A stretch of DNA of 64,000 nucleotides from Nitrospirota bacterium (GCA_014859105.1 JACUUX010000001.1:107315-171314), one strand, 5' to 3'. Shown: positions 1 through 64,000, numbered from the stretch's first letter. Notes: generated by a model from the sequence alone, not told the origin. Program-made: numbers and translations.

Positions 1-1429
1 CTTTTCCCCAATTTTTTTCAAGAACATCAAAATGATTTTTAATAATCTGCTTTTGTTCCTCAAATTCCTTTAGCTGCTGTTCATATTGTTCTTTGAGGCT
101 TAAGTTGAAAAAATTTATTTCATCAACTGATTTTTTCCAAGCAGTCATTTCTTCATGATAGAATCTTTCCGAAATTGTTTCAGCCTGTTTAATTTTTTTT
201 TCTTTTTGTGATTTAAAAAATTTGTCGACTAAAGAAAATTGTGGTTTAATAAGGTCGAAACGTTTCTCTGGTTTTTGGGGTAGTTCTTTAAAAATTGGCA
301 GTGTTGGCGGTCTTATTTTGCAAAGTTCTGTTTCCAAATTATTTTTGGGATTTGGAATCGTATATTTTTTCGTATCTTTGAGTGAATCCCAACTTGTCCT
401 GTTGTTATTGCTAAGGGCATTAATAAGCAAATCGTCAATTTGTTTTTGTTTTTCTCTCGCCTCTCGTGTTCTTTCTTCCGCAATGTTTAAACTCGCTTCT
501 CTGTCAGCCTGTGATTTTTTATTGTGACAAATTTTTGCCCACTGGATATCCCACTTTTTAAATTGGGCTGCAATCTTAGGATTACTAAAACTACTAAAAC
601 CCCAACAGTTAGTGTAATCGTCCCTTATTACACGGGTAACACCGAGCCCCTTATGTTCAATTTTATAATATGACCAATAACAGTTGTCACTATCCCATTT
701 ATCCAATATGTTGTGTAGATCTTCAAAATTCTCTTCAATTTGTTCAGCAGCTATATTATTTGCCGTTGCGTTAGTTCCAATCTCTTTGAACAATCCAAGT
801 TCTTTTAATTTAAAAAAACATTGGGCTGTCATAGCAGCATCAATATTAGCGTTATGCATATTAGTTATTCTTTTTATAGAATCATTAGGAAAAAAACACT
901 TTTGGTAAAGCTCTACAAGTGTAGGCCATTTATATTCACCGTTTTTATATGGTGGAATTTTACAAAATTTTGTTCCTGTTTTCATAGTGCAGAACATTTT
1001 ATTATCAGGAAAATTCCATTGCATGCCATTCCTTAAAAAGTCAGAATGAATTATTGGAATTTCGAAATCTATATTATGGCAAATCAGATATTCAGTATTA
1101 TTGACTACCTTTTTGAAATTGGCATATACATTTGAAGGTTCTACGCCTTTTTCGAGCATCATTGTTGTAGTAATTCCATGTATGTTTGTTGCATCGGCCG
1201 GTATTTCTACCGGCTGTTTTAAGTAGAAGTTATTATGTTCAATAAGTTTGTATTCATCATCAAACAATAACCATGCGATTTGAACAACATAAGGCCAATT
1301 TTTAAAATCATTAGGAGAGGCATATCTATTAATTGGAAGACCGGTTGTTTCTACGTCAAATACAAGATACTTACAAATGGCTTTTGTTGAATCTTCAAAG
1401 TCCAATTTAACTTCTTTTATAATTGACAT
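1..1429 (-). CDS. DEDDh 3'-5' exonuclease domain protein, C-terminus off the window
   Basis: This ORF is missing from the track because it runs off the left edge; about 476 codons are visible. The N-terminal 230 residues form a DnaQ-like exonuclease: ExoI motif FDVETTG near residue 25, ExoII in CHNIDFE, and ExoIII in HNANIDA. The remaining visible part is charged, probably coiled-coil (EQYEQQLKEFEEQK), with no domain I recognise. Start ATG at 1429 follows GAGGATGAG. It lies in the cassette after the 1531-1594 attC, so it is probably a cassette gene. The exonuclease fold is well supported; substrate and role are unknown. Confidence 0.8.
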   Translation of the reverse strand, partial: MSIIKEVKLDFEDSTKAICKYLVFDVETTGLPINRYASPNDFKNWPYVVQIAWLLFDDEYKLIEHNNFYLKQPVEIPADATNIHGITTTMMLEKGVEPSNVYANFKKVVNNTEYLICHNIDFEIPIIHSDFLRNGMQWNFPDNKMFCTMKTGTKFCKIPPYKNGEYKWPTLVELYQKCFFPNDSIKRITNMHNANIDAAMTAQCFFKLKELGLFKEIGTNATANNIAAEQIEENFEDLHNILDKWDSDNCYWSYYKIEHKGLGVTRVIRDDYTNCWGFSSFSNPKIAAQFKKWDIQWAKICHNKKSQADREASLNIAEERTREAREKQKQIDDLLINALSNNNRTSWDSLKDTKKYTIPNPKNNLETELCKIRPPTLPIFKELPQKPEKRFDLIKPQFSLVDKFFKSQKEKKIKQAETISERFYHEEMTAWKKSVDEINFFNLSLKEQYEQQLKEFEEQKQIIKNHFDVLEKNWGK

Positions 1430-1530
1430 CTCATCCTCAATTCAGACTAAAAGTTTCATTAAAAAAATTAAAGAAGATGCCCAAAAGTAATTAATGTTTT
1501 TAATGCTTTTATCTTTCATGCTCTTAATTC

Positions 1531-1594
1531 ACATAACGACTGAACTCACAGGTGCGGCAGCCGTTATGCCGCACCTGTGAGTAATTCGTTATGC
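1531..1594 (-). other. attC recombination site
   Basis: On the minus strand R'' is GCATAAC (1588-1594) and R' is GTTATGT (1531-1537). Between them is a nearly perfect hairpin built on ACTCACAGGTGCGGCA. The R'' core is complementary to the TTATGC that begins this cassette at 2122. I see no extrahelical bases in the stem, unlike its neighbours, so folding or strand choice may be atypical. The upstream gene's stop codon lies inside R''. Confidence 0.7.
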
Positions 1595-1834
1595 CAAGAC
1601 TTTCATCTTGTCGTATAGGAATTCGGGAGCAAAGTCGGCTCCATTTTCCCAAACAATGGTCTCAAGAACCGGATCCACCCTGAATGATTTGAACATTTCC
1701 AAATCCTTGAGTGGTTCGAAAACTTCCCCGTAAAGTTCATCTTTGAGGTTGACTTCGCCTTCAGCGCCATCATTAAATCTCAGCCAAATCACGTAATCAT
1801 GAAGGTATTTCGCTTCTTTGACATGAAGTATCAT
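1589..1834 (-). CDS. DUF2442 family protein
   Basis: An 81-residue protein with the DUF2442 pattern (an N-terminal stretch like YVIWLRFNDGAEGEVNL and a later TIVWENGADFAPEFLY). It starts 4 bases after the DUF4160 gene, so the two are co-transcribed. DUF4160/DUF2442 pairs recur in mobile regions and are suspected toxin-antitoxin-like modules, but the biochemical role is not established. The stop codon lies in the attC R'' core, as expected for the last gene of a cassette. Confidence 0.8.
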   Translation of the reverse strand: MILHVKEAKYLHDYVIWLRFNDGAEGEVNLKDELYGEVFEPLKDLEMFKSFRVDPVLETIVWENGADFAPEFLYDKMKVLA

Positions 1835-1838
1835 TTTT

Positions 1839-2096
1839 TTACTCCAATGGACTAATCCGGACTAAGGGTTTATTTTGTTCAGCCAGCTTCCAGTCAGCCA
1901 GCAATTCCTCTTTATGTTGTTCTCTCCATTCTTGAATCATATTCAATGCCCTTTGAGTAATATGGCCTGTGACCTTGCCCGTTTCAATCTCAACAATAAT
2001 TTCTTCGTCCCCGTATTTCGCATGGAAATGGGGAGGTTGGTGGTCACGCCAGAACATATAAATAACTATTCCAAAAAACCTACTGATTATAGGCAT
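1839..2096 (-). CDS. DUF4160 family protein
   Basis: An 85-residue protein with the DUF4160 signature: FFGIVIYMFWRDHQPPHFHA near the N-terminus followed by an acidic beta-strand and a helical tail. It is the first gene of its cassette, beginning 26 bases after the TTATGC boundary, and is followed by the DUF2442 gene. No clear Shine-Dalgarno precedes the ATG. The pair probably acts as a unit; a toxin-antitoxin role is inference only. Confidence 0.8.
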   Translation of the reverse strand: MPIISRFFGIVIYMFWRDHQPPHFHAKYGDEEIIVEIETGKVTGHITQRALNMIQEWREQHKEELLADWKLAEQNKPLVRISPLE

Positions 2097-2116
2097 TATT
2101 TTTTATCTATATTTTA

Positions 2117-2179
2117 GCATAACGTTGCAAAAAACCGGACGCTTTTGGAGCGCATCCGAGTTAATTTGCCTTGTTAGAC
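2117..2179 (-). other. attC recombination site
   Basis: Minus strand: R'' GTCTAAC (2173-2179), R' GTTATGC (2117-2123). The stem pairs AACTCGGATGCGCT with AGCGTCCGGTT, leaving unpaired T and TG on one side, the asymmetry integrases use to choose the bottom strand. The preceding gene's last codons (SNKAN, stop) are encoded by this site. Confidence 0.9.
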
Positions 2180-2517
2180 TTTGTATCGATTACTGTTAAA
2201 CTCTCAGCCTGTTTAAGTAGCTCGGCTACTTCTTGCACAGAATAGCCCTCAAGATGAACAATCTGTTTGTCTTTTGTTTGTAACATTAGTTTCCGTGAAC
2301 TTCGTGCTTTCAGCCATTGCACAGCAACTGCGGCCAGAGATGGGAATATGGAGGCAGCCCCAACAGCCTTTAGAATTTCGACTATCTCCCCGGTTGCCAT
2401 TACCACACCAGGATGAGGGACTTGTTCTATGAAAAGGAAATTGTTTTCGTCAAGCAGAGAGAGGAAAGATTCTTTGCTATCCCTGAAGGTGACTATTTTT
2501 ATCTTTTCTTCAATCAT
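2161..2517 (-). CDS. EACC1-like (effector-associated constant component) protein
   Basis: 118 residues. After about 50 N-terminal residues comes a small hydrophobic helix (ILKAVGAASIFPSLAAVAVQWL), a basic ARSSRK segment and a beta-rich end with DKQIVHLEGYSVQEVAELL. This order resembles EACC1 proteins, which occur beside effector-associated domains in predicted conflict systems. That assignment is from memory of the family pattern. ATG at 2517 is preceded by AGGTAACAG. It shares a cassette with the 80-residue gene upstream. The last five codons come from attC. Confidence 0.5.
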   Translation of the reverse strand: MIEEKIKIVTFRDSKESFLSLLDENNFLFIEQVPHPGVVMATGEIVEILKAVGAASIFPSLAAVAVQWLKARSSRKLMLQTKDKQIVHLEGYSVQEVAELLKQAESLTVIDTKSNKAN

Positions 2518-2550
2518 GTCTGTTACCTATATCCCCGTTCGCTCAGTGAC

Positions 2551-2793
2551 TCAACCAATCATATTGTTTATGATATTTATGCAGATTTCACGAAATGTTC
2601 GGTTCTCCGAATCCCAAAGAAGATTATCGATTTTACGATCAGCTAGAATCATGTTCTCTATAAAGTAATCAATTTCTTTATCCCATTTATCATAAAAAAT
2701 ATTACCATAGTCATCTTTATAAACAGTTTGTTTATACTTTAGGCTTAGCGTTTCTATGTGCTGTTCGGCTATTTCTTTAATCCGTGTTTCCAA
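2551..2793 (-). CDS. Hypothetical cassette protein, 80 aa
   Basis: Not recognised. The protein is acidic and predicted mostly helical, with an aromatic patch (DDYGNIFYDKWDKEIDYF). The only early start is a TTG that lies inside the R' core (GTTGGAA) of the preceding attC, so the gene begins at the cassette boundary and has no visible ribosome site of its own. Only 33 bases separate it from the EACC1-like gene. The expected complementary R'' (TTCCAAC) for this cassette start is not found, so its 3' part may have been lost or fused. Confidence 0.5.
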   Translation of the reverse strand: METRIKEIAEQHIETLSLKYKQTVYKDDYGNIFYDKWDKEIDYFIENMILADRKIDNLLWDSENRTFREICINIINNMIG

Positions 2794-2844
2794 CGCACGA
2801 AAAGATCACGCGCCCGAAGGGTCGCGTGAATTGATTGGTTCGAA
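2788..2844 (-). other. attC recombination site (short)
   Basis: Minus strand: R'' TTCGAAC (2838-2844), complementary to the TTCGAA that starts this cassette at 3505; R' GTTGGAA (2788-2794). The stem TCACGCG-A-CCC / GGGCGCGTGA leaves one extrahelical A and a TTC loop. The final 12 codons of the upstream gene are encoded here. Confidence 0.75.
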
Positions 2845-3468
2845 CTCCACCTTTATCAACTCATTTATTTCGTCACTACGAAGTATTACTGAAATGTCTC
2901 TAATATCACCAATCAAAATCTCACGAGGTCCGCTTGGGCCTTCTGGGCAGACCAATCTCCACTCAGACTGATAAGCAAATTTCTTGAGCTTCTTGAATGG
3001 GCCGAGTTCCCCAATATATTTATCATCTACATATTCGACCAGATCTGCTTTATAGTTAATCTTTTCGTTTTTCAGAGTTGATTGAACTCTTCGCATAAAT
3101 TCATTGGGATTAATCAGAAACAAAGCATAATCGCCGAATTGAAAATTCCTCGTGTCTATAGGAAAGTTTCCCTCAATAAGTGGACGTAAGGCAAACATGC
3201 AGAATATATTCATCTTCTCTGGTTCGGGCGGGTACATTCTATAAATCCACTCACCCTCCATAGATACCTGTTTCCCATCTGGAAGGGGAATCACTATCTT
3301 TGGGCCTCTTGCTACCTTTGCGATACAATCAAGAGGATCACCACGAAGTTCTTCATCTTCAATTTGCCAGAAATATTCAGGAGTGTTTAAATACAGAGCT
3401 CCTTCTGCTTGAAGCCGCAATAAATGCTCTTGCTTGCCAAACTTGATTAAAGTTCCTGGTTCGCCCAT
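2806..3468 (-). CDS. Hypothetical cassette protein, possibly DUF2971-like
   Basis: 220 residues, single gene of its cassette. Features seen: KFGKQEHLLRLQAEGALYLNTPEYF at the N-terminus, then an acidic RGDP segment, and a C-terminal SEWRLVCP followed by ILIGDIRDISVIL. The spacing recalls DUF2971, a family found in phage and defence contexts, but the match is weak. ATG 3468 follows AAGGACTGATTGAA. The C-terminal residues SRDPSGA are encoded by the attC hairpin, so only the part before them is likely to matter. Confidence 0.7.
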   Translation of the reverse strand: MGEPGTLIKFGKQEHLLRLQAEGALYLNTPEYFWQIEDEELRGDPLDCIAKVARGPKIVIPLPDGKQVSMEGEWIYRMYPPEPEKMNIFCMFALRPLIEGNFPIDTRNFQFGDYALFLINPNEFMRRVQSTLKNEKINYKADLVEYVDDKYIGELGPFKKLKKFAYQSEWRLVCPEGPSGPREILIGDIRDISVILRSDEINELIKVEFEPINSRDPSGA

Positions 3469-3499
3469 TTCAATCAGTCCTTTTTTATTGTTACCTGAG

Positions 3500-3590
3500 T
3501 TCGAACGCTGAAGTTAAGGCGCAGGACCACAGAGGATTGAACAGAAACCAAAAACGTTTATTCCCTGTCGCCTTGAACACTTTGTTGTGC
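3500..3590 (-). other. attC recombination site
   Basis: Minus strand: R'' GCACAAC (3584-3590), R' GTTCGAA (3500-3506). L'' GTTCAAGGCGACAGG pairs with CCTGCGCCTTAAC, leaving an extrahelical C and A, the classic attC asymmetry. The internal spacer is about 40 bases. The matching TTGTGC start of the cassette is not visible upstream, so the left cassette here has been rearranged. Confidence 0.9.
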
Positions 3591-3633
3591 ATGGCTTTGT
3601 CAGGCCTTTAAATTTTAGTTTTGGAGGTCGAAC

Positions 3634-3807
3634 ATGATGTACAGTAAAGCAATTGAGAAGGTTGAAGGTTTTTTGTCTCAGAATAATATCTTTCTTCTCA
3701 GAGTTGAAGGTAGTATCCACATTTCACCTGACTTAGCCGAGTTGCCACCTGGAGAATATTTAGTTACTGATCTCAGGGTGGCAATCCCTATTTCTCGACA
3801 TAAGTAG
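3634..3807 (+). CDS. Possible small ORF opposite to the cassette direction, 57 aa
   Basis: Below the track cutoff. ATG at 3634 has a strong Shine-Dalgarno (TTGGAGGTCGAAC) and the translation (MMYSKAIEKVEGFLSQ..., then PPGEYLVTDLRVAIPI) reads like a real protein. It is on the plus strand, against the array, and its 3' end overlaps the end of the 75-aa gene by about 20 bases. Cassette genes on the opposite strand are known, often with their own promoter. No family recognised. Confidence 0.4.
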   Translation: MMYSKAIEKVEGFLSQNNIFLLRVEGSIHISPDLAELPPGEYLVTDLRVAIPISRHK

Positions 3808-4015
3808 CTTCAATGCTTTCATTTCTTTTGATGTGGGTGATCTTGAACTTTGAACCGATATACGATGATACGTTAACATCGTAAATGATCATCCACATCA
3901 TAGATTTGAATTTGTCGAACGTGAAGACTTCCCATTTTGAACCATCATCGAGAGTAATAAGCCCTCCTCCATTTTCGACTTTTCTGATTGAGTGTTTACC
4001 TGTGCGTAAGTACAT
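3788..4015 (-). CDS. Hypothetical small cassette protein, 75 aa
   Basis: Not recognised. The ATG at 4015 has an excellent Shine-Dalgarno (AAAGGAGGGCG), only 30 bases after the upstream membrane-protein gene, so the pair forms an operon. The sequence has a beta-rich look (GGGLITLDDGSKWEVFTFDKF) and ends ITHIKRNESIEATYVEK. There is no signal peptide. No attC separates it from the gene upstream. Confidence 0.6.
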   Translation of the reverse strand: MYLRTGKHSIRKVENGGGLITLDDGSKWEVFTFDKFKSMMWMIIYDVNVSSYIGSKFKITHIKRNESIEATYVEK

Positions 4016-4045
4016 GACAATCGCCCTCCTTTGGCTGACAAATGA

Positions 4046-4363
4046 TTATTTTTCGGTTTTCTTCGGTTTAGACAATACAAATAATCCTGTTCCAGACAAA
4101 ACAAAAATTATTCCCAAAGAAAAAGGGTATTTATACGGAAGCACGACTGGTACATCATGAGGTTCAAAATACGGGTCAAAATCCAACCCGGGCGGAGGTG
4201 TTTGTGGCTTTGCAGGTTGTGTCCATAAGTCAATATTCATTTTTGTAATGCTCCACAAAAAGCCTAATTTGGGGTTGTATCCAGATGAAAAAACAAAGGC
4301 AACAAGAGGAATACAAATGCCAATGAGGATGAGAATAATGATGCCTTTGTTAGGCGATCTCAC
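4046..4363 (-). CDS. Small two-helix membrane protein
   Basis: The track ORF starts at 4477 inside the exonuclease gene; the more plausible start is GTG at 4363, giving 105 residues. One membrane segment (GIIILILIGICIPLVAFVF) begins near residue 7, a proline-rich loop (PAKPQTPPPG) follows, and a second segment (FSLGIIFVLSGTGLFVL) lies near the C-terminus. It overlaps the last 14 bases of the exonuclease gene and the GCCTAAC half site. Function unknown; start uncertain. Confidence 0.55.
   Translation of the reverse strand: MRSPNKGIIILILIGICIPLVAFVFSSGYNPKLGFLWSITKMNIDLWTQPAKPQTPPPGLDFDPYFEPHDVPVVLPYKYPFSLGIIFVLSGTGLFVLSKPKKTEK
4349..4355 (-). other. Orphan attC R'' core (half site)
   Basis: GCCTAAC followed by AAAGGC at the stop codon of the exonuclease-BRCT gene. 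It is complementary to the TTAGGC boundary (5643-5649, minus GTTAGGC) next to the IS, so these two cores mark the ends of one cassette. The rest of an attC stem and R' is not recognisable, suggesting a deletion or fusion with the next cassette. Confidence 0.6.
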
Positions 4364-5225
4364 TCGATAATTTCGCCAATTCTTTGAAATCGCTTTCTTT
4401 AAGAACTCGCATTGGAAAACCTTTCCGAATAAGTTCCTCCGCCTTTCTGTGCTTGGAACTTTTCTCGTGACCCGCAAGTTTTTTTACGTCTTGGTCACCG
4501 ACAACCAGCAATGTAGTTTTCTTTGTTACCCCTGATGCCACTTGGCAACCAAGGGTAGCCGCTAAATCGGCTGCTTCCCGGCGTGGTATTTCAAGTGCAC
4601 CGGTGAAAACAAGAACCTCACCGTAAAGTGCACCTTCGGGATTCCCTTCACGATTAATAGCAAAACCAGAGCTGCTTGCGGTGGGGTCGATTGGTTGGCG
4701 TACCCGCTTGAGCCATCCATTTATGTCTAGTCCGCTCTTATTGGACGCGGTAACAAGGATATGCGCCGCTGCTTTTGCATCTTCCAAGGCATCATGATGT
4801 TTGAAGTCATATCCGAGGATCTGACATACGTTATATAGCCCATACCCTTTCCATGCGCATTCCTCCCATGTTCGGCGGGCCACACGCGCTGAGTCGAGCC
4901 AAATACACTTTATCGCGTTAATGTGATACCGTTGAGTTGCCTGATTCATCGCGACCCGATCAAAGTGTGTGTGGCAAACAACTACTGCGCCTTCGAGAGA
5001 TGATCCTAACGTATCGGCCAATTGTGGGAACTTTGGGGCACCTTTAACAACAGTCTCGTCGATCCCGTGGATAGCAACATTAAAGGCATCAAAATAGTCC
5101 TCTGGATCGACGTAGGTTTTCCATTCATCTGACAAAGTTCCGCTTTCGTACTTTACCAGACCGATCTGGCAAATCGATGCCATATCGGCATTCGCTGTTT
5201 CAACGTCAATAGCTACAAAGTTCAA
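4350..5225 (-). CDS. DEDDh exonuclease with C-terminal BRCT domain
   Basis: 291 residues. The exonuclease domain (1-165) shows ExoI FVAIDVETANAD, ExoII VCHTHFD and ExoIII HHDALEDAKAAA. A BRCT domain fills about 200-285 (LYGEVLVFTGALEIPRREAADLAATLG, then VTKKTTLLVVGD). The combination is known for DnaQ-like exonucleases outside the replicative polymerase, thought to act in repair. The start is TTG at 5225, preceded by GGAGAAGGATT at good distance. It follows the 121-aa gene by 25 bases in the same cassette, and its stop lies in the R'' core. Confidence 0.88.
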   Translation of the reverse strand: MNFVAIDVETANADMASICQIGLVKYESGTLSDEWKTYVDPEDYFDAFNVAIHGIDETVVKGAPKFPQLADTLGSSLEGAVVVCHTHFDRVAMNQATQRYHINAIKCIWLDSARVARRTWEECAWKGYGLYNVCQILGYDFKHHDALEDAKAAAHILVTASNKSGLDINGWLKRVRQPIDPTASSSGFAINREGNPEGALYGEVLVFTGALEIPRREAADLAATLGCQVASGVTKKTTLLVVGDQDVKKLAGHEKSSKHRKAEELIRKGFPMRVLKESDFKELAKLSSEIA

Positions 5226-5250
5226 TTAAATCCTTCTCCAAAATTATGGG

Positions 5251-5616
5251 CTAAACGTACTTCTTTAAATCAGCGGTGTAGATAACCTTTACCCCAGATT
5301 TTGAGCAGATAAGTTCTCTCTCTTCACCGAGATCGATATCAAGATCATCACCCCTTATGCCTTGCCATTCTGCTAAGTAGTTAAGTGATCCATATTTCTT
5401 ATTGGTCTTTTTCTTCGGATCAACGCCCCACTTCCAACCCAGATCAGGCAACTCACCATTTTCAGCTTGCTTAGCCAACTCTGGCGATTCAATGCGCCTT
5501 TTTCTGCCAATTTCCCAGCAGATAATTAGACCCTTGTCGGGACCTCTCCAACGTTCCTCAAATGAGGGATTTTCTCTTATGGGTTTGTTAATAGACCGAT
5601 AAATGCGAGTCGCCAT
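5251..5616 (-). CDS. Hypothetical cassette protein, 121 aa
   Basis: Not recognised. It has a strong ribosome site (CGGAGGGGAAA before ATG 5616) and begins about 30 bases after the cassette boundary core GTTAGGC. The sequence is charged and tryptophan-rich (ERWRGPDKGLIICWEIGRKR, LPDLGWKWGVDPKK) and ends in VKVIYTADLKKYV. No membrane segment or signal peptide. Its tight linkage to the exonuclease-BRCT gene suggests a partner role, which is inference. Confidence 0.7.
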   Translation of the reverse strand: MATRIYRSINKPIRENPSFEERWRGPDKGLIICWEIGRKRRIESPELAKQAENGELPDLGWKWGVDPKKKTNKKYGSLNYLAEWQGIRGDDLDIDLGEERELICSKSGVKVIYTADLKKYV

Positions 5617-5653
5617 TTTCCCCTCCGATTAGTCTTTTATACGCCTAACAAGT

Positions 5654-7455
5654 CTGTAGAAAAAGTCTTTTTTAATAAAATACCTCTCCCTTAAATGTCT
5701 TGTAAATCATTTTTTATAGCAGTTCAATATCAAAGAAGATCATTGGCATTCTTTATTATTATGCTTACTGCTTTACTGCTGAACCATTCTCTACATTCTC
5801 TATATCTATCTAACCACTTCATGCAAAAGCAGTCCCGTATCTATGGATTTTTATCAGGTTATGCACCAGACAATAAAGTTTCCACTGAATGTTCACCTTT
5901 CGTTTCCCCCGCAGGGTGAATCTGTCCAATCCCAAGGTGGAGCGAATATGGGCAAAAGGCGGTTCAGCCGTTCCAAGTCTTCTGTTGTAAATGAGCCGAC
6001 CTCTTATCGAATCAATCTTGCGTTTCATCTTCTGTGTAAATGTTTCAGGTGCACTTTCTGTTCGCCCTTGAAAAAAATAAACCTGGCGTGTTTCACTCGT
6101 ATCAGGATTCCGTAAACATTTCTCTCGTAGTTCGCATATTCGACAATCTGACTTGCGGCCCCGGAATTTGATCGCTCTGTTTCCGTCAACGATTACATTG
6201 CCTCCATTTCGGTACATTCGCTTTCCTGCAGGGCAGATGCAGTGTGTCTTGTCTTCGCTCATCGTAAAATCTTTTACCCTGTATAATACTCTTGTCCCAT
6301 AATACTCCGCTCTCTCTTTTCTAAAACGTTCTTTATACCTGTCAACGCCTTTAAACCGGGGATCACGCTTCCTAAACTGTGTGTCCGCTATGTATGCATC
6401 TATTCCTTCTTCCATGACCATCTTCATGTTGGACTCTGTATGAAATCCGCTGTCGGCAACGAGCTTCGCATCTTCGAACACATCTTTTTTACTACCGATT
6501 GCTTTAAAGTTCTCTCTCGCTCCCTTTACCATAGGCTTAAGCAGATCGTGCTCCTGTGCTGCCCCAAATGCTTCCGCATGCACGATTACCTGCTGCTTAT
6601 CGTCTACTACTGCTACTCCGTCATATCCCTGTATTACCCCATGCGATGTCTTCATCTTCGCACTGTCATTATCCGTAATGTTGCTTTTGATGGGTTTCCC
6701 CCTCTTGCCGGACTTGTCGTCGTTTTGCTTCAACCAATCTTTTATCTTCTTTACCTTCTCCCGAAGGGTATCTGCGTATTGCTGCTCCCACCCAACTATT
6801 TCCTTGTCCTGCTCTATTTCATCTATTTCACGATGCCGTTTGACAATCTGTCGTATGGCTTGCTTCATCTTCTCTTTCTTGTTTTGCAGATCTTCTTTCG
6901 TCCCGCTCCATTCCTTCGATGCATTGGAGGGCAGCTTGCATCCGTCTACAGCGAACATCTCTTTCCCTATCAGCCCCATCTCGTCACAGATCAATAAAAC
7001 TTCAAGAAATAACTTGATTATCTCTTGATCCAGTGATGATATAAAATCAGCTATTGTTGTAAAGTGCGGCTGTGTGTCTGCCGAAAGCGCCATGAAAATA
7101 ATGTTCTCCCTGCAGCATTGCTCTATCTTTCGGCTTGAAGTAATACCCCGTGAGTAGGCATATAGTATTATCTTTAATAGTATTGCAGGATCATATGCAG
7201 GTGCCCCTGTCTCGTCGTTCTTATACCTTTCATCAAACAGAGATAGGTCTATTTCGTTATCGATTAGATAATGAAGGGTGTGTTCAAAAGTCCCCGGCAG
7301 GATCTGTTTGTCGAAATACACCGGGATGAATTTCCCCTGGGAATAGTCATACTCTTTATATCTCGCCATCCGTCCTCCTTCCTACTAAGCGGCCTTTGAT
7401 TATTTTCCCGCAATGGAATGGCGATATTATAAGCCTTTCAAAACTTTTTCTACAG
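5654..7455 (-). mobile_element. IS1182-family insertion sequence
   Basis: A 1.8 kb element with one transposase gene and terminal inverted repeats CTGTAGAAAAAGT at both ends (5654-5666 and 7443-7455). The right end abuts the G of the attC R' core GTTGAAC; the left end lies four bases from a second core, GTTAGGC. Target duplication is not clear; only a shared GT flanks it. The element therefore sits exactly at a cassette junction. Confidence 0.85.
5819..7369 (-). CDS. IS1182-family transposase
   Basis: 516 residues, the usual length for the family. It has the N-terminal conserved region (PVYFDKQILPGTFEHTLHYL), the DDE core with first Asp in FAVDGCKLPSNASKEWSG, second Asp in LVADSGFHTE, and a C-terminal YNRRLGTAEPPFAHIR containing the catalytic Glu, followed by GLDRFTLRGKRKVNIQW. 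A four-cysteine segment (CPAGKRMY then CRICELREKC) lies between. No frameshift is visible, so it may be active. Transcribed in the cassette direction. Confidence 0.95.
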   Translation of the reverse strand: MARYKEYDYSQGKFIPVYFDKQILPGTFEHTLHYLIDNEIDLSLFDERYKNDETGAPAYDPAILLKIILYAYSRGITSSRKIEQCCRENIIFMALSADTQPHFTTIADFISSLDQEIIKLFLEVLLICDEMGLIGKEMFAVDGCKLPSNASKEWSGTKEDLQNKKEKMKQAIRQIVKRHREIDEIEQDKEIVGWEQQYADTLREKVKKIKDWLKQNDDKSGKRGKPIKSNITDNDSAKMKTSHGVIQGYDGVAVVDDKQQVIVHAEAFGAAQEHDLLKPMVKGARENFKAIGSKKDVFEDAKLVADSGFHTESNMKMVMEEGIDAYIADTQFRKRDPRFKGVDRYKERFRKERAEYYGTRVLYRVKDFTMSEDKTHCICPAGKRMYRNGGNVIVDGNRAIKFRGRKSDCRICELREKCLRNPDTSETRQVYFFQGRTESAPETFTQKMKRKIDSIRGRLIYNRRLGTAEPPFAHIRSTLGLDRFTLRGKRKVNIQWKLYCLVHNLIKIHRYGTAFA

Positions 7456-7515
7456 GTTCAACGACTTAAATCACTGGCAGGCTGAAAGCCTGTCCAGTGG
7501 ATTGTCTTGTTAGCC
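7456..7515 (-). other. attC recombination site
   Basis: Minus strand: R'' GGCTAAC (7509-7515), R' GTTGAAC (7456-7462). ATCCACTGGACAGGCT pairs with AGCCTGCCAGTGAT around a TTC loop, leaving an extrahelical C and A. R'' is complementary to the TTAGCC that begins this cassette at 8030. The R' side is in direct contact with the IS. Confidence 0.93.
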
Positions 7516-7770
7516 TCCCTCTTTTATCATTTTTTCGTATTCATCGTGTGTTCCTATCCACGCCCAAATATAATCATCGCCGTCTTCTATAGCAAGAGCT
7601 CTATAGTTCAGCCCAGCGCGGACAGACCAGAATGTGCCTATTTTCTTAAAGTGGAGAGATGGATGTGAGGGATTTGATTTTAGTAACTCGAAATTTTTCT
7701 TTGATATTTTTTGAACAGGATAGGGAAGACTTTCAAAACATTTCCAGAAACGCCCTGTTGTTCGGTGCAC
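7510..7770 (-). CDS. RelE/ParE-like toxin
   Basis: 86 residues of the RelE/ParE fold: central FELLKSNPSHPSLHFKKIG and FWSVRAGLNYRALAIEDGDDYIWAWIGTHDEYEKMI, matching the compact cytotoxic-translational-repressor subgroup. It starts at GTG 7770 immediately after the antitoxin stop, an arrangement that favours coupled translation. In this family the toxin cleaves mRNA or inhibits gyrase; which applies is not decidable. The stop codon lies in attC R''. TA cassettes are a known stabilising feature of chromosomal integrons. Confidence 0.85.
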   Translation of the reverse strand: MHRTTGRFWKCFESLPYPVQKISKKNFELLKSNPSHPSLHFKKIGTFWSVRAGLNYRALAIEDGDDYIWAWIGTHDEYEKMIKEGG

Positions 7771-7971
7771 CTAAAGATCCCTGAGTTTATTTGTTGCCTT
7801 TGCCTCAAGGGCTTCCTTCATTAAAAAGGCCAATTTCCCTGAACCCGAGTCTGCTGCAATTTGTGCATCCCATTTTTGCCAGTCTTTTTCGGAGAACCAC
7901 TGTCTCAACAGAACATAGTCTTCTTCGGGTAGGGTGTCAATGGCTTGTTTTATTTCTTCCACTTTTGACAT
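7771..7971 (-). CDS. Antitoxin of the RelE/ParE-like pair
   Basis: 66 residues upstream of and contiguous with the toxin gene. The N-terminus (VEEIKQAIDTLPEEDYVLLRQWFSEKDWQKWDAQIAADS) is the pattern of small antitoxins paired with RelE-like toxins; the tail (KLAFLMKEALEAKATNKL) would bind the toxin. ATG 7971 follows GAAGGGAGTCAAAA. First gene of its cassette, about 55 bases from the boundary. Confidence 0.82.
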   Translation of the reverse strand: MSKVEEIKQAIDTLPEEDYVLLRQWFSEKDWQKWDAQIAADSGSGKLAFLMKEALEAKATNKLRDL

Positions 7972-8024
7972 TTTTGACTCCCTTCAATTTGTTACTAATG
8001 CTTATATTATACATCATTTCTTAT

Positions 8025-8111
8025 GGCTAACGACTTAATTCAGCGGCAGGGAATCTACCATTGAAAAACCAAACAAGGTTATTCCCTGTCCGCTGGAATG
8101 TCTTGTTGTGC
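8025..8111 (-). other. attC recombination site of the first cassette
   Basis: Minus strand: R'' GCACAAC (8105-8111), R' GTTAGCC (8025-8031). L'' ATTCCAGCGGACAGGGAAT pairs with ATTCCCTGCCGCTGAAT, leaving an extrahelical C and A. R'' is exactly complementary to the TTGTGC at 10350-10355 where the cassette joins attI. The Vsr C-terminus (QQDIPADRE) is encoded by this site. Confidence 0.95.
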
Positions 8112-8510
8112 AATCTTTTTTATTCGGTTCATTTTGCGATTGAGTTTGCCTTCCTTAATTTCATGTTCCCAAATTCTGATTACCTGCCACCCTTTCATTT
8201 TCAGAGCTTTTGTTATTTTCTTGTCTCTATTTTTATTCTTTTCAATTTTATTATTCCAGTAATTAACATTAGATGAGGGCATACGGCAATGGCGGGGGCA
8301 TCCATGCCAAAAACAACCGTCAATAAACACTGCTATCTTCAAACGCGGAAAAATAAAATCAGGCTTTCCGGTCAACGGGTAATTGCGTCGCCATCCAACA
8401 ATGCCTTTTTCTTTGAGGATAGAAATAAATTTAAGTTCTGTGGATTTTGTGTTTCTGGACTTTACGCTTGCCATAATCCTTGAGCGTTCGGTCTTTGAAA
8501 ATGTATCCAC
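8079..8510 (-). CDS. vsr: Very short patch repair endonuclease (Vsr)
   Basis: 143 residues. Family motifs: SRIMASVKSRNTKSTELKF near the N-terminus, catalytic Asp in GKPDFIFPRLKIAVFIDGCFWHGCPRHC, then NYWNNKIEKNKNRD and GWQVIRIWEHE. Vsr nicks beside T:G mismatches created by deamination of 5-methylcytosine and normally accompanies a C5 methyltransferase, as here. It follows the putative endonuclease gene by 3 bases. The last residues are attC-encoded. Confidence 0.95.
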   Translation of the reverse strand: MDTFSKTERSRIMASVKSRNTKSTELKFISILKEKGIVGWRRNYPLTGKPDFIFPRLKIAVFIDGCFWHGCPRHCRMPSSNVNYWNNKIEKNKNRDKKITKALKMKGWQVIRIWEHEIKEGKLNRKMNRIKKIAQQDIPADRE

Positions 8511-8513
8511 TGG

Positions 8514-9251
8514 TCACTTGATAATTTCTATCCAAGACTCATCAAACTTTATTGCTTTAAGGATTTCGTCTCGGTCAACTATGGGAGGTTTCTTAATTCT
8601 TATTGCAAGCCTGTCAGCAGGAACGTCCTCAATGATGGTAAATTGAGAGCCATGAGGCTGCCAAGTGAAAATATGTTGCTTGCCTTTTTTGCTAAATCCC
8701 TCCAAGTTGTTTCTTTCATTCCATTGCCACCAATAATCTTCAGCCCTATATAGAATAGTTTCAAATTCAAAAACAGCAGCCTCCAACAAGTCATCTGATT
8801 TGATAAGAACGACAGTCCTGACATGCTTATAAAGTTTGCGGATTCCAGCTACACGCTCGTTCCAGATCGAAAGAACTTTTTCGCCAAGATCGTTTGGGTC
8901 GGCATCGCTGATTTCTCGGTCGCCAAAAGAATAGATGGGGGAGTTTCTTCCAGATATAAGTCGAATTTTAGAGACCGTTGATGGTTGTCTATTTTTGACA
9001 GTCTTAGCTCCCCAAGCTGTTTGTTGAAGAACTATATCGTCTAACCCGACATTTGAGGGTTTCCATTTCGCGCCGACAAGCCTTGCAAATATTTCCTCCC
9101 AATCTGGGCCTTCCAGTCTTGTCGTGCCGCGCGATGCAAGTAAATACACAAGCTCGCGTCCCAAATTAAGCGCAAATTCTTTTGGGAATTTATTCAGCGG
9201 ATAAGGCGACTTGTATTTCTCTACTGTTCTTAATCTTGGCCTTTCTGCCAT
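8514..9251 (-). CDS. Probable type II restriction endonuclease
   Basis: 245 residues between a C5 methyltransferase and Vsr, the position expected of the cognate restriction enzyme. A likely nuclease core is GLDDIVLQQTAWGAKTVK (an Asp followed by a Q/E-x-K-like strand) near residues 65-85. The rest (SGRNSPIYSFGDREISDADPNDLG, later FTWQPHGSQFTIIEDVPADRLAIRI) is not a family I can name. ATG 9251 overlaps the methyltransferase gene by 62 bases. Endonuclease role is mainly from context. Confidence 0.7.
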   Translation of the reverse strand: MAERPRLRTVEKYKSPYPLNKFPKEFALNLGRELVYLLASRGTTRLEGPDWEEIFARLVGAKWKPSNVGLDDIVLQQTAWGAKTVKNRQPSTVSKIRLISGRNSPIYSFGDREISDADPNDLGEKVLSIWNERVAGIRKLYKHVRTVVLIKSDDLLEAAVFEFETILYRAEDYWWQWNERNNLEGFSKKGKQHIFTWQPHGSQFTIIEDVPADRLAIRIKKPPIVDRDEILKAIKFDESWIEIIK

Positions 9252-10299
9252 ATTTTTTCCCTTTTTCGAAAATCATCATCTGGCCATCAACCATTTGATA
9301 CTGAAGATTATTGATATCGTATTCAACATAGCCGTTGTGCCATCCCTGAGCAATAAACAAATTTCTAAGGACTGCTTTAGCAACGGGGACAGGAAGACTA
9401 TTTCCAGCTTGCTTTCGAGTCTGGCTATAATTGCAGACAATTTTAAAGCTGTCTGGAAATCCCTGTAAACGCAACATTTCACGCATTGTGAGCCGCCTCT
9501 CTCCGTTAACGAGCAAGTAATTATATGAAGCTCCGGCACGCAATGCGCAAGAAAATGGATATGCGCTTATATGACCTGCCTTATTTTCGTGCCAGATTGT
9601 TACTTCTTTCGTGGGCTTAAGTTTTTTCAGGCGATTCTTTCGGATATACTTGGACGCATAATATTGCTCAGGAACATTTTCTTCTAAAATCTCCTTTAGA
9701 GGAATCATGGGGAACCCGCTTTTTGGCCAATCAAATGAACAGGCTTTTTTAAAACCAACAATAAAAATGCGTTCTCTTTTTTGGGGAAGCCCGAAATCTA
9801 AAGCATTTAGGACGCGAAAGTCTGCATAATAGCCTAAGTCTTTTAAAGCTGACATGATGCGCTTAAGCGTTTTGCCGTTATTATGGCCTGCCAATAATTT
9901 TACGTTTTCCAGTAAAAATGCTGGTGGTTTTTTAGCTTCAAGTATGCGTGCGATATCAAAAAAAAGCGTGCCGCGTGTGTCCTCAAAACCCTTTCTGTGG
10001 CCGATTATACTGAATGGCTGGCAGGGAAAGCCAGCAAAAAGCACGTCATGGTCAGGGATGGCCTCAGCCTTGATTGCCGTGATATCGGCTGCTGGTCTTT
10101 CGCCGAAATTTTCCTCATAAGCTTTTTGGCATTCCTCATCAATATCGCATGAAAAAACACATTTGACCTGAATACCGAATTCATTAGCCATTTGTTCAGC
10201 GGCGATCCGAAAACCGCCAATGCCGCAAAATAAATCAATAAATCTAATTGCTTTACCGTTTTTCCCTTCATTATTTGCCATGTTGCTATAGCTTACCAT
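9190..10299 (-). CDS. DNA (cytosine-5) methyltransferase
   Basis: 369 residues with the full motif series: I FIDLFCGIGGFRIA, IV FAGFPCQPFSIIG with the catalytic Cys, VI FLLENVKLL, VIII LPQKRERIFIVGF, IX RRLTMREMLRLQGFP, X QAGNSLPVPVAKAV. The target-recognition region lies about 200-260 and is short. It transfers a methyl group from S-adenosylmethionine to cytosine C5. First gene after attI, so probably driven from a promoter in intI/attI. An alternative start is the internal ATG at 10281 (MANNEGK). Confidence 0.95.
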   Translation of the reverse strand: MVSYSNMANNEGKNGKAIRFIDLFCGIGGFRIAAEQMANEFGIQVKCVFSCDIDEECQKAYEENFGERPAADITAIKAEAIPDHDVLFAGFPCQPFSIIGHRKGFEDTRGTLFFDIARILEAKKPPAFLLENVKLLAGHNNGKTLKRIMSALKDLGYYADFRVLNALDFGLPQKRERIFIVGFKKACSFDWPKSGFPMIPLKEILEENVPEQYYASKYIRKNRLKKLKPTKEVTIWHENKAGHISAYPFSCALRAGASYNYLLVNGERRLTMREMLRLQGFPDSFKIVCNYSQTRKQAGNSLPVPVAKAVLRNLFIAQGWHNGYVEYDINNLQYQMVDGQMMIFEKGKKYGRKAKIKNSREIQVALSAE

Positions 10300-10481
10300 T
10301 ATCGACTGAGAGTCTTCAATTGTCTTTTATTATGTCGTTATTTATTAATGCACAACATTTATTTTTAAACCTATTCTACATCTGGAAGCATTATATAAAG
10401 ATGCGTATTACAAGTCAAGAAATTCAATGTTATCTAAAGCTTAAAAGAATGTTGTTTTGTGGGTATTAATTCTATATAATA
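10300..10481. promoter_or_regulatory. attI region and divergent intI/cassette promoters
   Basis: AT-rich divergent intergenic region. The minus-strand core GTTGTGC (10350-10356) is where the first cassette joins, as its own attC R'' (GCACAAC) is the exact complement. The intI promoter (toward +) and the cassette promoter (toward -) must lie in the stretch beyond about 10356. I could not assign -35/-10 boxes with confidence and saw no clear LexA box. Confidence 0.6.
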
Positions 10482-11759
10482 ATGCTATTTTGGTTGATAA
10501 GTTTAATATATATAAATCACATGCTTGATAATTTTAGGAGTTATCTGCTGCAAAAAGGGTCAATAAAACCAAACTATGTCCCTTATTATCTCAAATGGGT
10601 GGCGGATTGCTATTCCTTCCTCAATGTCCTCAATTCTGACCGGCTCGACAGCGATCGGAAGAAGCTCTATTTAGCCGATCTCGGCAAACGGCACGAGGAC
10701 TGGCAGGTAAAACAGGCTGATATGGCGTTGAGACTTTATGATTACTTCCTTTCCCGGGGATTGAAGTCATCGGCCTCCGGGATACCCGTATCGGGTGAGG
10801 ATTGGGCAGCCATCGAAGTGAAGATGCAGGAGGTGCTCCGGCTGAAACACATGTCATACAGCACTGAAAAAACATATCTCCTGTGGCTTCGCAGCTTTCG
10901 TGCATTCGTAAAGGAAAAGAATCCTGCAGAGCTTTCAGGACATGACCTGCAGGATTTTCTTAGCTATCTTGCTGTTGAGAAGAGAGTTTCTGCTTCTACC
11001 CAGAATCAGGCGCTGAATGCCATCGTATTTCTGTACCGCCACATCTTGGAGAAAAATATTGATAATGAATTGAGTGCAGTCCGCGCCAGTTACAGGAGAC
11101 GTCTTCCGGTTGTGCTGACCATACAGGAAATTGAGCGGATTTTTGATCATATAGAAGGTGTACAGCGTCTCATGGCTATGCTCATCTATGGATGCGGCCT
11201 CAGATTGCAGGAATGCCTGAGGCTTCGCATTAAGGATATCGACCTTGAGCAGAATATTGTCATTGTCAGATCCGGCAAAGGGGACAGGGATCGACGGACG
11301 ATTCTGCCGGAGTCACTAAAAGATGATCTCATACGACATATTGCAAAAGTAAAATCTCTTCATGATAAAGACAGAAAGGATGATATCAACGGTGTCTGGC
11401 TTCCGGGTGCACTGGAGAAGAAATATCCGAATGCAGGGAAAGAATGGGCATGGTTCTGGCTTTTTTCTTCCAAATCGCTGTCGGTTGATCCCCGTACTCT
11501 TTTAGTAAGGAGGCACCATATGCATCCTGCATCGCTCCAGAAGGCTTTTTATGATGGACTGAAAAAATCGGGCATAGCAAAACAGGCATCGGTGCACACC
11601 TTGAGGCACAGTTTTGCAACATACCTCCTTGAAAACGGATATGACATCAGGACAATTCAGGAACTCCTTGGACATAAAAACCTTCAGACCACGATGATAT
11701 ACACTCATGTGGCATCAAAAAACATTCTTAGTGTACGGAGTCCGCTGGATAAAATATAA
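10482..11759 (+). CDS. intI: Integron integrase IntI with N-terminal extension
   Basis: Tyrosine recombinase with Arg in YGCGLRLQECLRLR, H-x-x-R in HTLRHSFATYLL, and GH plus nucleophile Tyr in LLGHKNLQTTMIYTHV. The segment LPGALEKKYPNAGKEWAWFWLF with DPRTLLVRRHH is the IntI-specific insertion that separates integron integrases from XerC/D. A SAM-like core-binding domain starts near residue 110 (RLKHMSYSTEKTYLLWLRSF). About 100 residues precede it, longer than the roughly 320-340 residue classic IntI; they resemble another small helical DNA-binding domain (FRSYLLQKGSIKPNYVPYYLKW). The start may be the ATG at 10521, since the first 13 residues are hydrophobic. All catalytic residues are present. 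Confidence 0.95.
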   Translation: MLFWLISLIYINHMLDNFRSYLLQKGSIKPNYVPYYLKWVADCYSFLNVLNSDRLDSDRKKLYLADLGKRHEDWQVKQADMALRLYDYFLSRGLKSSASGIPVSGEDWAAIEVKMQEVLRLKHMSYSTEKTYLLWLRSFRAFVKEKNPAELSGHDLQDFLSYLAVEKRVSASTQNQALNAIVFLYRHILEKNIDNELSAVRASYRRRLPVVLTIQEIERIFDHIEGVQRLMAMLIYGCGLRLQECLRLRIKDIDLEQNIVIVRSGKGDRDRRTILPESLKDDLIRHIAKVKSLHDKDRKDDINGVWLPGALEKKYPNAGKEWAWFWLFSSKSLSVDPRTLLVRRHHMHPASLQKAFYDGLKKSGIAKQASVHTLRHSFATYLLENGYDIRTIQELLGHKNLQTTMIYTHVASKNILSVRSPLDKI

Positions 11760-11770
11760 TAAAATAAGCT

Positions 11771-12610
11771 ATGAAACTTGTTTGGAGAGATTTCTTCTTA
11801 GACTTCTCTAAAAAGACCTATGTTATGGGAATACTCAATGTCACACCCGATTCTTTTGCTGATGGAGGACTCTATTTTGATAAATCTTCAGCAATTGAAA
11901 GGGCATACCAGCTTGTCGAAGATGGTGCTGATATCATTGATATTGGAGGTGAATCAACAAGGCCGGGTTCGGAATCTGTAAGCATTGAGGAAGAGCTAAA
12001 CCGTACAATCCCTGTTATTGTATCTCTTGCAAAGAAAATCAATGTTCCCATATCGATAGATACTTACAAATCTGAGGTTGCTAAAACGGCACTCGATGCG
12101 GGGGCTTCTATGGTTAATGACGTCAGCGGGCTGAGGTTTGATCCCCTCATGGCTAGTATTGTCTCCCGATATGAAGTTCCTGTGGTGATTATGCATATTA
12201 AGGGTAAGCCTAAAGACATGCAGCAAAATCCTGTTTATGAGGCATTGATACCAGAGATACTGGATTACCTGAGGTCATGTATAAAATCGGCTATGGAATC
12301 TGGCATCCCGGAAGACAAGATAATAATCGATCCCGGCATAGGTTTTGGCAAGACATTTGAGCATAACCTTGAGATAATTAATAATCTTAGAGAATTTACT
12401 TCTCTGGGAAAACCGTTACTCATAGGACCATCAAGAAAAGCCTTCATAGGAAAAATCCTTGGAGATGTCCCTGCTGGAGAAAGGCTTGAGGGAACCGCTG
12501 CGGCAGTCGCAATCTCGGTGATGAACGGAGCGAATATAGTCCGTGTTCATGATGTCAGGGAGATGGTGAAGGTTGTCAAGGTTGCAGATGCAATTAAGAA
12601 TCCAGGTTAA
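11771..12610 (+). CDS. folP: Dihydropteroate synthase
   Basis: 279 residues, full length. Shows VMGILNVTPDSFADGG, DIIDIGGESTRPGS, IDTYKSEVAKTALDAGASMVNDVSG, IIIDPGIGFGKTFEHN and LLIGPSRKAFIG. Condenses pterin pyrophosphate with p-aminobenzoate in folate synthesis. It begins 11 bases after intI on the same strand. This looks like the resident housekeeping gene rather than a Sul-type resistance enzyme. Its 3' end overlaps the convergent glycosyltransferase gene by 4 bases. Confidence 0.95.
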   Translation: MKLVWRDFFLDFSKKTYVMGILNVTPDSFADGGLYFDKSSAIERAYQLVEDGADIIDIGGESTRPGSESVSIEEELNRTIPVIVSLAKKINVPISIDTYKSEVAKTALDAGASMVNDVSGLRFDPLMASIVSRYEVPVVIMHIKGKPKDMQQNPVYEALIPEILDYLRSCIKSAMESGIPEDKIIIDPGIGFGKTFEHNLEIINNLREFTSLGKPLLIGPSRKAFIGKILGDVPAGERLEGTAAAVAISVMNGANIVRVHDVREMVKVVKVADAIKNPG

Positions 12611-13833
12611 ATCTTTTTCTTTATCAGCTCCTCATAAAATTCCAGTGTTTGAGTGGCTATGCTCTGCCAGCTGTAATGTCTTACAACTGTTTCTCTGGCT
12701 TTTGTCCCCATCATTTGAGTCTTTTCCGGTGAAAGAATCAGTTCGTTTATAGCAGTCGCCAGGTCTCTGGCGAACTGTTCCGGATTATATGGTTCAGGGT
12801 TATTTGTATCCAATGGTTCAAATGAAACTAAAAACCCGGTCTCATTATGGATAACAACTTCCAGAATTCCTCCGACTGCAGAAGCTACAACAGGAGTCCC
12901 GCATGCCATGGCTTCAAGATTTATAATTCCGAAAGGCTCATAAATTGATGGACAGACAAATACCGAGGCATGACTGTATAGGGTGATGAGATGTTCCCTG
13001 GGAATAAATTTGTCTATCCAGATAATCCTATTCGATGTTTTAGCTTCTACTTTTCTAACCTGCTCTTTCATCTCATTTAAGATTTCTTTTGTATCAGGGT
13101 CAGCAGCAAGCAGAACAATCTGCATATTGGGAACAAGGTATTTAATCGCATTGAGAAGATGGAAAATTCCCTTTTGCCTCGTAATCCTTCCAACAAAAAG
13201 AACGAAGGGTTTATCAGGATTGATTTTGCATAACCTAAGCATTTCCTGATTAAATGTCGGTTTATATTGATTAATATCGATTCCATTCGGAATTATCCTT
13301 ATCTTCTCATGAGAAATGTTATAAATATCTTGTATAGATTTTTTCATAAATTGAGAGACAGCAATGATACCATCAGCATTTTCAAGGGCTGTCTTTTCGA
13401 CCCAGATACTTGCTTTGTATGCAGAACCTAATTGCTCTTCTTTCCAGGGACGCTGTGGCTCGAGTGAATGGGCAGTGATGACAAAAGGTATATTTAAAAT
13501 CCTCTTTATAAGACAACCTGCAAGCAGGGTATACCAGGTATGGCAGTGAACAATGTCTGCCTTCGATACAGAGCCAGTCATGAAAATATTCCGGAAAAGG
13601 GTTTCCAGTAATTTCTTATTGCAGGTATCGTGATAAGGAAAGCTGAAATCGATTTGTATGCCCTGTACTTTTATATTTTTTGAATATTCTTTCTGTTCAC
13701 CAAAACAAAGGATCTGGATATTATGTGCCCCACCGTCTAACCCTGCGAGTTCTTTTGTAAGATTTGTAACATGAATACCGGCCCCTCCATAAATATGAGG
13801 GGGGTATTCATTCGTTAAGATAATGATCTTCAT
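12607..13833 (-). CDS. GT4 glycosyltransferase, glycogen synthase-like
   Basis: 408 residues. N-terminal KIIILTNEYPPHIYGGAGIHVTNL is the donor-side glycine motif of the actinobacterial-type glycogen synthase/GlgM group; the C-terminal domain has FVLFVGRITRQKGIFHLL and the GT4 E-x7-E motif in VFVCPSIYEPFGIINLEAMACGTPVVAS. It would transfer glucose from a nucleotide sugar into alpha-glucan. The subgroup is from memory, so other GT4 roles are possible. It follows the CAP-domain gene with 1 base overlap on the same strand. Confidence 0.82.
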   Translation of the reverse strand: MKIIILTNEYPPHIYGGAGIHVTNLTKELAGLDGGAHNIQILCFGEQKEYSKNIKVQGIQIDFSFPYHDTCNKKLLETLFRNIFMTGSVSKADIVHCHTWYTLLAGCLIKRILNIPFVITAHSLEPQRPWKEEQLGSAYKASIWVEKTALENADGIIAVSQFMKKSIQDIYNISHEKIRIIPNGIDINQYKPTFNQEMLRLCKINPDKPFVLFVGRITRQKGIFHLLNAIKYLVPNMQIVLLAADPDTKEILNEMKEQVRKVEAKTSNRIIWIDKFIPREHLITLYSHASVFVCPSIYEPFGIINLEAMACGTPVVASAVGGILEVVIHNETGFLVSFEPLDTNNPEPYNPEQFARDLATAINELILSPEKTQMMGTKARETVVRHYSWQSIATQTLEFYEELIKKKI

Positions 13834-14336
13834 TACTTGCCGGGAGTTCCGAGGACGAGTGTCCAGTAAGTTCTGAGATTACCGCTCCTCGCGTATGCAG
13901 CACCTGCCTCTTTAAATTCAGGGTTCATTATATTTTTACAATGCATTTTGCTTTTAAGCCATGACCGGACTGCGTCTTCAGGAGCCTGATATCCCTGGCC
14001 GACATCCTCACCGTAAAGAGACCACCGGTAACCGGCCATTAAAAGTCTTTCTCCCGGATCACTTCCGTCAGAGCCTTTATGGCTTAAAAAGCCGTTTTCT
14101 GCCATATCCAGAGAGTGTTGCAATGATGCCTGTGCGAGCTTTTCGTTCCATACAACGGGGGGGGCTGCTTTATAGTATTCATTCCCGCACATAATGCCGC
14201 TTGTGCGGGCCTTATTAATAGGCTCTATTATGCTTTCTACCATTGAGTGACTTTTATATATTCCTGAAGATGTATACATTACTGTACCGCAACTGTTTAC
14301 AAGCATCACGATCAAAAAAAGAGCAAAAAGGAACAT
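13833..14336 (-). CDS. CAP/SCP-domain lipoprotein
   Basis: 167 residues. Short hydrophobic N-terminus with a lipobox-like LVNSC at residues 12-16, so probably a lipid-anchored envelope protein. CAP-domain features: NKARTSG..., WNEKLAQASLQHSLDMAENGFLSHKGSDGSDPGERLLMAGY, GEDVGQGYQAPEDAVRSWLKSKMHCKNIMNPEFKEAGAAYA. The His and Glu positions of the CAP cavity are present. Bacterial members are of unclear function. Cotranscribed with the glycosyltransferase. Confidence 0.88.
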   Translation of the reverse strand: MFLFALFLIVMLVNSCGTVMYTSSGIYKSHSMVESIIEPINKARTSGIMCGNEYYKAAPPVVWNEKLAQASLQHSLDMAENGFLSHKGSDGSDPGERLLMAGYRWSLYGEDVGQGYQAPEDAVRSWLKSKMHCKNIMNPEFKEAGAAYARSGNLRTYWTLVLGTPGK

Positions 14337-14646
14337 ATTGCCTCCTTAAAAATCAATTTCTGATTGCAAACTTTCTAATTTTACCTGTCTTGAAAATAGA
14401 AAGCAAAGACCAAAAATAAATCTTCACTTTTAAAAATTGATAATTTAAACCTTTAGTTATAAATAAATCTATAACTTTTTTCTCTGAAAAATATAACTCT
14501 TTGAGGATTGACAGATAAATATTTTTTGATATAAATATAAGTAAAATAAAAATATTTTCTGGTATTTAATTGAACTTGAACCTTTGTTTTTTAAGGAAAA
14601 TTTGTTGAATATAATAATATGAAAAGGTTCATTAGTTAGATTACAG
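14337..14646. other. AT-rich intergenic stretch
   Basis: About 310 bases of A/T-rich sequence between divergent genes. It presumably carries the promoters of the CAP gene (minus) and the 60-aa ORF (plus). No repeat, RNA or convincing ORF is seen; the 69-aa track ORF here is low-complexity. Confidence 0.5.
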
Positions 14647-14829
14647 ATGGAGCTGCAATTGAGAGATGATATAAACACAGAAGTGCTAATGTCAGTAAGC
14701 AGGCAGAGGATAAAAATGCTTATCTCAGTATTAATGGAGTCACCGATTTATCTGACTTTATCTCTGGAAGAAAGATATATGCTCCTGAAAGGATTGATCG
14801 GACGATATCCTTCTATCTTTGATAAATAA
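14647..14829 (+). CDS. Hypothetical small protein, 60 aa
   Basis: Not recognised. A helical, leucine/methionine-rich product (SRQRIKMLISVLMESPIYLTLSLEERYMLLKGLIGRYPSIF) with amphipathic character, no signal peptide. No clear Shine-Dalgarno. A possible terminator follows: CAGCGGTA and TACCGCTG with a T run around 14847-14900. Plausible but unproven. Confidence 0.42.
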   Translation: MELQLRDDINTEVLMSVSRQRIKMLISVLMESPIYLTLSLEERYMLLKGLIGRYPSIFDK

Positions 14830-14910
14830 GCAACAAACTGGAGGGCAGCGGTAAAGTCTGAATTAAAAAATTGTTGGGGGGGAGGGCTACCGCTGATTTT
14901 TGATTACCAG

Positions 14911-15063
14911 TCATTCGTCCTGGAAGTCTTTCAGGGAGTCTTTCTTTAATGCTTTTTCCAGAAGTTTTCTTTTCCTGGATGGCATTATTTTCCCCTTTAA
15001 AAACGAAACGGGGATTCTTTTTCTGGAAGTCTTTTTAAGTAATTTTACCGTCTCTTTTTTCAT
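14911..15063 (-). CDS. Possible small basic protein, 50 aa
   Basis: Below the track cutoff. Reads MKKETVKLLKKTSRKRIP, then KIMPSRKRKLLEKALKKDSLKDFQDE; strongly basic, with two similar Lys/Arg-rich segments. It is downstream of the 71-aa gene on the same strand with 38 bases between. No good Shine-Dalgarno. It may be a nucleic-acid-binding small protein, but this is only from its charge. Confidence 0.35.
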   Translation of the reverse strand: MKKETVKLLKKTSRKRIPVSFLKGKIMPSRKRKLLEKALKKDSLKDFQDE

Positions 15064-15101
15064 TTTGCTTATATATATATTTTAATACATTTTTTCATTT
15101 C

Positions 15102-15317
15102 TCAGTCAGCTTCCATCCACTTTTCCGTATCAGCCTTTTCCTCTTGAGTACTGATCTGAATCTCTGATTCCAGAATCCTTCTGATTAAATCCAGCTCCAG
15201 GTATTCTTTTTTTAAAACCTCCCAGTTTAACAGCGTCTTAATCACGTCTTTAAAAAACATTCTTTCCATAAGCGACAGCTGTTGTACTTCCGTTTTCCAG
15301 AATCTTACAGATTTCAT
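15102..15317 (-). CDS. Hypothetical small protein, 71 aa
   Basis: The track start at 15365 is likely too early. The ATG at 15317 has a perfect Shine-Dalgarno (GGGAGGTACT) and gives MKSVRFWKTEVQQLSLMERMFFKDVIKTLLNWEVLKKEYLELDLI... The product is acidic and helical, with a possible coiled coil (EVLKKEYLELDLIRRILESEI). No family recognised. Confidence 0.6.
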   Translation of the reverse strand: MKSVRFWKTEVQQLSLMERMFFKDVIKTLLNWEVLKKEYLELDLIRRILESEIQISTQEEKADTEKWMEAD

Positions 15318-15561
15318 AGTACCTCCCAAATTTAACTTCGAATCTTTTTTAAAATATAAATGCAAAGGTCTAAAAAATTTGTAATCTGTATCACAAGGAT
15401 TTTTTATAAGTTTAAAACTTTGGGCTCAAACTTACATAAAACCTATTCTCGGAAAATTTATAACTATTTCTGCTTGAAAAATATATAAATTCCATGTTAA
15501 ATAAATAATATTCTCAGTCAATTATAAATAATATTCGGTCAAAATTTTTAAGCTTTCCCTT

Positions 15562-16068
15562 ATGTATTTCATTCAGACTACAGAGATTATTAAAAAGTCA
15601 GGGAGAAGAATATTCCCTGACAGGAGGGAGGTTCCTACACCTTTCATAAGCAGATATACATTCATTGGTGGACGGAGACGCGCTGTCAGAAGAAAAGAGG
15701 ATATGAAAAAAGACTATTTTGTGGACTTATACAGCACCAGGCTATTGGTGACGGTTATGTCTCTGTTGATTCTGAGTATTTTTGATGGCTGCCTGACTCT
15801 TATTTTAATAAAAGAGAATATAGCGTTTGAGGCAAACCCTATTATGGCCTCGTATTTAAATTTCGGTGATATGTCTTTTTTAGTCGGAAAATTCATAATT
15901 ACCACTGTGTCAGTCGTTATTTTATGCATATGCAAGAATTTCCCATTCACGAGGGCCTTATTGGTCTCTGCCTTAATAATTTATATTGGTATTGTGGCGT
16001 ATGAATTGATCATCATGTTTAAATTCATTCCGGATTTTACTCTATATGCCTCTTTAAAAATAAAATAA
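15562..16068 (+). CDS. DUF5658-type membrane protein
   Basis: 168 residues. A basic N-terminal segment (SGRRIFPDRREVPTPFISRYTFIGGRRRAVRR) precedes four hydrophobic helices: VTVMSLLILSIFDGCLTLIL, an amphipathic FEANPIMASYL, FIITTVSVVILCIC and ALLVSALIIYIGIVAYELI. The basic lead plus helix pattern is what I recall of DUF5658 proteins. Function unknown. An internal ATG at 15703 has a better ribosome site (AAGAGGAT), but the conserved basic lead argues for the longer form. Confidence 0.7.
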   Translation: MYFIQTTEIIKKSGRRIFPDRREVPTPFISRYTFIGGRRRAVRRKEDMKKDYFVDLYSTRLLVTVMSLLILSIFDGCLTLILIKENIAFEANPIMASYLNFGDMSFLVGKFIITTVSVVILCICKNFPFTRALLVSALIIYIGIVAYELIIMFKFIPDFTLYASLKIK

Positions 16069-16073
16069 GAATA

Positions 16074-16607
16074 TTAAATGCTTCTTCTGCATTCTTTTAA
16101 GAAGCTACATATAAAATCCAGACATTTATCCTTTTCTTTTGTGCGAAATAGTTTAGCACCCTCTGGTATGCCGGCCGGGAGTTCTTTATCATAGATTACT
16201 ATATCTGCCATACTCAGCACATTCTCAGCGCTTTTCTTGAATCTTTTATTATCGCCAGCAACAAAAACCACGAAATCGGGTTTTAACATCTTTATGGCGC
16301 TATTACCTTCAATCAGGATGCCTTCGAGATAAGATAACATTCCTGCAGCCATTTGAATGATATCAGGAAGTTCAGAGACTGGAGATTGAACCCAGAGGAC
16401 CCTTTCAGCACCTGAATCGAGCAGTTTCCTCGTGTCCTTGCCCTTCTCGGACAGTATTTCAATATCATCTGTTATAGAGATGTAAAGAGAGGTTTTTGTA
16501 TATTTTATAGCACCCCAGCCCTTGAGTCTTTTGAGAATCAAAGAGGCATATGTGGTCTTTCCTGCCCCGCTGTATGCTCCACCAATTCCGATTATTATGG
16601 GTCTCAT
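16074..16607 (-). CDS. MobB-like P-loop protein
   Basis: 177 residues. Walker A GIGGAYSGAGKTTYASLIL at the N-terminus, then GWGAIKYTKTSLYISITDD, and DSGAERVLWVQSP, as in molybdopterin-guanine dinucleotide accessory protein MobB, though shorter motifs differ. ILIEGNSAIKMLKPDFVVFVAG replaces the MobB Walker B-like strand. It lies 30 bases after topA as last gene of the argG-dprA-topA run. A role in cofactor synthesis is possible but not shown. Confidence 0.7.
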   Translation of the reverse strand: MRPIIIGIGGAYSGAGKTTYASLILKRLKGWGAIKYTKTSLYISITDDIEILSEKGKDTRKLLDSGAERVLWVQSPVSELPDIIQMAAGMLSYLEGILIEGNSAIKMLKPDFVVFVAGDNKRFKKSAENVLSMADIVIYDKELPAGIPEGAKLFRTKEKDKCLDFICSFLKECRRSI

Positions 16608-16637
16608 AATACTTTTCTATTTATACCCCAGAAACTT

Positions 16638-18968
16638 CTAAGCAACACCTGCAGGAACAGCTTCTTCTGTAACCTTCTCGATCTCCCTGTATCCACACTC
16701 TTTATTATGGCAAAAGTGTATTATCTCTCCTGCCTTATTCCACCTTTCGAGGAGGAAATCGGCATTGCATTTTGGACATTTCATGGGAACAGGTTTATAC
16801 CAGGTGGCAAATTTGCATCTGGGAAAATTACTGCAACTCCAGAAAGTTTTACCTTTTTTCGAACGTCTCTCTATTATTTCTCCCCCGTCTATTGGACATT
16901 TTATTCCTGTTGAAAGGGGCTTCGTGTTTTTGCATTCAGGATATCGCGAGCATGCAAGGAATTTTCCATACTTTCCTGTTTTTATTAACATCGGGGCACC
17001 GCACTTTTCGCAAATCTCACTTGACTGATGATTATTATTTGTTGACTGCTGGCCTTTTGATTGATGATTTTCCAGTGGCTTGGCGTTTTTGCATTCAGGG
17101 AACCCCGAGCATGCAAGGAATCTTCCGTGTCTACCCCATCTTATTACCATGTTAAGACCGCATTTCTCGCATATAGTATCAGTAGGTATGTCCTTTGGTT
17201 TTACTTTTCCTTTAACCTCTTCTGCCTTAGTCAGAACCGTCTTGAAGGGGGTGTAAAAATCTTTCACGACCTTTTCCCATTTCATCTCCCCGTCTTCGAT
17301 TCGGTCAAGTTCATCTTCCATTTTCGCGGTAAAATTGACATCAATCAACTCAGGGAATCTTTCAACAAGAAAATCATTTACTACCACACCGAGTTCGGTA
17401 GGGAAAAATTTGCCGTCAGTCTTCTGAACATATTTTCTATCCTGAATTGTTGAAAGAATTGTTGCATAGGTACTTGGTCTGCCGATACCCTTTTCCTCAA
17501 GTGCCTTCACGAGTGTTGCCTCTGTATAACGAGGAGACGGCTGTGTGAAATGCTGTTTCGGCTGTAAGTTGAGAAGTCTCAATATTTCCCCTTCATTGAG
17601 CACAGGTAATGTCAGACCGTTTTCTTCGTCGATATCGTCCTTGCTCTCGGTATACAGCGCCATGAAACCATCGAAACGTATAATGGTTCCGGATGCCCTG
17701 AATTCCGCACCCCCCTTTAATTCCCCCCTTGGTAAGGGGGGATGGAGGGGGGTAATAATGAATGTCGTTTGTTCAAGTTGTGCCGGTGACATCTGACTAG
17801 CAATGAAACGGTTCCATATCAGTTTATATAGTGCATATTGATCTTTTGAAAGTAACTGTTTTATCTCTTCTGGTTTTTTCTCGGGATATGTAGGTCTGAT
17901 TGCTTCATGCGCTTCCTGTGCCGATGCCTTGCTCTTGTAAACAGGAGGCTTGTCCGGAATATAATTTTTTCCGAACATTTTCTGAATCAAGCTCCGTGCC
18001 CACTCCTGAGCCTCCGCAGCCACCCTGTGAGAATCCGTTCTCATATAAGTAATCAGTCCCACCGAGCCCTCTTCCCCGAGATCTATACCTTCATAAAGCT
18101 GCTGTGCTATTATCATGGTCTTTTTCGCAGGAAACTTCAGCTTTCTCGCCGCTTCCTGTTGAATAGTGCTTGTGATAAAAGGTGGGTAAGGCGTCCTTTT
18201 CCTTTGCTTGCGTTCTATCTTATCCAGAATGAATTCTCTATTTTTTAAGTCAGTAACTATTGCATTTGCTTTTTCTTCATCAGGAATAAGAAACTTGTTT
18301 TCTGTTTCTGACTGTTGATTTATCCTGTAAAGCCTGGCCAGAAATTTCGGGGGCCTGGAACCCTCGAACTCAGCAATAATGCTCCAGTATTCTTCAGGTT
18401 TGAATTCAGCTATTTCACGCTCCCTGTCAACAATAAGCCTTACCGCAACAGACTGTACTCTGCCCGCACTTAAGCCCCTGCGCACTTTTTTCCATAGCAA
18501 AGGACTGAGCTTGTATCCGACAATCCTGTCAAGTATCCTTCTGGCCTGCTGTGCCTCGACCTTCTTCATATCTATCTTTTGAGGGTTTTTTATTGCTTCA
18601 CGAACCGCCCTCTCCGTGATTTCATTGAAGATGATCCTGTATATCTTGTCATTCAGTCTTTTAGATTTCTTATTGGTTATTTCAGATGCAATATGCCAGG
18701 CTATTGCCTCACCCTCTCTGTCAGGGTCCGGGGCAAGAAGAATTTTATCAGCATCCCTGGAAGCCTTTTTCAATTCTTTAATAACCTTCTCTTTCCCCGG
18801 AATAACAACATAATAGGGCTTGAAATCATTATCTATATTGACACCGAAATCTTTTTCCGGAAGGTCCTTAATATGTCCAATAGAAGCCTTAACAGAAAAT
18901 TCCTTTCCGAGTATTTTATGGATGGTCTTTGCTTTAGCTGGTGATTCAACAATGACAAGCGAATTCAT
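16638..18968 (-). CDS. topA: DNA topoisomerase I
   Basis: 776 residues. TOPRIM domain at 1-120 (SLVIVESPAKAKTI, DPDREGEAIAWH), active-site Tyr in GLITYMRTDSHRV, and C-terminal zinc ribbons (CEKCGLNMVIRWGRHGRFLACSGFPECKN, a second copy, and CPKCNADFLLERW). It relaxes negative supercoils. An in-frame repeat peptide (ITPLHPPLPRGELKGGA) sits near residue 410, in the region after TTF and before FRASGTIIRFDGF. It overlaps dprA by 4 bases. Confidence 0.97.
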   Translation of the reverse strand: MNSLVIVESPAKAKTIHKILGKEFSVKASIGHIKDLPEKDFGVNIDNDFKPYYVVIPGKEKVIKELKKASRDADKILLAPDPDREGEAIAWHIASEITNKKSKRLNDKIYRIIFNEITERAVREAIKNPQKIDMKKVEAQQARRILDRIVGYKLSPLLWKKVRRGLSAGRVQSVAVRLIVDREREIAEFKPEEYWSIIAEFEGSRPPKFLARLYRINQQSETENKFLIPDEEKANAIVTDLKNREFILDKIERKQRKRTPYPPFITSTIQQEAARKLKFPAKKTMIIAQQLYEGIDLGEEGSVGLITYMRTDSHRVAAEAQEWARSLIQKMFGKNYIPDKPPVYKSKASAQEAHEAIRPTYPEKKPEEIKQLLSKDQYALYKLIWNRFIASQMSPAQLEQTTFIITPLHPPLPRGELKGGAEFRASGTIIRFDGFMALYTESKDDIDEENGLTLPVLNEGEILRLLNLQPKQHFTQPSPRYTEATLVKALEEKGIGRPSTYATILSTIQDRKYVQKTDGKFFPTELGVVVNDFLVERFPELIDVNFTAKMEDELDRIEDGEMKWEKVVKDFYTPFKTVLTKAEEVKGKVKPKDIPTDTICEKCGLNMVIRWGRHGRFLACSGFPECKNAKPLENHQSKGQQSTNNNHQSSEICEKCGAPMLIKTGKYGKFLACSRYPECKNTKPLSTGIKCPIDGGEIIERRSKKGKTFWSCSNFPRCKFATWYKPVPMKCPKCNADFLLERWNKAGEIIHFCHNKECGYREIEKVTEEAVPAGVA
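17706..17756. repeat. C/G-rich palindromic repeat inside topA
   Basis: A palindromic block with runs of C and G around a TTGGTAAG-like centre. It is read in frame within topA as PLHPPLPRGELKGGA. Related blocks occur at 33685-33710, 34370-34411, 34658-34695, 46384-46432, 55686-55727 and 63222-63265. Confidence 0.85.
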
Positions 18969-20050
18969 GCCAGATAAAACCTCTTCCCCGATATTTGCTT
19001 TACAGCACCTTTTAACTCAAGCCCCAGAAGAATTCCGAGTATCCTTGAGGATGGTAAGCCGCTCTCACGTGATATAGCATCTATCTGCTTCGGCTCCCCC
19101 GATAGATGTTTACATAATTCCATTTCTTCTCCTGTAATTTCAATTTTTACCTTGTCTTTGGATTTTATAAATCCTCTCAAGACAGGGGCAAGTTCTCTGA
19201 TAACATCATCTGCATTTCTTGTTAGTATAGCACCTCTCTTGACCAGTTCGTTCGTACCCTCGGAATTGAAAGAGGTTACATTACCGGGTACTGCAAAGAC
19301 CTCCCTGTTCTGTTCAAGGGCATATGCTGCTGTTATCAGTGAACCGCTGTCAGATGTGGCCTCTATGACAAGCACACCAAGACAAAGCCCGCTGATGATT
19401 CTATTTCTCCTCGGAAAATTTTCCCTGTCAGGAGGAGTCCCGGGAGAAAACTCGCTTAAAACACACCCTGAACCTGCAATCCTTTCCATCAAGATTTTAT
19501 TCTCTGGAGGATATGGAATGTCAAGACCTGAACCAAGCACTGCTATAGTTCTTCCTCCAGCTTTTAATGCACTTCTGTGCGATAACGAATCAATACCTCT
19601 TGCCATTCCACTTACTATAGTAAATCCCATCGATGCAAGTTCTTCAGCTATTTGTTCGGCAACCGATGCACCATAGTGTGTTGGGTTCCGTGAACCAACA
19701 ACTGCTATCGCAAATTTATCTTTAGGCTGGATGTCACCCTTAATATAAATCAATGCAGGAGCATCCTCTATCTCCCTGAGCATCTCCGGATACAAAGGGT
19801 CTCCATAACTGATAACTTTTAACCCTTTACTTTCCAATACATCAATCTGTTTCCCGATCAAATCCCATGATGAAAATTCTTTTATAGTTTTCGCCACCCT
19901 TGTACCTATCCCTTCCACAGCAAGAAGGTCATCAAAATCGGAATTGAATATGTTTCCGGGCGTACCGAACTTTGAGAGCAACTTCTTAGCCCTCACCGGA
20001 CCTACATCCTGTAACATTGATAAAGCAATCCAGTATTTGATGTCTGACAT
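18965..20050 (-). CDS. dprA: DNA processing protein DprA
   Basis: 361 residues. Helix-hairpin-helix-like N-terminus (ALSMLQDVGPVRAKKLLSKFG, DLLAVEGIGTRVAKTI), then the Rossmann core with AVVGSRNPTHYGASVAEQIAEELA, IVSGMARGIDSLSHRSAL, AVLGSGLDIPYPPEN and LITAAYALEQNREVFAVPGN. A C-terminal winged-helix (IDAISRESGLPSSRILGILLGLELKGAV) completes it. It loads RecA on incoming single strands during transformation. A type IV pilus locus lies nearby, consistent with but not proof of competence. Confidence 0.97.
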   Translation of the reverse strand: MSDIKYWIALSMLQDVGPVRAKKLLSKFGTPGNIFNSDFDDLLAVEGIGTRVAKTIKEFSSWDLIGKQIDVLESKGLKVISYGDPLYPEMLREIEDAPALIYIKGDIQPKDKFAIAVVGSRNPTHYGASVAEQIAEELASMGFTIVSGMARGIDSLSHRSALKAGGRTIAVLGSGLDIPYPPENKILMERIAGSGCVLSEFSPGTPPDRENFPRRNRIISGLCLGVLVIEATSDSGSLITAAYALEQNREVFAVPGNVTSFNSEGTNELVKRGAILTRNADDVIRELAPVLRGFIKSKDKVKIEITGEEMELCKHLSGEPKQIDAISRESGLPSSRILGILLGLELKGAVKQISGKRFYLA

Positions 20051-20054
20051 TAAA

Positions 20055-21245
20055 CTAACTTTTCAATTTTCTTAATTTTAACCTCAGGGCATTGAGTTTT
20101 ATGAAACCTTCTGCATCTTTCTGATTATATACTTCTTCACCCTCAAATGTTGCTAGTTCAGGTTGATATAATGAATTAGGTGATTTTCTTCCTATAATAT
20201 AACAATTGCCTTTATACAGCTTTATCCTTACAGTGCCTGTTACTCCTTTCTGTATGTAATCTATAAATTTCTGAAGGGCAACCCTCTCAGGAGAAAACCA
20301 GTAACCATAATAAACAAGCTCTGAATAACGGGTTATGAGCGAGTCCCTGATATGCATTATCTCTCTATCAAGCACAAGTGATTCTATCGCCATATGCGAT
20401 TTGTGAAGTACTGTACCACCAGGTGTTTCATAAACGCCTCTTGATTTAATGCCTACGTACCTGTTTTCTACTAAGTCAACTCTGCCTATACCATGTTGGC
20501 CTGCTAATGAATTCAATTTTGCGAGCAGTTTTGCAGGAAACATTCGTTTATTGTTTATTCCAACAGGGTCACCGTTTTTATAAGATATATCAATGTATAC
20601 AGGTTTATCCGGTGTTTTTTCAGGCGGTGTAATCATTGTATACATATCCTGCGGTGGTTCTTCCCATGGATCTTCGAGTACCCCGCCTTCATAGCTTATA
20701 TGAAATAAGTTCCTGTCGACGCTATAAGGTTTTTCTCTTGTTGCTGTAACATATATTTTGTGTTTCCGGGCATATTCAATCAGGTCGCTTCTCGATTTAA
20801 AAGGCCATTCTCTCCATGGAGCTATAACCTTTATTTCCGGTTTGAATGCATAGTATGTAAGCTCAAACCTGACCTGATCGTTCCCCTTCCCTGTAGCTCC
20901 ATGGGCTACAGCTTCTGCTTTTTCCTTCTCGGCAATTTCTATCTGCTTTTTTGCAATTAGAGGCCTTGCAATAGATGTTCCGAGCAGATAGAAGCCTTCA
21001 TACACCGCATTAGCCCTGAGCATCGGAAATATATAGTCTTTTACGAATTCTTCTCTCAAATCTTCAACATAAACTTTTGAGGCTCCTGTCATCAACGCTT
21101 TTTCTTTAATCCTGTCAAGATCCTCACCTTGTCCGATATCAGCGCAAAAGGCTATTATTTCTACCTTATATTTTTCCTTAAGCCATTTTATAGCAACAGA
21201 AGTATCAAGCCCGCCCGAGTATGCAAGTACTACTTTACTTAACAT
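20055..21245 (-). CDS. argG: Argininosuccinate synthase
   Basis: 396 residues, full length. [20 protein letters not shown] is the ATP pyrophosphatase P-loop; [18 protein letters not shown] and the GSIARPL-like [10 protein letters not shown] match the family. Joins citrulline and aspartate in arginine synthesis. First gene of a minus-strand run (argG-dprA-topA-MobB-like) with 4-base gaps or overlaps. ATG 21245. Confidence 0.97.
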
Positions 21246-21398
21246 TTAGAATCTCCTGACTATCTTTGATGATAAGAAAACTCTTTTCTTTCAGAATATT
21301 AAAGTTAGCATAATCAGAAAAAAATGTAAAACTGACACTGAAACGCTATTGACCCATATCATTCACTTATTCGGGTTGATATAGGCAGGAAAAAGTTG

Positions 21399-21448
21399 TT
21401 GACATTCTGGTATGCGGCATTTTAAAATGATTTTGAGAATCAATCTCA
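21399..21448 (+). promoter_or_regulatory. fur promoter with Fur box
   Basis: TTGACA (21399-21404) and TAAAAT (21423-21428) with 18 bases between form a sigma-70-type promoter. The 7-1-7 palindrome TGAGAATCAATCTCA (21434-21448) matches a Fur box and overlaps the likely transcription start, directly before the fur ATG at 21455. This fits iron-dependent autorepression of fur-feoA-feoB. Confidence 0.85.
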
Positions 21449-21454
21449 ATTATT

Positions 21455-21886
21455 ATGGAAGAAAAGATATTTAAAAAATTTCTCAAGGATAGAGGACAGA
21501 GGTTAACCAGAGAACGGGCAGCCATTCTCCGGAAGACTTCTTCAAGTCAGGGTCATTTCGATCCCGAGTCCCTTTATCTGGAGATGAAGAAAAAGAGCCT
21601 CAAAATCTCGCGGGCTTCTGTTTACCGGACTCTCCACATCCTCTGTGAGTGCGGATTGATAGAGAAGGTCAAAAAGACAGAGCACGGGACGATTTATGAA
21701 AAAACCTATGGTCAGGGGCACCACGACCACATGCTCTGCCTCAGTTGCGGCGAGGTTATTGAGTTTTACTCTGAAGATCTCGAGAGATTACAGAAAGACC
21801 TCTGTAAAAAGTATGGTTTTCAATGGACGAACCATACTCTTGAAATACAGGGCTACTGCAAAAAATGTCTGAAGAAAACCGGTTAA
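21455..21886 (+). CDS. fur: Ferric uptake regulator family repressor
   Basis: 143 residues. N-terminal winged helix (RLTRERAAILRKTSSSQGHFDPESLYLEMKKKSLKISRASVYRTLHIL), then the metal-binding dimerisation domain with GQGHHDHMLCLSCGEVIEFYSEDLE and the Cys pairs CLSC and CKKC for the structural zinc. First gene of an iron operon and preceded by its own Fur box. Fur is preferred over Zur or PerR because it heads feoAB, which is contextual. Confidence 0.93.
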   Translation: MEEKIFKKFLKDRGQRLTRERAAILRKTSSSQGHFDPESLYLEMKKKSLKISRASVYRTLHILCECGLIEKVKKTEHGTIYEKTYGQGHHDHMLCLSCGEVIEFYSEDLERLQKDLCKKYGFQWTNHTLEIQGYCKKCLKKTG

Positions 21887-21902
21887 TGGGGGAAAAGAGT
21901 TT

Positions 21903-22175
21903 ATGAACATAGATTTACTGCCACTTATTGCTTTAAGAGAAGGAGAAGAAGGGCTTATTCATTTCATTTCAGGAGGATACGGTCTCATAAGCAGACTTGC
22001 TTCCATGGGGATAGCCCCTGGTACACAAGTTACAGTCCTTAGAAACAGCGGAGGTCCTCTGTTGCTCCTCACCAATGGTACAAGGATTGCAATTGGGAAA
22101 GGTCAGTCTTCGAAGATAATGGTGTGCAAGCTCAAGATAAAAAAAGAGACAAAACCGAATGAGGGGAAAAAATAA
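21903..22175 (+). CDS. feoA: Ferrous iron transport protein A
   Basis: 90 residues, a single SH3-like FeoA domain: LIHFISGGYGLISRLASMGIAPGTQVTVLRN and GTRIAIGKGQSSKIMV. It lies 16 bases after fur, preceded by GGGGGAAAAGAG. FeoA supports FeoB function at the inner membrane. Its end overlaps the feoB start by 17 bases. Confidence 0.93.
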   Translation: MNIDLLPLIALREGEEGLIHFISGGYGLISRLASMGIAPGTQVTVLRNSGGPLLLLTNGTRIAIGKGQSSKIMVCKLKIKKETKPNEGKK

Positions 22176-24147
22176 GCTCCTTGTAGCCCTTGCGGGACAG
22201 CCGAACGTTGGAAAATCCACAGTCTTCAATATTCTTACAGGATTATCTCAACATGTAGGCAACTGGCCCGGGAAAACAGTAGAGAAAAAAGAAGGGTTTT
22301 TCATCTCAGGAGATACTGAGATAAAAATAGTTGACCTTCCCGGAACATACAGTCTTACAGCATTTTCAGAGGAAGAAAGGGTAGCAAGGGATTTTGTAAT
22401 AAAGGAACAGCCAGGCGTTATTATCCTTATAACCAATGCAGCTGCCCTCGAACGAAGTCTGTATCTCCTTTCGGAGCTGCTACTTCTCGGTTCACCTGTC
22501 GTACTTGGCCTGAACATGATAGATGTAGCGCAGGAGCAGGGGATTCAGATAGATGTGGAAGCCCTGAAAAATTTTCTTGGAATACCTGTCGTCCCATTGG
22601 TTGCAACAAAAAATAAAGGGCTAAAGGAGCTTATCTCGGGGGCAGTATCTCTTGTAAAAGGAGAGCTTTCGTATAACCTCTCGCTTCCCAGGGTATCCCC
22701 TGATCATAAAGAGGTATTCGATGACCTTTTAGAAAAGGTGAAAGAACATATTCCACAATCTTATCCTGTACATTGGGTCGTAACAAAGTTAATGGAAGGG
22801 GACCCGGAAGTCCTGGACATGCTAAAGAAATTTTTACCAGCAGAAAAATGGGAAAAAGTAGAATCTCTTCTCCTGAAACATGAAGACTCCCAGCTCGCCA
22901 TCGTCGCAGGCAGATATGACTGGATAGAGGATGCCATTCGTGCATCTGTCTCCCAATTTAAAAGGGGGCAGATACTTCTAACGGACAGGTTAGATCAAGT
23001 GCTTACACGTCCTGTATTCGGCATTCCGATACTTTTAGGTATACTCGGTATCGTGTTTGTGCTGACCTACGGGTTAGGGTCACCCTTACAGGGGCTGCTG
23101 GAATGGCTGATAAACTCTTTTGCGAGATGGATTGATCCATTTCTCTACAGCGCTTCAGCATGGATAAGGGGAATCATAATAGACGGCATAATAGGAGGAG
23201 CGGGAACAGTCCTCACATTCCTGCCCATACTGCTTATTTTTTTCGCAGCCATGGCTTTTCTTGAGGACGTAGGATACATGGCAAGGGCTGCCTTCGTAAT
23301 GGACAGGTTTATGCATATAATAGGTCTCCATGGGAAAAGTTTTCTTCCCATTTTTCTTGGATTCGGGTGCAATGTCCCCGCAGTGCTGGGTGCAAGGATA
23401 ATAGAATCCGAAAGGGCAAAAATCCTTACAATATTACTCACGCCTTTTGTCCCCTGTACTGCCAGGCTTGCGGTACTGGCACTGGTAGCAGCCGCGGTTT
23501 TTGGAAGTTCAGGAGCCATTGTATCGTGGTCTCTTGTAGCTTTAAACATACTTGCTCTGGGTATCGCCGGAATGCTCGTAAGCAGGTTTTTTTTAAAAGG
23601 GCAAAAAATGCCTTTCATAATGGAACTTCCTCTTTATCACAGGCCGAATCCGAAGACAATATGTGTAGTTGTCTGGAACAGGTTAAAGGCATTTATAAAA
23701 CGCGCCGGTACGGTTATTCTCGGATTTTCTGTATTTATATGGATCATATCCAATATCCCCGGTGCAACGATAGAGGAGAGCCTTCTCGGATGGATGGGAC
23801 TTCTTATCGAACCTTTAGGAGAGCCTCTCGGTCTGGACTGGAAGATGATAGTAGCCTTGCTGGGAAGCTTTGTTGCCAAAGAGAACACGATAGCAATGCT
23901 CGGGGTGCTCTATGGCGTGGGCGAAGAAGGTCTCAGGAATGTCCTGCCAAATGTAATGAGTCATGCATCTGCACTTTCATTCCTTGTCGTTATGATGCTC
24001 TTCATACCATGCGCAGCAACAGTGGCTGTGATGAAGCAGGAGATAGGAAGCTGGAAGTGGTTCCTATTTTCTTTCGTCCTAATGTTTATCGTATCATTCG
24101 GCAGCGGATTAGTGGCCTACCGCCTTGCACTGCTATTAGGGATATAA
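22159..24147 (+). CDS. feoB: Ferrous iron transporter B
   Basis: 662 residues. N-terminal G domain: G1 GQPNVGKSTVFN, G3 VDLPGTYSLTAFS, G4 LNMIDVA. Two Gate domains follow with about eight to ten membrane helices, including FLPILLIFFAAMAFLEDVGYMARAAFVMDR and FGCNVPAVLGAR. It moves Fe(II) across the inner membrane. The C-terminus ends with helix FVLMFIVSFGSGLVAYRLALLL. The large plus-strand track ORF at 23367 is a shadow. Confidence 0.97.
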   Translation: MRGKNKLLVALAGQPNVGKSTVFNILTGLSQHVGNWPGKTVEKKEGFFISGDTEIKIVDLPGTYSLTAFSEEERVARDFVIKEQPGVIILITNAAALERSLYLLSELLLLGSPVVLGLNMIDVAQEQGIQIDVEALKNFLGIPVVPLVATKNKGLKELISGAVSLVKGELSYNLSLPRVSPDHKEVFDDLLEKVKEHIPQSYPVHWVVTKLMEGDPEVLDMLKKFLPAEKWEKVESLLLKHEDSQLAIVAGRYDWIEDAIRASVSQFKRGQILLTDRLDQVLTRPVFGIPILLGILGIVFVLTYGLGSPLQGLLEWLINSFARWIDPFLYSASAWIRGIIIDGIIGGAGTVLTFLPILLIFFAAMAFLEDVGYMARAAFVMDRFMHIIGLHGKSFLPIFLGFGCNVPAVLGARIIESERAKILTILLTPFVPCTARLAVLALVAAAVFGSSGAIVSWSLVALNILALGIAGMLVSRFFLKGQKMPFIMELPLYHRPNPKTICVVVWNRLKAFIKRAGTVILGFSVFIWIISNIPGATIEESLLGWMGLLIEPLGEPLGLDWKMIVALLGSFVAKENTIAMLGVLYGVGEEGLRNVLPNVMSHASALSFLVVMMLFIPCAATVAVMKQEIGSWKWFLFSFVLMFIVSFGSGLVAYRLALLLGI

Positions 24148-24195
24148 GATATGTCGCTATTTGTAATCTAAATTGAGTTTATAAACGAATGCTAA

Positions 24196-25023
24196 TTAAT
24201 ATTGATATAGTATCGACAGCTTTGCTCTTTCGGAAGGATTTGCTGTATCTTGCGCATCAACCTCAATTGTGTAGAGATACGGCACAGGGACCACAGATGA
24301 TCCCGGTACAGGTGGGAATCCCGGATCAACCAGCCCCTCGTCCTCACCTGTATTGCCCCAAACTGTATCAACTATCTTTGCATAAGCCGTATATGTTGGA
24401 CTTACACCGAGATTCAGACTCATGTCATATGTGGAAGGGGTTCCATGGGTAATAGTAAGAGAACTATCACAGCCTGTCCAACAGGCTGTTGGCAGATTGA
24501 GCTTGGTAGCCAGATCTGTATAATTGCCAATAGTGATACATGGTGTACCATCTGGAAGAGTAGCAGCTACATTAGTCTGGCATGTTGCAGGTGTTGTAAT
24601 TAAAGGACCGAGGGACGATAAGTCACCCAAAAGGTTATTAACTTTAGATTGCTCTCCCCGCATTCCAATAAACTGATATATGACATCTGCACCGCCTATA
24701 CCAGCCTCAAGTGCTGTTTTATATCTCTTCTCCATGCCCGATATTTGTGTACCGGTCGTTAGCATGTAAATCAACCCTGCCATGATAGCCAGGGCAATAG
24801 CCGATAATATCAGTACCATCACAAGGGCTATGCCTTGGTCAGTAGACAGTAGACGGTAGGTAGTAGACAGGGAATTCTTTTTTTTAGTAGACAGTAGAGA
24901 GTAGACAGTAGACAGGAATCCATTTGTCTTTCCCTGTCTACTATATGCTGTTTGCTGTCTACTTCCTTTGCTGTTTGCTACATGCTGTCTACTTTCCTGT
25001 TTGTATACTTCTGATAAGTCCAT
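24196..25023 (-). CDS. PilX-type minor pilin (operon copy A)
   Basis: 275 residues as listed. The core begins GIALVMVLILSAIALAIMAGLIYMLTTGTQISGMEKRYKTALEAG, a PilX N-terminal helix highly like copy B at 35966. The roughly 65 residues before it (QQTAYSRQGKTNGFLSTVYSLLSTKKKNSLSTTYRLLSTDQG) are encoded by tandem 'tagacagtag' repeats and by the end of a decayed S23 gene, so the start is uncertain and the native start may have been lost. In copy B PilW and PilX are 4 bases apart; here they are separated by inserted material. Confidence 0.8.
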   Translation of the reverse strand: MDLSEVYKQESRQHVANSKGSRQQTAYSRQGKTNGFLSTVYSLLSTKKKNSLSTTYRLLSTDQGIALVMVLILSAIALAIMAGLIYMLTTGTQISGMEKRYKTALEAGIGGADVIYQFIGMRGEQSKVNNLLGDLSSLGPLITTPATCQTNVAATLPDGTPCITIGNYTDLATKLNLPTACWTGCDSSLTITHGTPSTYDMSLNLGVSPTYTAYAKIVDTVWGNTGEDEGLVDPGFPPVPGSSVVPVPYLYTIEVDAQDTANPSERAKLSILYQY

Positions 25024-25301
25024 AAAGCATCCTCCCGGCTTCTTCAGTCAGACATGTTAAATCCTTATTGTCTTTTGAATATCCAAGATCTACGGATAGA
25101 ATAAGATAATACCTCAATTCTTCCAAAGAACTCTGACTGATGTTGTAAAAAGGGGAAATCTCTTGTAATTCTATATGTATCTAATACAAGTTTATGCGCC
25201 TTCTTCCAGACTTCTAAATCCTCAAATCTCTTAACCTTTTTATTCATTTTTCTTCCGCCTGTCTCCTGTCTACTATCTACTGTTTGCTGTCTACTTTTTT
25301 C
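24839..25301. repeat. Repeat-bounded insertion carrying an S23 fragment
   Basis: Compared with copy B, where the PilW stop and PilX start nearly touch, about 460 bases are inserted here. Both ends consist of short repeats related to GTAGACAGTAGACAG, and between them is a four-helix-bundle gene fragment. The insertion begins exactly after PilW NNLR and ends just before PilX GIALV. Confidence 0.75.
24989..25247 (-). pseudogene. Decayed four-helix-bundle (S23/bAvd-type) gene
   Basis: Starts MNKKVKRFEDLEVWKKAHKL, the S23 family opening, but shifts frame after ITRDFP; the family ending continues in another frame as SLEELRYYLILSVDLGY...EEAGRMLYGLIRSI. The middle (about 30 residues normally carrying IPANI-EG) is missing, and the span is 259 bases, not a multiple of three. 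So there was an internal deletion with frameshift. It is also fused in frame to the end of PilW. Confidence 0.85.
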
Positions 25302-26576
25302 TCTCAGATTATTCGGTTTCACAACCAGTGTATACACTTTCCATCTGTAATTTTGCCAGTTAGTTATTCCATTGAGTTTAAAATCTCGCCCTAAAACTGT
25401 CTCTCCGGTACAACTACCGCCCGGTAAATCCGCTGAAAGTTCCCCAACTCTGATAGAACCGGAGGCTACAGGAGGATTAAAGGTAAAATCTCTATCAAAT
25501 TGTCCCTCCTGTGCTAGTATGTATACTCTCACCGCTCTCACACGATCCCGTATATTTTTGGCATCCACTGTAGCTAAAACATCTTCAAGGTCATTTACAT
25601 AACAATTCACTGCGCCATCTGTATCAATATCAATACCATACACTATCTGCATGTCGGCGACACAGTCGAGGAGGGGTAAGATATCCCTCCTTGATCCATC
25701 AGCATGAGCTATAACAGCCTTTCTAAGAACACCTGTGTTAGGGGCACATCTGTCAGGCACATCATCTTGAGCCGGATCGATGTGTGACCTCCAGATATAA
25801 TAATCTGCCCTGTTAAAAGGCATTCGAGGAGGGTTATCATCAGCAGGATTGTTAATGCCATATATAAAACGGGTCTCCGTATCATCTGCAAAACCGTCGG
25901 TAGCATTATATGTTGTATGAAAACCTCCACCGCTGACAACTAAGGATCGCCGGTTTGCATCTGAGGTTCCTGGTGAGAGAACAATCACACGATCGCCATT
26001 AACAAAATTCTCATTTGCAATATCCCAGATCCTTTTCACATCGCCCGTACTCAAGTGTGTCCATCTCCGGGCTGGAGCATTTCTTGCGACATTCGTAGCT
26101 TTTATCACCAGATAATCGGAGTCATTGAAAACAGCATTCGGCCAACCAAAAGTAACGTTATTCCCGCTTATAATTGCCCTCGGTGGGTTATTTGGAGCAT
26201 CGTTGTATACTGCTGCTTCAGCAGCCGATGCCTCCTCATAATTTATGCCTGCAGGAATCACCCATGACAGCCCATATCCTGCATGCTCAATATCTCGTCT
26301 CAATATCTCAAGCCCAATTATGCCTTCTATATCAGTCTCTGCTATCTTGCTTTGCTGTTTGAATTGTGTTAGCAAACCTGTAAATACCTGAGAAGCAGCA
26401 GCCATAACAAGCACAAAGACAACCATTGTTACCATGAGTTCTATTAGGGTAAACCCCGTTTGATTCATGATGCATAATGCACGATACGACCCGATACATG
26501 ATCCACGATTCACGATACATGATAAATACCTGCATCCTGTATCCTGCATCTTGTATCCTTGCCTCTTCGTGCCCAT
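25065..26576 (-). CDS. PilW-type minor pilin, C-terminally extended by insertion (copy A)
   Basis: 503 residues as listed. The prepilin motif is MNQTG-FTLIELMVTMVVFVLVMAAAS, so the real start may be the ATG of MNQTG; the 35 residues before it (MQDTGCRYLSCIVNRGS...) come from a dispersed repeat. The body ends naturally at VVKPNNLR, as in copy B, but the stop is replaced by a repeat and translation runs 78 residues more into the S23 fragment. About 420 residues are native. Function: low-abundance pilin at the type IV pilus tip or priming complex. Confidence 0.82.
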   Translation of the reverse strand: MGTKRQGYKMQDTGCRYLSCIVNRGSCIGSYRALCIMNQTGFTLIELMVTMVVFVLVMAAASQVFTGLLTQFKQQSKIAETDIEGIIGLEILRRDIEHAGYGLSWVIPAGINYEEASAAEAAVYNDAPNNPPRAIISGNNVTFGWPNAVFNDSDYLVIKATNVARNAPARRWTHLSTGDVKRIWDIANENFVNGDRVIVLSPGTSDANRRSLVVSGGGFHTTYNATDGFADDTETRFIYGINNPADDNPPRMPFNRADYYIWRSHIDPAQDDVPDRCAPNTGVLRKAVIAHADGSRRDILPLLDCVADMQIVYGIDIDTDGAVNCYVNDLEDVLATVDAKNIRDRVRAVRVYILAQEGQFDRDFTFNPPVASGSIRVGELSADLPGGSCTGETVLGRDFKLNGITNWQNYRWKVYTLVVKPNNLREKSRQQTVDSRQETGGRKMNKKVKRFEDLEVWKKAHKLVLDTYRITRDFPFLQHQSEFFGRIEVLSYSIRRSWIFKRQ

Positions 26577-27169
26577 TATCTCCTCACAATTGTTGAAATA
26601 GTATGGGTATATGGGTCACCATTAGCCACAGTCTTTTCCTTCCATTCCCATGTAATTTGTATCTCAACCAGTTTGTTATCGTCATTCAAATCATCAATTC
26701 TTTTCATGGATGTAAAAGGAAAATTATTAATATTTCTCACATCCCTTTGAATCGTTGTATCGGCTACAAAATTCCCGGGATTGTTTGGCGCACCATTTGT
26801 ATCTGTCAATAATATATCGTCAAATGAGACATTCCTGTGAGCTGACATTCTCTCATCAGCAATGCTAACCGCCTCATCTCTCAAAATATTTATCATGTTT
26901 GAGTCAATACCTACGAGTGCGGTCTGCATCAGGGCAAGGAAGACCACAAGGGTTACCACAAGGGCAATCAAAACTTCAACAAGGGTGAAGCCTCCGGAAA
27001 ATGGACATAGAAAATTGTCATTGCGAGTGAAACGAAGCAATCTCGCGTTTTTGAAACGAGATTGCCACGCACCCTTCGGGTGCTCGCAATGACAGATAAG
27101 GTTGCTCGTTTGATTGTCTATGTCTATTTTTCGGAAACCTTTTTTATTTAGCAACACAATTATCTGCAT
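26576..27169 (-). CDS. PilV-type minor pilin with element in its leader (copy A)
   Basis: ATG 27169 gives MQIIVLLNKKG, aligned with MKRIALLNKKG of copy B. Then 48 inserted residues (ending FLCPFSG) precede GFTLVEVLIALVVTLVVFLALMQTALVGIDSNMINILRDEA, almost identical to copy B. The insertion is a 144-base element plus 3-base duplication, so the frame is kept and the G-F cleavage site with Glu at +5 survives. The leader would grow from about 11 to about 60 residues. Whether prepilin peptidase still processes it is open. Confidence 0.85.
   Translation of the reverse strand: MQIIVLLNKKGFRKIDIDNQTSNLICHCEHPKGAWQSRFKNARLLRFTRNDNFLCPFSGGFTLVEVLIALVVTLVVFLALMQTALVGIDSNMINILRDEAVSIADERMSAHRNVSFDDILLTDTNGAPNNPGNFVADTTIQRDVRNINNFPFTSMKRIDDLNDDNKLVEIQITWEWKEKTVANGDPYTHTISTIVRR
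26994..27137. mobile_element. 144-bp MITE-like element in a prepilin leader
   Basis: Terminal inverted repeats CCGGAAAATGGACATAG / CTATTTTTCGGAAA (with one or two mismatches), flanked by a 3-base direct repeat CCT (26991-26993 and 27138-27140). The core holds a palindrome of the dispersed 'attgcgag...ctcgcaat' type. Its length is 48 codons and it has no stop in the pilV frame. Confidence 0.8.
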
Positions 27170-27695
27170 TACATGTTCCTCCATCCGTAATCTTTGTTGT
27201 CAATTTCCCGAGATTTATTCTCGATGCTGAAATCACAATACAGTCATAATCTGCGTCAGCATCGGTGTTACTACATATAGTTTTATTATCATTTGAAAGC
27301 CCCCCTGTAGTAAAACTTATCTCAATGTCCGCTATATTACTCCACGTTATAGGATGATTCGGATTCAGGTCTTTTTGCAGTAAAGGGATTGGGTCGTTGT
27401 ATCCAGCAGGACGGACATTATCTGCTGCGGTTAAATTTCCATCGCCATCAGGCCAGGGGGCGATATCCTCCTGTATTGTATATTGTGTATTCGCAATAGT
27501 AACAAAATGCGCCCTGTTTCTCTGCATTGCCCTTGCCCTTGCATTCATCAGATCAACATACATCTCTTTTATCTCACTTTCAGCCCTGTATTTACCTATC
27601 CAGCCCTGAAACGAAAAACCGAGGGCCACAGCGAGAATGCCAATTATAGAGATAACGATTATAAGTTCGATTAAAGTTATGCCCCTGTTGTTCAT
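27144..27695 (-). CDS. FimT/GspH-type pseudopilin (copy A)
   Basis: 183 residues. Clean prepilin start MNNRG-ITLIELIIVISIIGILAVALGFSFQGWIGKYRAESEIKEMYVDLMNARARAMQRNRAHFVTI, with Glu at +5. The remainder is the GspH-type beta domain ending ISASRINLGKLTTKITDGGTCNADNCVAK, very similar to copy B. Its 3' end overlaps pilV by about 26 bases. Minor pseudopilin, likely part of the pilus-priming complex with PilV/W/X and PilY1. Confidence 0.9.
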   Translation of the reverse strand: MNNRGITLIELIIVISIIGILAVALGFSFQGWIGKYRAESEIKEMYVDLMNARARAMQRNRAHFVTIANTQYTIQEDIAPWPDGDGNLTAADNVRPAGYNDPIPLLQKDLNPNHPITWSNIADIEISFTTGGLSNDNKTICSNTDADADYDCIVISASRINLGKLTTKITDGGTCNADNCVAK

Positions 27696-27743
27696 AATAA
27701 ATTTAAAATTTAAAAGTCAAAATGTAAAATTACAATTAAAAAT

Positions 27744-28133
27744 TCAAAATGTTTTGTTCTTTAAAGTTAAAATGCTTGAAGCAAGTATATTCGATAATTC
27801 TTTTGCCTCATTTAGCAAAGGATTTATTTCATTCTCTGGTTTTTTCCCAGAATCTTTTAATAGTGACAACCAAAACTTAGTTTCATTGGCAGATTTTAGG
27901 GCATGATTCAGAAAATTCTTAAAATCCTTTCTCGAACTTGCTGCCTGTGCTTCAACAATATTTGCTCCGATACTTGTGGCACTTCTAAGTAATTGGTCTC
28001 CTATTATCATATTGGCCCTGCAATTAGACAATGTGTCAATAAGTTTTATTGTGCTTAAAGCAAAGCTATATGCCCTTCCTTTTATATTTAATTTTGCGTT
28101 TTGCTCTGTATTTTTAAATTTCTCATTTTGCAT
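27744..28133 (-). CDS. Four-helix bundle protein (S23/bAvd family)
   Basis: 129 residues. YSFALSTIKLIDTLSNCRANMIIGDQLLRSATSIGANIVEAQAASSRKDFKNFLNHALKSANETKFWLSLL is the full family core, including the conserved GANI-EA. These proteins are known from 23S rRNA intervening sequences and as Avd in diversity-generating retroelements; the free-standing copies have no assigned role. It lies between PilY1 and FimT, where copy B has only 4 bases, so it is an insertion. The first residues (MQNEKFKNTEQNAKL) look repeat-derived. Confidence 0.9.
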   Translation of the reverse strand: MQNEKFKNTEQNAKLNIKGRAYSFALSTIKLIDTLSNCRANMIIGDQLLRSATSIGANIVEAQAASSRKDFKNFLNHALKSANETKFWLSLLKDSGKKPENEINPLLNEAKELSNILASSILTLKNKTF

Positions 28134-28146
28134 TTTGAATTTCTTT

Positions 28147-31100
28147 TCACCTTTCCCTCATATGTATTGTCCTTTTCACAGGCGGCGGTGGTAACAGGGT
28201 AGCCGGGGTCCCTCCTGTAATTCCTTCGATTTCCATATCCATAGGCGGCTTTCTGCCTCCACGCTTTGTAAAGGCTTTTGAAAGGTCTATCTGCTCGATT
28301 GCAGCTGTTGAGACCTGAAGTATTGCTATTCCTTTCAGGGTACTGCCGGGAGAACCACCTGTATCATATTTCACCGCCCACATGGTACTTCTGCCTCCAA
28401 TTGCACATACATCGGTGTAGGGTCTTATTGTTGTAAAAAATACAACACCCATGGTTGTTGCCTCCGGGTCTGTAATAACACGCTCTGCCCCGAAATCTGT
28501 CTCGGAAGGGTCGAGATCGATATACCATCCGTCCTTATTGTCTGGGACGGGGGCATTTATGCAATCAAGAGCGTCTGTAGGACAGGTTTTATCGACCAGA
28601 TCAGCAAGAGCAACTGCTATGCCGCTGCCGGCGGTACACTCATTTTTAAGTGGTACATCTCCGGTCTGAAAACAGGGCTCTTTTATGCCAAAAATCCGTC
28701 TCCTGCTGCTGTGGTCATCTACGCCGGATTCCTGCACGAAGTAATATCTGCCTGTGCCAAAGTAGAGCCACAATAAGCCCTTCTTTTTGTTCTGAATCCT
28801 GGCAACACCAGATGTAACAGGGCCAATGTTGTCTATAACTATACTCCATTTCCAGTCGGAAGGATTAGGGTCCTCTCCTGTCACCAGTCTGCCAACACCA
28901 CCGTTTGTCCATGTATATGGATTTGCTGGAGTTCCCGCTCCTGCCCTCTTTACATAGGGAATATAAAGAACATCGGTCTCATAGTCTCCAGACCCGCCGC
29001 TTATTAAATCAGAATCATTCTGAGAATTCATCATTGAGCCAGCAAAGGCAAACTGGATTCCTGAATCTATAATCCTCTCGGGATTACCGGTCTTTAGATT
29101 GAGGACAAAGAGCCGCAGATTCTGGTCTGAACGGCCCATAAACTGCCAGTCTGTGCTTATCGGACCTGTTGGACCAGAACCGAAAACAACGAACCAGTTG
29201 CCGTTTTTAGCCTTATCTCCTATTCGAACAATAGCAGGGCCTGTTGTTGTAAAGCCGAGCCGGGGATGAGAAAACTCCCAGAGGAGCTCGGGGTTGTTCG
29301 GGTCTGTAACATCGAAGGCGAAGTAGGAAGAAAATCCAACACCATCAACTGGTGTTTTTACACAGTCTGTACAGGAAGCATTATAATTTCTGCACGCACC
29401 GCCAAACCTCATTCCCCCTATAAGGATGGTTCTCCAGCTACTCACCGTCCTCTCATCATCAGGGGTTCCCTCAATGCTTGCATCAATAAGATACGGTGTA
29501 AGATCAACAGTATAGATATGACAGTAGCCTGGGTCTGCGATGTATTTAAGATAAGGCAGGGCATTCCTGGGAATAAATGCCCATGCCTCATGTCCGATAG
29601 GTGTAGATAGGTCAGGATTTGTTAGCTTTGCCTTCTTGGTTACAGAATCCTTCCATGCACCGCTGAGCTGTAATTTCCCGAGCTTGAAGGCATGAAGCAT
29701 ACCATCGTTTCCGCCTGTAAAGACCATCCCCCTGTTTTTATAGGTTAATGAGCTTATAAAATCTTTATATGTTGTATCACTGTATCGAGTGTCATAATTG
29801 TTCAGCTGCAGCCATGAGGCAATCCTTGGTGTTGAACTCAGTATATCGCCTAACTTCCACACATTCGTCTCATCTCCAATTGTTACAGTCCTTAATCTAT
29901 AGTCGTTTACACCGTCGCCGTCAGCATCCTCAATTAGATCCTCACCATGAACCCATCCTATAATCTTTGATGCATGAGTCCCATCTGTTGCCTGAAGATA
30001 AGAAGCAAGAGTTCCGGCATTGGTTATTGAAAAGGATATGAGTGAACTGCCATCAACTGTTGTATAGATGGTTCTCGGATCTGCAGAAAGATCCCTGCTC
30101 CACAGGAGTTTGCCTGCCTCCCAGAGGTTGCTTATGTCTTCAAACTGTACGGCCGGCATTACAATGTCTGCATCGCCATCACCATCAGTATCATGCCATC
30201 GCTTTGCTTTTGTAGTCTGCGTATCGGTGTCAAAGTAAATCTGCATAATATAGTCATTTGTGAGGTTGAGTAAGCTGTCTGTTACTGTTTCTTCCCTTAT
30301 ACTGCTTTTTGCAAAGAAGGGGTCAACATGGTACCAAAGGTTCTGGAGCGCTCCTGTCCATGTAATTATCTCATCGCCGAACCTGCGTCTCGGATAAAAA
30401 ACAGCCTGGACAAGATTGGCACCCTGGCCCTCACCTGATGCAAGAACAGACGCCGCTGTGCCGGAAGATGCCCGCGATAGTATGCTTGAAAAGGCATCTT
30501 CGATCGCCTTCTCAAGCCTGTAACCTTCTGTAGCCTCAAAAAAATTGTCAGGCTCGCCGTTACCACTCTTATCCCATTCTGCCTTAAGATCAGGGATATT
30601 ATTGCCATTTAAATCTTCAAATCCCCCATTTATGGCAGCATATCTAAGTAAAGTGGACCCCTTACCAAAGGCAAATACAGTATAAAGGACTAATTTCTGC
30701 TTGCCCGGGATAGCAGGCCTGAGGTCTGTTGTATTCATATATAAGGCAACATCTTCGATACCTGCAACATAACATCCACTTACTATCCCACCGCATGAGG
30801 CAGACTCGCCTCCCCCGGTGCAGGAAGGAAATGTTGATGCAGGGAATGGACCTACTGCAGGGCAACCTGTGCCTGAACAGTTATATCCAGATTTCCCTGA
30901 AGCATAATCCCTTAAGGTGGCGGGCAGATAGCCATCAGCACAGGGTTCACCGTCTGTTATATAAAGAACAAAATTTTTTGAACACCAGGGCCATCGGGGT
31001 GATCCGCCAGTTCCATAGTTAAGAGGGTCAACATCGTTATTTATCTGATAATCACCACCTTTATACATTGGGCCGGGCCCACCTTCCATGGTTGCCTGCT

Positions 31101-32076
31101 GGGCAAAATAACCTGCTACTGTCCATAATGTCTCAGCAAGAGGGGTATTTGTTTTGCCCATTAAGCTGCTTGGGTCATTATTTATCTGGTTTACTATGCT
31201 TGATAGACTTAAGCTACCAACATTTACCTGAACAAAACCGCCGTGCGGGGTTGGATTATTAACACGATAAAATGAAAGCCCAAGTCTTGCACGGGCTCCA
31301 ACAACCCTCTGTAGCACACCTTCAACAGGAGGTGGAACTACAACATCTACAGAAAAAGTACCACCAATACCTGACACACTAAATGAGGATGTACCTGAGC
31401 CTCCTGTACTGAAAGTGAATGTCTTATTCTCACTATAAGGTGTATAGTCATTTGCATTTAATATTTGCTTGTATATACCTCTTCCAGCATAATCAGCTAT
31501 CTGCCCTAAAAGCCTTGTATTTGCACCTGAACCTGTAGTCTTTCCGCCTGCCAAAACCTTTCTTATAACATCCACCCTCCTCATCGTCAGCCAGTTGAGG
31601 AAATTACCATCCCATTCTGTAGCTGCCTTAGCCCGCTCTCCCGGAATACAACTCCCCGTTTTGGGACCTGCAGACACAAACCTGTTTGATGTATAGGTAT
31701 ACCAGTAGTCAGGATTAAAATAGCCGTAATATTTGAAATAAGCTGAGGGATTTGCTTGGTAAGCCGCACAGGAAGGCGGGTAGATCCCTCGATCTATAAA
31801 TCCTGTGCATGGGGTGGCAGGATCCGTACACATATGGTCATCTGAAGTATCAAGTAGACCGTCAGCTCCGGGATCAACATATGCAAAATTAAACATACTC
31901 CCTGAATTATCCAGGACAATCATGACATTCGGGGCTACATTCTGGATAATATATGGCGGAACCGCACAGTAATCTTCCATAACCGCAGAATGTGAATTTT
32001 TAAAAGGCATGAATGTTAAAAATAAAGATATCGCAATCAGTAAAAAAACTAATTTTTTCATATTACCCTCACTCAA
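28147..32076 (-). CDS. pilY1: PilY1 pilus tip adhesin/assembly protein (copy A)
   Basis: 1309 residues. Signal peptide (KLVFLLIAISLFLTFMPFKNSHS), then a VWA-like domain with MIDAS motif VLDNSGSM, and a C-terminal PilC/PilY1 beta-propeller from about residue 700 (FTGGNDGMLHAF, GHEAWAFIPRNALPYL, WLYFGTGRYYF). Calcium-loop-like segments DTDGDGDADI and DADGDGVND are visible. PilY1 sits at the pilus tip and helps assembly, retraction control and adhesion. It overlaps the upstream small gene by 8 bases. About 60 percent or more similar to copy B by eye. Confidence 0.95.
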   Translation of the reverse strand: MSEGNMKKLVFLLIAISLFLTFMPFKNSHSAVMEDYCAVPPYIIQNVAPNVMIVLDNSGSMFNFAYVDPGADGLLDTSDDHMCTDPATPCTGFIDRGIYPPSCAAYQANPSAYFKYYGYFNPDYWYTYTSNRFVSAGPKTGSCIPGERAKAATEWDGNFLNWLTMRRVDVIRKVLAGGKTTGSGANTRLLGQIADYAGRGIYKQILNANDYTPYSENKTFTFSTGGSGTSSFSVSGIGGTFSVDVVVPPPVEGVLQRVVGARARLGLSFYRVNNPTPHGGFVQVNVGSLSLSSIVNQINNDPSSLMGKTNTPLAETLWTVAGYFAQQATMEGGPGPMYKGGDYQINNDVDPLNYGTGGSPRWPWCSKNFVLYITDGEPCADGYLPATLRDYASGKSGYNCSGTGCPAVGPFPASTFPSCTGGGESASCGGIVSGCYVAGIEDVALYMNTTDLRPAIPGKQKLVLYTVFAFGKGSTLLRYAAINGGFEDLNGNNIPDLKAEWDKSGNGEPDNFFEATEGYRLEKAIEDAFSSILSRASSGTAASVLASGEGQGANLVQAVFYPRRRFGDEIITWTGALQNLWYHVDPFFAKSSIREETVTDSLLNLTNDYIMQIYFDTDTQTTKAKRWHDTDGDGDADIVMPAVQFEDISNLWEAGKLLWSRDLSADPRTIYTTVDGSSLISFSITNAGTLASYLQATDGTHASKIIGWVHGEDLIEDADGDGVNDYRLRTVTIGDETNVWKLGDILSSTPRIASWLQLNNYDTRYSDTTYKDFISSLTYKNRGMVFTGGNDGMLHAFKLGKLQLSGAWKDSVTKKAKLTNPDLSTPIGHEAWAFIPRNALPYLKYIADPGYCHIYTVDLTPYLIDASIEGTPDDERTVSSWRTILIGGMRFGGACRNYNASCTDCVKTPVDGVGFSSYFAFDVTDPNNPELLWEFSHPRLGFTTTGPAIVRIGDKAKNGNWFVVFGSGPTGPISTDWQFMGRSDQNLRLFVLNLKTGNPERIIDSGIQFAFAGSMMNSQNDSDLISGGSGDYETDVLYIPYVKRAGAGTPANPYTWTNGGVGRLVTGEDPNPSDWKWSIVIDNIGPVTSGVARIQNKKKGLLWLYFGTGRYYFVQESGVDDHSSRRRIFGIKEPCFQTGDVPLKNECTAGSGIAVALADLVDKTCPTDALDCINAPVPDNKDGWYIDLDPSETDFGAERVITDPEATTMGVVFFTTIRPYTDVCAIGGRSTMWAVKYDTGGSPGSTLKGIAILQVSTAAIEQIDLSKAFTKRGGRKPPMDMEIEGITGGTPATLLPPPPVKRTIHMRER

Positions 32077-32365
32077 GCATATATTCGTGAACTAATACAC
32101 TTGTTATTTTGTTCCCGAGAAAAAATATTTCTACCTTTTTGCCCTGGTTTAAATAGGATTTTGAAAGTGTTTCTCCTGAAGCATTTTTGAGAGGTACATG
32201 GGCGATATTATAATAATTACCGCGGACTCTGATAGAATCGTCTGTAACTTGTTCAATAATCCCTTCTACAACTCTTACTTTGACTTTTTCAGCAAAACAA
32301 AAAGAAGCAAATACCAATGTGAAGGTAATAAGCAAACTGATTACAGTAAAAATTTTGTTCTTCAT
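32069..32365 (-). CDS. Small exported protein upstream of PilY1 (copy A)
   Basis: 98 residues. Signal peptide KNKIFTVISLLITFTLVFASFCFA, then a short beta-rich domain (VVEGIIEQVTDDSIRVRGNYYNIAHVPLKN, KKVEIFFLGNKITSVLVHEYM). A paralogue starts copy B (42887-43180) with VEGLIENVTDDSVRVRGRDY. No named family, but its constant first position before pilY1 suggests a periplasmic part of the same apparatus. Confidence 0.8.
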   Translation of the reverse strand: MKNKIFTVISLLITFTLVFASFCFAEKVKVRVVEGIIEQVTDDSIRVRGNYYNIAHVPLKNASGETLSKSYLNQGKKVEIFFLGNKITSVLVHEYMLE

Positions 32366-32567
32366 ATATGCACCTCATGAAATATAATTAATTAGCATTT
32401 GATAAATAAGCAAAAATCCTGCCAGCTATGAAAAATTTTATCATCTTGATTTTTAAATGATTTTATAGCTTACCTTCTAAAATTGTGTAAAATATTACCT
32501 AATATGTGTAATCAATTGCTTAATAATTGGGGGCGCCGGAGTTTGATTTAGATGAAAAAGGATTATA

Positions 32568-32800
32568 CTAGAGGAAAATTCTTTCTTCGAAGTTAGGCAT
32601 AATCTCGAGGGTAAAGCTCTGCATTGCCTCTCCACCACGGCCGTCTGTGACAGACACGGTAAAAGGAGCCTTGCCTTTAAAATCAGGGGGTACATTCCAT
32701 TGGATAAGTCCTGTGGATGGATTTATGGTCATGCCGGGAGGGGCGAACTTAAGAGACTATGTCAGTGTTTCACTATCAGGCGGGTTAAGGACCTGTTCGT
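32568..32800 (-). pseudogene. Remnant of the Ig-like lipoprotein gene
   Basis: Translating the minus strand gives FAPPGMTINPSTGLIQWNVPPDFKGKA, then VTDGRGGEAMQSFTLEI, nearly the same as the C-terminus of the 34913-35836 lipoprotein (SAPAGMTINPSTG...). An in-frame TAG replaces a Tyr codon upstream (LT-stop-SL versus LTYSL), and the rest of the gene is absent. The tail differs (MPNFEERIFL). This is a leftover of a duplicated operon end. The 66-aa track ORF on this strand is a shadow in another frame. Confidence 0.88.
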
Positions 32801-32802
32801 CT

Positions 32803-33147
32803 TTAAATAAAATCAAATAGATAATCAGTGGGATTTTCCTGCCACCCCGAAACGTATCCAAGAATAGCATCTGCAATCTCCTTAAAGTCATTTGGCTTAT
32901 AAGATGATGATATAATCAATACCCCTTTATGTGATATATTGCTGGAGAAGAACTGGCGGGTAAGGATTATGTAATCATTTCTGTTTCTGGTCACGAAGCA
33001 CCGGCCTTCAGAGGCCGCATATTCGAGTTGCTCCTGATCAGTTAATCCTGCACATCCAATTTCGTACACGCTCAGGACATCTATGCCTCTCTCTCTGAGA
33101 ATAATCGCTATTTTGGGGCTAAGGTCTTCATCCAGAAGGAGCTTCAT
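32803..33147 (-). CDS. PIN-like DUF5615 protein, probable toxin
   Basis: 114 residues. MKLLLDEDLSPKIAIILRERGIDVLSVYEIG and CFVTRNRNDYIIL carry the Asp pattern of the DUF5615/Mut7-C PIN-like family, which cleaves RNA in characterised relatives. It overlaps the upstream DUF433-like gene by 4 bases, the usual antitoxin-toxin layout. Toxin activity is inferred from family and neighbour. Confidence 0.82.
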   Translation of the reverse strand: MKLLLDEDLSPKIAIILRERGIDVLSVYEIGCAGLTDQEQLEYAASEGRCFVTRNRNDYIILTRQFFSSNISHKGVLIISSSYKPNDFKEIADAILGYVSGWQENPTDYLFDFI

Positions 33148-33572
33148 CCTTTCTTCCTGACAAACGGAAGTTCAGCATGAGCTTTTTCTTTACTCCATCC
33201 CCTGTTTATTTTTATAAGCACCTGTATTTCATCGGGATATGCATTTGCATAGCCAATTGCTGCCATGATCTGTCTGTCTGTAAGCCAGTGAAATGCCTCT
33301 TTTAAGGCATTGAGGTCGCTGTTAAGCTCCTCATAGGCAGAAATAAGTTCCCAGACGTCTATCCCCGTACCTTCAATCCTCGCACGCCTTCCGGCAGGTC
33401 CTTCAACAAAGACTATCCCGGGACACTTCCTCATTTTTACAGCTTCGGCTATTAACTCGGATGTAAGTCTTGAGAAGGTCTCTTTCTTTGTATGCAGAAG
33501 GCTTTCCACCTCCGACAGAGTTTTTTCATCGATTCTAATACTTTTTACAACGCTACCCATTATTCCCTCCAT
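33144..33572 (-). CDS. DUF433-like antitoxin partner
   Basis: 142 residues. An N-terminal ribbon-helix-helix-like segment (VKSIRIDEKTLSEVESLLHTKKETFSRLTSELI), then GRRARIEGTGIDVWELISAYEELNSDLNALKEAFHWLTDRQIMAAIGYANAYPDEI, the DUF433-type winged-helix. It would bind DNA and neutralise the PIN-like protein encoded next. The start may be the ATG of MGSVVKS at 33560. Confidence 0.82.
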   Translation of the reverse strand: MEGIMGSVVKSIRIDEKTLSEVESLLHTKKETFSRLTSELIAEAVKMRKCPGIVFVEGPAGRRARIEGTGIDVWELISAYEELNSDLNALKEAFHWLTDRQIMAAIGYANAYPDEIQVLIKINRGWSKEKAHAELPFVRKKG

Positions 33573-34081
33573 CTAACCCTTTTAAGTTATAAATTTTGCA
33601 TATTAATCCTCAAAGATCTTAAAAGTTGTTTAAGTTTTTCAATTCTGTCATTCTGGCTTGTCGGGAATCTTTCTTTGAACAACCCCCTAATCCCCTTTAC
33701 TAAGGGGGATTCAGAAAGATTCCCGACAAGCGGGAATGACATACAACCATTGGAACAGAGTTTGCTGTGTATAATCGGGCTAATTCAATTGTATACATAA
33801 TACTACATTGTAGTTTACTTTTGTCAAGAGGGCCTCTGACGACAACTCTATTCAAAGATATTGTAGTTTGTCAAGCAATCAGGACGGTGTTGTTACGGAA
33901 ATATCATTTGTGTACTATTGGGAAAAATCATAATTGCACATGTTAAGCAGGCCACTTGTTTCTTAGATGGAAAAGTGACACAATAAATAGGAAGAACCTT
34001 ACCTAACAATATGTGCACAAATAGTTTCCCATATGTGCAAGTATGATATTTACGTACTATCAATTGTAGCTGTTAAGGTTT
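33573..34081. other. Gene-free stretch with repeats
   Basis: About 510 bases. The first part is a full copy of the 'start-codon' repeat (33601-33769), which encloses a C/G-rich palindrome and a GATTCCCGACAAGCGGGAAT palindrome. The rest (33770-34081) is AT-rich with no ORF or RNA that I can recognise. Confidence 0.6.
33601..33769 (+). repeat. Dispersed 'start-codon' repeat, full copy
   Basis: Left end TTAATCCTCAAAGATCTTAA and right end CATTGGAACAGAGTTTGCTG are shared with copies at 50401-50563 and 60291-60455. Here the right end has mutated and no gene follows. The interior differs between copies and carries smaller palindromes. Confidence 0.8.
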
Positions 34082-34330
34082 TTAAATATTTGCAGGCTCT
34101 TTCTTAATTTCTATAAGTTCAGCGTCTTTTTCAGTATATTCTTCAATTTCAGGCTTGAATAATTTTTCTAAAGGATATTCATCAGGATTTAATATCTCAA
34201 TTCCTATCAAGTTGCCCTTTTCATCAAGGTCTATATTTAAATTCTCGTTTATTTCAACAGTTCTACCGCGTTCTTTTTCTTGCAGTCTTATATAAAGAGC
34301 TTTTGCATATTTGTCATATTCTATTCTCAT
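34082..34330 (-). CDS. DUF2283 family protein
   Basis: 82 residues from the ATG at 34330, which has a strong ribosome site (AGGGGGACTT); the track start at 34363 is too early. MRIEYDKYAKALYIRLQEKERGRTVEINENLNIDLDEKGNLIGIEILNPDEY is the complete DUF2283 domain; an acidic tail follows. Often paired with a DUF4258-type or other small toxin-like gene, but no such partner is seen here. Function unknown. Confidence 0.85.
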   Translation of the reverse strand: MRIEYDKYAKALYIRLQEKERGRTVEINENLNIDLDEKGNLIGIEILNPDEYPLEKLFKPEIEEYTEKDAELIEIKKEPANI

Positions 34331-34359
34331 AAGTCCCCCTATTGATTCCGGTAGTATTG

Positions 34360-34665
34360 TCAAAAGTTATTTTCCCTCTCCCCTTGTGGGAGAGGGTTAG
34401 GGTGAGGGGTGAGAAGAGCAGCCCTAAGCCATTCATCCCGTATCTTATCGCTTGAATTATCTGCATGCTGCCCTCCATCTACCTCTATAACCACTTTATT
34501 TTCAAAGTTTACGAAATCTACTATATACTTGCCCAACTGCTGTTGACGACGAAATTTAACCCCCTCTACTTGCCTATTCCTGAGATATCTCCATAAATAC
34601 CGTTCCGTATCCGTAGAGTTTTTTCTAAGTCTTCTGGCTATATCTATCAGACTTTTCACCCCCAC
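34360..34665 (-). pseudogene. DUF559 endonuclease-like gene truncated between two palindromic repeats
   Basis: 101 residues. ARRLRKNSTDTERYLWRYLRNRQVEGVKFRRQQQLGKYIVDFVNFENKVVIEVDGGQHADN is the Vsr-like DUF559 fold with its catalytic Asp and EVDGGQH strand. The C-terminal part after RDEWLRA (usually a GF-x-VLRFWNNEV block) is gone and replaced by LTPHPNPLPQGEREN, a translated palindromic repeat. The GTG start lies in a second repeat (34658-34695). Probably not functional. Confidence 0.75.
34370..34411. repeat. C/G-rich palindrome at the DUF559 3' end
   Basis: Imperfect palindrome TTTTCCCTCTCCCC / GGGGTGAG with a GTGGGAGAGGG centre. It supplies the last 15 codons of the DUF559 fragment (LTPHPNPLPQGER). 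Confidence 0.8.
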
Positions 34666-34695
34666 CCTCGCCCTCCCCCCTCAAGGGGGAGGGTT
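34658..34695. repeat. C/G-rich palindrome at the DUF559 5' end
   Basis: CCACCCTCGCCCTCCCCCC with TCAAGGGGGAGGG; same family as the previous. It contains the GTG start of the DUF559 fragment. Confidence 0.75.
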
Positions 34696-34912
34696 TCTTT
34701 TATATTTCAATATGTTTTAAACCACTTTTTCATGAAATTTTTGACATTACCAGTTTTAAATTTATATCACAAAACGGAATAATTAGAGTCTGTCCATAAA
34801 CTAAGGTTTTCTGTGATTTCTGCCACGTATCAAGTACGGGATAAACTCAGGCAGAAATCCAGAACCTCTTGAAAATACCGGACCCCGGCTTAAGCCTGTC
34901 CCTGCAGCTACC

Positions 34913-35836
34913 TCACTTCTCTGGCGTAATCTCGAGGGTAAAGCTCTGCATCGCCTCTCCGCCGTGTCCATCTGTGACGGAGACAGTAATAGGAGCCTTG
35001 CCTTTGAAATCAGGGGGTACATTCCATTGTATCAGTCCAGTCGATGGATTTATGGTCATACCCGCCGGTGCGGATTTAAGGGAATAAGTAAGCGGGTCTC
35101 CGTCGGGGTCGGTGGCTTTGACCTGGTGGGTATAAGTTTTCCCATCGAAATTGTAATTCTTACTTTCAATAATCGTCGGGGGGATATTTACTATCTCCCT
35201 GTGTAAGATAACCGGCCGACCATGAGCCTCGCCATCATATGGAGTAATTTTCACAGAAACTTTGTCTCCCCTTTGGAGGGATGTCTCAATCTTTTTGTCA
35301 TTTCCAGCAGGTTCACCGTTCTTGGTCCATTCATAATTAATAGTTACTTCGTCTCCATCTAAATCGCTTCCGGAGGCCTCGACGTACAATGTATCACCAG
35401 GTTTAAATACTTCAGGGAGTATTCTAACCTTACTGATTTCAGGCGGGGAATTTGTTATTTGTATGATATTGGATTTTATTTTCTGACCGTCTCTCCATGC
35501 CACAGCCTGAACCTCATCACCTTTTTTAGTTTCAGTTGCTTTGAACTGATCAGCTACAGGAGTATTGGTTAATATGCCATTTACCAGCCACTCTATCTTT
35601 GCATCGGTGAGATTAAATCTACGGGGAATTACATATATCACTGAATTACGGGAGGCATCTATCGGGGCGATTTCTATTGAATAAGACTCACCAGTTACAG
35701 ACACATGAGCCTGTGAGGTTTCAGAAACGTGACTGCGTACTGCCTCTGAAGGCTTTTGACTACTAATATCAGCAGGCTTTTCAGATGAGCAGGATAGAAT
35801 TAAAAGTAATGTTATACAAACCAAAAATTTACACAT
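34913..35836 (-). CDS. Lipoprotein with Ig/cadherin-like domains
   Basis: 307 residues. Signal peptide with lipobox LLILSC (Cys about residue 16), a disordered Ser-rich linker, then three beta-sandwich segments: VIYVIPRRFNLTDAKIEWLVNG, KPGDTLYVEASGSDLDGDEVTINYEWTKNG, and a He-PIG/cadherin-like end (ATDPDGDPLTYSLKSAPAGMTINPSTGLIQWNVPPDFKG). Last gene of pilus operon copy B, about 130 bases after PilX. Likely an outer-membrane or periplasmic partner of the pilus; role not known. Confidence 0.82.
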   Translation of the reverse strand: MCKFLVCITLLLILSCSSEKPADISSQKPSEAVRSHVSETSQAHVSVTGESYSIEIAPIDASRNSVIYVIPRRFNLTDAKIEWLVNGILTNTPVADQFKATETKKGDEVQAVAWRDGQKIKSNIIQITNSPPEISKVRILPEVFKPGDTLYVEASGSDLDGDEVTINYEWTKNGEPAGNDKKIETSLQRGDKVSVKITPYDGEAHGRPVILHREIVNIPPTIIESKNYNFDGKTYTHQVKATDPDGDPLTYSLKSAPAGMTINPSTGLIQWNVPPDFKGKAPITVSVTDGHGGEAMQSFTLEITPEK

Positions 35837-35859
35837 CTTATATCATTGTTACATTGTCA

Positions 35860-35955
35860 TTGCGCGCCCGAAGTGCGTGGCAATCCAACGAAGTCGTTGC
35901 GAGCGTTAGCAAAGCAATCCCGATGAGATTCCTCGCTTCGCTCGGAATGACACGC
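35860..35955. repeat. 'attgcg' palindromic repeat between lipoprotein and PilX-B
   Basis: GTCATTGCGCGCCCGAAG at one end and CGCTTCGCTCGGAATGAC at the other form the arms; the interior GCAATCCAACGAAGTCGTTGC is also palindromic. Same family as the cores of the elements at 26994-27137 and 56526-56664. Confidence 0.75.
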
Positions 35956-35965
35956 CATTTAAGTG

Positions 35966-36634
35966 TTAATACTGATACAGTATTGACAGCTTTGCCCTTT
36001 CGGATGGATTTACGTCCCTCTGTGCGTCAATTTCTATTGTATAGAGATACGGCCGATGCACTACAGTCACCTCGCCCGACCCGGAGACAACAACTCCTTT
36101 ACCCAGCAAACCTTCATCTCCACCGGAATTGCCTTCTACGGTGTCAACTATTTTGGAAAATACTCTATAAGTTGGACTTGCTCCTATATCAAAAAACATG
36201 TCATGAGAATCAGGGCCTGTAGTCATTAAATTATCACATCCAACTCCCCAGTCAATAGTAGATCTAAGTAATTTGTCATTGATACACGCCTGGCTAATAG
36301 CAATATTAAAGGTATTGAGAAAGCTGAATTCATTTTCGATCTGAGTGGGATCATCCATTCTTGCTGCGATAACTTGATAGATAATATCTGCACCACCTTT
36401 ACCGGCTTCAAGGGATGTTGCATATCTTTTCTGGAGACCTGAAATCTGAGTCCCGGACGTAATCATGTATATCAATCCTGCCATGATTGCAAGTGCAATA
36501 AACGAAAGCACGAGGACCATCGCAAGAGCAATACCTTTTTCGTTAATCCCCCATCGTCCTCTTAGCAAGGTGAGGCGAAAGGGGAGTAATGTTTCCTTTG
36601 CTCCCACTTCTTTACTCTTTGCTCTTTGCTTCAT
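35966..36634 (-). CDS. PilX-type minor pilin (copy B)
   Basis: 222 residues. GIALAMVLVLSFIALAIMAGLIYMITSGTQISGLQKRYATSLEAGKGGADIIYQ is the PilX N-terminal helix, matching copy A. Before it, ETLLPFRLTLLRGRWGINEKG again comes from a repeat with CATCGTCCTCTTAGC-type sequence, lengthening the leader. The C-terminus (VHRPYLYTIEIDAQRDVNPSERAKLSILYQY) is near-identical to copy A. Lies 4 bases after PilW. Confidence 0.88.
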   Translation of the reverse strand: MKQRAKSKEVGAKETLLPFRLTLLRGRWGINEKGIALAMVLVLSFIALAIMAGLIYMITSGTQISGLQKRYATSLEAGKGGADIIYQVIAARMDDPTQIENEFSFLNTFNIAISQACINDKLLRSTIDWGVGCDNLMTTGPDSHDMFFDIGASPTYRVFSKIVDTVEGNSGGDEGLLGKGVVVSGSGEVTVVHRPYLYTIEIDAQRDVNPSERAKLSILYQY

Positions 36635-36638
36635 CTGA

Positions 36639-37823
36639 TCACCTCAGATTATTTGGTTTTACGACTAATGTATATAGTTTCCATCTGTAATATTTATACT
36701 CAGGATCCCCGATCTCAGTTTTAAGGTTTACAAAATCAATAGTTCTTGAATTAGGGCCTAAACTCTCTGTAGCAGATAAATATTCCTTCGAACCACCTAA
36801 TGAAAAATCATAATTAATATCCTTTTGCCCTTCCTGAGCTACTATATATACTCTGACTTCTCTTACCTGCTCCCTTATCTGTTGAGCTGTAAAATCGAAG
36901 ATACTATCTGAAGGCGGCCAATCAATGTTACCGTCTCCATCTGTGTCAAGCCAGAAGGTTACCTGAATATCAGCAACACAGTCGAGAAGGGGAAGTTCAT
37001 CAAGCCCGCCATCATCATGTCTCACCGTAGCTTTGTAAAGTATGCCGGTATTGGGAGCGCATCCCTGCGGCATGGCATCAGGAATCCTGATATAATAATC
37101 TGCCCTGTTGAATGGCATCCTCAACGACGGAACATCGGACCCTGCAACACCATAAACTAGGTGGGTCTCGGCTACACCTGTCGGTGGCCAGGGCGATGAT
37201 ATAATGTTATTATAACTTGTTGAAAAAGATTCTCCGCTGACAACCATCGCCCTTTGATTTCCTGCTCCCCCGGTCTGGAGGACTATTACATTGTCATTAG
37301 GGTTTAGATTTTCGGTTCCGGGTGTCCATTGTCTCGGGTTATATTCATCAGAGAATGACGGGTTGGCCTTCAGCGGGGTCCATTTTTTAGATGTAGAGTC
37401 CCTTGAAACATTAATCGCCTTGATGGCAAGTACATCTGACCCGTACAGCGAAGATCCGTTTCCGCTCCGTATCCCCGCCGGAGGATTAGAGGCTCCGGCG
37501 GAATCGGCGTCTCTGGCCGGGTTATCGGGGGGGCCGTCGTTAAAGTCACTGTCCGCCCATGAAGTTTCAGATATGTTAGCAGCTTCCTGATAGGAAGCTC
37601 CATTCAAGTTCCACGGCAAACCATATCCTGCATGCTCAATGTCCTGCCTCAAAATTTCAAGGCCAACTATACCTTCGATGTTAGTTTCTGCTATCCTGCT
37701 CTGCTGTTTAAACTGTGTTAAAAGCCCTGTAAAGACACCGGAGGCAGCAGCTATGATAAGAACAAAGACTACCATTGTTATCATGAGTTCTACTAAAGTA
37801 AATCCTGCTTCTCGTTTAATCAT
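36639..37823 (-). CDS. PilW-type minor pilin (copy B)
   Basis: 394 residues, apparently unmodified. Prepilin motif MIKREAG-FTLVELMITMVVFVLIIAAASGVFTGLLTQFKQQSRIAETNIEGIVGLEILRQDIEHAGYGLPW with positively charged leader and Glu at +5. It ends VVKPNNLR-stop, which defines the native end for copy A. Contains a DTDGDGNIDW segment that may bind calcium. Overlaps PilV by 4 bases. Confidence 0.9.
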   Translation of the reverse strand: MIKREAGFTLVELMITMVVFVLIIAAASGVFTGLLTQFKQQSRIAETNIEGIVGLEILRQDIEHAGYGLPWNLNGASYQEAANISETSWADSDFNDGPPDNPARDADSAGASNPPAGIRSGNGSSLYGSDVLAIKAINVSRDSTSKKWTPLKANPSFSDEYNPRQWTPGTENLNPNDNVIVLQTGGAGNQRAMVVSGESFSTSYNNIISSPWPPTGVAETHLVYGVAGSDVPSLRMPFNRADYYIRIPDAMPQGCAPNTGILYKATVRHDDGGLDELPLLDCVADIQVTFWLDTDGDGNIDWPPSDSIFDFTAQQIREQVREVRVYIVAQEGQKDINYDFSLGGSKEYLSATESLGPNSRTIDFVNLKTEIGDPEYKYYRWKLYTLVVKPNNLR

Positions 37824-38236
37824 TGTCTCCTCAATATAGTATTAATTGCATGTGTATAGGGATTGCCACTAGCAACTGTATTCTCTTTCCATTCCCATGT
37901 AACAGTTATATCGATTTGCTTGTTGTCAGTATTTAGGTCTGTAATCGTTCTGGTTACTGTATATGGAAAATTTTGTATGTTTCTTAGATCTCTAAAAACT
38001 TGTTCTGAATTAATACCTTCCGTTAAACTGTCAAAGTCTCTGTTCCTCGTTTCGCTCATCTTCATCTCGGCTGTGCGTACAGCCTCATCCCTCAGAATAT
38101 TTATCATATTGGAATCTATGCCTACCAGGGCAGTCTGCATGAGGGCAAGAAAAACAATAAGCGCTATTACGAGAGCAACCATTACTTCGACAAGAGTAAG
38201 CCCTTTTTTATTTAACAATGCAATTCTCTTCATCAC
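37820..38236 (-). CDS. PilV-type minor pilin (copy B)
   Basis: 138 residues. Leader MMKRIALLNKKG, then LTLVEVMVALVIALIVFLALMQTALVGIDSNMINILRDEAVRTAEMKMSETRNRDF; the region around IDSNMINILRDEAV is identical to copy A. This copy shows the uninterrupted leader that copy A must have had. Overlaps FimT by 29 bases. Confidence 0.92.
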   Translation of the reverse strand: MMKRIALLNKKGLTLVEVMVALVIALIVFLALMQTALVGIDSNMINILRDEAVRTAEMKMSETRNRDFDSLTEGINSEQVFRDLRNIQNFPYTVTRTITDLNTDNKQIDITVTWEWKENTVASGNPYTHAINTILRRQ

Positions 38237-38810
38237 ACGCTCCCCCGTCCGGAATTTTAGCTGCTAATGTGCCTAAATTTATTCTCGTCGCCGATACGAT
38301 AATACAGTCGTAATCTGTATCAGGGTTGCTGTTACAGCAAAGCGTTTTTGTACCATCGAGATCGGAGAGCCCTGCTTTCGTAAAATTTATCTGGGGATCT
38401 CCCAAATCACTCCAGCTAAGAGCATAATCAGGATTAAGGTCCCTCTGGAGTATCAACGTATCTAAAGCTGATTCAAAATTCTCATTTCCATCGGGTGCTG
38501 GATTTGTGTCCTCATAGATTATATATTGTGTATTTGCAAGAGTAACAAAGTGCATCCGGTTTCGCTGCATCGCTCTTGCTTTTGAATTCATCAGGTCAAT
38601 ATACATTTCTTTGATCTGGCTTTCCACCCTGTACTTCCTTATCCAGTCTCTGAACTCAAACCCAAGTGCGACAACAAGAATGCCGATTATGGAAATAACA
38701 ACTATTAGTTCTACTAGAGTTATGCCAGATGATCCACGAAGCAGGATATATGATTCATGATGCATAATTGTCGTTTTTTTATCCTGTATCCTGTATCCTG
38801 TATCCTGCAT
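38208..38810 (-). CDS. FimT/GspH-type pseudopilin (copy B), repeat in leader
   Basis: 200 residues as listed. G-ITLVELIVVISIIGILVVALGFEFRDWIRKYRVESQIKEMYIDLMNSKARAMQRNRMHFVTL is the pseudopilin core with Glu at +5. The leader before it (MQDTGYRIQDKKTTIMHHESYILLRGSSG) is encoded by 'gtatcctgtatcctg' repeats and related sequence, unlike the short MNNRG of copy A; the start could be the internal ATG of MHHESY. PilY1-B ends 4 bases upstream. Confidence 0.88.
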   Translation of the reverse strand: MQDTGYRIQDKKTTIMHHESYILLRGSSGITLVELIVVISIIGILVVALGFEFRDWIRKYRVESQIKEMYIDLMNSKARAMQRNRMHFVTLANTQYIIYEDTNPAPDGNENFESALDTLILQRDLNPDYALSWSDLGDPQINFTKAGLSDLDGTKTLCCNSNPDTDYDCIIVSATRINLGTLAAKIPDGGACDEENCIVK

Positions 38811-38814
38811 CCTG
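38765..38814. repeat. Short tandem repeat between PilY1-B and FimT-B
   Basis: Repeated TATCCTGTATCCTG units, translated on the minus strand as MQDTGYRIQD at the FimT-B start. Similar material occurs at 26460-26560 before PilW-A and at 55654-55680 after gyrB. Confidence 0.8.
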
Positions 38815-41800
38815 CTACCTTTCCCTCATATGAATTACTCTTTTCACAGGCGGAGGTGTTGACAGGAGAGATAATCCTTGCGCAGTGGGAGGAACACCTT
38901 CAAGTGCCGAGGTTTTTCTTCCACCTGCTTGTGTAAATGCGCTTGAAAGATCTACTTGTTCAATACTTCCTGTTGAGACCTGGAGTAAAGCAATACCCTT
39001 TAATAATGCGCCGGGGGGTCCTCCTGTCGTATATCTGACCGCCCATATAAAGCTTTTTCCGCCGATACCGCACACATCATTATAGGGCTTGTATGTCGTA
39101 AAAAATACGAGGCCCGTTGTAGCTGCCAACGGATCTGTAATAACCCTTTCGGCACGATAGGCTTTTGTTGAGGATTTGGTGCAGGTGCCATCAGCATTTA
39201 CCTCGTCGCAATAAGTATAATTATCCGTAGCGTCAAGATTAATAAACCACCCTTTGAAACTTGATGAATTTGCATCATTTTCTGAAGGAATATTGCTTAC
39301 TGATGTAACATCGGTTAGACCGGTAGTGCCACTTGCTGTGCTCTGACATTCACCTGCCTGATCAGGATCTATAATATTTGTTCCGGTAAAACACGGCTCT
39401 TTTATGCCGAAAAGTCCTCTCTGTCCGTCGGGGTCATCAGTTACAGATCCTATCTCATAGAAGTACCTTCCGGTGCCAAAGTACAGCCATAATATATGTC
39501 TTTTATTGCTCTGGAGTTTAGCGACTGCTGATGTAACCGGTCCGGTATTGTCCCTTAAAACCCTCCAGACCCAGTTTGAAGTATTATCGTTTTCTTTTGT
39601 AAATATCCTGCCGATACCCCCTTCTGTCCATGAAATGTTTGAACCCGACCCTGTTCTTTTGACATAACCGACGTAAATAGCATCATCTTGGTAATCTAAG
39701 TCACTGTCTGTCGTTACATTTAACATCGACCCTGCAAAGGCATACTGAATTCCTGTATCTATTGTCCTTAAAAGAGCGCCGGTCTTCAGATCAAGCACAA
39801 AGAACCTGAGATTCTGGTCAGAGCGGCCCAGAAACTGTTGGTGGGTGGTGTTTATAGGGCCCGTAGGGCCAGAACCGAAGACTACAAACCACTTGCCATT
39901 TTTTGTTTTATCCTGCCCAATTCTCACAATCGCAGGGCCCGTCGTGGTAAAGCCGAGTTGTGGATGAGAAAACTCCCAGAGAAGCTGGGGGTTGTTCTGG
40001 TCGGTAATGTCGAGTGCAAAATATGAAGAATACCCTACGCTACTGCCATCCACTTCAGCAGGAGCACAGACACTGTCAGGTGTGGCGGTAGAGCAATTCA
40101 CATTCATTGGCTTGCAGGCTCCGCCGGTTCTCATCCCTCCTATAAGTATTGTCTTCCAGCTCATGACATCTTTGTCGCATTCTGAATAATCACTTGCACA
40201 ACCGCTCGGACTGTTGATGCTGGCATCGAAAATATACGGACTGAGGTCAACGGTATATACATGACAGTATTCGGGGTCCAGCAAATATTTGAGATAAGGC
40301 AGGGAATTCTTTGGAAGGAAGGCCCACATTTCATGCCCGATGGGCATTGACGAACCGCCGAGGTATCCTGCGGGATTCGACAAACATGCCTCATCATGGT
40401 TGCCGAAGGTACAATTTTCCGGTTTGGTCTTAAGCTCCAGTTTTCCAAGTTTGAAGGCATGGAGCATACCGTCATTGCCGCCTGCGAATATCATGCCTCT
40501 TTCCTTATATCCATCAGGTCCGGTAGTCTCAAGGAAAGCCTTATAGGTCAGATCATTGTGGACACTATCATAATTGTTTAATGGTATCCATGAGGTAATT
40601 CGGGGGGTTGAATTGAGAATATCGCCTAATTTCCACACATTTGTTTCAGAAACGAATGTCCCGTATCTTGGCCGGTAATCATCTATACCGTCGCCGTCTC
40701 TGTCTACGCCTTCAATTATAATTACGGGATTCCCGTCTTCATCAAAATCTTTCAGGGTTGTAAGCGCTTCTCCATGTATATAACGGATTATGTCTTCAGC
40801 CTCGATATCATTAGCTGCCTGTAGATATGGTATTAATGTGGTTTTATTTTCTGTCGAAAAACCTCCTGATAAAAAATTACTTCCGTCGATTGTAGTATAA
40901 ATCGTCCTCGGCTGCACTGATATATCTCTGCTCCATAATTCCTTGCCTGCTTTCCAGAGAGTCAATACATTTTCAAAGATAAGATTAGGTTCGATTCTAT
41001 TGTCTGCATCTCCGTCGCCATCGGTATCCGCGAAGCGCCTTGCCATGGTTCTCTGCAAATCCTGATCAAAATAGAGTTGTACAATATGGTCATTTGTTAA
41101 ATTAAGCATTCGGTCGGCAACCGTATCTTCCCTTATACTGCTGCTTGAAAAAAACGGGTCAACATAATACCAGAAATTATGGTTCTCGCCTATCCAGTTT
41201 ACAATATAATTGCCGATGATGCGTCTCGGATAAAACACTGCCTGAACGAGGTTTGCTCCACTTCCCTCACCGGATGCGAGCACTGATGCTGCGGTGCCTG
41301 AAGCCGCGCGCTTGATTATTGTTGAAAATGCCTCTTCGACTGCCCTCTCAATCTCATAGCCGTCAGTGGCCTCAAAATAATTATCGGGTATAATGTTGCC
41401 GTCTTTATCCTTTCTATCATACGCTGCCCATTCTGACTGATCATTAGGGGTATTGCTCTCATCCATGTCTTCGAATCCACCGTTAATGCTTGCATACTTG
41501 AGAAGGGTTGAGCCTTTTCCGAAAGCAAATACAGTAAAAAGGGTCAATTTTTGCTTGTCTTCGATATCAGACCTGAGATCTGTCGTATGCATATATAAAG
41601 CTATATCTTCGATGCCTGCTACATAGCAGCCGCTTACTATTCCACCGCATGAAGCAGACTCACCTCCCCCGGTGCAGGAAGGAAATGTTGATGCAGGGAA
41701 TGGACCTACAGCAGGGCAACCTGTGCCTGAACAGTTATATTCAGATTTCCCTGAAGCATAATCCCTTAAGGTAGCAGGCAGATAGCCATCAGCACAGGGT

Positions 41801-42906
41801 TCCCCGTCAGTTATATATAAAACAAAGCTCTTTGAGCAATATTCCCATCGCGGATTACCGCCGGTTCCGTAATTATAAGGGTCATTATTGTTATTTATCT
41901 GAAAATCACCCGAATTATATCTCGGGCCGGGTCCGCCTTCCATGGTTGCCTGCTGTGCAAAATAACCTGTTACAGTCCACAATGTTTCGGCAAGAGGGGT
42001 ATTTGTTGTTCCCATTAAACTGCTCGGGTCATTATTTATTTGGTTTACCACACTGGACAAACTTCCGCTATCAACGTTTACCTGAACAAAACCGCCTTGC
42101 GGCGTTGGATTATTAGCACGATAAAATGAAAGTCCTAATCTCGCACGGGTGCCAACAACCCGCTGTATAACGCCTTCAACAGGAGGTGGAACTACAGCGA
42201 TTACAGAAAACGTACCACTAACACCTGACACACTGAATGAGGATGTAGCTGAGCCTCCATAACTGAACGTGAATGTTTTATTACCATTATAAGGTGTATA
42301 GGTATTTGCATTTGCTATTTGTTTGTATATACCTCTTCCATCGTAATCGGCGATCTGCCCTAAAAGTCTGGTATTTTCACCTGCACCTGTAGACTTTCCG
42401 CCAGCTAAGACCTTTCTCACAACATCAACTCTCCTCATTGTAAGCCAGTTGAGAAAATTGCCATCCCATTCAGTGGAGAGCTTGACCCGAGAGCCGCTGA
42501 TGCCGCTCCCTATTTTTGGCTCTGTAGGACTGAACCTATTGTTTCCGTAGGTATACCAGTAATCGGGATTGAAATAACCATAATATTTATAGTTGGGATA
42601 AGTACCAGGGTCTTCAAAGCCAGTGCATGGACTAGCAGGATTTGTACATCGGTTGCAGGGACTTGGCACAGTTGCACAATCGTCTCTTGTAAACCCGTCA
42701 AAATAAGCAAAATCAAGCATACTCCCTGAGTTATCCAGTACTATCATGACATTCGGCGGGATGTCCTGTATGACATATGGCGGGATAACGCAGTAATTGC
42801 TCATAGAAGCAGCCTCTAAATTTTTTGAGGGTAAAAATAACAAAGAAACTATAAAAATAAGAAATAATACTCTTTTCATAGGAACCTCACTGAACCATTT
42901 CCTCAT
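38815..42906 (-). CDS. pilY1: PilY1 pilus tip adhesin/assembly protein (copy B)
   Basis: 1363 residues. The ATG of MKRVLFLIFIVSLLFLPSKNLEA is probably the real start, since that is a signal peptide; MRKWFSEVP before it is extra. VWA-like domain with VLDNSGSM, PilC/PilY1 beta-propeller with FAGGNDGMLHAF and WLYFGTGRYFY. Calcium-like loops DTDGDGDADN and DRDGDGIDDY. It differs from copy A mainly by insertions such as GEALTTLKDFDEDGNPVIII and a longer C-terminal CNADGTC-type segment. Confidence 0.95.
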   Translation of the reverse strand: MRKWFSEVPMKRVLFLIFIVSLLFLPSKNLEAASMSNYCVIPPYVIQDIPPNVMIVLDNSGSMLDFAYFDGFTRDDCATVPSPCNRCTNPASPCTGFEDPGTYPNYKYYGYFNPDYWYTYGNNRFSPTEPKIGSGISGSRVKLSTEWDGNFLNWLTMRRVDVVRKVLAGGKSTGAGENTRLLGQIADYDGRGIYKQIANANTYTPYNGNKTFTFSYGGSATSSFSVSGVSGTFSVIAVVPPPVEGVIQRVVGTRARLGLSFYRANNPTPQGGFVQVNVDSGSLSSVVNQINNDPSSLMGTTNTPLAETLWTVTGYFAQQATMEGGPGPRYNSGDFQINNNNDPYNYGTGGNPRWEYCSKSFVLYITDGEPCADGYLPATLRDYASGKSEYNCSGTGCPAVGPFPASTFPSCTGGGESASCGGIVSGCYVAGIEDIALYMHTTDLRSDIEDKQKLTLFTVFAFGKGSTLLKYASINGGFEDMDESNTPNDQSEWAAYDRKDKDGNIIPDNYFEATDGYEIERAVEEAFSTIIKRAASGTAASVLASGEGSGANLVQAVFYPRRIIGNYIVNWIGENHNFWYYVDPFFSSSSIREDTVADRMLNLTNDHIVQLYFDQDLQRTMARRFADTDGDGDADNRIEPNLIFENVLTLWKAGKELWSRDISVQPRTIYTTIDGSNFLSGGFSTENKTTLIPYLQAANDIEAEDIIRYIHGEALTTLKDFDEDGNPVIIIEGVDRDGDGIDDYRPRYGTFVSETNVWKLGDILNSTPRITSWIPLNNYDSVHNDLTYKAFLETTGPDGYKERGMIFAGGNDGMLHAFKLGKLELKTKPENCTFGNHDEACLSNPAGYLGGSSMPIGHEMWAFLPKNSLPYLKYLLDPEYCHVYTVDLSPYIFDASINSPSGCASDYSECDKDVMSWKTILIGGMRTGGACKPMNVNCSTATPDSVCAPAEVDGSSVGYSSYFALDITDQNNPQLLWEFSHPQLGFTTTGPAIVRIGQDKTKNGKWFVVFGSGPTGPINTTHQQFLGRSDQNLRFFVLDLKTGALLRTIDTGIQYAFAGSMLNVTTDSDLDYQDDAIYVGYVKRTGSGSNISWTEGGIGRIFTKENDNTSNWVWRVLRDNTGPVTSAVAKLQSNKRHILWLYFGTGRYFYEIGSVTDDPDGQRGLFGIKEPCFTGTNIIDPDQAGECQSTASGTTGLTDVTSVSNIPSENDANSSSFKGWFINLDATDNYTYCDEVNADGTCTKSSTKAYRAERVITDPLAATTGLVFFTTYKPYNDVCGIGGKSFIWAVRYTTGGPPGALLKGIALLQVSTGSIEQVDLSSAFTQAGGRKTSALEGVPPTAQGLSLLSTPPPVKRVIHMRER

Positions 42907-43180
42907 ACACTAAGATGGTCGTTAATTTATTGTTTCTAAGAAATAATTCAACACGTTTACCTGTTTTTAACCACGCTTTTGTCAGGGTCGCATCCGAGGC
43001 ATTTTTTATTGAAACTCCGGCAATGCTGTAATCCCTGCCTCTTACCCTGACAGAGTCGTCTGTTACATTTTCTATCAGTCCCTCGACAATTCTGAGCTTC
43101 TCCGCATAAGAGTGAGATACAAACATTCCAGTAAAAACAAAGATTGACAGAAACATCACTATAAGAACTTTACTTCTCAT
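42887..43180 (-). CDS. Small exported protein upstream of PilY1 (copy B)
   Basis: 97 residues; signal peptide KVLIVMFLSIFVFTGMFVSHSYA, then RIVEGLIENVTDDSVRVRGRDYSIAGVSIKNAS and KRVELFLRNNKLTTILVYEEMV. Paralogue of the copy A gene, again overlapping the pilY1 start by 20 bases. No named family. Confidence 0.8.
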   Translation of the reverse strand: MRSKVLIVMFLSIFVFTGMFVSHSYAEKLRIVEGLIENVTDDSVRVRGRDYSIAGVSIKNASDATLTKAWLKTGKRVELFLRNNKLTTILVYEEMVQ

Positions 43181-43576
43181 TTAAACACCTCTCTTTATTG
43201 ACTTGACGAGACATTTTTATAGTTAATCAGTATTAGTGTATCTCAAAATAAAGCAAACACTATGCCATTTTTATAACTATTTGATATTATTGAATTTTTA
43301 AAAACAGGTGGGTAATGCTGGTAAAGGAATTATGTAATGGATTACATAATGAGCCGGTCAATAGTCATTGGCCATTGGTCAACGGCTATTGTTTATTCAC
43401 CGAGGAAATTATATAGCTTCAGTAGTGTCAAAATAAGAGATGTTTCGCTTCGCTCAACATGACATGCTGGGCGCTTGTCATCTCTGAGCCCTTCGCTATC
43501 TGTCACCCTGAGCTAAGCGAAGGATATCGGTTTATGGCTCAGGATGAACTCCGCGAAGAATTAAGAAACAGGGGCA
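43181..43576. other. Intergenic region with palindromic repeats
   Basis: Holds the presumed promoter of operon B (AT-rich 43181-43290) and then repeats: a TCAATAGTCATTGGCC stretch (related to 53057-53080) and, at 43435-43550, several copies of TCGCTTCGCTCA / GAGCTAAGCGAAGG palindromic sequence. No ORF or RNA seen. Confidence 0.6.
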
Positions 43577-44218
43577 TTAACAGACCCTACTGAAGGCAAT
43601 CTCAAAATCTTTAATCCTGCTTAGAAAGAATTCTCTTACCTTGTTCCATGGAATATTTTCCCCTATCAAAACAGGCTCAGGGCTTCTGTCAGCATCCTCA
43701 AAATATGTAAGTCCTTTAAGTAGGTGAAAGTAATTAACCCTTTTACCAAACTTTTTAAAGGCAAGCTCTGCAGCCTTACCTATCCCCATTTGCTGAACCC
43801 CGAAATAAAAATCATAAAAGTCCTTTTTCTGTCCCCTGTCCGCAATTGTCCTAAGTTTTTCTATAACTATGTCCCTCCAGTCAGCAACGTCTATTGTGTT
43901 GAAAGCCTTGAGGGAAAACAATAAAGGTTGCGGATAAAAGATGAAAGATGTTTTCACCCCTTCAAGAATGCAATAAAGAGTCCTATATCTTATCACTCTG
44001 CTTTCTATGGAAAGGTGATGGGTTGTAAGTAAAGCAGCCACATCATCAGGCATAAACTCATTCGGGGTGAAAAAGTCCATATCAAAAGATTTTCTATGCC
44101 CTATCTGCAGTGCAAGACCAGTCCCACCGGAAAGGTAGAAAGAAAACTCCTTGATGAAGGCGAGCTTCTTGCTGAGATCGAGCATGCCCTCATCGGTCGC
44201 TTCAAGATGCATATCCAA
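43577..44218 (-). CDS. AbiEii/AbiGii-type nucleotidyltransferase toxin
   Basis: 213 residues. FSFYLSGGTGLALQIGHRKSFDMDFFTP is the family motif (GG-T-LAL ... GHR-S-D-DF) with the catalytic Asp pair; later VADWRDIVIEKLRTIADRGQKKDFYDFYF carries the conserved K...RG..KD block. It would modify tRNA or another target by nucleotidyl transfer. Overlaps the DUF6922 gene by 17 bases, the usual partner order. Confidence 0.88.
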   Translation of the reverse strand: MDMHLEATDEGMLDLSKKLAFIKEFSFYLSGGTGLALQIGHRKSFDMDFFTPNEFMPDDVAALLTTHHLSIESRVIRYRTLYCILEGVKTSFIFYPQPLLFSLKAFNTIDVADWRDIVIEKLRTIADRGQKKDFYDFYFGVQQMGIGKAAELAFKKFGKRVNYFHLLKGLTYFEDADRSPEPVLIGENIPWNKVREFFLSRIKDFEIAFSRVC

Positions 44219-44483
44219 TAGCCTTGCAGAATGACAGTGTTCTGGGAGAAAGGACTTTGCTATGTTCTATAACGTATCCTATCTGATCCTTAGAAAATGT
44301 TAAAAGTAAACATTCCAGGTCCTGAATGTCTCCGAACTCAAGAACCCTTTCAATAATAAAGAACCAATCCCTCTCAATGGAAAGGGCTTCTACGGCTACA
44401 TCCCAGAAAAGTGACCTCCTTAAAAAGATAAGCCTTTTAAAATCTTTCTCTGACCAGCCAACCCTATCTCCTGCAACAGACAT
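44202..44483 (-). CDS. DUF6922-type antitoxin partner
   Basis: 93 residues. KRLIFLRRSLFWDVAVEALSIERDWFFIIERVLEFGDIQDLECLLLTFSKDQI resembles the DUF6922 pattern (LFWD, then FIIERVLE-GD). Encoded just before an AbiEii-type gene, consistent with antitoxin. The family name is from memory. Confidence 0.72.
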   Translation of the reverse strand: MSVAGDRVGWSEKDFKRLIFLRRSLFWDVAVEALSIERDWFFIIERVLEFGDIQDLECLLLTFSKDQIGYVIEHSKVLSPRTLSFCKAIGYAS

Positions 44484-44529
44484 TTTTTATTATACCATAG
44501 CGGACATGACAGGAAGGATAACCCTGAAT

Positions 44530-45366
44530 TCACCGGCTCCTCCTGAAATACCAGCTTAATACCCTTTCAATATTGGCAATAATACTATCCTTGGCATTTA
44601 CTATAAACATCTTATCCCTTATCTGAAATAGTTCTTTTTCTATTCTTGAAACCCTGGGGGAGTTAGTATATCTTTTACTTAATTCCTCTTCAAACATCGG
44701 GACTATCTTGTCCTTCATCCTTAGCTCTGTATCCATAAAAAAGATACTTATTTCTGGACGCAGGTCAGAAATCCGGTCAAAAAATGCTGAAATCTCATTC
44801 TGATATATCTGCTTTGGAGGCGATGACTTTATTTCCATGTATAGTATTGAGCCGTCAACCTTTGCAATAAGGTCATAATCGCCGCCAACCTTCGGGCGCT
44901 TAAATCTTATGCCCCATATTGCCTCTGCAGTGAACTCGACCTTGAATATTTCAGCTATGAACCATTCAAGTGTTTCACCGAAACTTTTAATGGGTCTGAT
45001 AGAAAGTCTGAAACCATCGGATAATCTTTCAACAAGACCTGTATTAATTATATATTTGAGATAGTCCTCTGTAACTTCTGATGTTGCATAACGTGTAACA
45101 TCTTCCAGCCTGAAAAATTTCTGATGTTTAATAACCTCGCGCAGAAATAAACGAAATGAATATTTTTTCATCATCTCATAATAACTTCTTATGTGTTTTT
45201 CTTCTGGCAGGAGCAAATCTTCTGACGGCTCTTTTTTAAAGATTTTGAAACCCCTTCGCTTCAAAAGCACATCGAGAGTAGGGGTAAGTTCTGAGAGCGA
45301 TTTCCTCAGTCTTTTTATCTCTTCGCGAAGAGATGTGGTTTCATTGGAATGTCTGTCACTGCTCAT
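44530..45366 (-). CDS. PD-(D/E)xK nuclease-fold protein, function unknown
   Basis: 278 residues. A helical N-terminus (TSLREEIKRLRKSLSELTPTLDVLLKRRGF) with coiled-coil character, a likely winged-helix (FRLEDVTRYATSEVTEDYLKYIINTGLVERL), then a nuclease-like core VGGDYDLIAKVDGSILYMEIKSSPP, where D and E-x-K are the expected catalytic set. Ends with WYFRRS. No family named. Stands alone between the TA pair and yjbQ. Confidence 0.65.
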   Translation of the reverse strand: MSSDRHSNETTSLREEIKRLRKSLSELTPTLDVLLKRRGFKIFKKEPSEDLLLPEEKHIRSYYEMMKKYSFRLFLREVIKHQKFFRLEDVTRYATSEVTEDYLKYIINTGLVERLSDGFRLSIRPIKSFGETLEWFIAEIFKVEFTAEAIWGIRFKRPKVGGDYDLIAKVDGSILYMEIKSSPPKQIYQNEISAFFDRISDLRPEISIFFMDTELRMKDKIVPMFEEELSKRYTNSPRVSRIEKELFQIRDKMFIVNAKDSIIANIERVLSWYFRRSR

Positions 45367-45368
45367 AA

Positions 45369-45764
45369 TTAAGGTATAAATTTAACTGCAATCCTTCTGT
45401 GTCGTGGGCCGTCAAACTCGCAGAAGAAGATTGATTGCCAGGTACCGAGTAATAATTTACTATCATCGACGATGACATTAACAGATGCCCCGACTATTGT
45501 AGATTTTATATGTGCATCAGCATTCCCTTCTCTGTGGGCGTAATTCATGTCATGTGGTATGAGCCTGTTCAGTGCATTCAATATATCACGCTGTACGCTC
45601 GGGTCTGCCCCTTCATTTATAGTTATTCCGGCCGTTGTATGCGGAACATATAAATAACAGACCCCGGTCTTTATACCTGCCTCTTTTATAACATCCTGAA
45701 CCATTTCAGTAATATCAATAAATTCATTCCTCGTTTTACTTCTCACATTGATATACCTGACCAT
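45369..45764 (-). CDS. yjbQ: YjbQ family protein (UPF0047)
   Basis: 131 residues, full length. VCYLYVPHTTAGITINEGADPSVQRDILNALNRLIP and AHREGNADAHIKSTIVGASVNV match the family with its conserved His and Glu; WQSIFFCEFDGPRHRRIAVKFI completes the barrel. Members show weak thiamine-phosphate synthase activity; true role unclear. Stop 2 bases from the next gene's start. Confidence 0.93.
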   Translation of the reverse strand: MVRYINVRSKTRNEFIDITEMVQDVIKEAGIKTGVCYLYVPHTTAGITINEGADPSVQRDILNALNRLIPHDMNYAHREGNADAHIKSTIVGASVNVIVDDSKLLLGTWQSIFFCEFDGPRHRRIAVKFIP

Positions 45765-45784
45765 AAGACCTCCATTTTATTCTT

Positions 45785-45890
45785 TTCCGTCATTCCGACT
45801 TGTTCGGAATCCTTTTTTCGAGCATAACAAAAGAATCTAAGAGGGGATGTGTTTCAGAAAGATTCCCGACAAGCGGGAATGACACTTTGT
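45785..45890. repeat. Palindromic repeat between yjbQ and lpxK
   Basis: CGTCATTCCGACTTGTTCGGAATCC at one end and GATTCCCGACAAGCGGGAATGACA at the other form inverted arms. The same arm sequence is found inside the start-codon repeats at 33648-33740 and 50453-50534. Confidence 0.8.
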
Positions 45891-45949
45891 ACAAACTTAA
45901 ACTTTTATAAGCTGTAACCCTTATGTTCATTTGTATTGATTAATCATGG

Positions 45950-46993
45950 TCAAAGGTTATTTTTTATTCCTCTGAATACTTCCTCATAAAACTCATCATC
46001 AACATAGAATTCAATAGCTAATGACACCAGATTCTCAGGCATATCAAAACCCTTCATTCTCATTATATCTTTTTCTGTCGTGACAATCCATTGTGCGCCA
46101 CTTGTTTTTGCCAGATTAATGATCTTTTTTATATCATCCGGACTGTACCTATAATGATCCCTGAAAACTTTAAATCCTTTTAAATCAATATTTAAGGATA
46201 AAAGGGTTTTTCTGAAAGAATCGGGATTTCCTATGCCACAGAATCCGAATAATTTCTTATCTTTTGACCATTCAATGGATAATTTGTCTCCTGTCATCTT
46301 TATGAATTCAGAGGGTTTATGTTGTGCAAAAAATATTGGGGCGCTGGTATTATATTGTCTTATTTCTGAAATGAGATTATCGTCACCCCCTCCCTTGCCC
46401 TCCCCCCTCAAGGGGGAGGGAGGGGTGGGGGTATTTGTTATTACAATAATATCGGCCATTTTCATTGAAGAAAGGGGCTCCCTGAGACGGCCGACCGGCA
46501 GTAAATGTTTTTTCCCGAAAGGATTCGAAACGTCGATCAAGAGGATATCCTTGTCTCTGAATAAATGCCAGTGCTGAAACCCGTCGTCAAGGATAAAAAG
46601 GTCAGGGCTAAGTGCTAAGGGCAAAGAGCTAAGAGCAAACATACCTGCCTCATACCTGTTTTTGCCTTTTACAACAGGAACACCTTTTAATTTCTCTGCC
46701 ATGAGGAGGGCTTCATCTCCTGCCTGATATTCATCTAACACCGGATTCTCACCTCTGCTAACAAAACAGGGACCTTTAGCCTTGCCTTTATAACCTCTGG
46801 TAAGGATACAGGGATTAAATCGTCTCTTAATGGCTTCTCTGGCTAAGGCTATAGTTGCAGGTGTTTTTCCAGTGCCTCCCATGGTAATGTTTCCGATGCT
46901 TATGACCTTATGAGGAAGCCTCTTTTGGTTTTTGAGTGCATAATGTTTTTTTATCAAATATCCTAAATAATATAGAACCTCAGGAAATGTCAT
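45950..46993 (-). CDS. lpxK: Tetraacyldisaccharide 4'-kinase
   Basis: 347 residues. Walker A SIGNITMGGTGKTPATIALA, RGYKGKAKGP, GDEALLMAEKLKGVPVVKGKNRYEA and LFILDDGFQHWHLFRDKDILLID match LpxK. It phosphorylates lipid A precursor at the inner membrane. Near residue 190 the peptide TPTPPSPLRGEGKGGG is a translated repeat in an otherwise conserved loop (TNT...DDNLISEIRQ). ATG 46993 follows AAAAGGACTAAAG. Confidence 0.93.
   Translation of the reverse strand: MTFPEVLYYLGYLIKKHYALKNQKRLPHKVISIGNITMGGTGKTPATIALAREAIKRRFNPCILTRGYKGKAKGPCFVSRGENPVLDEYQAGDEALLMAEKLKGVPVVKGKNRYEAGMFALSSLPLALSPDLFILDDGFQHWHLFRDKDILLIDVSNPFGKKHLLPVGRLREPLSSMKMADIIVITNTPTPPSPLRGEGKGGGDDNLISEIRQYNTSAPIFFAQHKPSEFIKMTGDKLSIEWSKDKKLFGFCGIGNPDSFRKTLLSLNIDLKGFKVFRDHYRYSPDDIKKIINLAKTSGAQWIVTTEKDIMRMKGFDMPENLVSLAIEFYVDDEFYEEVFRGIKNNL
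46384..46432. repeat. C/G-rich palindrome inside lpxK
   Basis: CACCCCCTCCCTTGCCCTCCCC and its reverse around AAGGGGGAGG. It is translated in lpxK as PTPPSPLRGEGKGGG, in frame. Confidence 0.85.
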
Positions 46994-47016
46994 ATTTTTT
47001 TCTTTAGTCCTTTTAA

Positions 47017-47040
47017 TTCATAGCGAACTCTGTTCCAATC
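47017..47040 (-). repeat. Partial start-codon repeat upstream of lpxK
   Basis: On the minus strand GATTGGAACAGAGTTCGCTATGAAT, the right end of the repeat seen before dnaA and mod, here followed by TAAAAGG and then lpxK 24 bases on. The left portion is missing. It places a short ATG-AAT-TAA in the lpxK leader. Confidence 0.8.
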
Positions 47041-47275
47041 AAGGTGATTGCGGCACAGTCTCCAAGTCGAGCAATGACAGATTATATACACTAAGGCAGT
47101 AAAAAGACTATACTTACTAACTGTATTATTATAGGCGCTCATTAAGCAAAAGCTTTTAAGTCCAAATATTTTAATGAAAAAAGCAAAAGGCAATTTAATT
47201 ACGTATGCTTATTCAGTAAAATAGATACCGGATGATTTATTCAAAAGTATAAAATTTATTATGCAGCTTTAATCG

Positions 47276-48844
47276 ATGAAATTAATGGACAGATTAAATG
47301 TTAAAAGTCTTATAAACATGTATGGACCTGCTGTTATATCAGGACTCGTTCTTGTATTGTGTTTTCCTGCAATTGATCTGTTTTATCTTGCATGGGTAGC
47401 ACTGGTTCCATTCCTTGTATCACTGTATGACAAAGAGCCGAAACAGGCATTTATATCAGGTATCTTTTTGGGGTTCCCGTACTTCTTTGGTACGCTCTAC
47501 TGGATATACCATTCAATCAATCATTATGGAGGAGTCCCTTTTGTTACAAGCATCATTATAGTCATTTTACTATGTTTATATCTCAGTATATATACAGGGA
47601 TATTTGCATTTTTGTTCTCCATCACAATAAAGAGAACAAAAATGCCCGCACTTTTTATTGCTTCGGTTTTCTGGGTTGTGCTTGAGTTTCTGCGTACATA
47701 TATGTTTACCGGGTTTCCATGGTCGAGTATAGGATATACTCAATATAAGTTTCTTTCTGTTATTCAGATCGCTGACATAACCGGGATATATGGCGTATCT
47801 TTCCTTATCGTTGCTGTAAACGGTGCATTGGCAGATTTATTTCTTTTAAAAAGAAGAATAAAGGACATGCCTCTTTTTCCATTGTCACAAACAGTAATAG
47901 GACTCGTTATCCTTATAATATTCATCGTTATATCAGTGATATACGGGCAAATAAGACTCGCGGAAGAAAGGCCCGGAAATCAATTCAGGGCAAGCATTGT
48001 GCAGGGAAATATCGAACAGGATAAAAAATGGGAACCTTCCTACCAGAACACTGTAATAGAAACTTACAAGAATCTGACTTCAGAGTCTGTTTCATACCAG
48101 CCTTCTATGGTAGTCTGGCCTGAAACGGCTGTGCCATTCTTTTTTGGAACAGCTATGAATTATACGAATGAACTTGTTGATTTTCAGAAACAGTTGAATA
48201 CTTATTTACTCTTCGGGAGCGTACTCGTTAAAGAAAAAATAAACGAGAATTACCTTTTATCAAATAGTGCTGTTTTACTGGACAGGGATGGAAATGTAGA
48301 TTATGTATATGATAAAATACATCTGGTACCTTTTGGAGAATATGTACCCCTGCAAAAGTTCATCTTCTTCATAAATAAGCTTGTTGTTGGCATTGGTGAT
48401 TACGTTCCGGGTGACAGTTATGTAAAGGCAGAAACTCCCTTTGGAGATTTTGCTCCTTTGATATGTTATGAGATTATCTTTCCCGGACTTGCGAGAAAAT
48501 TTTATTCCACCGGCGGGGATTTTATTGTAAATATAACGAATGATGCATGGTTTGGAAGGACGAAAGGTCCTTATCAGCATTTCAGCATGGCGGTCTTTCG
48601 TGCGGTTGAAAACAGAAAGCCTGTAATAAGGGCAGCTAATACAGGAATATCAGGCTTTATAGACAGCAATGGAAGAATTTTATCAACAACTAAACTTTTT
48701 CAACGGGCGGTGTTAACGGAAGAGATAAAAACTGACAGTACAAGGACATTTTATTCGAAATATGGTGACCTTTTTTCATATATATGGATTGTTTTTTCCA
48801 TAAGATTGTTGACTAATTTATTCGGAAAAAAAAGAAACTTATAA
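47276..48844 (+). CDS. lnt: Apolipoprotein N-acyltransferase
   Basis: 522 residues. Six to seven membrane helices at 20-230, then the periplasmic nitrilase-like domain with VVWPETAVPFFF (Glu), KIHLVPFGEYVPLQ (Lys) and CYEIIFPGLAR (Cys), the catalytic triad; a final helix near 505. It adds the third acyl chain to outer-membrane lipoproteins. Several lipoproteins in this window would be substrates. Followed 10 bases later by prfB. Confidence 0.95.
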   Translation: MKLMDRLNVKSLINMYGPAVISGLVLVLCFPAIDLFYLAWVALVPFLVSLYDKEPKQAFISGIFLGFPYFFGTLYWIYHSINHYGGVPFVTSIIIVILLCLYLSIYTGIFAFLFSITIKRTKMPALFIASVFWVVLEFLRTYMFTGFPWSSIGYTQYKFLSVIQIADITGIYGVSFLIVAVNGALADLFLLKRRIKDMPLFPLSQTVIGLVILIIFIVISVIYGQIRLAEERPGNQFRASIVQGNIEQDKKWEPSYQNTVIETYKNLTSESVSYQPSMVVWPETAVPFFFGTAMNYTNELVDFQKQLNTYLLFGSVLVKEKINENYLLSNSAVLLDRDGNVDYVYDKIHLVPFGEYVPLQKFIFFINKLVVGIGDYVPGDSYVKAETPFGDFAPLICYEIIFPGLARKFYSTGGDFIVNITNDAWFGRTKGPYQHFSMAVFRAVENRKPVIRAANTGISGFIDSNGRILSTTKLFQRAVLTEEIKTDSTRTFYSKYGDLFSYIWIVFSIRLLTNLFGKKRNL

Positions 48845-48853
48845 GGAGGCAAT

Positions 48854-49952
48854 ATGCTTATACAGAATGAATTGAAAGAAGAATTATCTAACCTCAAAGA
48901 AAAGATAGAGTCTTTAAGAGGTTATCTTTGATTTACCGGGGCTAAAAGACAAGATAGAAAAGATTAAAAAAGACCTTACATCTGAAAAAATATGGTCGTC
49001 CCCCAATTTGATACGGGAATTGTCTAAAAAACAATCAAAAATTGAAGATATTGTTTCGAGCTTTGAGGTTCTTTCCAGTAAACTTTCATACCTGCAAGAA
49101 TCTATTGATATTCTCGAAGAAGAAAGCGGCGATCTTTTTCTCAATGACCTGCGCAATGAGATTAAAGATTTAAGGGAAGATTTAGAATCGCTGGAGATAC
49201 ACTATCTTCTTTCGGGTGAGATGGATAAAAATAATGCCATACTTACAATACATCCGGGTGCAGGAGGAATAGAAAGCCAGGACTGGGCTCAGATGCTGAT
49301 GAGGATGTACCTGAAATGGGCTGAGAGACAGAAATTTAACACACAGGTTGTAGATTTGCAAATGGGTGAAGAGGCAGGTATAAAAAGTGCAACTATTACT
49401 GTATCAGGCCCATATGCATATGGTTATCTTAAATCAGAGGCGGGGGTACACAGACTTGTCAGGATTTCACCTTTTGATGCGAATAAAAGGAGGCACACGT
49501 CTTTTGCTGCTGTCCTTGTTTACCCCGAGGTAGAGGATGATGTTGAAATAGAAATAAGAGACGATGATATAAAAATGGATACTTTCAGATCATCAGGAGC
49601 AGGTGGTCAACATGTAAACAAAACATCTTCTGCTATAAGGCTTACGCATCTTCCAACCGGAATAGTGGTAAGCTGTCAGAATGAGAGGTCACAGCATAAA
49701 AACAGGGCACTTGCTCTGAAGATACTGAAAGCACGTCTATATGACTTCAAGCTCAGGGAACAGGAAAGGAAGATGGAAGATTTTATAGGAGATAAAAAGG
49801 GTATTGCATGGGGAAACCAGATAAGATCGTATATTTTACAACCATACAGGATTGTTAAGGATCACAGGACAAATATAGAGGCAGGCAATGTAGAAGCTGT
49901 AATGGATGGTTATATAGATGAATTTATAAAAGCTTATCTTAAAAGGAAGTAG
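48854..49952 (+). CDS. prfB: Peptide chain release factor 2, programmed +1 frameshift
   Basis: The track only shows the second part. The real gene starts at ATG 48854 (AAGGAGGCAAT before it): 25 codons ending LRGYL, then TGA at 48929-48931. A +1 shift at CTT-TGA continues as DLPGLKDKIEKI and on to 49952, about 365 residues in all. The GGQ motif is in FRSSGAGGQHVNKTSSAIRLTH; the stop-reading SPF motif is in RISPFD. AGAGGT just before the slip site acts as the stimulatory SD-like sequence. RF2 reads UGA, so the shift is self-regulating. Confidence 0.97.
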
Positions 49953-50345
49953 GTTTTTCTACTATTATAATATATTTTTTTTAGTAGTTATCGTAGTAGA
50001 GAATGTTTATATGTTAATAAATAAACATTAAGCTGAATTAAAAATTAAATTTTGATGTTAGTAAAAGGTTTAATCATTAATCTATTTTTTAACAATTCTT
50101 TATTATCAGATTATTTAACATTAGAATAAACAGGTTTATAACAGATTTCTTGTTTTCACTGTCACTATTTGGATATAATGATATACCTCTGACAGGTATA
50201 AAGCAGACTGTGAAAGGTTATTAGTTGTGGCCTTTAGTTTTTAATGGCTTTGTATCGTTAGGTTAAGCAGGTTATTAACATGTGTTAGTAGATTGTTAAT
50301 TTATTATTTCGGCAGGTAAGTTGCACGAATATACTATAAATCGTA
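49953..50345. other. Probable oriC region upstream of dnaA
   Basis: About 400 bases, very AT-rich, between prfB and the repeats before dnaA-dnaN-gyrB. Several TTATTAACA, TTTATAACA and TGTTAATAA strings resemble degenerate DnaA boxes, but no perfect TTATCCACA was found. Genes to the left are mostly minus and the dnaA side plus, in keeping with an origin here. oriC next to dnaA is common in bacteria; this assignment is inference. Confidence 0.5.
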
Positions 50346-50563
50346 AAAGATCTTTAAAAACTTTTAAGATCTTTTATTTCTGTCATTAGAGTTCGCTATG
50401 CTATTAATCATCAAAGATCTTAAAAGTTGTTTAAGTTTTATAATTCTGTTATTCTGGCTCTTGTCCCTGCTTGTCAGGGATCAGTCCAGAATCTGTCTTT
50501 CTTTTAAGAAGGATTCCCGACAAGCGGGAATGACATACAACCATTGGAACAGAGTTCGCTATG
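50346..50563 (+). repeat. Start-codon repeats before dnaA (short plus full copy)
   Basis: A short copy (50346-50400) runs AAAGATCTTTAAAAAC to AGAGTTCGCTATG. A full copy (50401-50563) runs ATTAATCATCAAAGATCTTA through a palindrome to CATTGGAACAGAGTTCGCT and ATG. The dnaA start codon is the last three bases of the repeat, so dnaA lacks a native ribosome site; GGAACAGAG from the repeat is the nearest. Confidence 0.8.
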
Positions 50564-51892
50564 AATGTAGAAGAAATATGGCTTAAAAGTCTTTCTAAGA
50601 TAGAAGACAGGGTTGGTAGTAATATAATAGACCTCTGGTTCAGGCCTATTAAAATATTACAGATAAAAGAACGACAGATTACAATCGAAATACCTAACAG
50701 GTTTTTTAAGGATTGGATTGAGGACAACTATCCTGACATAATAGCCGACACAACAGGAGATATTCTTGGTTTTCCTGTAACTGTTCGTTACAGAATCGAG
50801 GAGAAAATTGACCCTGCCGTGAAGAAAATGGATATGCGATTAGAAAACCGGAGGCAAAAACTCGCGAGCAGGGGAATATACCTTAACCCTAAATATACAT
50901 TTGGAAGTTTTGTTATCGGGCCTTCAAACCAGTTCGCACATGCAGCGGCACGGGCTGTTGCTGAAGCCCCGGGCAGAACATACAATCCTTTATTCATATA
51001 TGGTGGCGTAGGCCTGGGTAAGACACATCTGATTACTGCTATAGGAAATGCTGTAATTGATAAGAGATCCGACATGAACATAATCTATGTTTCCGCTGAA
51101 CAATTCACAAATGAAGTGGTATCTGCCATAAGGCATGAAAAAATGAGCGAGGTAAAGGAGAAATACAGGAATGTTGATCTCCTTTTGCTTGACGACATAC
51201 ATTTCATTGCAAACAAAACACAGACGCAGGAAGAGTTTTTTCATACATTTAACGCAATTTATGAGAGACAAAAACAGATAGTCATTTCAAGTGACAGGCC
51301 CCCAAAAGAGATAGGTGCAGTTACAGACAGGCTGAAGTCAAGATTTAGCATGGGTCTCATTGCTGATATTCAACTCCCGGAACTTGAGACAAAAGTTGCT
51401 ATATTACTCAAAAAGGCTGAAATGGAGAAAATTACAATACCCGAGGATGTTGCTTATTATTTAGCTTCAAAAGTTAAATCAAATATTCGCGAACTTGAAG
51501 GCTGTCTTATTCGTTTAGGTGCACAGTCATCTCTCACAGGAATGCCCATAAATCGGGAAATGGCGAAAAATATCCTGCAGGATGTCCTGGAAGACGATGA
51601 AAAACCGGTTACTACTGATCATATCCAGAAAATAGTCTGTGAGCATTTTGCCATCAAACTGTCTGATATAAAGGCAAAGAAGAGGACAAAGGAGATCGCC
51701 TTACCACGACAGATAGCAATGTATTTATGCAGGCAGACGACAAATCTGTCTCTGAATGACATAGGAAAAAATTTCGGGGGTAAAGACCATGCAACTGTTA
51801 TATATGCCTGCAAGCAGGTGGAAGAAAAAAAGTCAAAAGAGGAAGAATTTAACAGAATGGTTGAGAATCTTTTACGTAAGGTAAAAATATAA
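50561..51892 (+). CDS. dnaA: Chromosomal replication initiator DnaA
   Basis: 443 residues. Domain I at 1-85 (VEEIWLKSLSKIEDRVGSNIIDLWFRPIK), AAA+ with FIYGGVGLGKTHLITAIGN and VDLLLLDDIHFIANKTQ, domain IV with GKNFGGKDHATVIYACKQVEEKK, the DnaA-box reader. Binds oriC with ATP to start replication. Start ATG is supplied by the repeat; translation matches family length from there. Confidence 0.97.
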   Translation: MNVEEIWLKSLSKIEDRVGSNIIDLWFRPIKILQIKERQITIEIPNRFFKDWIEDNYPDIIADTTGDILGFPVTVRYRIEEKIDPAVKKMDMRLENRRQKLASRGIYLNPKYTFGSFVIGPSNQFAHAAARAVAEAPGRTYNPLFIYGGVGLGKTHLITAIGNAVIDKRSDMNIIYVSAEQFTNEVVSAIRHEKMSEVKEKYRNVDLLLLDDIHFIANKTQTQEEFFHTFNAIYERQKQIVISSDRPPKEIGAVTDRLKSRFSMGLIADIQLPELETKVAILLKKAEMEKITIPEDVAYYLASKVKSNIRELEGCLIRLGAQSSLTGMPINREMAKNILQDVLEDDEKPVTTDHIQKIVCEHFAIKLSDIKAKKRTKEIALPRQIAMYLCRQTTNLSLNDIGKNFGGKDHATVIYACKQVEEKKSKEEEFNRMVENLLRKVKI

Positions 51893-51924
51893 AAAATGAT
51901 TGTTAATATCCTGGAGGAAGGAAT

Positions 51925-53052
51925 ATGAAATTAAACGTGTCTAAAGACGAGATGCAGGAAAAGCTTGCAAATATACAGAATATCATCGAAAAAAAGAATA
52001 CAATGCCCATATTAAGCCATTTTCTCCTCAATGCCGATAAAAAAGGTTCATATATAATAGCAACCGATATTGAAACAGCGCTCAAAGAGCCGCTCGATGT
52101 TAATCTTGAAGAAGAAGGGAAGATCTGTATACCTGCAAGAAAACTTTTTGAGATTGTAAGGGAAGTCGAAGGTGACTTATCATTTGAAACAATTGAAGAA
52201 TCTGCCACAGATGGATGGTTAAGAGTCAGAGCAGGAGCAAGCGATTTCAAACTTGCATGCCTTTCTCCGGGTGACTTTCCTGCGTGGCCAGCAATGGGAG
52301 ATGTGGAAGAACTGTATATAGATGCCCCAGTACTTTTAGAAATGATAGAAAAGACCATTTATTCTGCCGGAGAAAGTGACACCAGATATACACTTAACAG
52401 CCTTCTGTTTCATATAAAGCCACAGGAAAAAGCTTTCACTGTAGTGGGCACAGATGGACACAGACTGGCTTTAATAGTCAGACAGACGGACGGCGGAGTG
52501 AAAGAAGAAAAAAAAATTATAGTACCACGTAAAGCCGTTTCCGAGCTAAGAAGATTTCTGAATATTTCCGATGGTCAAGAAGTGCAAAAAGTTAAGGTCT
52601 TACTGGGAGAAAAACACCTCCTTTTTAATATAGATGAAATTCAATTCCTTACGAGACTCATAGAAGGCTCATATCCAAATTATGAGAATGTAATTCCTCA
52701 AGCAAATGAAAAGAAGATGCTCATAGCAAGAGAGCCTTTTACAAAAGTATTGCGCAGGGTGTCAGTCATGTCCAGGGAGAGGGCAAGTGCTGTGAGGTTC
52801 GAGCTGGAAGAAGACAAGCTTACTGTTTCGTCTTCAAGCCCAGACCTTGGTGAAGCAAAAGAAGAAGTTTCAATTGACTATAAAGGTGACAAGGTGTCTC
52901 TCGGTTTCAATGCAAGATATGTATTAGATGTATTAGGATCAATGTCGTCAGATAAGGTTATCTTCGAATTTCAGGACCCGTTGAGTCCGGTCCTTGTGAA
53001 AGAGGAAGAAAATGATAATTACAGGTGTGTAATAATGCCGATGAGAATATAA
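51925..53052 (+). CDS. dnaN: DNA polymerase III sliding clamp
   Basis: 375 residues, three clamp domains. MKLNVSKDEMQEKLANIQNIIEKKNTMPILSHFLLNAD, FTVVGTDGHRLALIVR, TRLIEGSYPNYENVIPQ, and the C-terminal YRCVIMPMRI. Good ribosome site GGAGGAAGGAAT before ATG 51925. 32 bases after dnaA, so the two are one operon. Confers processivity and docks polymerase partners. Confidence 0.97.
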   Translation: MKLNVSKDEMQEKLANIQNIIEKKNTMPILSHFLLNADKKGSYIIATDIETALKEPLDVNLEEEGKICIPARKLFEIVREVEGDLSFETIEESATDGWLRVRAGASDFKLACLSPGDFPAWPAMGDVEELYIDAPVLLEMIEKTIYSAGESDTRYTLNSLLFHIKPQEKAFTVVGTDGHRLALIVRQTDGGVKEEKKIIVPRKAVSELRRFLNISDGQEVQKVKVLLGEKHLLFNIDEIQFLTRLIEGSYPNYENVIPQANEKKMLIAREPFTKVLRRVSVMSRERASAVRFELEEDKLTVSSSSPDLGEAKEEVSIDYKGDKVSLGFNARYVLDVLGSMSSDKVIFEFQDPLSPVLVKEEENDNYRCVIMPMRI

Positions 53053-53089
53053 AGACAGTCAATAGTCATCAGTCACTTATAATTACATA

Positions 53090-53221
53090 AATTAAGCGAT
53101 TCTTTGTTTAAATTCAGGACAGCCGGGACGGCTGTCCTACCGGGTAGGTGATAGGTTAATTTTAGCAGGACAGGCGTCTCGCCTGTCAGAACGGATGTTT
53201 TTAAAGAAGAATCGCTCAATT
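53090..53221. mobile_element. MITE-like element between dnaN and gyrB
   Basis: Terminal inverted repeats AATTAAGCGATTCTT / AAGAATCGCTCAATT. The interior has two nested palindromes (GGACAGCCGGGACGGCTGTCC and GGACAGGCGTCTCGCCTGTC). Same arms as 56526-56664. No coding capacity. Confidence 0.8.
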
Positions 53222-53249
53222 GAGGAATTATTGACTATTTATTTTGTGA

Positions 53250-55652
<2,403 letters not shown>

Positions 55653-55653
55653 G

Positions 55654-56190
55654 ATGCAAGATTCACGATGCAGGATGCAGGACCAAACCCTCCCGTCTCC
55701 CTTTAATAAAGGGAGGCAGGGTGGGATTATTAAAAATCATTCATCATGTATCTTGCATCAGGCATCATATGCATTTATACCCTTTGTGGTGAGCCTTTTA
55801 GTTTTTATCCTTATCTCATGCGGGAAAAAAGAGGTAAAGCCTGTTTCGGCGGAGTCGAAGCTAGCACAGGAGGCGTTCGAACTTGCAGAGACACTCAGGA
55901 TTGCCTATCTTGAAAATGACCTTAGAAAGCTTGAAAAAAACTCTACAAAGGACGGCTATATAGAACTTATCGGGGCGATTAAGAATTTTGACGGTGCTGA
56001 GCTAACCTTTACTTCTACATGGCTTGAGATAGAGGAGTCGACAGTTTATCTTACGGTTTCCTGGAAAGGTGCATGGAAGGCAGGAGGGAGAATCTCAGAG
56101 GAAAGAGGTGTTGCAATCTTTGAATTCGAAGGGAAGCCTTTGAAGCTCTCCAAAGTTCACAGAGCAAACCCATTCATACAGCCCGAATAA
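55654..56190 (+). CDS. Lipoprotein with repeat-derived leader
   Basis: The track start (55582) lies inside gyrB; the next ATG at 55654 gives MQDSRCRMQDQTLPSPFNKGRQGG..., all repeat-encoded. Then FVVSLLVFILISCGKKE, a signal peptide with lipobox LISC. The GTG at 55786 or 55789 could be the real start. The mature part (about 120 residues: LAQEAFELAETLRIAYLENDLRKLEKNSTKDGYIELIG, WLEIEESTVYLTVSWKGAWKAGG) is unrecognised and looks like a beta-sandwich. Confidence 0.7.
   Translation: MQDSRCRMQDQTLPSPFNKGRQGGIIKNHSSCILHQASYAFIPFVVSLLVFILISCGKKEVKPVSAESKLAQEAFELAETLRIAYLENDLRKLEKNSTKDGYIELIGAIKNFDGAELTFTSTWLEIEESTVYLTVSWKGAWKAGGRISEERGVAIFEFEGKPLKLSKVHRANPFIQPE
55686..55727. repeat. C/G-rich palindrome in the lipoprotein leader
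   Basis: AACCCTCCCGTCTCCCTTTAA with GGGAGGCAGGGTGGGATT; read in frame as TLPSPFNKGRQGG. Confidence 0.8.
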
Positions 56191-56208
56191 AAAACTCAAA
56201 TAAATTTT

Positions 56209-56418
56209 CTATTTACATGAAATGCAGGAAGTTTTGGTGCAGGATGTGCACCCTGATGTGCCTGCAAGGGGTTTCTCGGTGCCTGTTGCACTGAATACTG
56301 AAAATTTCTTTTTAACATCTTTTGAGCTACACTTAGGGCAGTTTATATCAGGATTCCCTGATACAAGTTTTTCAAAATCCTCACCGCAACTGCAACATTT
56401 ATATTCAAATATCGGCAT
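56209..56418 (-). CDS. FmdB-type zinc ribbon protein
   Basis: 69 residues. MPIFEYKCCSCGEDFEKLV and INCPKCSSKDVKKKFSVFS form the CxxC...CxxC zinc ribbon typical of the FmdB family putative regulators; a Cys-rich tail (GCTSCTKTSCISCK) may bind more metal. Convergent with the lipoprotein gene. ATG 56418 after TTTTGAGGTGAGGTAAA. Confidence 0.9.
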   Translation of the reverse strand: MPIFEYKCCSCGEDFEKLVSGNPDINCPKCSSKDVKKKFSVFSATGTEKPLAGTSGCTSCTKTSCISCK

Positions 56419-56525
56419 TTTACCTCACCTCAAAATATACTGATAATTCATTTTTACAACAAAGCGAATACATCCTATTATAACAGAATAATATGTTATT
56501 GAGATACTGACGAAGTTCTTGGGAC

Positions 56526-56664
56526 CTAATTTGAGCGATTCTTTTAAGGTTGTCATTGCGAGGAGCGGAGCGACGTGGCAATCTCACACACTAAAAGAGA
56601 GATTCTTCGCTTCGCTCAGAATGACAATTTTAAACGGTTTATACATAAGAATCGCTCAAATTAG
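56526..56664. mobile_element. MITE-like element between FmdB gene and glcF
   Basis: Terminal inverted repeats CTAATTTGAGCGATTCTT / AAGAATCGCTCAAATTAG, perfect over 18 bases. The interior is the GTCATTGCGAGGAGCG ... CTCAGAATGAC palindrome. Same arms as 53090-53221 with another core. Confidence 0.85.
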
Positions 56665-56676
56665 TTGGGAATCAGT

Positions 56677-57852
56677 TTACTTTTCCTGAAAAAGTGCCTC
56701 TTCAATAGCCTCGATTAAATGTATTACAGGTTTGTCTTTAATTTCGTTTGAAAGTTGCATAATACAGCCAGGACATGAGGTGATAATCACCTCACCTCCT
56801 GCTTTTGTATATTCTTCTGTACATTTGTTAAGAAGTTGCCGTGAAAGCTCCATGAAAGAAAGACAGAAAAGACCTGCGAAACCACAGCATCTGTCGCCTT
56901 CAGTCCTTATCAGGTTAATGCCGATTTTTTCTATAATCTCCCTCGGCTCTCTTTCAATCCCCAGTCCGTATTTCAGATGACACGGGTCATGATAGATTGC
57001 GTTCCTGGAGTCAGAAGATGGAGTAAATCGGGAAGGGTCTATTTTATCAATGAAGAAACTTGATATGTCTTTTGCTTTATCAATACCTTCGCCAATAAGC
57101 TTTGGGTATTCTGTTTTAAGTGCAAGTGTACAACTAGGGCAGAGACTTAATACAGCCTCAACATTTAACCTTTTAAATGTTTCTATATTTCTTTTGGCCA
57201 AATTTACTGCCTCTTCCTCAAGACCGAGGGTTCTTAAGGGCATACCACAACATACTTCATTAGCAGGAAGGACAATCTCATAGCCGAGTCTGAGTAATAC
57301 ATTAATGAGGGCTTCTCCTAAGTGGGGGTATAGAAAATTAACAACACACCCTGTAAAAACAGCAACCCTTCCTCTCTTCTTTGTAACAGTAAATACCTGG
57401 GGCCTGTCTTTCAGGTGGCGTTCGGGTAACTCAATTCGGAAAGGGAGGGTTCCTTTTTTCAGAAGATACGGAAATAAAACAGGGTGAATTGCACTCAGCA
57501 GCTTGAAAGTCAGCCCTGGCTTTTTTATAAAGAGTTTTGTAAAAAAGCGAAGATATTTCCTCTGATTATCCTTTTTTTTCAGCAAAGTTCTGCCGTGATA
57601 TATGACCTCTTTTATATCAACTGCAAGCGGACAGAGGCCTTCGCATTTACCACATAACATACAGCCGAAGATGCGATCATTTAGAATATGAGAGGATGTA
57701 ATCTGCCCGGAAGAAAGAGCCCATAAAAGTGCAAGTCTCCCTCTTGCACTCATTGATTCTGTTGAATCTTCCTCATAAGTGGGACAAAAAGCCTTACAAC
57801 TTCCGCAGCGTACACATTTTGAAAGTTCATCAAGATATTGAGAGCTTTCCAT
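56677..57852 (-). CDS. glcF: Fe-S oxidoreductase, GlcF-like
   Basis: 391 residues. Two ferredoxin-type clusters (CVRCGSCKAFCPTY and CMLCGKCEGLCPLAV), then two CCG domains with EVCCGMPLRTLGLEEEA and GDRCCGFAGLFCLS plus SCPGCIMQLS. This is the layout of glycolate/lactate oxidase iron-sulfur subunits and related electron carriers. The FAD subunit (GlcD) is not in the window. 23-base overlap with larE. Exact substrate is not decidable. Confidence 0.82.
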   Translation of the reverse strand: MESSQYLDELSKCVRCGSCKAFCPTYEEDSTESMSARGRLALLWALSSGQITSSHILNDRIFGCMLCGKCEGLCPLAVDIKEVIYHGRTLLKKKDNQRKYLRFFTKLFIKKPGLTFKLLSAIHPVLFPYLLKKGTLPFRIELPERHLKDRPQVFTVTKKRGRVAVFTGCVVNFLYPHLGEALINVLLRLGYEIVLPANEVCCGMPLRTLGLEEEAVNLAKRNIETFKRLNVEAVLSLCPSCTLALKTEYPKLIGEGIDKAKDISSFFIDKIDPSRFTPSSDSRNAIYHDPCHLKYGLGIEREPREIIEKIGINLIRTEGDRCCGFAGLFCLSFMELSRQLLNKCTEEYTKAGGEVIITSCPGCIMQLSNEIKDKPVIHLIEAIEEALFQEK

Positions 57853-58645
57853 TCAAAACTCTATTCATGCTGCCAGACTTATATCCGTCGAGGTCAAGAG
57901 TTATGTATATATAGCCAATTACTTTAAGTGTCTCTGAAATATTTTCTCTTATTTCAGGTTTTGAAAGAATTTCGATTTTATCTTCAGGTACTTCTATCCT
58001 GGCTATACTGTCATAATCCCTTACTCTTACTTCCTGAAAACCAAGAGATTTCATAAAATCTTCTGCCCTTTCTATCCTTTTTAAGACTTCTTTTGTAATC
58101 CTTCGACCATATGGAATCCTTGTCGCAAGACAGGGAGAGGATGGTTTATTCCATGTCTGGAGACCGAGTTGTTTTGATAATTCTCTGACTTCTTTTTTTG
58201 AAAAATCAGCCTCTATCAAAGGAGTTCTTATATTATATTTCCTTGCAGCCTTACTGCCGGGTCTGTAGTCAAAAGTATCATCAACAGTACTGCCATCAAT
58301 AACTACCCGGTATCCCTCTGAAGAGGCTATATGGGTCAGTTTATCAAATAGTTCATTTTTACAGAAGAAACACCTTTCGGGTGTATTACTTACAAACTCC
58401 TCCCTCGAAAATTCTTCTGTTTTTATCACAATATATTTGATGCCCAATTCTTCTGCTGTTCTTTTTGATTCCTCCAGTTCATTGAATGTTCTTATTTCCG
58501 AAGTTGCAATTACGGCAAGACTTTTGATTCCGGAAAGCTGTATTGCCTTAAGGAGGAATGAACTGTCGACCCCTCCGGAATAAGCAAGCACAACACTCTG
58601 CATATCCTTGAGGGTTTTTATAAGATGGGTTAATTTTTCTGTCAT
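57830..58645 (-). CDS. larE: LarE ATP-dependent sacrificial sulfur transferase
   Basis: 271 residues. P-loop [29 protein letters not shown] and DGSTVDDTFDYRPGSKAA, and the catalytic-Cys region SSPCLATRIPYG. LarE donates its Cys sulfur to the nickel-pincer cofactor of lactate racemase. LarA/B/C are not in view. Pairing with a GlcF-like subunit suggests lactate or 2-hydroxyacid use, an inference. Confidence 0.92.
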   Translation of the reverse strand: MTEKLTHLIKTLKDMQSVVLAYSGGVDSSFLLKAIQLSGIKSLAVIATSEIRTFNELEESKRTAEELGIKYIVIKTEEFSREEFVSNTPERCFFCKNELFDKLTHIASSEGYRVVIDGSTVDDTFDYRPGSKAARKYNIRTPLIEADFSKKEVRELSKQLGLQTWNKPSSPCLATRIPYGRRITKEVLKRIERAEDFMKSLGFQEVRVRDYDSIARIEVPEDKIEILSKPEIRENISETLKVIGYIYITLDLDGYKSGSMNRVLNGKLSIS

Positions 58646-58741
58646 TCTGTATATCCTTATGTTACTTTTAAAGACTGAATTACGTCAAATAAGCATGAGG
58701 GTTGAGCAACAGAAAGGAAAGAAGTAAAATTCTAATATCAC

Positions 58742-58978
58742 ATGGAGACAATTGAACGGCGCATTCTTTTGATTCGAGGACAAAAGGTTATGCTTGATCG
58801 AGACTTAGCCCAATTATATGGTGTAGAAACACGGGTCTTAAATCAGGCAATACGCAGGAATATTGACCGGTTTCCCGCTGATTTCATGTTCACTTTGACC
58901 CGCGACGAGATCATGAGGATATCACAAATTGTGATATCCTCCGACCAGAACCAAAACGCAAGCGAATCGGCTTTCTAA
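58742..58978 (+). pseudogene. Truncated ORF6N-domain gene
   Basis: 78 residues. ERRILLIRGQKVMLDRDLAQLYGVETRVLNQAIRRNIDRFPADFMFTLTRDE is the ORF6N DNA-binding domain start. The family usually continues with an R-(Y/G)-LPYAFTEQGV block and a C-terminal domain; here it stops soon after SQIVISS in a non-family end (DQNQNASESAF). Phage-related; most likely a remnant. Confidence 0.8.
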
Positions 58979-59128
58979 GGGAGAAAGAAAAATAGATTAA
59001 TATGATAAGATTAAAGATTCCAGATTGCCAAAGCTTGAAAGGGTGAGAAAGGATTGATGATACAAAGTTGACAACCACTTGATAAATGTCAATTATACTG
59101 CTACAATGTTGACATCTTAGAAAGCCAA

Positions 59129-60256
59129 ATGATAACGATAGGGAGATATATTAAGCAAAAAGGTAATTATAAGGCTTTTATCCCCGAAAAGTTCCCGCCC
59201 AAAGGTTTGGTTTTTCATGAGCCAAAGATAATAAAACTTCTTTCAGACGCAAATTTATTATTAGGCAAATTAGATGGTATAGCAAAACTTTTACCTGATA
59301 TTGATTTTTTTATATTTATGTATATTAAAAAAGAGTCTACATATTCAAGCCAAATAGAAGGTACAAAGGCAAGGCTTACCGATGCTTTACAAGCAGAAGT
59401 TGAAAAGACACCCGGATTACCAGATGATGTTGATGATATTTTGCACTATATTAATGCGATGAATGACGGACTAAGACGATTGGAAAAACTTCCTTTGTCT
59501 CTGCGCCTAATCAAGGAAGCGCATCAAGTTTTACTCACGAAAGCAAGGGCTTCTTCTTTTCCATATCCCGGCGAGTTTAGAAAGGTCCAAAACTGGATTA
59601 TGGGAACAAATCCTGCTGATGCGCATTTTGTTCCTCCGCCACCTGAATATGTAATGCATGCGATGAGCGATCTGGAAAAGTTTTTCTACTCCTATGAAGA
59701 CATCCCAATTTTGATTAAGATTGCATTAATTCATAGCCAATTTGAAACAATTCATCCTTTTGTAGATGGTAATGGCAGGACAGGGAGATTGCTTATTACT
59801 TTCTATCTTTGTCAACAAAAAGTATTAGAAAGACCCGTGCTATATCTTTCAGAGCATTTCAAAAAACACCAAGAGCTTTATTTTTCGATGCTGGATGAAT
59901 ACAGAAAGGGGAATATTTCATCATGGCTTAAGTTTTTCTTAAAGGGTGTTGTAACTGTTGCTAAAGAGGCGATTGAAACCTCAGATAGAATTATTGATTT
60001 GCGAGAGAAGGATATGCAAAAAGTATCATCTTTAGGAAGGGCAAGCAAAAACGCAATTTTATTATTGAAAAACCTCTACAAACTACCCATAATAAATGTC
60101 AGAAAGATTCAGGAAGTCACTAACCTTTCACGCGAAGCTTCAAATAGATTAGTAAAAAGATTTATCAGACTTGGTCTTTTGCACCCTAAAGAGAAAGGGA
60201 AAAAATACGGCAGGATATTTGTTTATAAAGAATATCTCGATCTATTCGAAAAATGA
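59129..60256 (+). CDS. Fic family protein
   Basis: 375 residues. N-terminal DUF4172-like part, the inhibitory helix motif in STYSSQIEGTKA, the Fic motif HPFVDGNGRTGRLL near residue 210, and a C-terminal winged helix (IINVRKIQEVTNLSREASNRLVKRFIRLGLLHP). It would AMPylate a target protein, with self-inhibition by the SxxxEG helix. No antitoxin gene is needed for this class. Between the ORF6N remnant and the methyltransferase. Confidence 0.93.
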   Translation: MITIGRYIKQKGNYKAFIPEKFPPKGLVFHEPKIIKLLSDANLLLGKLDGIAKLLPDIDFFIFMYIKKESTYSSQIEGTKARLTDALQAEVEKTPGLPDDVDDILHYINAMNDGLRRLEKLPLSLRLIKEAHQVLLTKARASSFPYPGEFRKVQNWIMGTNPADAHFVPPPPEYVMHAMSDLEKFFYSYEDIPILIKIALIHSQFETIHPFVDGNGRTGRLLITFYLCQQKVLERPVLYLSEHFKKHQELYFSMLDEYRKGNISSWLKFFLKGVVTVAKEAIETSDRIIDLREKDMQKVSSLGRASKNAILLLKNLYKLPIINVRKIQEVTNLSREASNRLVKRFIRLGLLHPKEKGKKYGRIFVYKEYLDLFEK

Positions 60257-60290
60257 AGAAAACTCTTAAATAAGTCATATGGCTGTTATG

Positions 60291-60455
60291 TTATTAATCC
60301 TCAAAGATCTTAAAAAACATTTAAGATCTTTTATTCTGTCATTGCCCGACCCCGATCGGGCAATCCAGTGAAAGGTTCTGGATTAGGAGCCTGTCCCGTA
60401 CTTGATAAGGGAGTCAAGCCGGATAATGACAACCATTGGAACAGAGTTCGCTATG
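60291..60455 (+). repeat. Start-codon repeat before mod
   Basis: TTATTAATCCTCAAAGATCT to CATTGGAACAGAGTTCGCT and ATG. The interior has other palindromes (CCCGACCCCGATCGGG, CTTGATAAGG). The mod start codon lies at its end, as with dnaA. Confidence 0.8.
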
Positions 60456-63400
60456 AATAAGATCAACAATCCTACAGAATTACTAAAAGAACTTTTGAAG
60501 ACACTCTTTCAGTTTGAGTCCACAGAGCTTGATTTTGGTATCTATCGGATAATGAATTACAAGCGGAAAGAGATAGAGGATTTTGTTGACAAAGATCTCA
60601 TCCAGGTAATTGAAAAGGAATTTGAAAGATACAGGACTCAAAGCAGCAAAGAATTATTAGAAAAGATTGAGGAAAAGAAAAAAGAGATTGAAAGGCTTGA
60701 AAAAGAACTCGGTGAGAAAATTCTGAAAAATGGTGAAATAGAAGAAAAATTTAAGGATAAACCTTTTGCAAAAGAGTATTTAGAGCTTAAAAGGCAGCTC
60801 AATGAGACAGAAATAACTGACAGCACACAGACTCAGGTCTTCAATGACCTCTATAATTTTTTCTTACGATACTATGAAGACGGAGATTTCATTTCCAAAA
60901 GGCGAATTTCTTCAAAACATCACAGGTATGCAATCCCTTATGACGGAGAAGAGGTTAAACTCTACTGGGCTAACTTTGATCAGTATTACGTCAAAACTGG
61001 AGAGGTTTTTAAGGATTATGAGTTTACCCACAAAGGATGGAGGACTATCTTCAAGACCATTTTTGCCAATGTAGAGACAGGAAATGTCAAGGGCGAAAGA
61101 AGATATTTTGTTTTAGCTGAAGATAAACCTTTAAAAGTTGACAGCACATCAAAGATCTGTCTCATTCAATTCGAATACAAGCCATTAACAGATGCTGTTT
61201 TGAAACAATATAAGATAAAAACAAAATCGGGCGAGGAGAAAAAGACAGGCATATCCCAGGATGATATTAACGTTCTTTTAAGAGATAAAATTCTACAGAA
61301 TATTAAAGAACTTGAGCTTAAGGCTATCCTTACAGAAGAGCAGAATGAGAAGACCATTCTTGAGAAGCATATTTACAAATACACCCGCAAAATAACCAGT
61401 GATTTCTTTATTCATAAAAACCTTAAGGGCTTTCTTGAAAGAGAACTTGATTATTTCATCAAGTCAGAAGTCATTGACCTGAACAATCTGGAGCCGAGGC
61501 ATATAACCAGGGCAAAGGTTGTTGAAGGCATTGGGAAATGGATTATAGAATTCCTTGCTCAAATAGAGGATTTCCAGAAGATGCTCTGGGAGAAAAAGAA
61601 ATTTGTACTCAAAACTGATTATGTCATAACGATAGACAGACTGCCTGAAGAGTTTCATAAGGAAATTCTGGCTAACAAAAAGCAATTGAAAGAATGGGAG
61701 GCGCTTAGTTTCGGGAAGATAAGTAAATATGATGACCTGATTGCCAGAAATGATTTAACAGGAAGAGAATTTAAGAAATTGCCTGTTGATACGAAACATT
61801 TCAGCGAAGATTTCAAAGAGAGACTTCTTGAATATCTGTCAGAACATGCCTCTGTCATTGCGAGGAATGAAACGACGAAGCAAGCACTTGTCGGACTTGA
61901 TGACCTGATAGACGGTGTTCTTATTAAAAGCGAAAACTGGCAGGCTTTGAATTTCTTGAAGAATAAATATAAAGGAAAAATTCAAAGCATTTATATAGAT
62001 CCCCCATTTAATACAGGAACGAATGAATTTTTATATAAAAATAATTATCTTGATTCTAGCTGGGTTACTACGATATATGACCGCTTAGACCTTGGCAAAA
62101 CCTTTTTAAAAGATGATGGTAGCATTTTTGTTAGAATCGATTATCACGGAAATCATTATGTAAGATTCTTAATGAATGAAGTTTTTTGTAAAGAGAATTT
62201 TGGGAATGAGATAATAGTCAATAGATTCAAAAGGCAATTAAAAGAACTCACAAAACTTAATGTTGCTACTGAAAGCTTGATTTATTATGTGAAGACTCAA
62301 AATACTCTTATCAATAATATTTTTAGGAAAAGAACATGTACATTCTGTGGCAGAGAAATTGAGGCTCAATGGAGACCTATGAGTTCGCCAGAGTTAAGAT
62401 ATCCTCCAGAGAGAACTATTCAGGGCAAAACATTGTTACCACCTAAAGGCAGACACTGGACTTTTACACAAGAGAAAATAGATTTAATGCAAAAAGAAGG
62501 CAGAATAAGAATAAATACAGATTTAAACTATATAGACCTTGAAGGAAACAAAATCAAAGGCTTACCAGAATATTTGCAAACTGAGGAAACGCCAGTTGAT
62601 TCAAATTGGACAGATTTAAAAGGTTATGCATTTGGGTCTACTTTTGCAACAGAGAATGCCGAAGAATTGATTGATCGAGTTTTGAAGGTATCTACTAACA
62701 CAAAAAATTGGGTTTTAGATTTCTTTTTAGGCTCTGGTACTACTACAGCTGTATCTCAAAAAATTGGACGAAAATGGATTGGTATTGAAATAGGAAATTA
62801 TTTTGAAAACATTCCTCTTAAAAGAATGAAAATGGTTTTGTCAGGCGATAGGTCAGGTATAAGCAAAACAGTTAACTGGAAAGGCGGAGGATTTTTCAAG
62901 TACCACTACCTTGAACAGTACGAGGACACGCTTCATAACATAGAATTCCCGCAGGAAGAAAAGGGACAAAAGGCGCTTGAGCTATTTGGAAAGACTGATG
63001 AGAGTAATGAGTATTTGATGAAGTATTTCTTGCGTTATGAGACCGAGGGAAGCCCGTCACTTCTTACCCTCAAACAATTTGAGAATCCCTTTGAATACAA
63101 ACTAAAGATAATTTCAGGTAATAAAGGGGAGGAAATCGTCAATGTTGACCTGATTGAAACCTTCAACTATCTGATTGGCTTAAAGGTCAATAAATATAAG
63201 TTCATGAAAGACAATTCAAGTAATCCCCCCTCACCCCCCTTTAGCAAAGGGAGGAAGGGGGGATTTGGTAATGGAAGGAAGTATGTTTTTATCTTTGGTG
63301 AGAAAGGGAATCGAAGAATAGCAATTGTCTGGAGATCCACAAAAGATATTAACCTTGAAAAAGACAGGGAAGTCATTGAGAATGTCATTGGTGATTACAA

Positions 63401-63491
63401 TCCTGACGAGGTTTTTATCAATGGCGACGCCTTTTATCCAAAGGGCTATATGGTCATAGAAACAGAATTCAAGGCATTGATGGGGGTTTAA
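60453..63491 (+). CDS. Type III-like site-specific DNA methyltransferase (Mod)
   Basis: 1012 residues from ATG 60453 (MNKINNPTELLKELLKTLFQFESTELDFGIYRIMNYK); the track start at 60402 is inside a repeat. A 500-residue helical front precedes the beta-class MTase: IQSIYIDPPFNTGTNEF (motif IV), target region FCGREIEAQWRPMSSPELRY, VLDFFLGSGTTTAVSQKIGRKWIGIEIG (motif I). Two translated repeats sit in it: SVIARNETTKQALVG near residue 485 and NPPSPPFSKGRKGGFG near 935. The partner helicase/nuclease is not seen within the window. Confidence 0.88.
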   Translation: MNKINNPTELLKELLKTLFQFESTELDFGIYRIMNYKRKEIEDFVDKDLIQVIEKEFERYRTQSSKELLEKIEEKKKEIERLEKELGEKILKNGEIEEKFKDKPFAKEYLELKRQLNETEITDSTQTQVFNDLYNFFLRYYEDGDFISKRRISSKHHRYAIPYDGEEVKLYWANFDQYYVKTGEVFKDYEFTHKGWRTIFKTIFANVETGNVKGERRYFVLAEDKPLKVDSTSKICLIQFEYKPLTDAVLKQYKIKTKSGEEKKTGISQDDINVLLRDKILQNIKELELKAILTEEQNEKTILEKHIYKYTRKITSDFFIHKNLKGFLERELDYFIKSEVIDLNNLEPRHITRAKVVEGIGKWIIEFLAQIEDFQKMLWEKKKFVLKTDYVITIDRLPEEFHKEILANKKQLKEWEALSFGKISKYDDLIARNDLTGREFKKLPVDTKHFSEDFKERLLEYLSEHASVIARNETTKQALVGLDDLIDGVLIKSENWQALNFLKNKYKGKIQSIYIDPPFNTGTNEFLYKNNYLDSSWVTTIYDRLDLGKTFLKDDGSIFVRIDYHGNHYVRFLMNEVFCKENFGNEIIVNRFKRQLKELTKLNVATESLIYYVKTQNTLINNIFRKRTCTFCGREIEAQWRPMSSPELRYPPERTIQGKTLLPPKGRHWTFTQEKIDLMQKEGRIRINTDLNYIDLEGNKIKGLPEYLQTEETPVDSNWTDLKGYAFGSTFATENAEELIDRVLKVSTNTKNWVLDFFLGSGTTTAVSQKIGRKWIGIEIGNYFENIPLKRMKMVLSGDRSGISKTVNWKGGGFFKYHYLEQYEDTLHNIEFPQEEKGQKALELFGKTDESNEYLMKYFLRYETEGSPSLLTLKQFENPFEYKLKIISGNKGEEIVNVDLIETFNYLIGLKVNKYKFMKDNSSNPPSPPFSKGRKGGFGNGRKYVFIFGEKGNRRIAIVWRSTKDINLEKDREVIENVIGDYNPDEVFINGDAFYPKGYMVIETEFKALMGV
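63222..63265. repeat. C/G-rich palindrome inside mod
   Basis: AATCCCCCCTCACCCCCCTTT and GGAAGGGGGGATT around AGCAAAG; read in frame as NPPSPPFSKGRKGGF. Confidence 0.85.
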
Positions 63492-63839
63492 ATGTCAAAA
63501 AAAATGGCAGGCAAAGACCTTACGGGCAAAGAGATACTCGATATCTTGAGGGAACATCGGGATACCCTGAAGAAATATAAAGTTAAAAAAATAGGACTTT
63601 TCGGCTCATATGTAAAAGGAGATCAAAGGAAGAAAAGTGATATTGATCTTCTCGTTGAGTTTGATATGACAGCCTTTGACGAGAATTTCAGAGGACTTTT
63701 TGATAACTTCATGGATCTATCTTCTTACCTTGAAAACCTGTTCGGGAAAAAAGTGGACATCCTAACCCCTGTCAGCGTTGACTCTATCAGAATCAAGGAG
63801 GTTTCTGAGGAAATAAAACGGAGTGTTATTTATGCCTAA
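63492..63839 (+). CDS. mntA: MNT-type nucleotidyltransferase, antitoxin
   Basis: 115 residues. KKYKVKKIGLFGSYVKGDQRKKSDIDLLVEFD has the minimal nucleotidyltransferase G-S-x5-G...D-x-D core. In MNT/HEPN pairs the MNT protein AMPylates and silences the HEPN RNase. Starts right after the mod stop and overlaps the HEPN gene by 8 bases. Assignment rests on motif plus context. Confidence 0.9.
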   Translation: MSKKMAGKDLTGKEILDILREHRDTLKKYKVKKIGLFGSYVKGDQRKKSDIDLLVEFDMTAFDENFRGLFDNFMDLSSYLENLFGKKVDILTPVSVDSIRIKEVSEEIKRSVIYA

Positions 63840-64000
63840 AAGAAGTAACCGGGAATTCATCAGAGATATGAAAGAAGCTATTGAGAGAATTCAGGAATAT
63901 ACCACAGGAATGGATTATGAACAGTTTTTACAAGATAAAAAGACACAGGATGCAGTTATGCGTAATATTGAAATCATTGGAGAGGCAGTAAAAAATCTTT
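63832..64000 (+). CDS. HEPN-domain (DUF86) toxin, C-terminus off the window
   Basis: 56 residues visible. MPKRSNREFIRDMKEAIERIQEYTTGMDYEQFLQDKKTQDAVMRNIEIIGEAVKNL is the DUF86/HEPN opening, including the conserved D-x-M-EAI and A-V-R-N-IEIIGEA. The catalytic R-x4-H lies beyond the edge. Toxin of the MNT pair. Confidence 0.9.
   Translation, partial: MPKRSNREFIRDMKEAIERIQEYTTGMDYEQFLQDKKTQDAVMRNIEIIGEAVKNL

Follow-up and report, generated by a model that had tools for sequence, protein, structure and literature searches.

Two S23-family genes lie inside a pilin operon of a Nitrospirota bacterium and probably form the protein-coding part of a small insertion element, here present twice. In this anatomy the S23 ORF occupies the loop of a foldback, the arms of which are two inverted arrays of degenerate 6–8 nt repeats, with a unit usually of 7 nt and about four to five units per arm.

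Two S23 genes in pilin operon A

The window, that is the whole stretch of DNA analyzed, comprises 64,000 nt, and all coordinates given here are window positions. Pilin operon A occupies the minus strand from about 32365 to 24196 in the order pilY1, fimT, pilV, pilW, pilX, and contains one intact and one broken S23 gene (Table 1). The intact gene is a member of the S23 family, scoring over the curated cut-offs of both TIGR02436 (E 5e-28; 97.5 bits against a cut-off of 24) and PF05635 (E 1e-24; 87.1 bits against 33.8). The broken gene matches the S23 profile in pieces only. Its N-terminal piece corresponds to TIGR02436 positions 1–26 and its C-terminal piece (25001–25153) to positions 56–109 in a different frame, which indicates that the central helix has been lost. 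Both genes had been recognized in an earlier note on this DNA, where the decayed gene was placed at 24989–25247, and both are real.

Each gene is enclosed by inverted repeats. The arms of element 2 are of AGTAGAC type (32 nt, 88% complementary, 346 nt apart) and account for the tagacagtag repeats that had been noted as bounding the decayed gene. However, this is just one of many arm sequences. The earlier note described repeats at the decayed gene alone; the intact gene also has inverted arms, made of AAAATTC-type heptamers (30 nt, 77% complementary). The RNA of the full element 1 folded barely better than shuffled sequences (z = -1.5), its AT-rich arms folding weakly.

Table 1. S23 elements and S23-less hairpins in the window.
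Feature	Position	Strand	Description
Element 1 (intact)	27696..28147	-	S23 gene enclosed by inverted AT-rich heptamer arrays, between pilY1 stop and fimT start
Intact S23 ORF, 129 aa	27744..28133	-	PF05635/TIGR02436
Element 1 5' arm	28086..28146	-	AAATTCAAAATGCAAAATG... on minus strand; inverted-repeat search; locus L004
Element 1 3' arm (inverted partner)	27697..27751	-	Inverted-repeat search
Element 2 (decayed)	24930..25298	-	S23 remnant within inverted AGTAGAC arrays, between pilW and pilX
S23 pseudogene	25001..25247	-	Frameshift, with loss of about 29 positions from the center of the profile
Element 2 5' arm	25258..25298	-	pilW reads through arm into S23 remnant (ORF 25065-26576)
Element 2 3' arm	24930..24996	-	Inverted-repeat search
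S23-less AGTAGAC hairpin adjoining element 2	24838..24966	-	RNA fold z -5.5; gives pilX its N-terminal codons
S23-less GATACA-type hairpin, pilW leader of operon A	26484..26564	-	RNA fold z -6.5
S23-less GGATACA hairpin, pilY1-fimT junction of operon B	38722..38822	-	RNA fold z -3.5
S23-less AGCAAAG array/weak hairpin, pilW-pilX junction of operon B	36556..36640	-	RNA fold z -0.7
Further S23-less GATGCA/GATTCAC hairpin	55645..55767	.	Hairpin detection

Empty sites and insertion

Both interrupted junctions were found empty in the related genome G003, the pilY1 of which is 60% identical to that of the window and the operon of which also ends beside a convergent feoB-like gene. At the pilY1-fimT junction (L236) G003 reads AGATGATGAAC, with stop and start overlapping; the corresponding site in the window reads AGG TGA, element 1, then TTATT ATGAAC. 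At the pilW-pilX junction (L255) G003 reads AATCTGAGGTCTATATGAAAC, the overlap of the two genes also being given as TATATGAAAC. The pilY1-fimT element is likewise absent from G002, G020 and G024. Because both junctions are empty in G003, the parsimonious reading of its state is that both S23 elements are insertions. Occupied and empty orthologous sites, a hallmark of transposable elements, are thus both present. As to target-site duplication, at most one shared base was seen at the pilY1-fimT junction, and inspection of the other sites by eye showed none.

Later insertion had been proposed on the basis of 4-base gaps at the same two positions in a second copy of the operon, copy B. Insertion holds, by the empty sites of G003, but copy B is not an empty site. 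The 4-base gaps lie between ORF ends only, and both junctions of copy B carry S23-less hairpins, now read as leader codons of fimT and pilX; copy B was rejected as an empty site, and relatives were used instead. The GATACA-type hairpin of the pilW leader has no counterpart at the pilV-pilW junction of copy B. Across the S23-less hairpins of the window, RNA fold z ranged from -0.7 to -6.5.

In G032, a member of another family, an S23 element occupies the same pilY1-fimT junction, with AGCTATC arms and a visibly different S23 protein. The junction is empty in G020, which belongs to the family of G032. The arms and protein peculiar to G032, along with the empty site in G020, point to an independent insertion at a favored junction. 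Repeat-free S23 genes at one place in distant genomes would have indicated long-term residence; what the shared junction holds in G032 is a gene with arms of its own.

S23 elements also appear, from comparison of sequences, to insert at new sites within a genus. G054 and G063, of one genus, carry S23 elements that are 94% identical over 438 bp including the arms, while the flanking DNA is unrelated. The site of the G063 element (C69) is a 57 bp spacer in the sister genome G045; in G054 it holds both arms, expanded, and between them the first S23 codons only and another repeat. In both G063 and G045 the site of the G054 element (C32) is unoccupied, and the upstream gene just runs to its end. 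G030 has two copies in which the S23 gene is almost identical and the arms differ at several positions. These comparisons demonstrate that the arms are part of the element but less conserved than the S23 gene.

Common bounds and empty sites, which the earlier note suggested looking for in related genomes, therefore do exist, as inverted arrays of period 7–8 and as unoccupied junctions in G003, G045, G063, G020, G002 and G024. The idea put forward there, that free-standing S23 genes are later insertions travelling with short repeats, gains wider support from these sites, from the G054/G063 pair and from the 146 loci described below.

Architecture of S23 loci

The bacterium's own genome (3.16 Mb) contains seven TIGR02436 matches. 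Inverted short-period arrays flank six of them, with a different unit in every case (AGTAGAC, AAAATTC, GTCCTAT, GTGCAA, an 8-mer and CGTTAC), and the seventh is of another subfamily. Pairing of the arms was scored by comparing each left arm with the reverse complement of its own right arm and with those of other loci. Over 35 own and related loci the mean score was 20.2 as compared to 10.4 for mismatched arms (0 of 20000 permutations). Over 75 loci of many phyla, including Bacteroidota, Geobacter, Clostridia, Planctomycetes, Omnitrophota and Patescibacteria, it was 18.8 as compared to 10.1, the maximum of 20000 permuted means being 11.6. The multi-phylum contigs were searched for S23 with eight closer sequences as the query; viral contigs searched with the S23 protein of the window gave no match.

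Periodic sequence is concentrated at the gene. Among 146 S23 loci, 213 of 292 adjacent flanks (73%) were periodic, as compared to 18 of 281 (6%) at 500–700 bp, and the period was 7 in 127 of these 213 flanks, 14 in 41, 8 in 33, and 6 and 9 in five each. Arms had a median length of 4.7 heptamer units, and variation within them clustered at certain unit phases (sum of squares 7558 against 7124, sd 99). Some S23 genes, at L036 and at several loci of the multi-phylum set, have no clear arms. The common feature is thus the architecture, inverted arrays of period 7–8, and the unit sequence differs between elements. These results demonstrate that the anatomy of an S23 ORF in the loop of inverted short-period arrays holds across many phyla. 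Long hairpins at L189 and L143 were considered as hidden S23 genes and rejected, being paired hairpins around ordinary genes.

Hairpins without an S23 gene

Inverted arrays of 6–8 nt units were also sought away from S23 genes in sampled DNA of relatives. Ten S23-positive genomes yielded 16 S23-less hairpins in 700 kb. The nine S23-negative relatives, sampled over 798 kb, had none (binomial p 5e-6), and neither did shuffled sequence or the sampled DNA of some S23-positive genomes. A motif test was extended to 118 genomes of the phylum, of which 59 are S23-positive. Three successive AGTGANN units occurred in 25 genomes (23 S23-positive), CAGTANN in 16 (15 S23-positive) and ATGACNN in ten (all S23-positive), whereas a period-10 control motif occurred in none of the 118. 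Among genomes at least 90% complete, AGTGANN or CAGTANN was present in 19 of 44 with S23 and 0 of 36 without (p 1.2e-6, by Fisher tests that ignore phylogeny). The S23-negative exceptions with heptamer arrays, G081 and G097, are incomplete (70% and 78%). These counts demonstrate that gene-less hairpins are restricted to S23-carrying genomes, with two incomplete genomes as exceptions.

The sequences of the hairpins show, in addition, that they sometimes match the arms of S23 elements in the same genome. All six hairpins sampled from G032 and three of six from G030 best match their own genome's S23 arms, and sequence matching the arms of the G054 element turns up at dozens of further positions in that genome (117 matches in all), some of these copies being single-arm arrays and not hairpins. 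In the bacterium's own genome, the five S23-less arrays tested match none of the present S23 arms and as a set are not above other genomes.

The hairpins could instead be ordinary intergenic repeats of the STRR or TAACTGA kind, made by slippage or serving regulation, with S23 as a host gene or passenger that landed or survived there. The single-armed arrays of G054 would fit such an origin, as would the description of heptamer arrays as regulatory with no link to S23 (PMC4679880, PMC2700814). However, an element's two arms match, and closely related S23 genes take them along to new sites; the S23-negative relatives had no such hairpin in 798 kb, and the flanks of Y1, another mobile gene, are seldom arrays. 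We consider this explanation unlikely.

It is more doubtful still that the hairpins are substrates of RAYT/Y1 transposases, with S23 as their cargo. REPINs (PMC3116915) are similar small foldback elements, and Y1 genes are present in 31 of 32 S23-positive relatives as compared to 2 of 9 S23-negative ones, a co-occurrence that makes general mobile-element load a confounder. However, the Y1 genes here have fixed ends of their own, AGGGACACATCCCAT.. or GGGGTCAG..TGACCCC. Array flanks were found at 3 of 22 and 6 of 22 Y1 ends, as compared to 28 of 32 and 25 of 32 S23 ends, and G003 has an array-armed S23 element with no Y1 gene detected. RAYT was rejected as the owner of the hairpins once the Y1 flanks had been read and their different ends seen.

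Relation to known systems

The insertion element proposed here most resembles systems in which a gene lies within, or maintains, a foldback. The S23 family first became known from inserts in ribosomal RNA. In 23S rRNA intervening sequences an S23-family ORF occupies the loop of a long inverted-repeat stem, and these sequences have been proposed to be mobile or selfish; in Coxiella the stem is cut by RNase III (PMC4990558). An S23 ORF inside a long inverted-repeat stem, as in Leptospira and Coxiella, is also what was found here. Unlike those sequences, the present elements lie in protein-coding operons and not in rRNA, their arms are short-period tandem arrays that differ from one element to the next, and gene-less copies are dispersed. 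The elements are not 23S intervening sequences, as they are not located within a 23S rRNA gene. The association with intervening sequences that had been suggested as a check did not emerge: Rfam found no rRNA at 20 S23 loci (its matches were two tRNAs and a CRISPR repeat), there is no rRNA in the window between 22000 and 44000, and seven 23S motifs had no exact match in the 146 S23 loci.

The REPIN/RAYT system (TnpA-REP; PMC3116915) comprises many small gene-less foldbacks between genes, dependent on a gene flanked by the same sequence. Here, too, gene-less foldback copies are confined to genomes with the cognate gene. The protein differs, being a four-helix bundle in place of a Y1 transposase; the sequence of the arms is not fixed; and the Y1 genes in these genomes end differently. 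The elements are not RAYTs, in that the gene flanked by the repeat is not Y1.

S23 and bAvd, the accessory protein Avd of diversity-generating retroelements (DGRs), are related four-helix bundles. They share a fold class and pentameric relatives, and the solved S23 relatives 2GSC and 2RLD have five chains each. The related folds and the arm variation at particular unit phases would suit an S23 protein acting as a DGR-type accessory, with the element copied in trans by a reverse transcriptase, but any RVT_1 domain is present in only 12 of 41 relatives and none in the S23-rich G011 (nine matches), G016, G032, G025 and G026, so that copying by a DGR or other reverse transcriptase in trans was rejected as highly improbable. 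The elements are not DGRs, many S23-rich genomes here being without reverse transcriptase, and no DGR was found beside the S23 genes in a search that did not extend to template and variable repeats.

Heptanucleotide repeats have been described in Beggiatoaceae (TAACTGA; PMC4679880) and Geobacter (GGACCGG and MTYCTGA elements; PMC2700814), and also as cyanobacterial STRR. Likened by description only, these are dispersed 7-mer arrays, mostly intergenic and of unexplained origin, as are those seen here. The reports on them, unlike the present analysis, make no connection with S23; PMC4679880 contains no S23 or four-helix text and PMC2700814 no four-helix text. No paper linking S23 with short-period arrays was found in the literature searched, which left most subscription journals uncovered, so a prior description may exist.

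Proposed mechanism and significance

We read the element as related to the 23S rRNA intervening sequence but free-standing, and as behaving like REPIN/RAYT. S23 would be translated from the transcript of the host operon, which may fold into a long stem that RNase III could cut, by analogy with the intervening sequences. The S23 protein may then bind or hold the repeat hairpin, or its RNA or DNA, and hairpins would depend on it, both in cis and in trans, to be copied or kept, as REPINs depend on RAYT.

More tentatively, S23 may represent a large, unrecognized class of bacterial transposable elements with no known transposase, integrase, nuclease or reverse transcriptase. Recognition of their ends, inverted arrays of about five 7-mers, would depend on shape or periodicity and not on sequence, and the class could be the source of orphan heptamer repeats in several phyla. 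Short-period repeats, mostly heptamers, have so far been read as regulatory or not explained at all, while S23 genes that stand free are widespread and have no assigned function. Joining the two offers an owner, protein and unit together, for a long-unexplained class of repeats, and suggests a general insertion element of which the 23S rRNA intervening sequence would be a single branch. It also raises the question of how matching ends with no fixed sequence can be recognized and renewed.

Orientation and possible tolerance at gene junctions

At the 146 loci the two neighboring genes were both co-directional with S23 in 96 cases and both opposed in five (p 7e-23). Measured from the stop codon of the co-directional ORF upstream, the 5' arm starts at a median of -1 nt (quartiles -8 and +5, n = 110). 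These data demonstrate insertion into tight junctions of co-directional genes, with the element in the orientation of the genes. As neither 7 nor 8 is divisible by three, a stop triplet that occurs once in each unit falls into every reading frame in turn along the array. Among sense-strand 5' arms, 50% had stops in each of the three frames; with column-permuted units the mean was 37% and the maximum 43%. Stop-rich, frame-cycling 5' arms may thus make insertion at the end of a gene tolerable, the effect being a modest one.

Possible exchange of the S23 element and conservation of its protein

The same S23 element, an S23 gene between inverted repeat arrays, occupies the same locus in L017 and L213, which come from genomes assigned to separate families (G026 and G140, respectively). 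The two copies are 97% identical, as compared to 86% identity in the upstream flank. Because the element is more similar than its flank, the sequences suggest that the element common to both genomes underwent recombination or transfer.

In an alignment of S23 proteins (alignment A1), E44 is invariant and Q30, S37, N41, and E67 are almost invariant. These conserved residues lie mainly on one face of helix 2 and may make up either a buried network or an active site. Residues 506–586 of PDB 9wwc_B, named 'Tail protein', weakly resemble S23 (E 4e-4).

Pilin leaders and other repeats

In operon A, one of the window's pilin operons, a further foldback repeat supplies the pilV leader codons. In another minor-pilin operon, that of G032, heptamer arrays form the leader peptides that open several genes; pilin leaders seem to be a favoured landing place.

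Repeats in the window and in a relative
Feature	Sequence	DNA	Coordinates
pilV leader foldback repeat	CATTGCGAGTGAAACGAAGCAATCTCGCG / GAGATTGCCACGCACCCTTCGGGTGCTCGCAATGAC	window	27010-27105
Minor-pilin operon with leader-peptide heptamer arrays	AAAGTTA	G032, L143	12680-14509
Dispersed repeat, copy 1	TTCAGAAAGATTCCCGACAAGCGGGAATGACA	window	33710-33772
Dispersed repeat, copy 2	TTCAGAAAGATTCCCGACAAGCGGGAATGACA	window	45853-45915
Dispersed repeat, copy 3	TTCAGAAAGATTCCCGACAAGCGGGAATGACA	window	50504-50566

Numerous copies of a composite repeat, [GGTGAATC]n - GGGAAAGAATG - [CCACAGAGG]n, occur in G054 (L346-L350), each the union of two unlike short-period arrays. An S23 remnant in G030 (L262) lies within or adjoining a CRISPR-like array, and a CRISPR-DR7 repeat is on the same contig as locus L001 (L001 start).

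Y1/RAYT-like genes of relatives

Transposase genes of the Y1/RAYT-like type (220–330 aa) in relatives (L295-L314; e.g. L297, L303, L311, and L313) are enclosed by fixed ends, either AGGGACACATCCCAT..ATGGGATGTGTCCCT or GGGGTCAG..TGACCCC. The two end types apparently represent distinct element families within Thermodesulfovibrionales.
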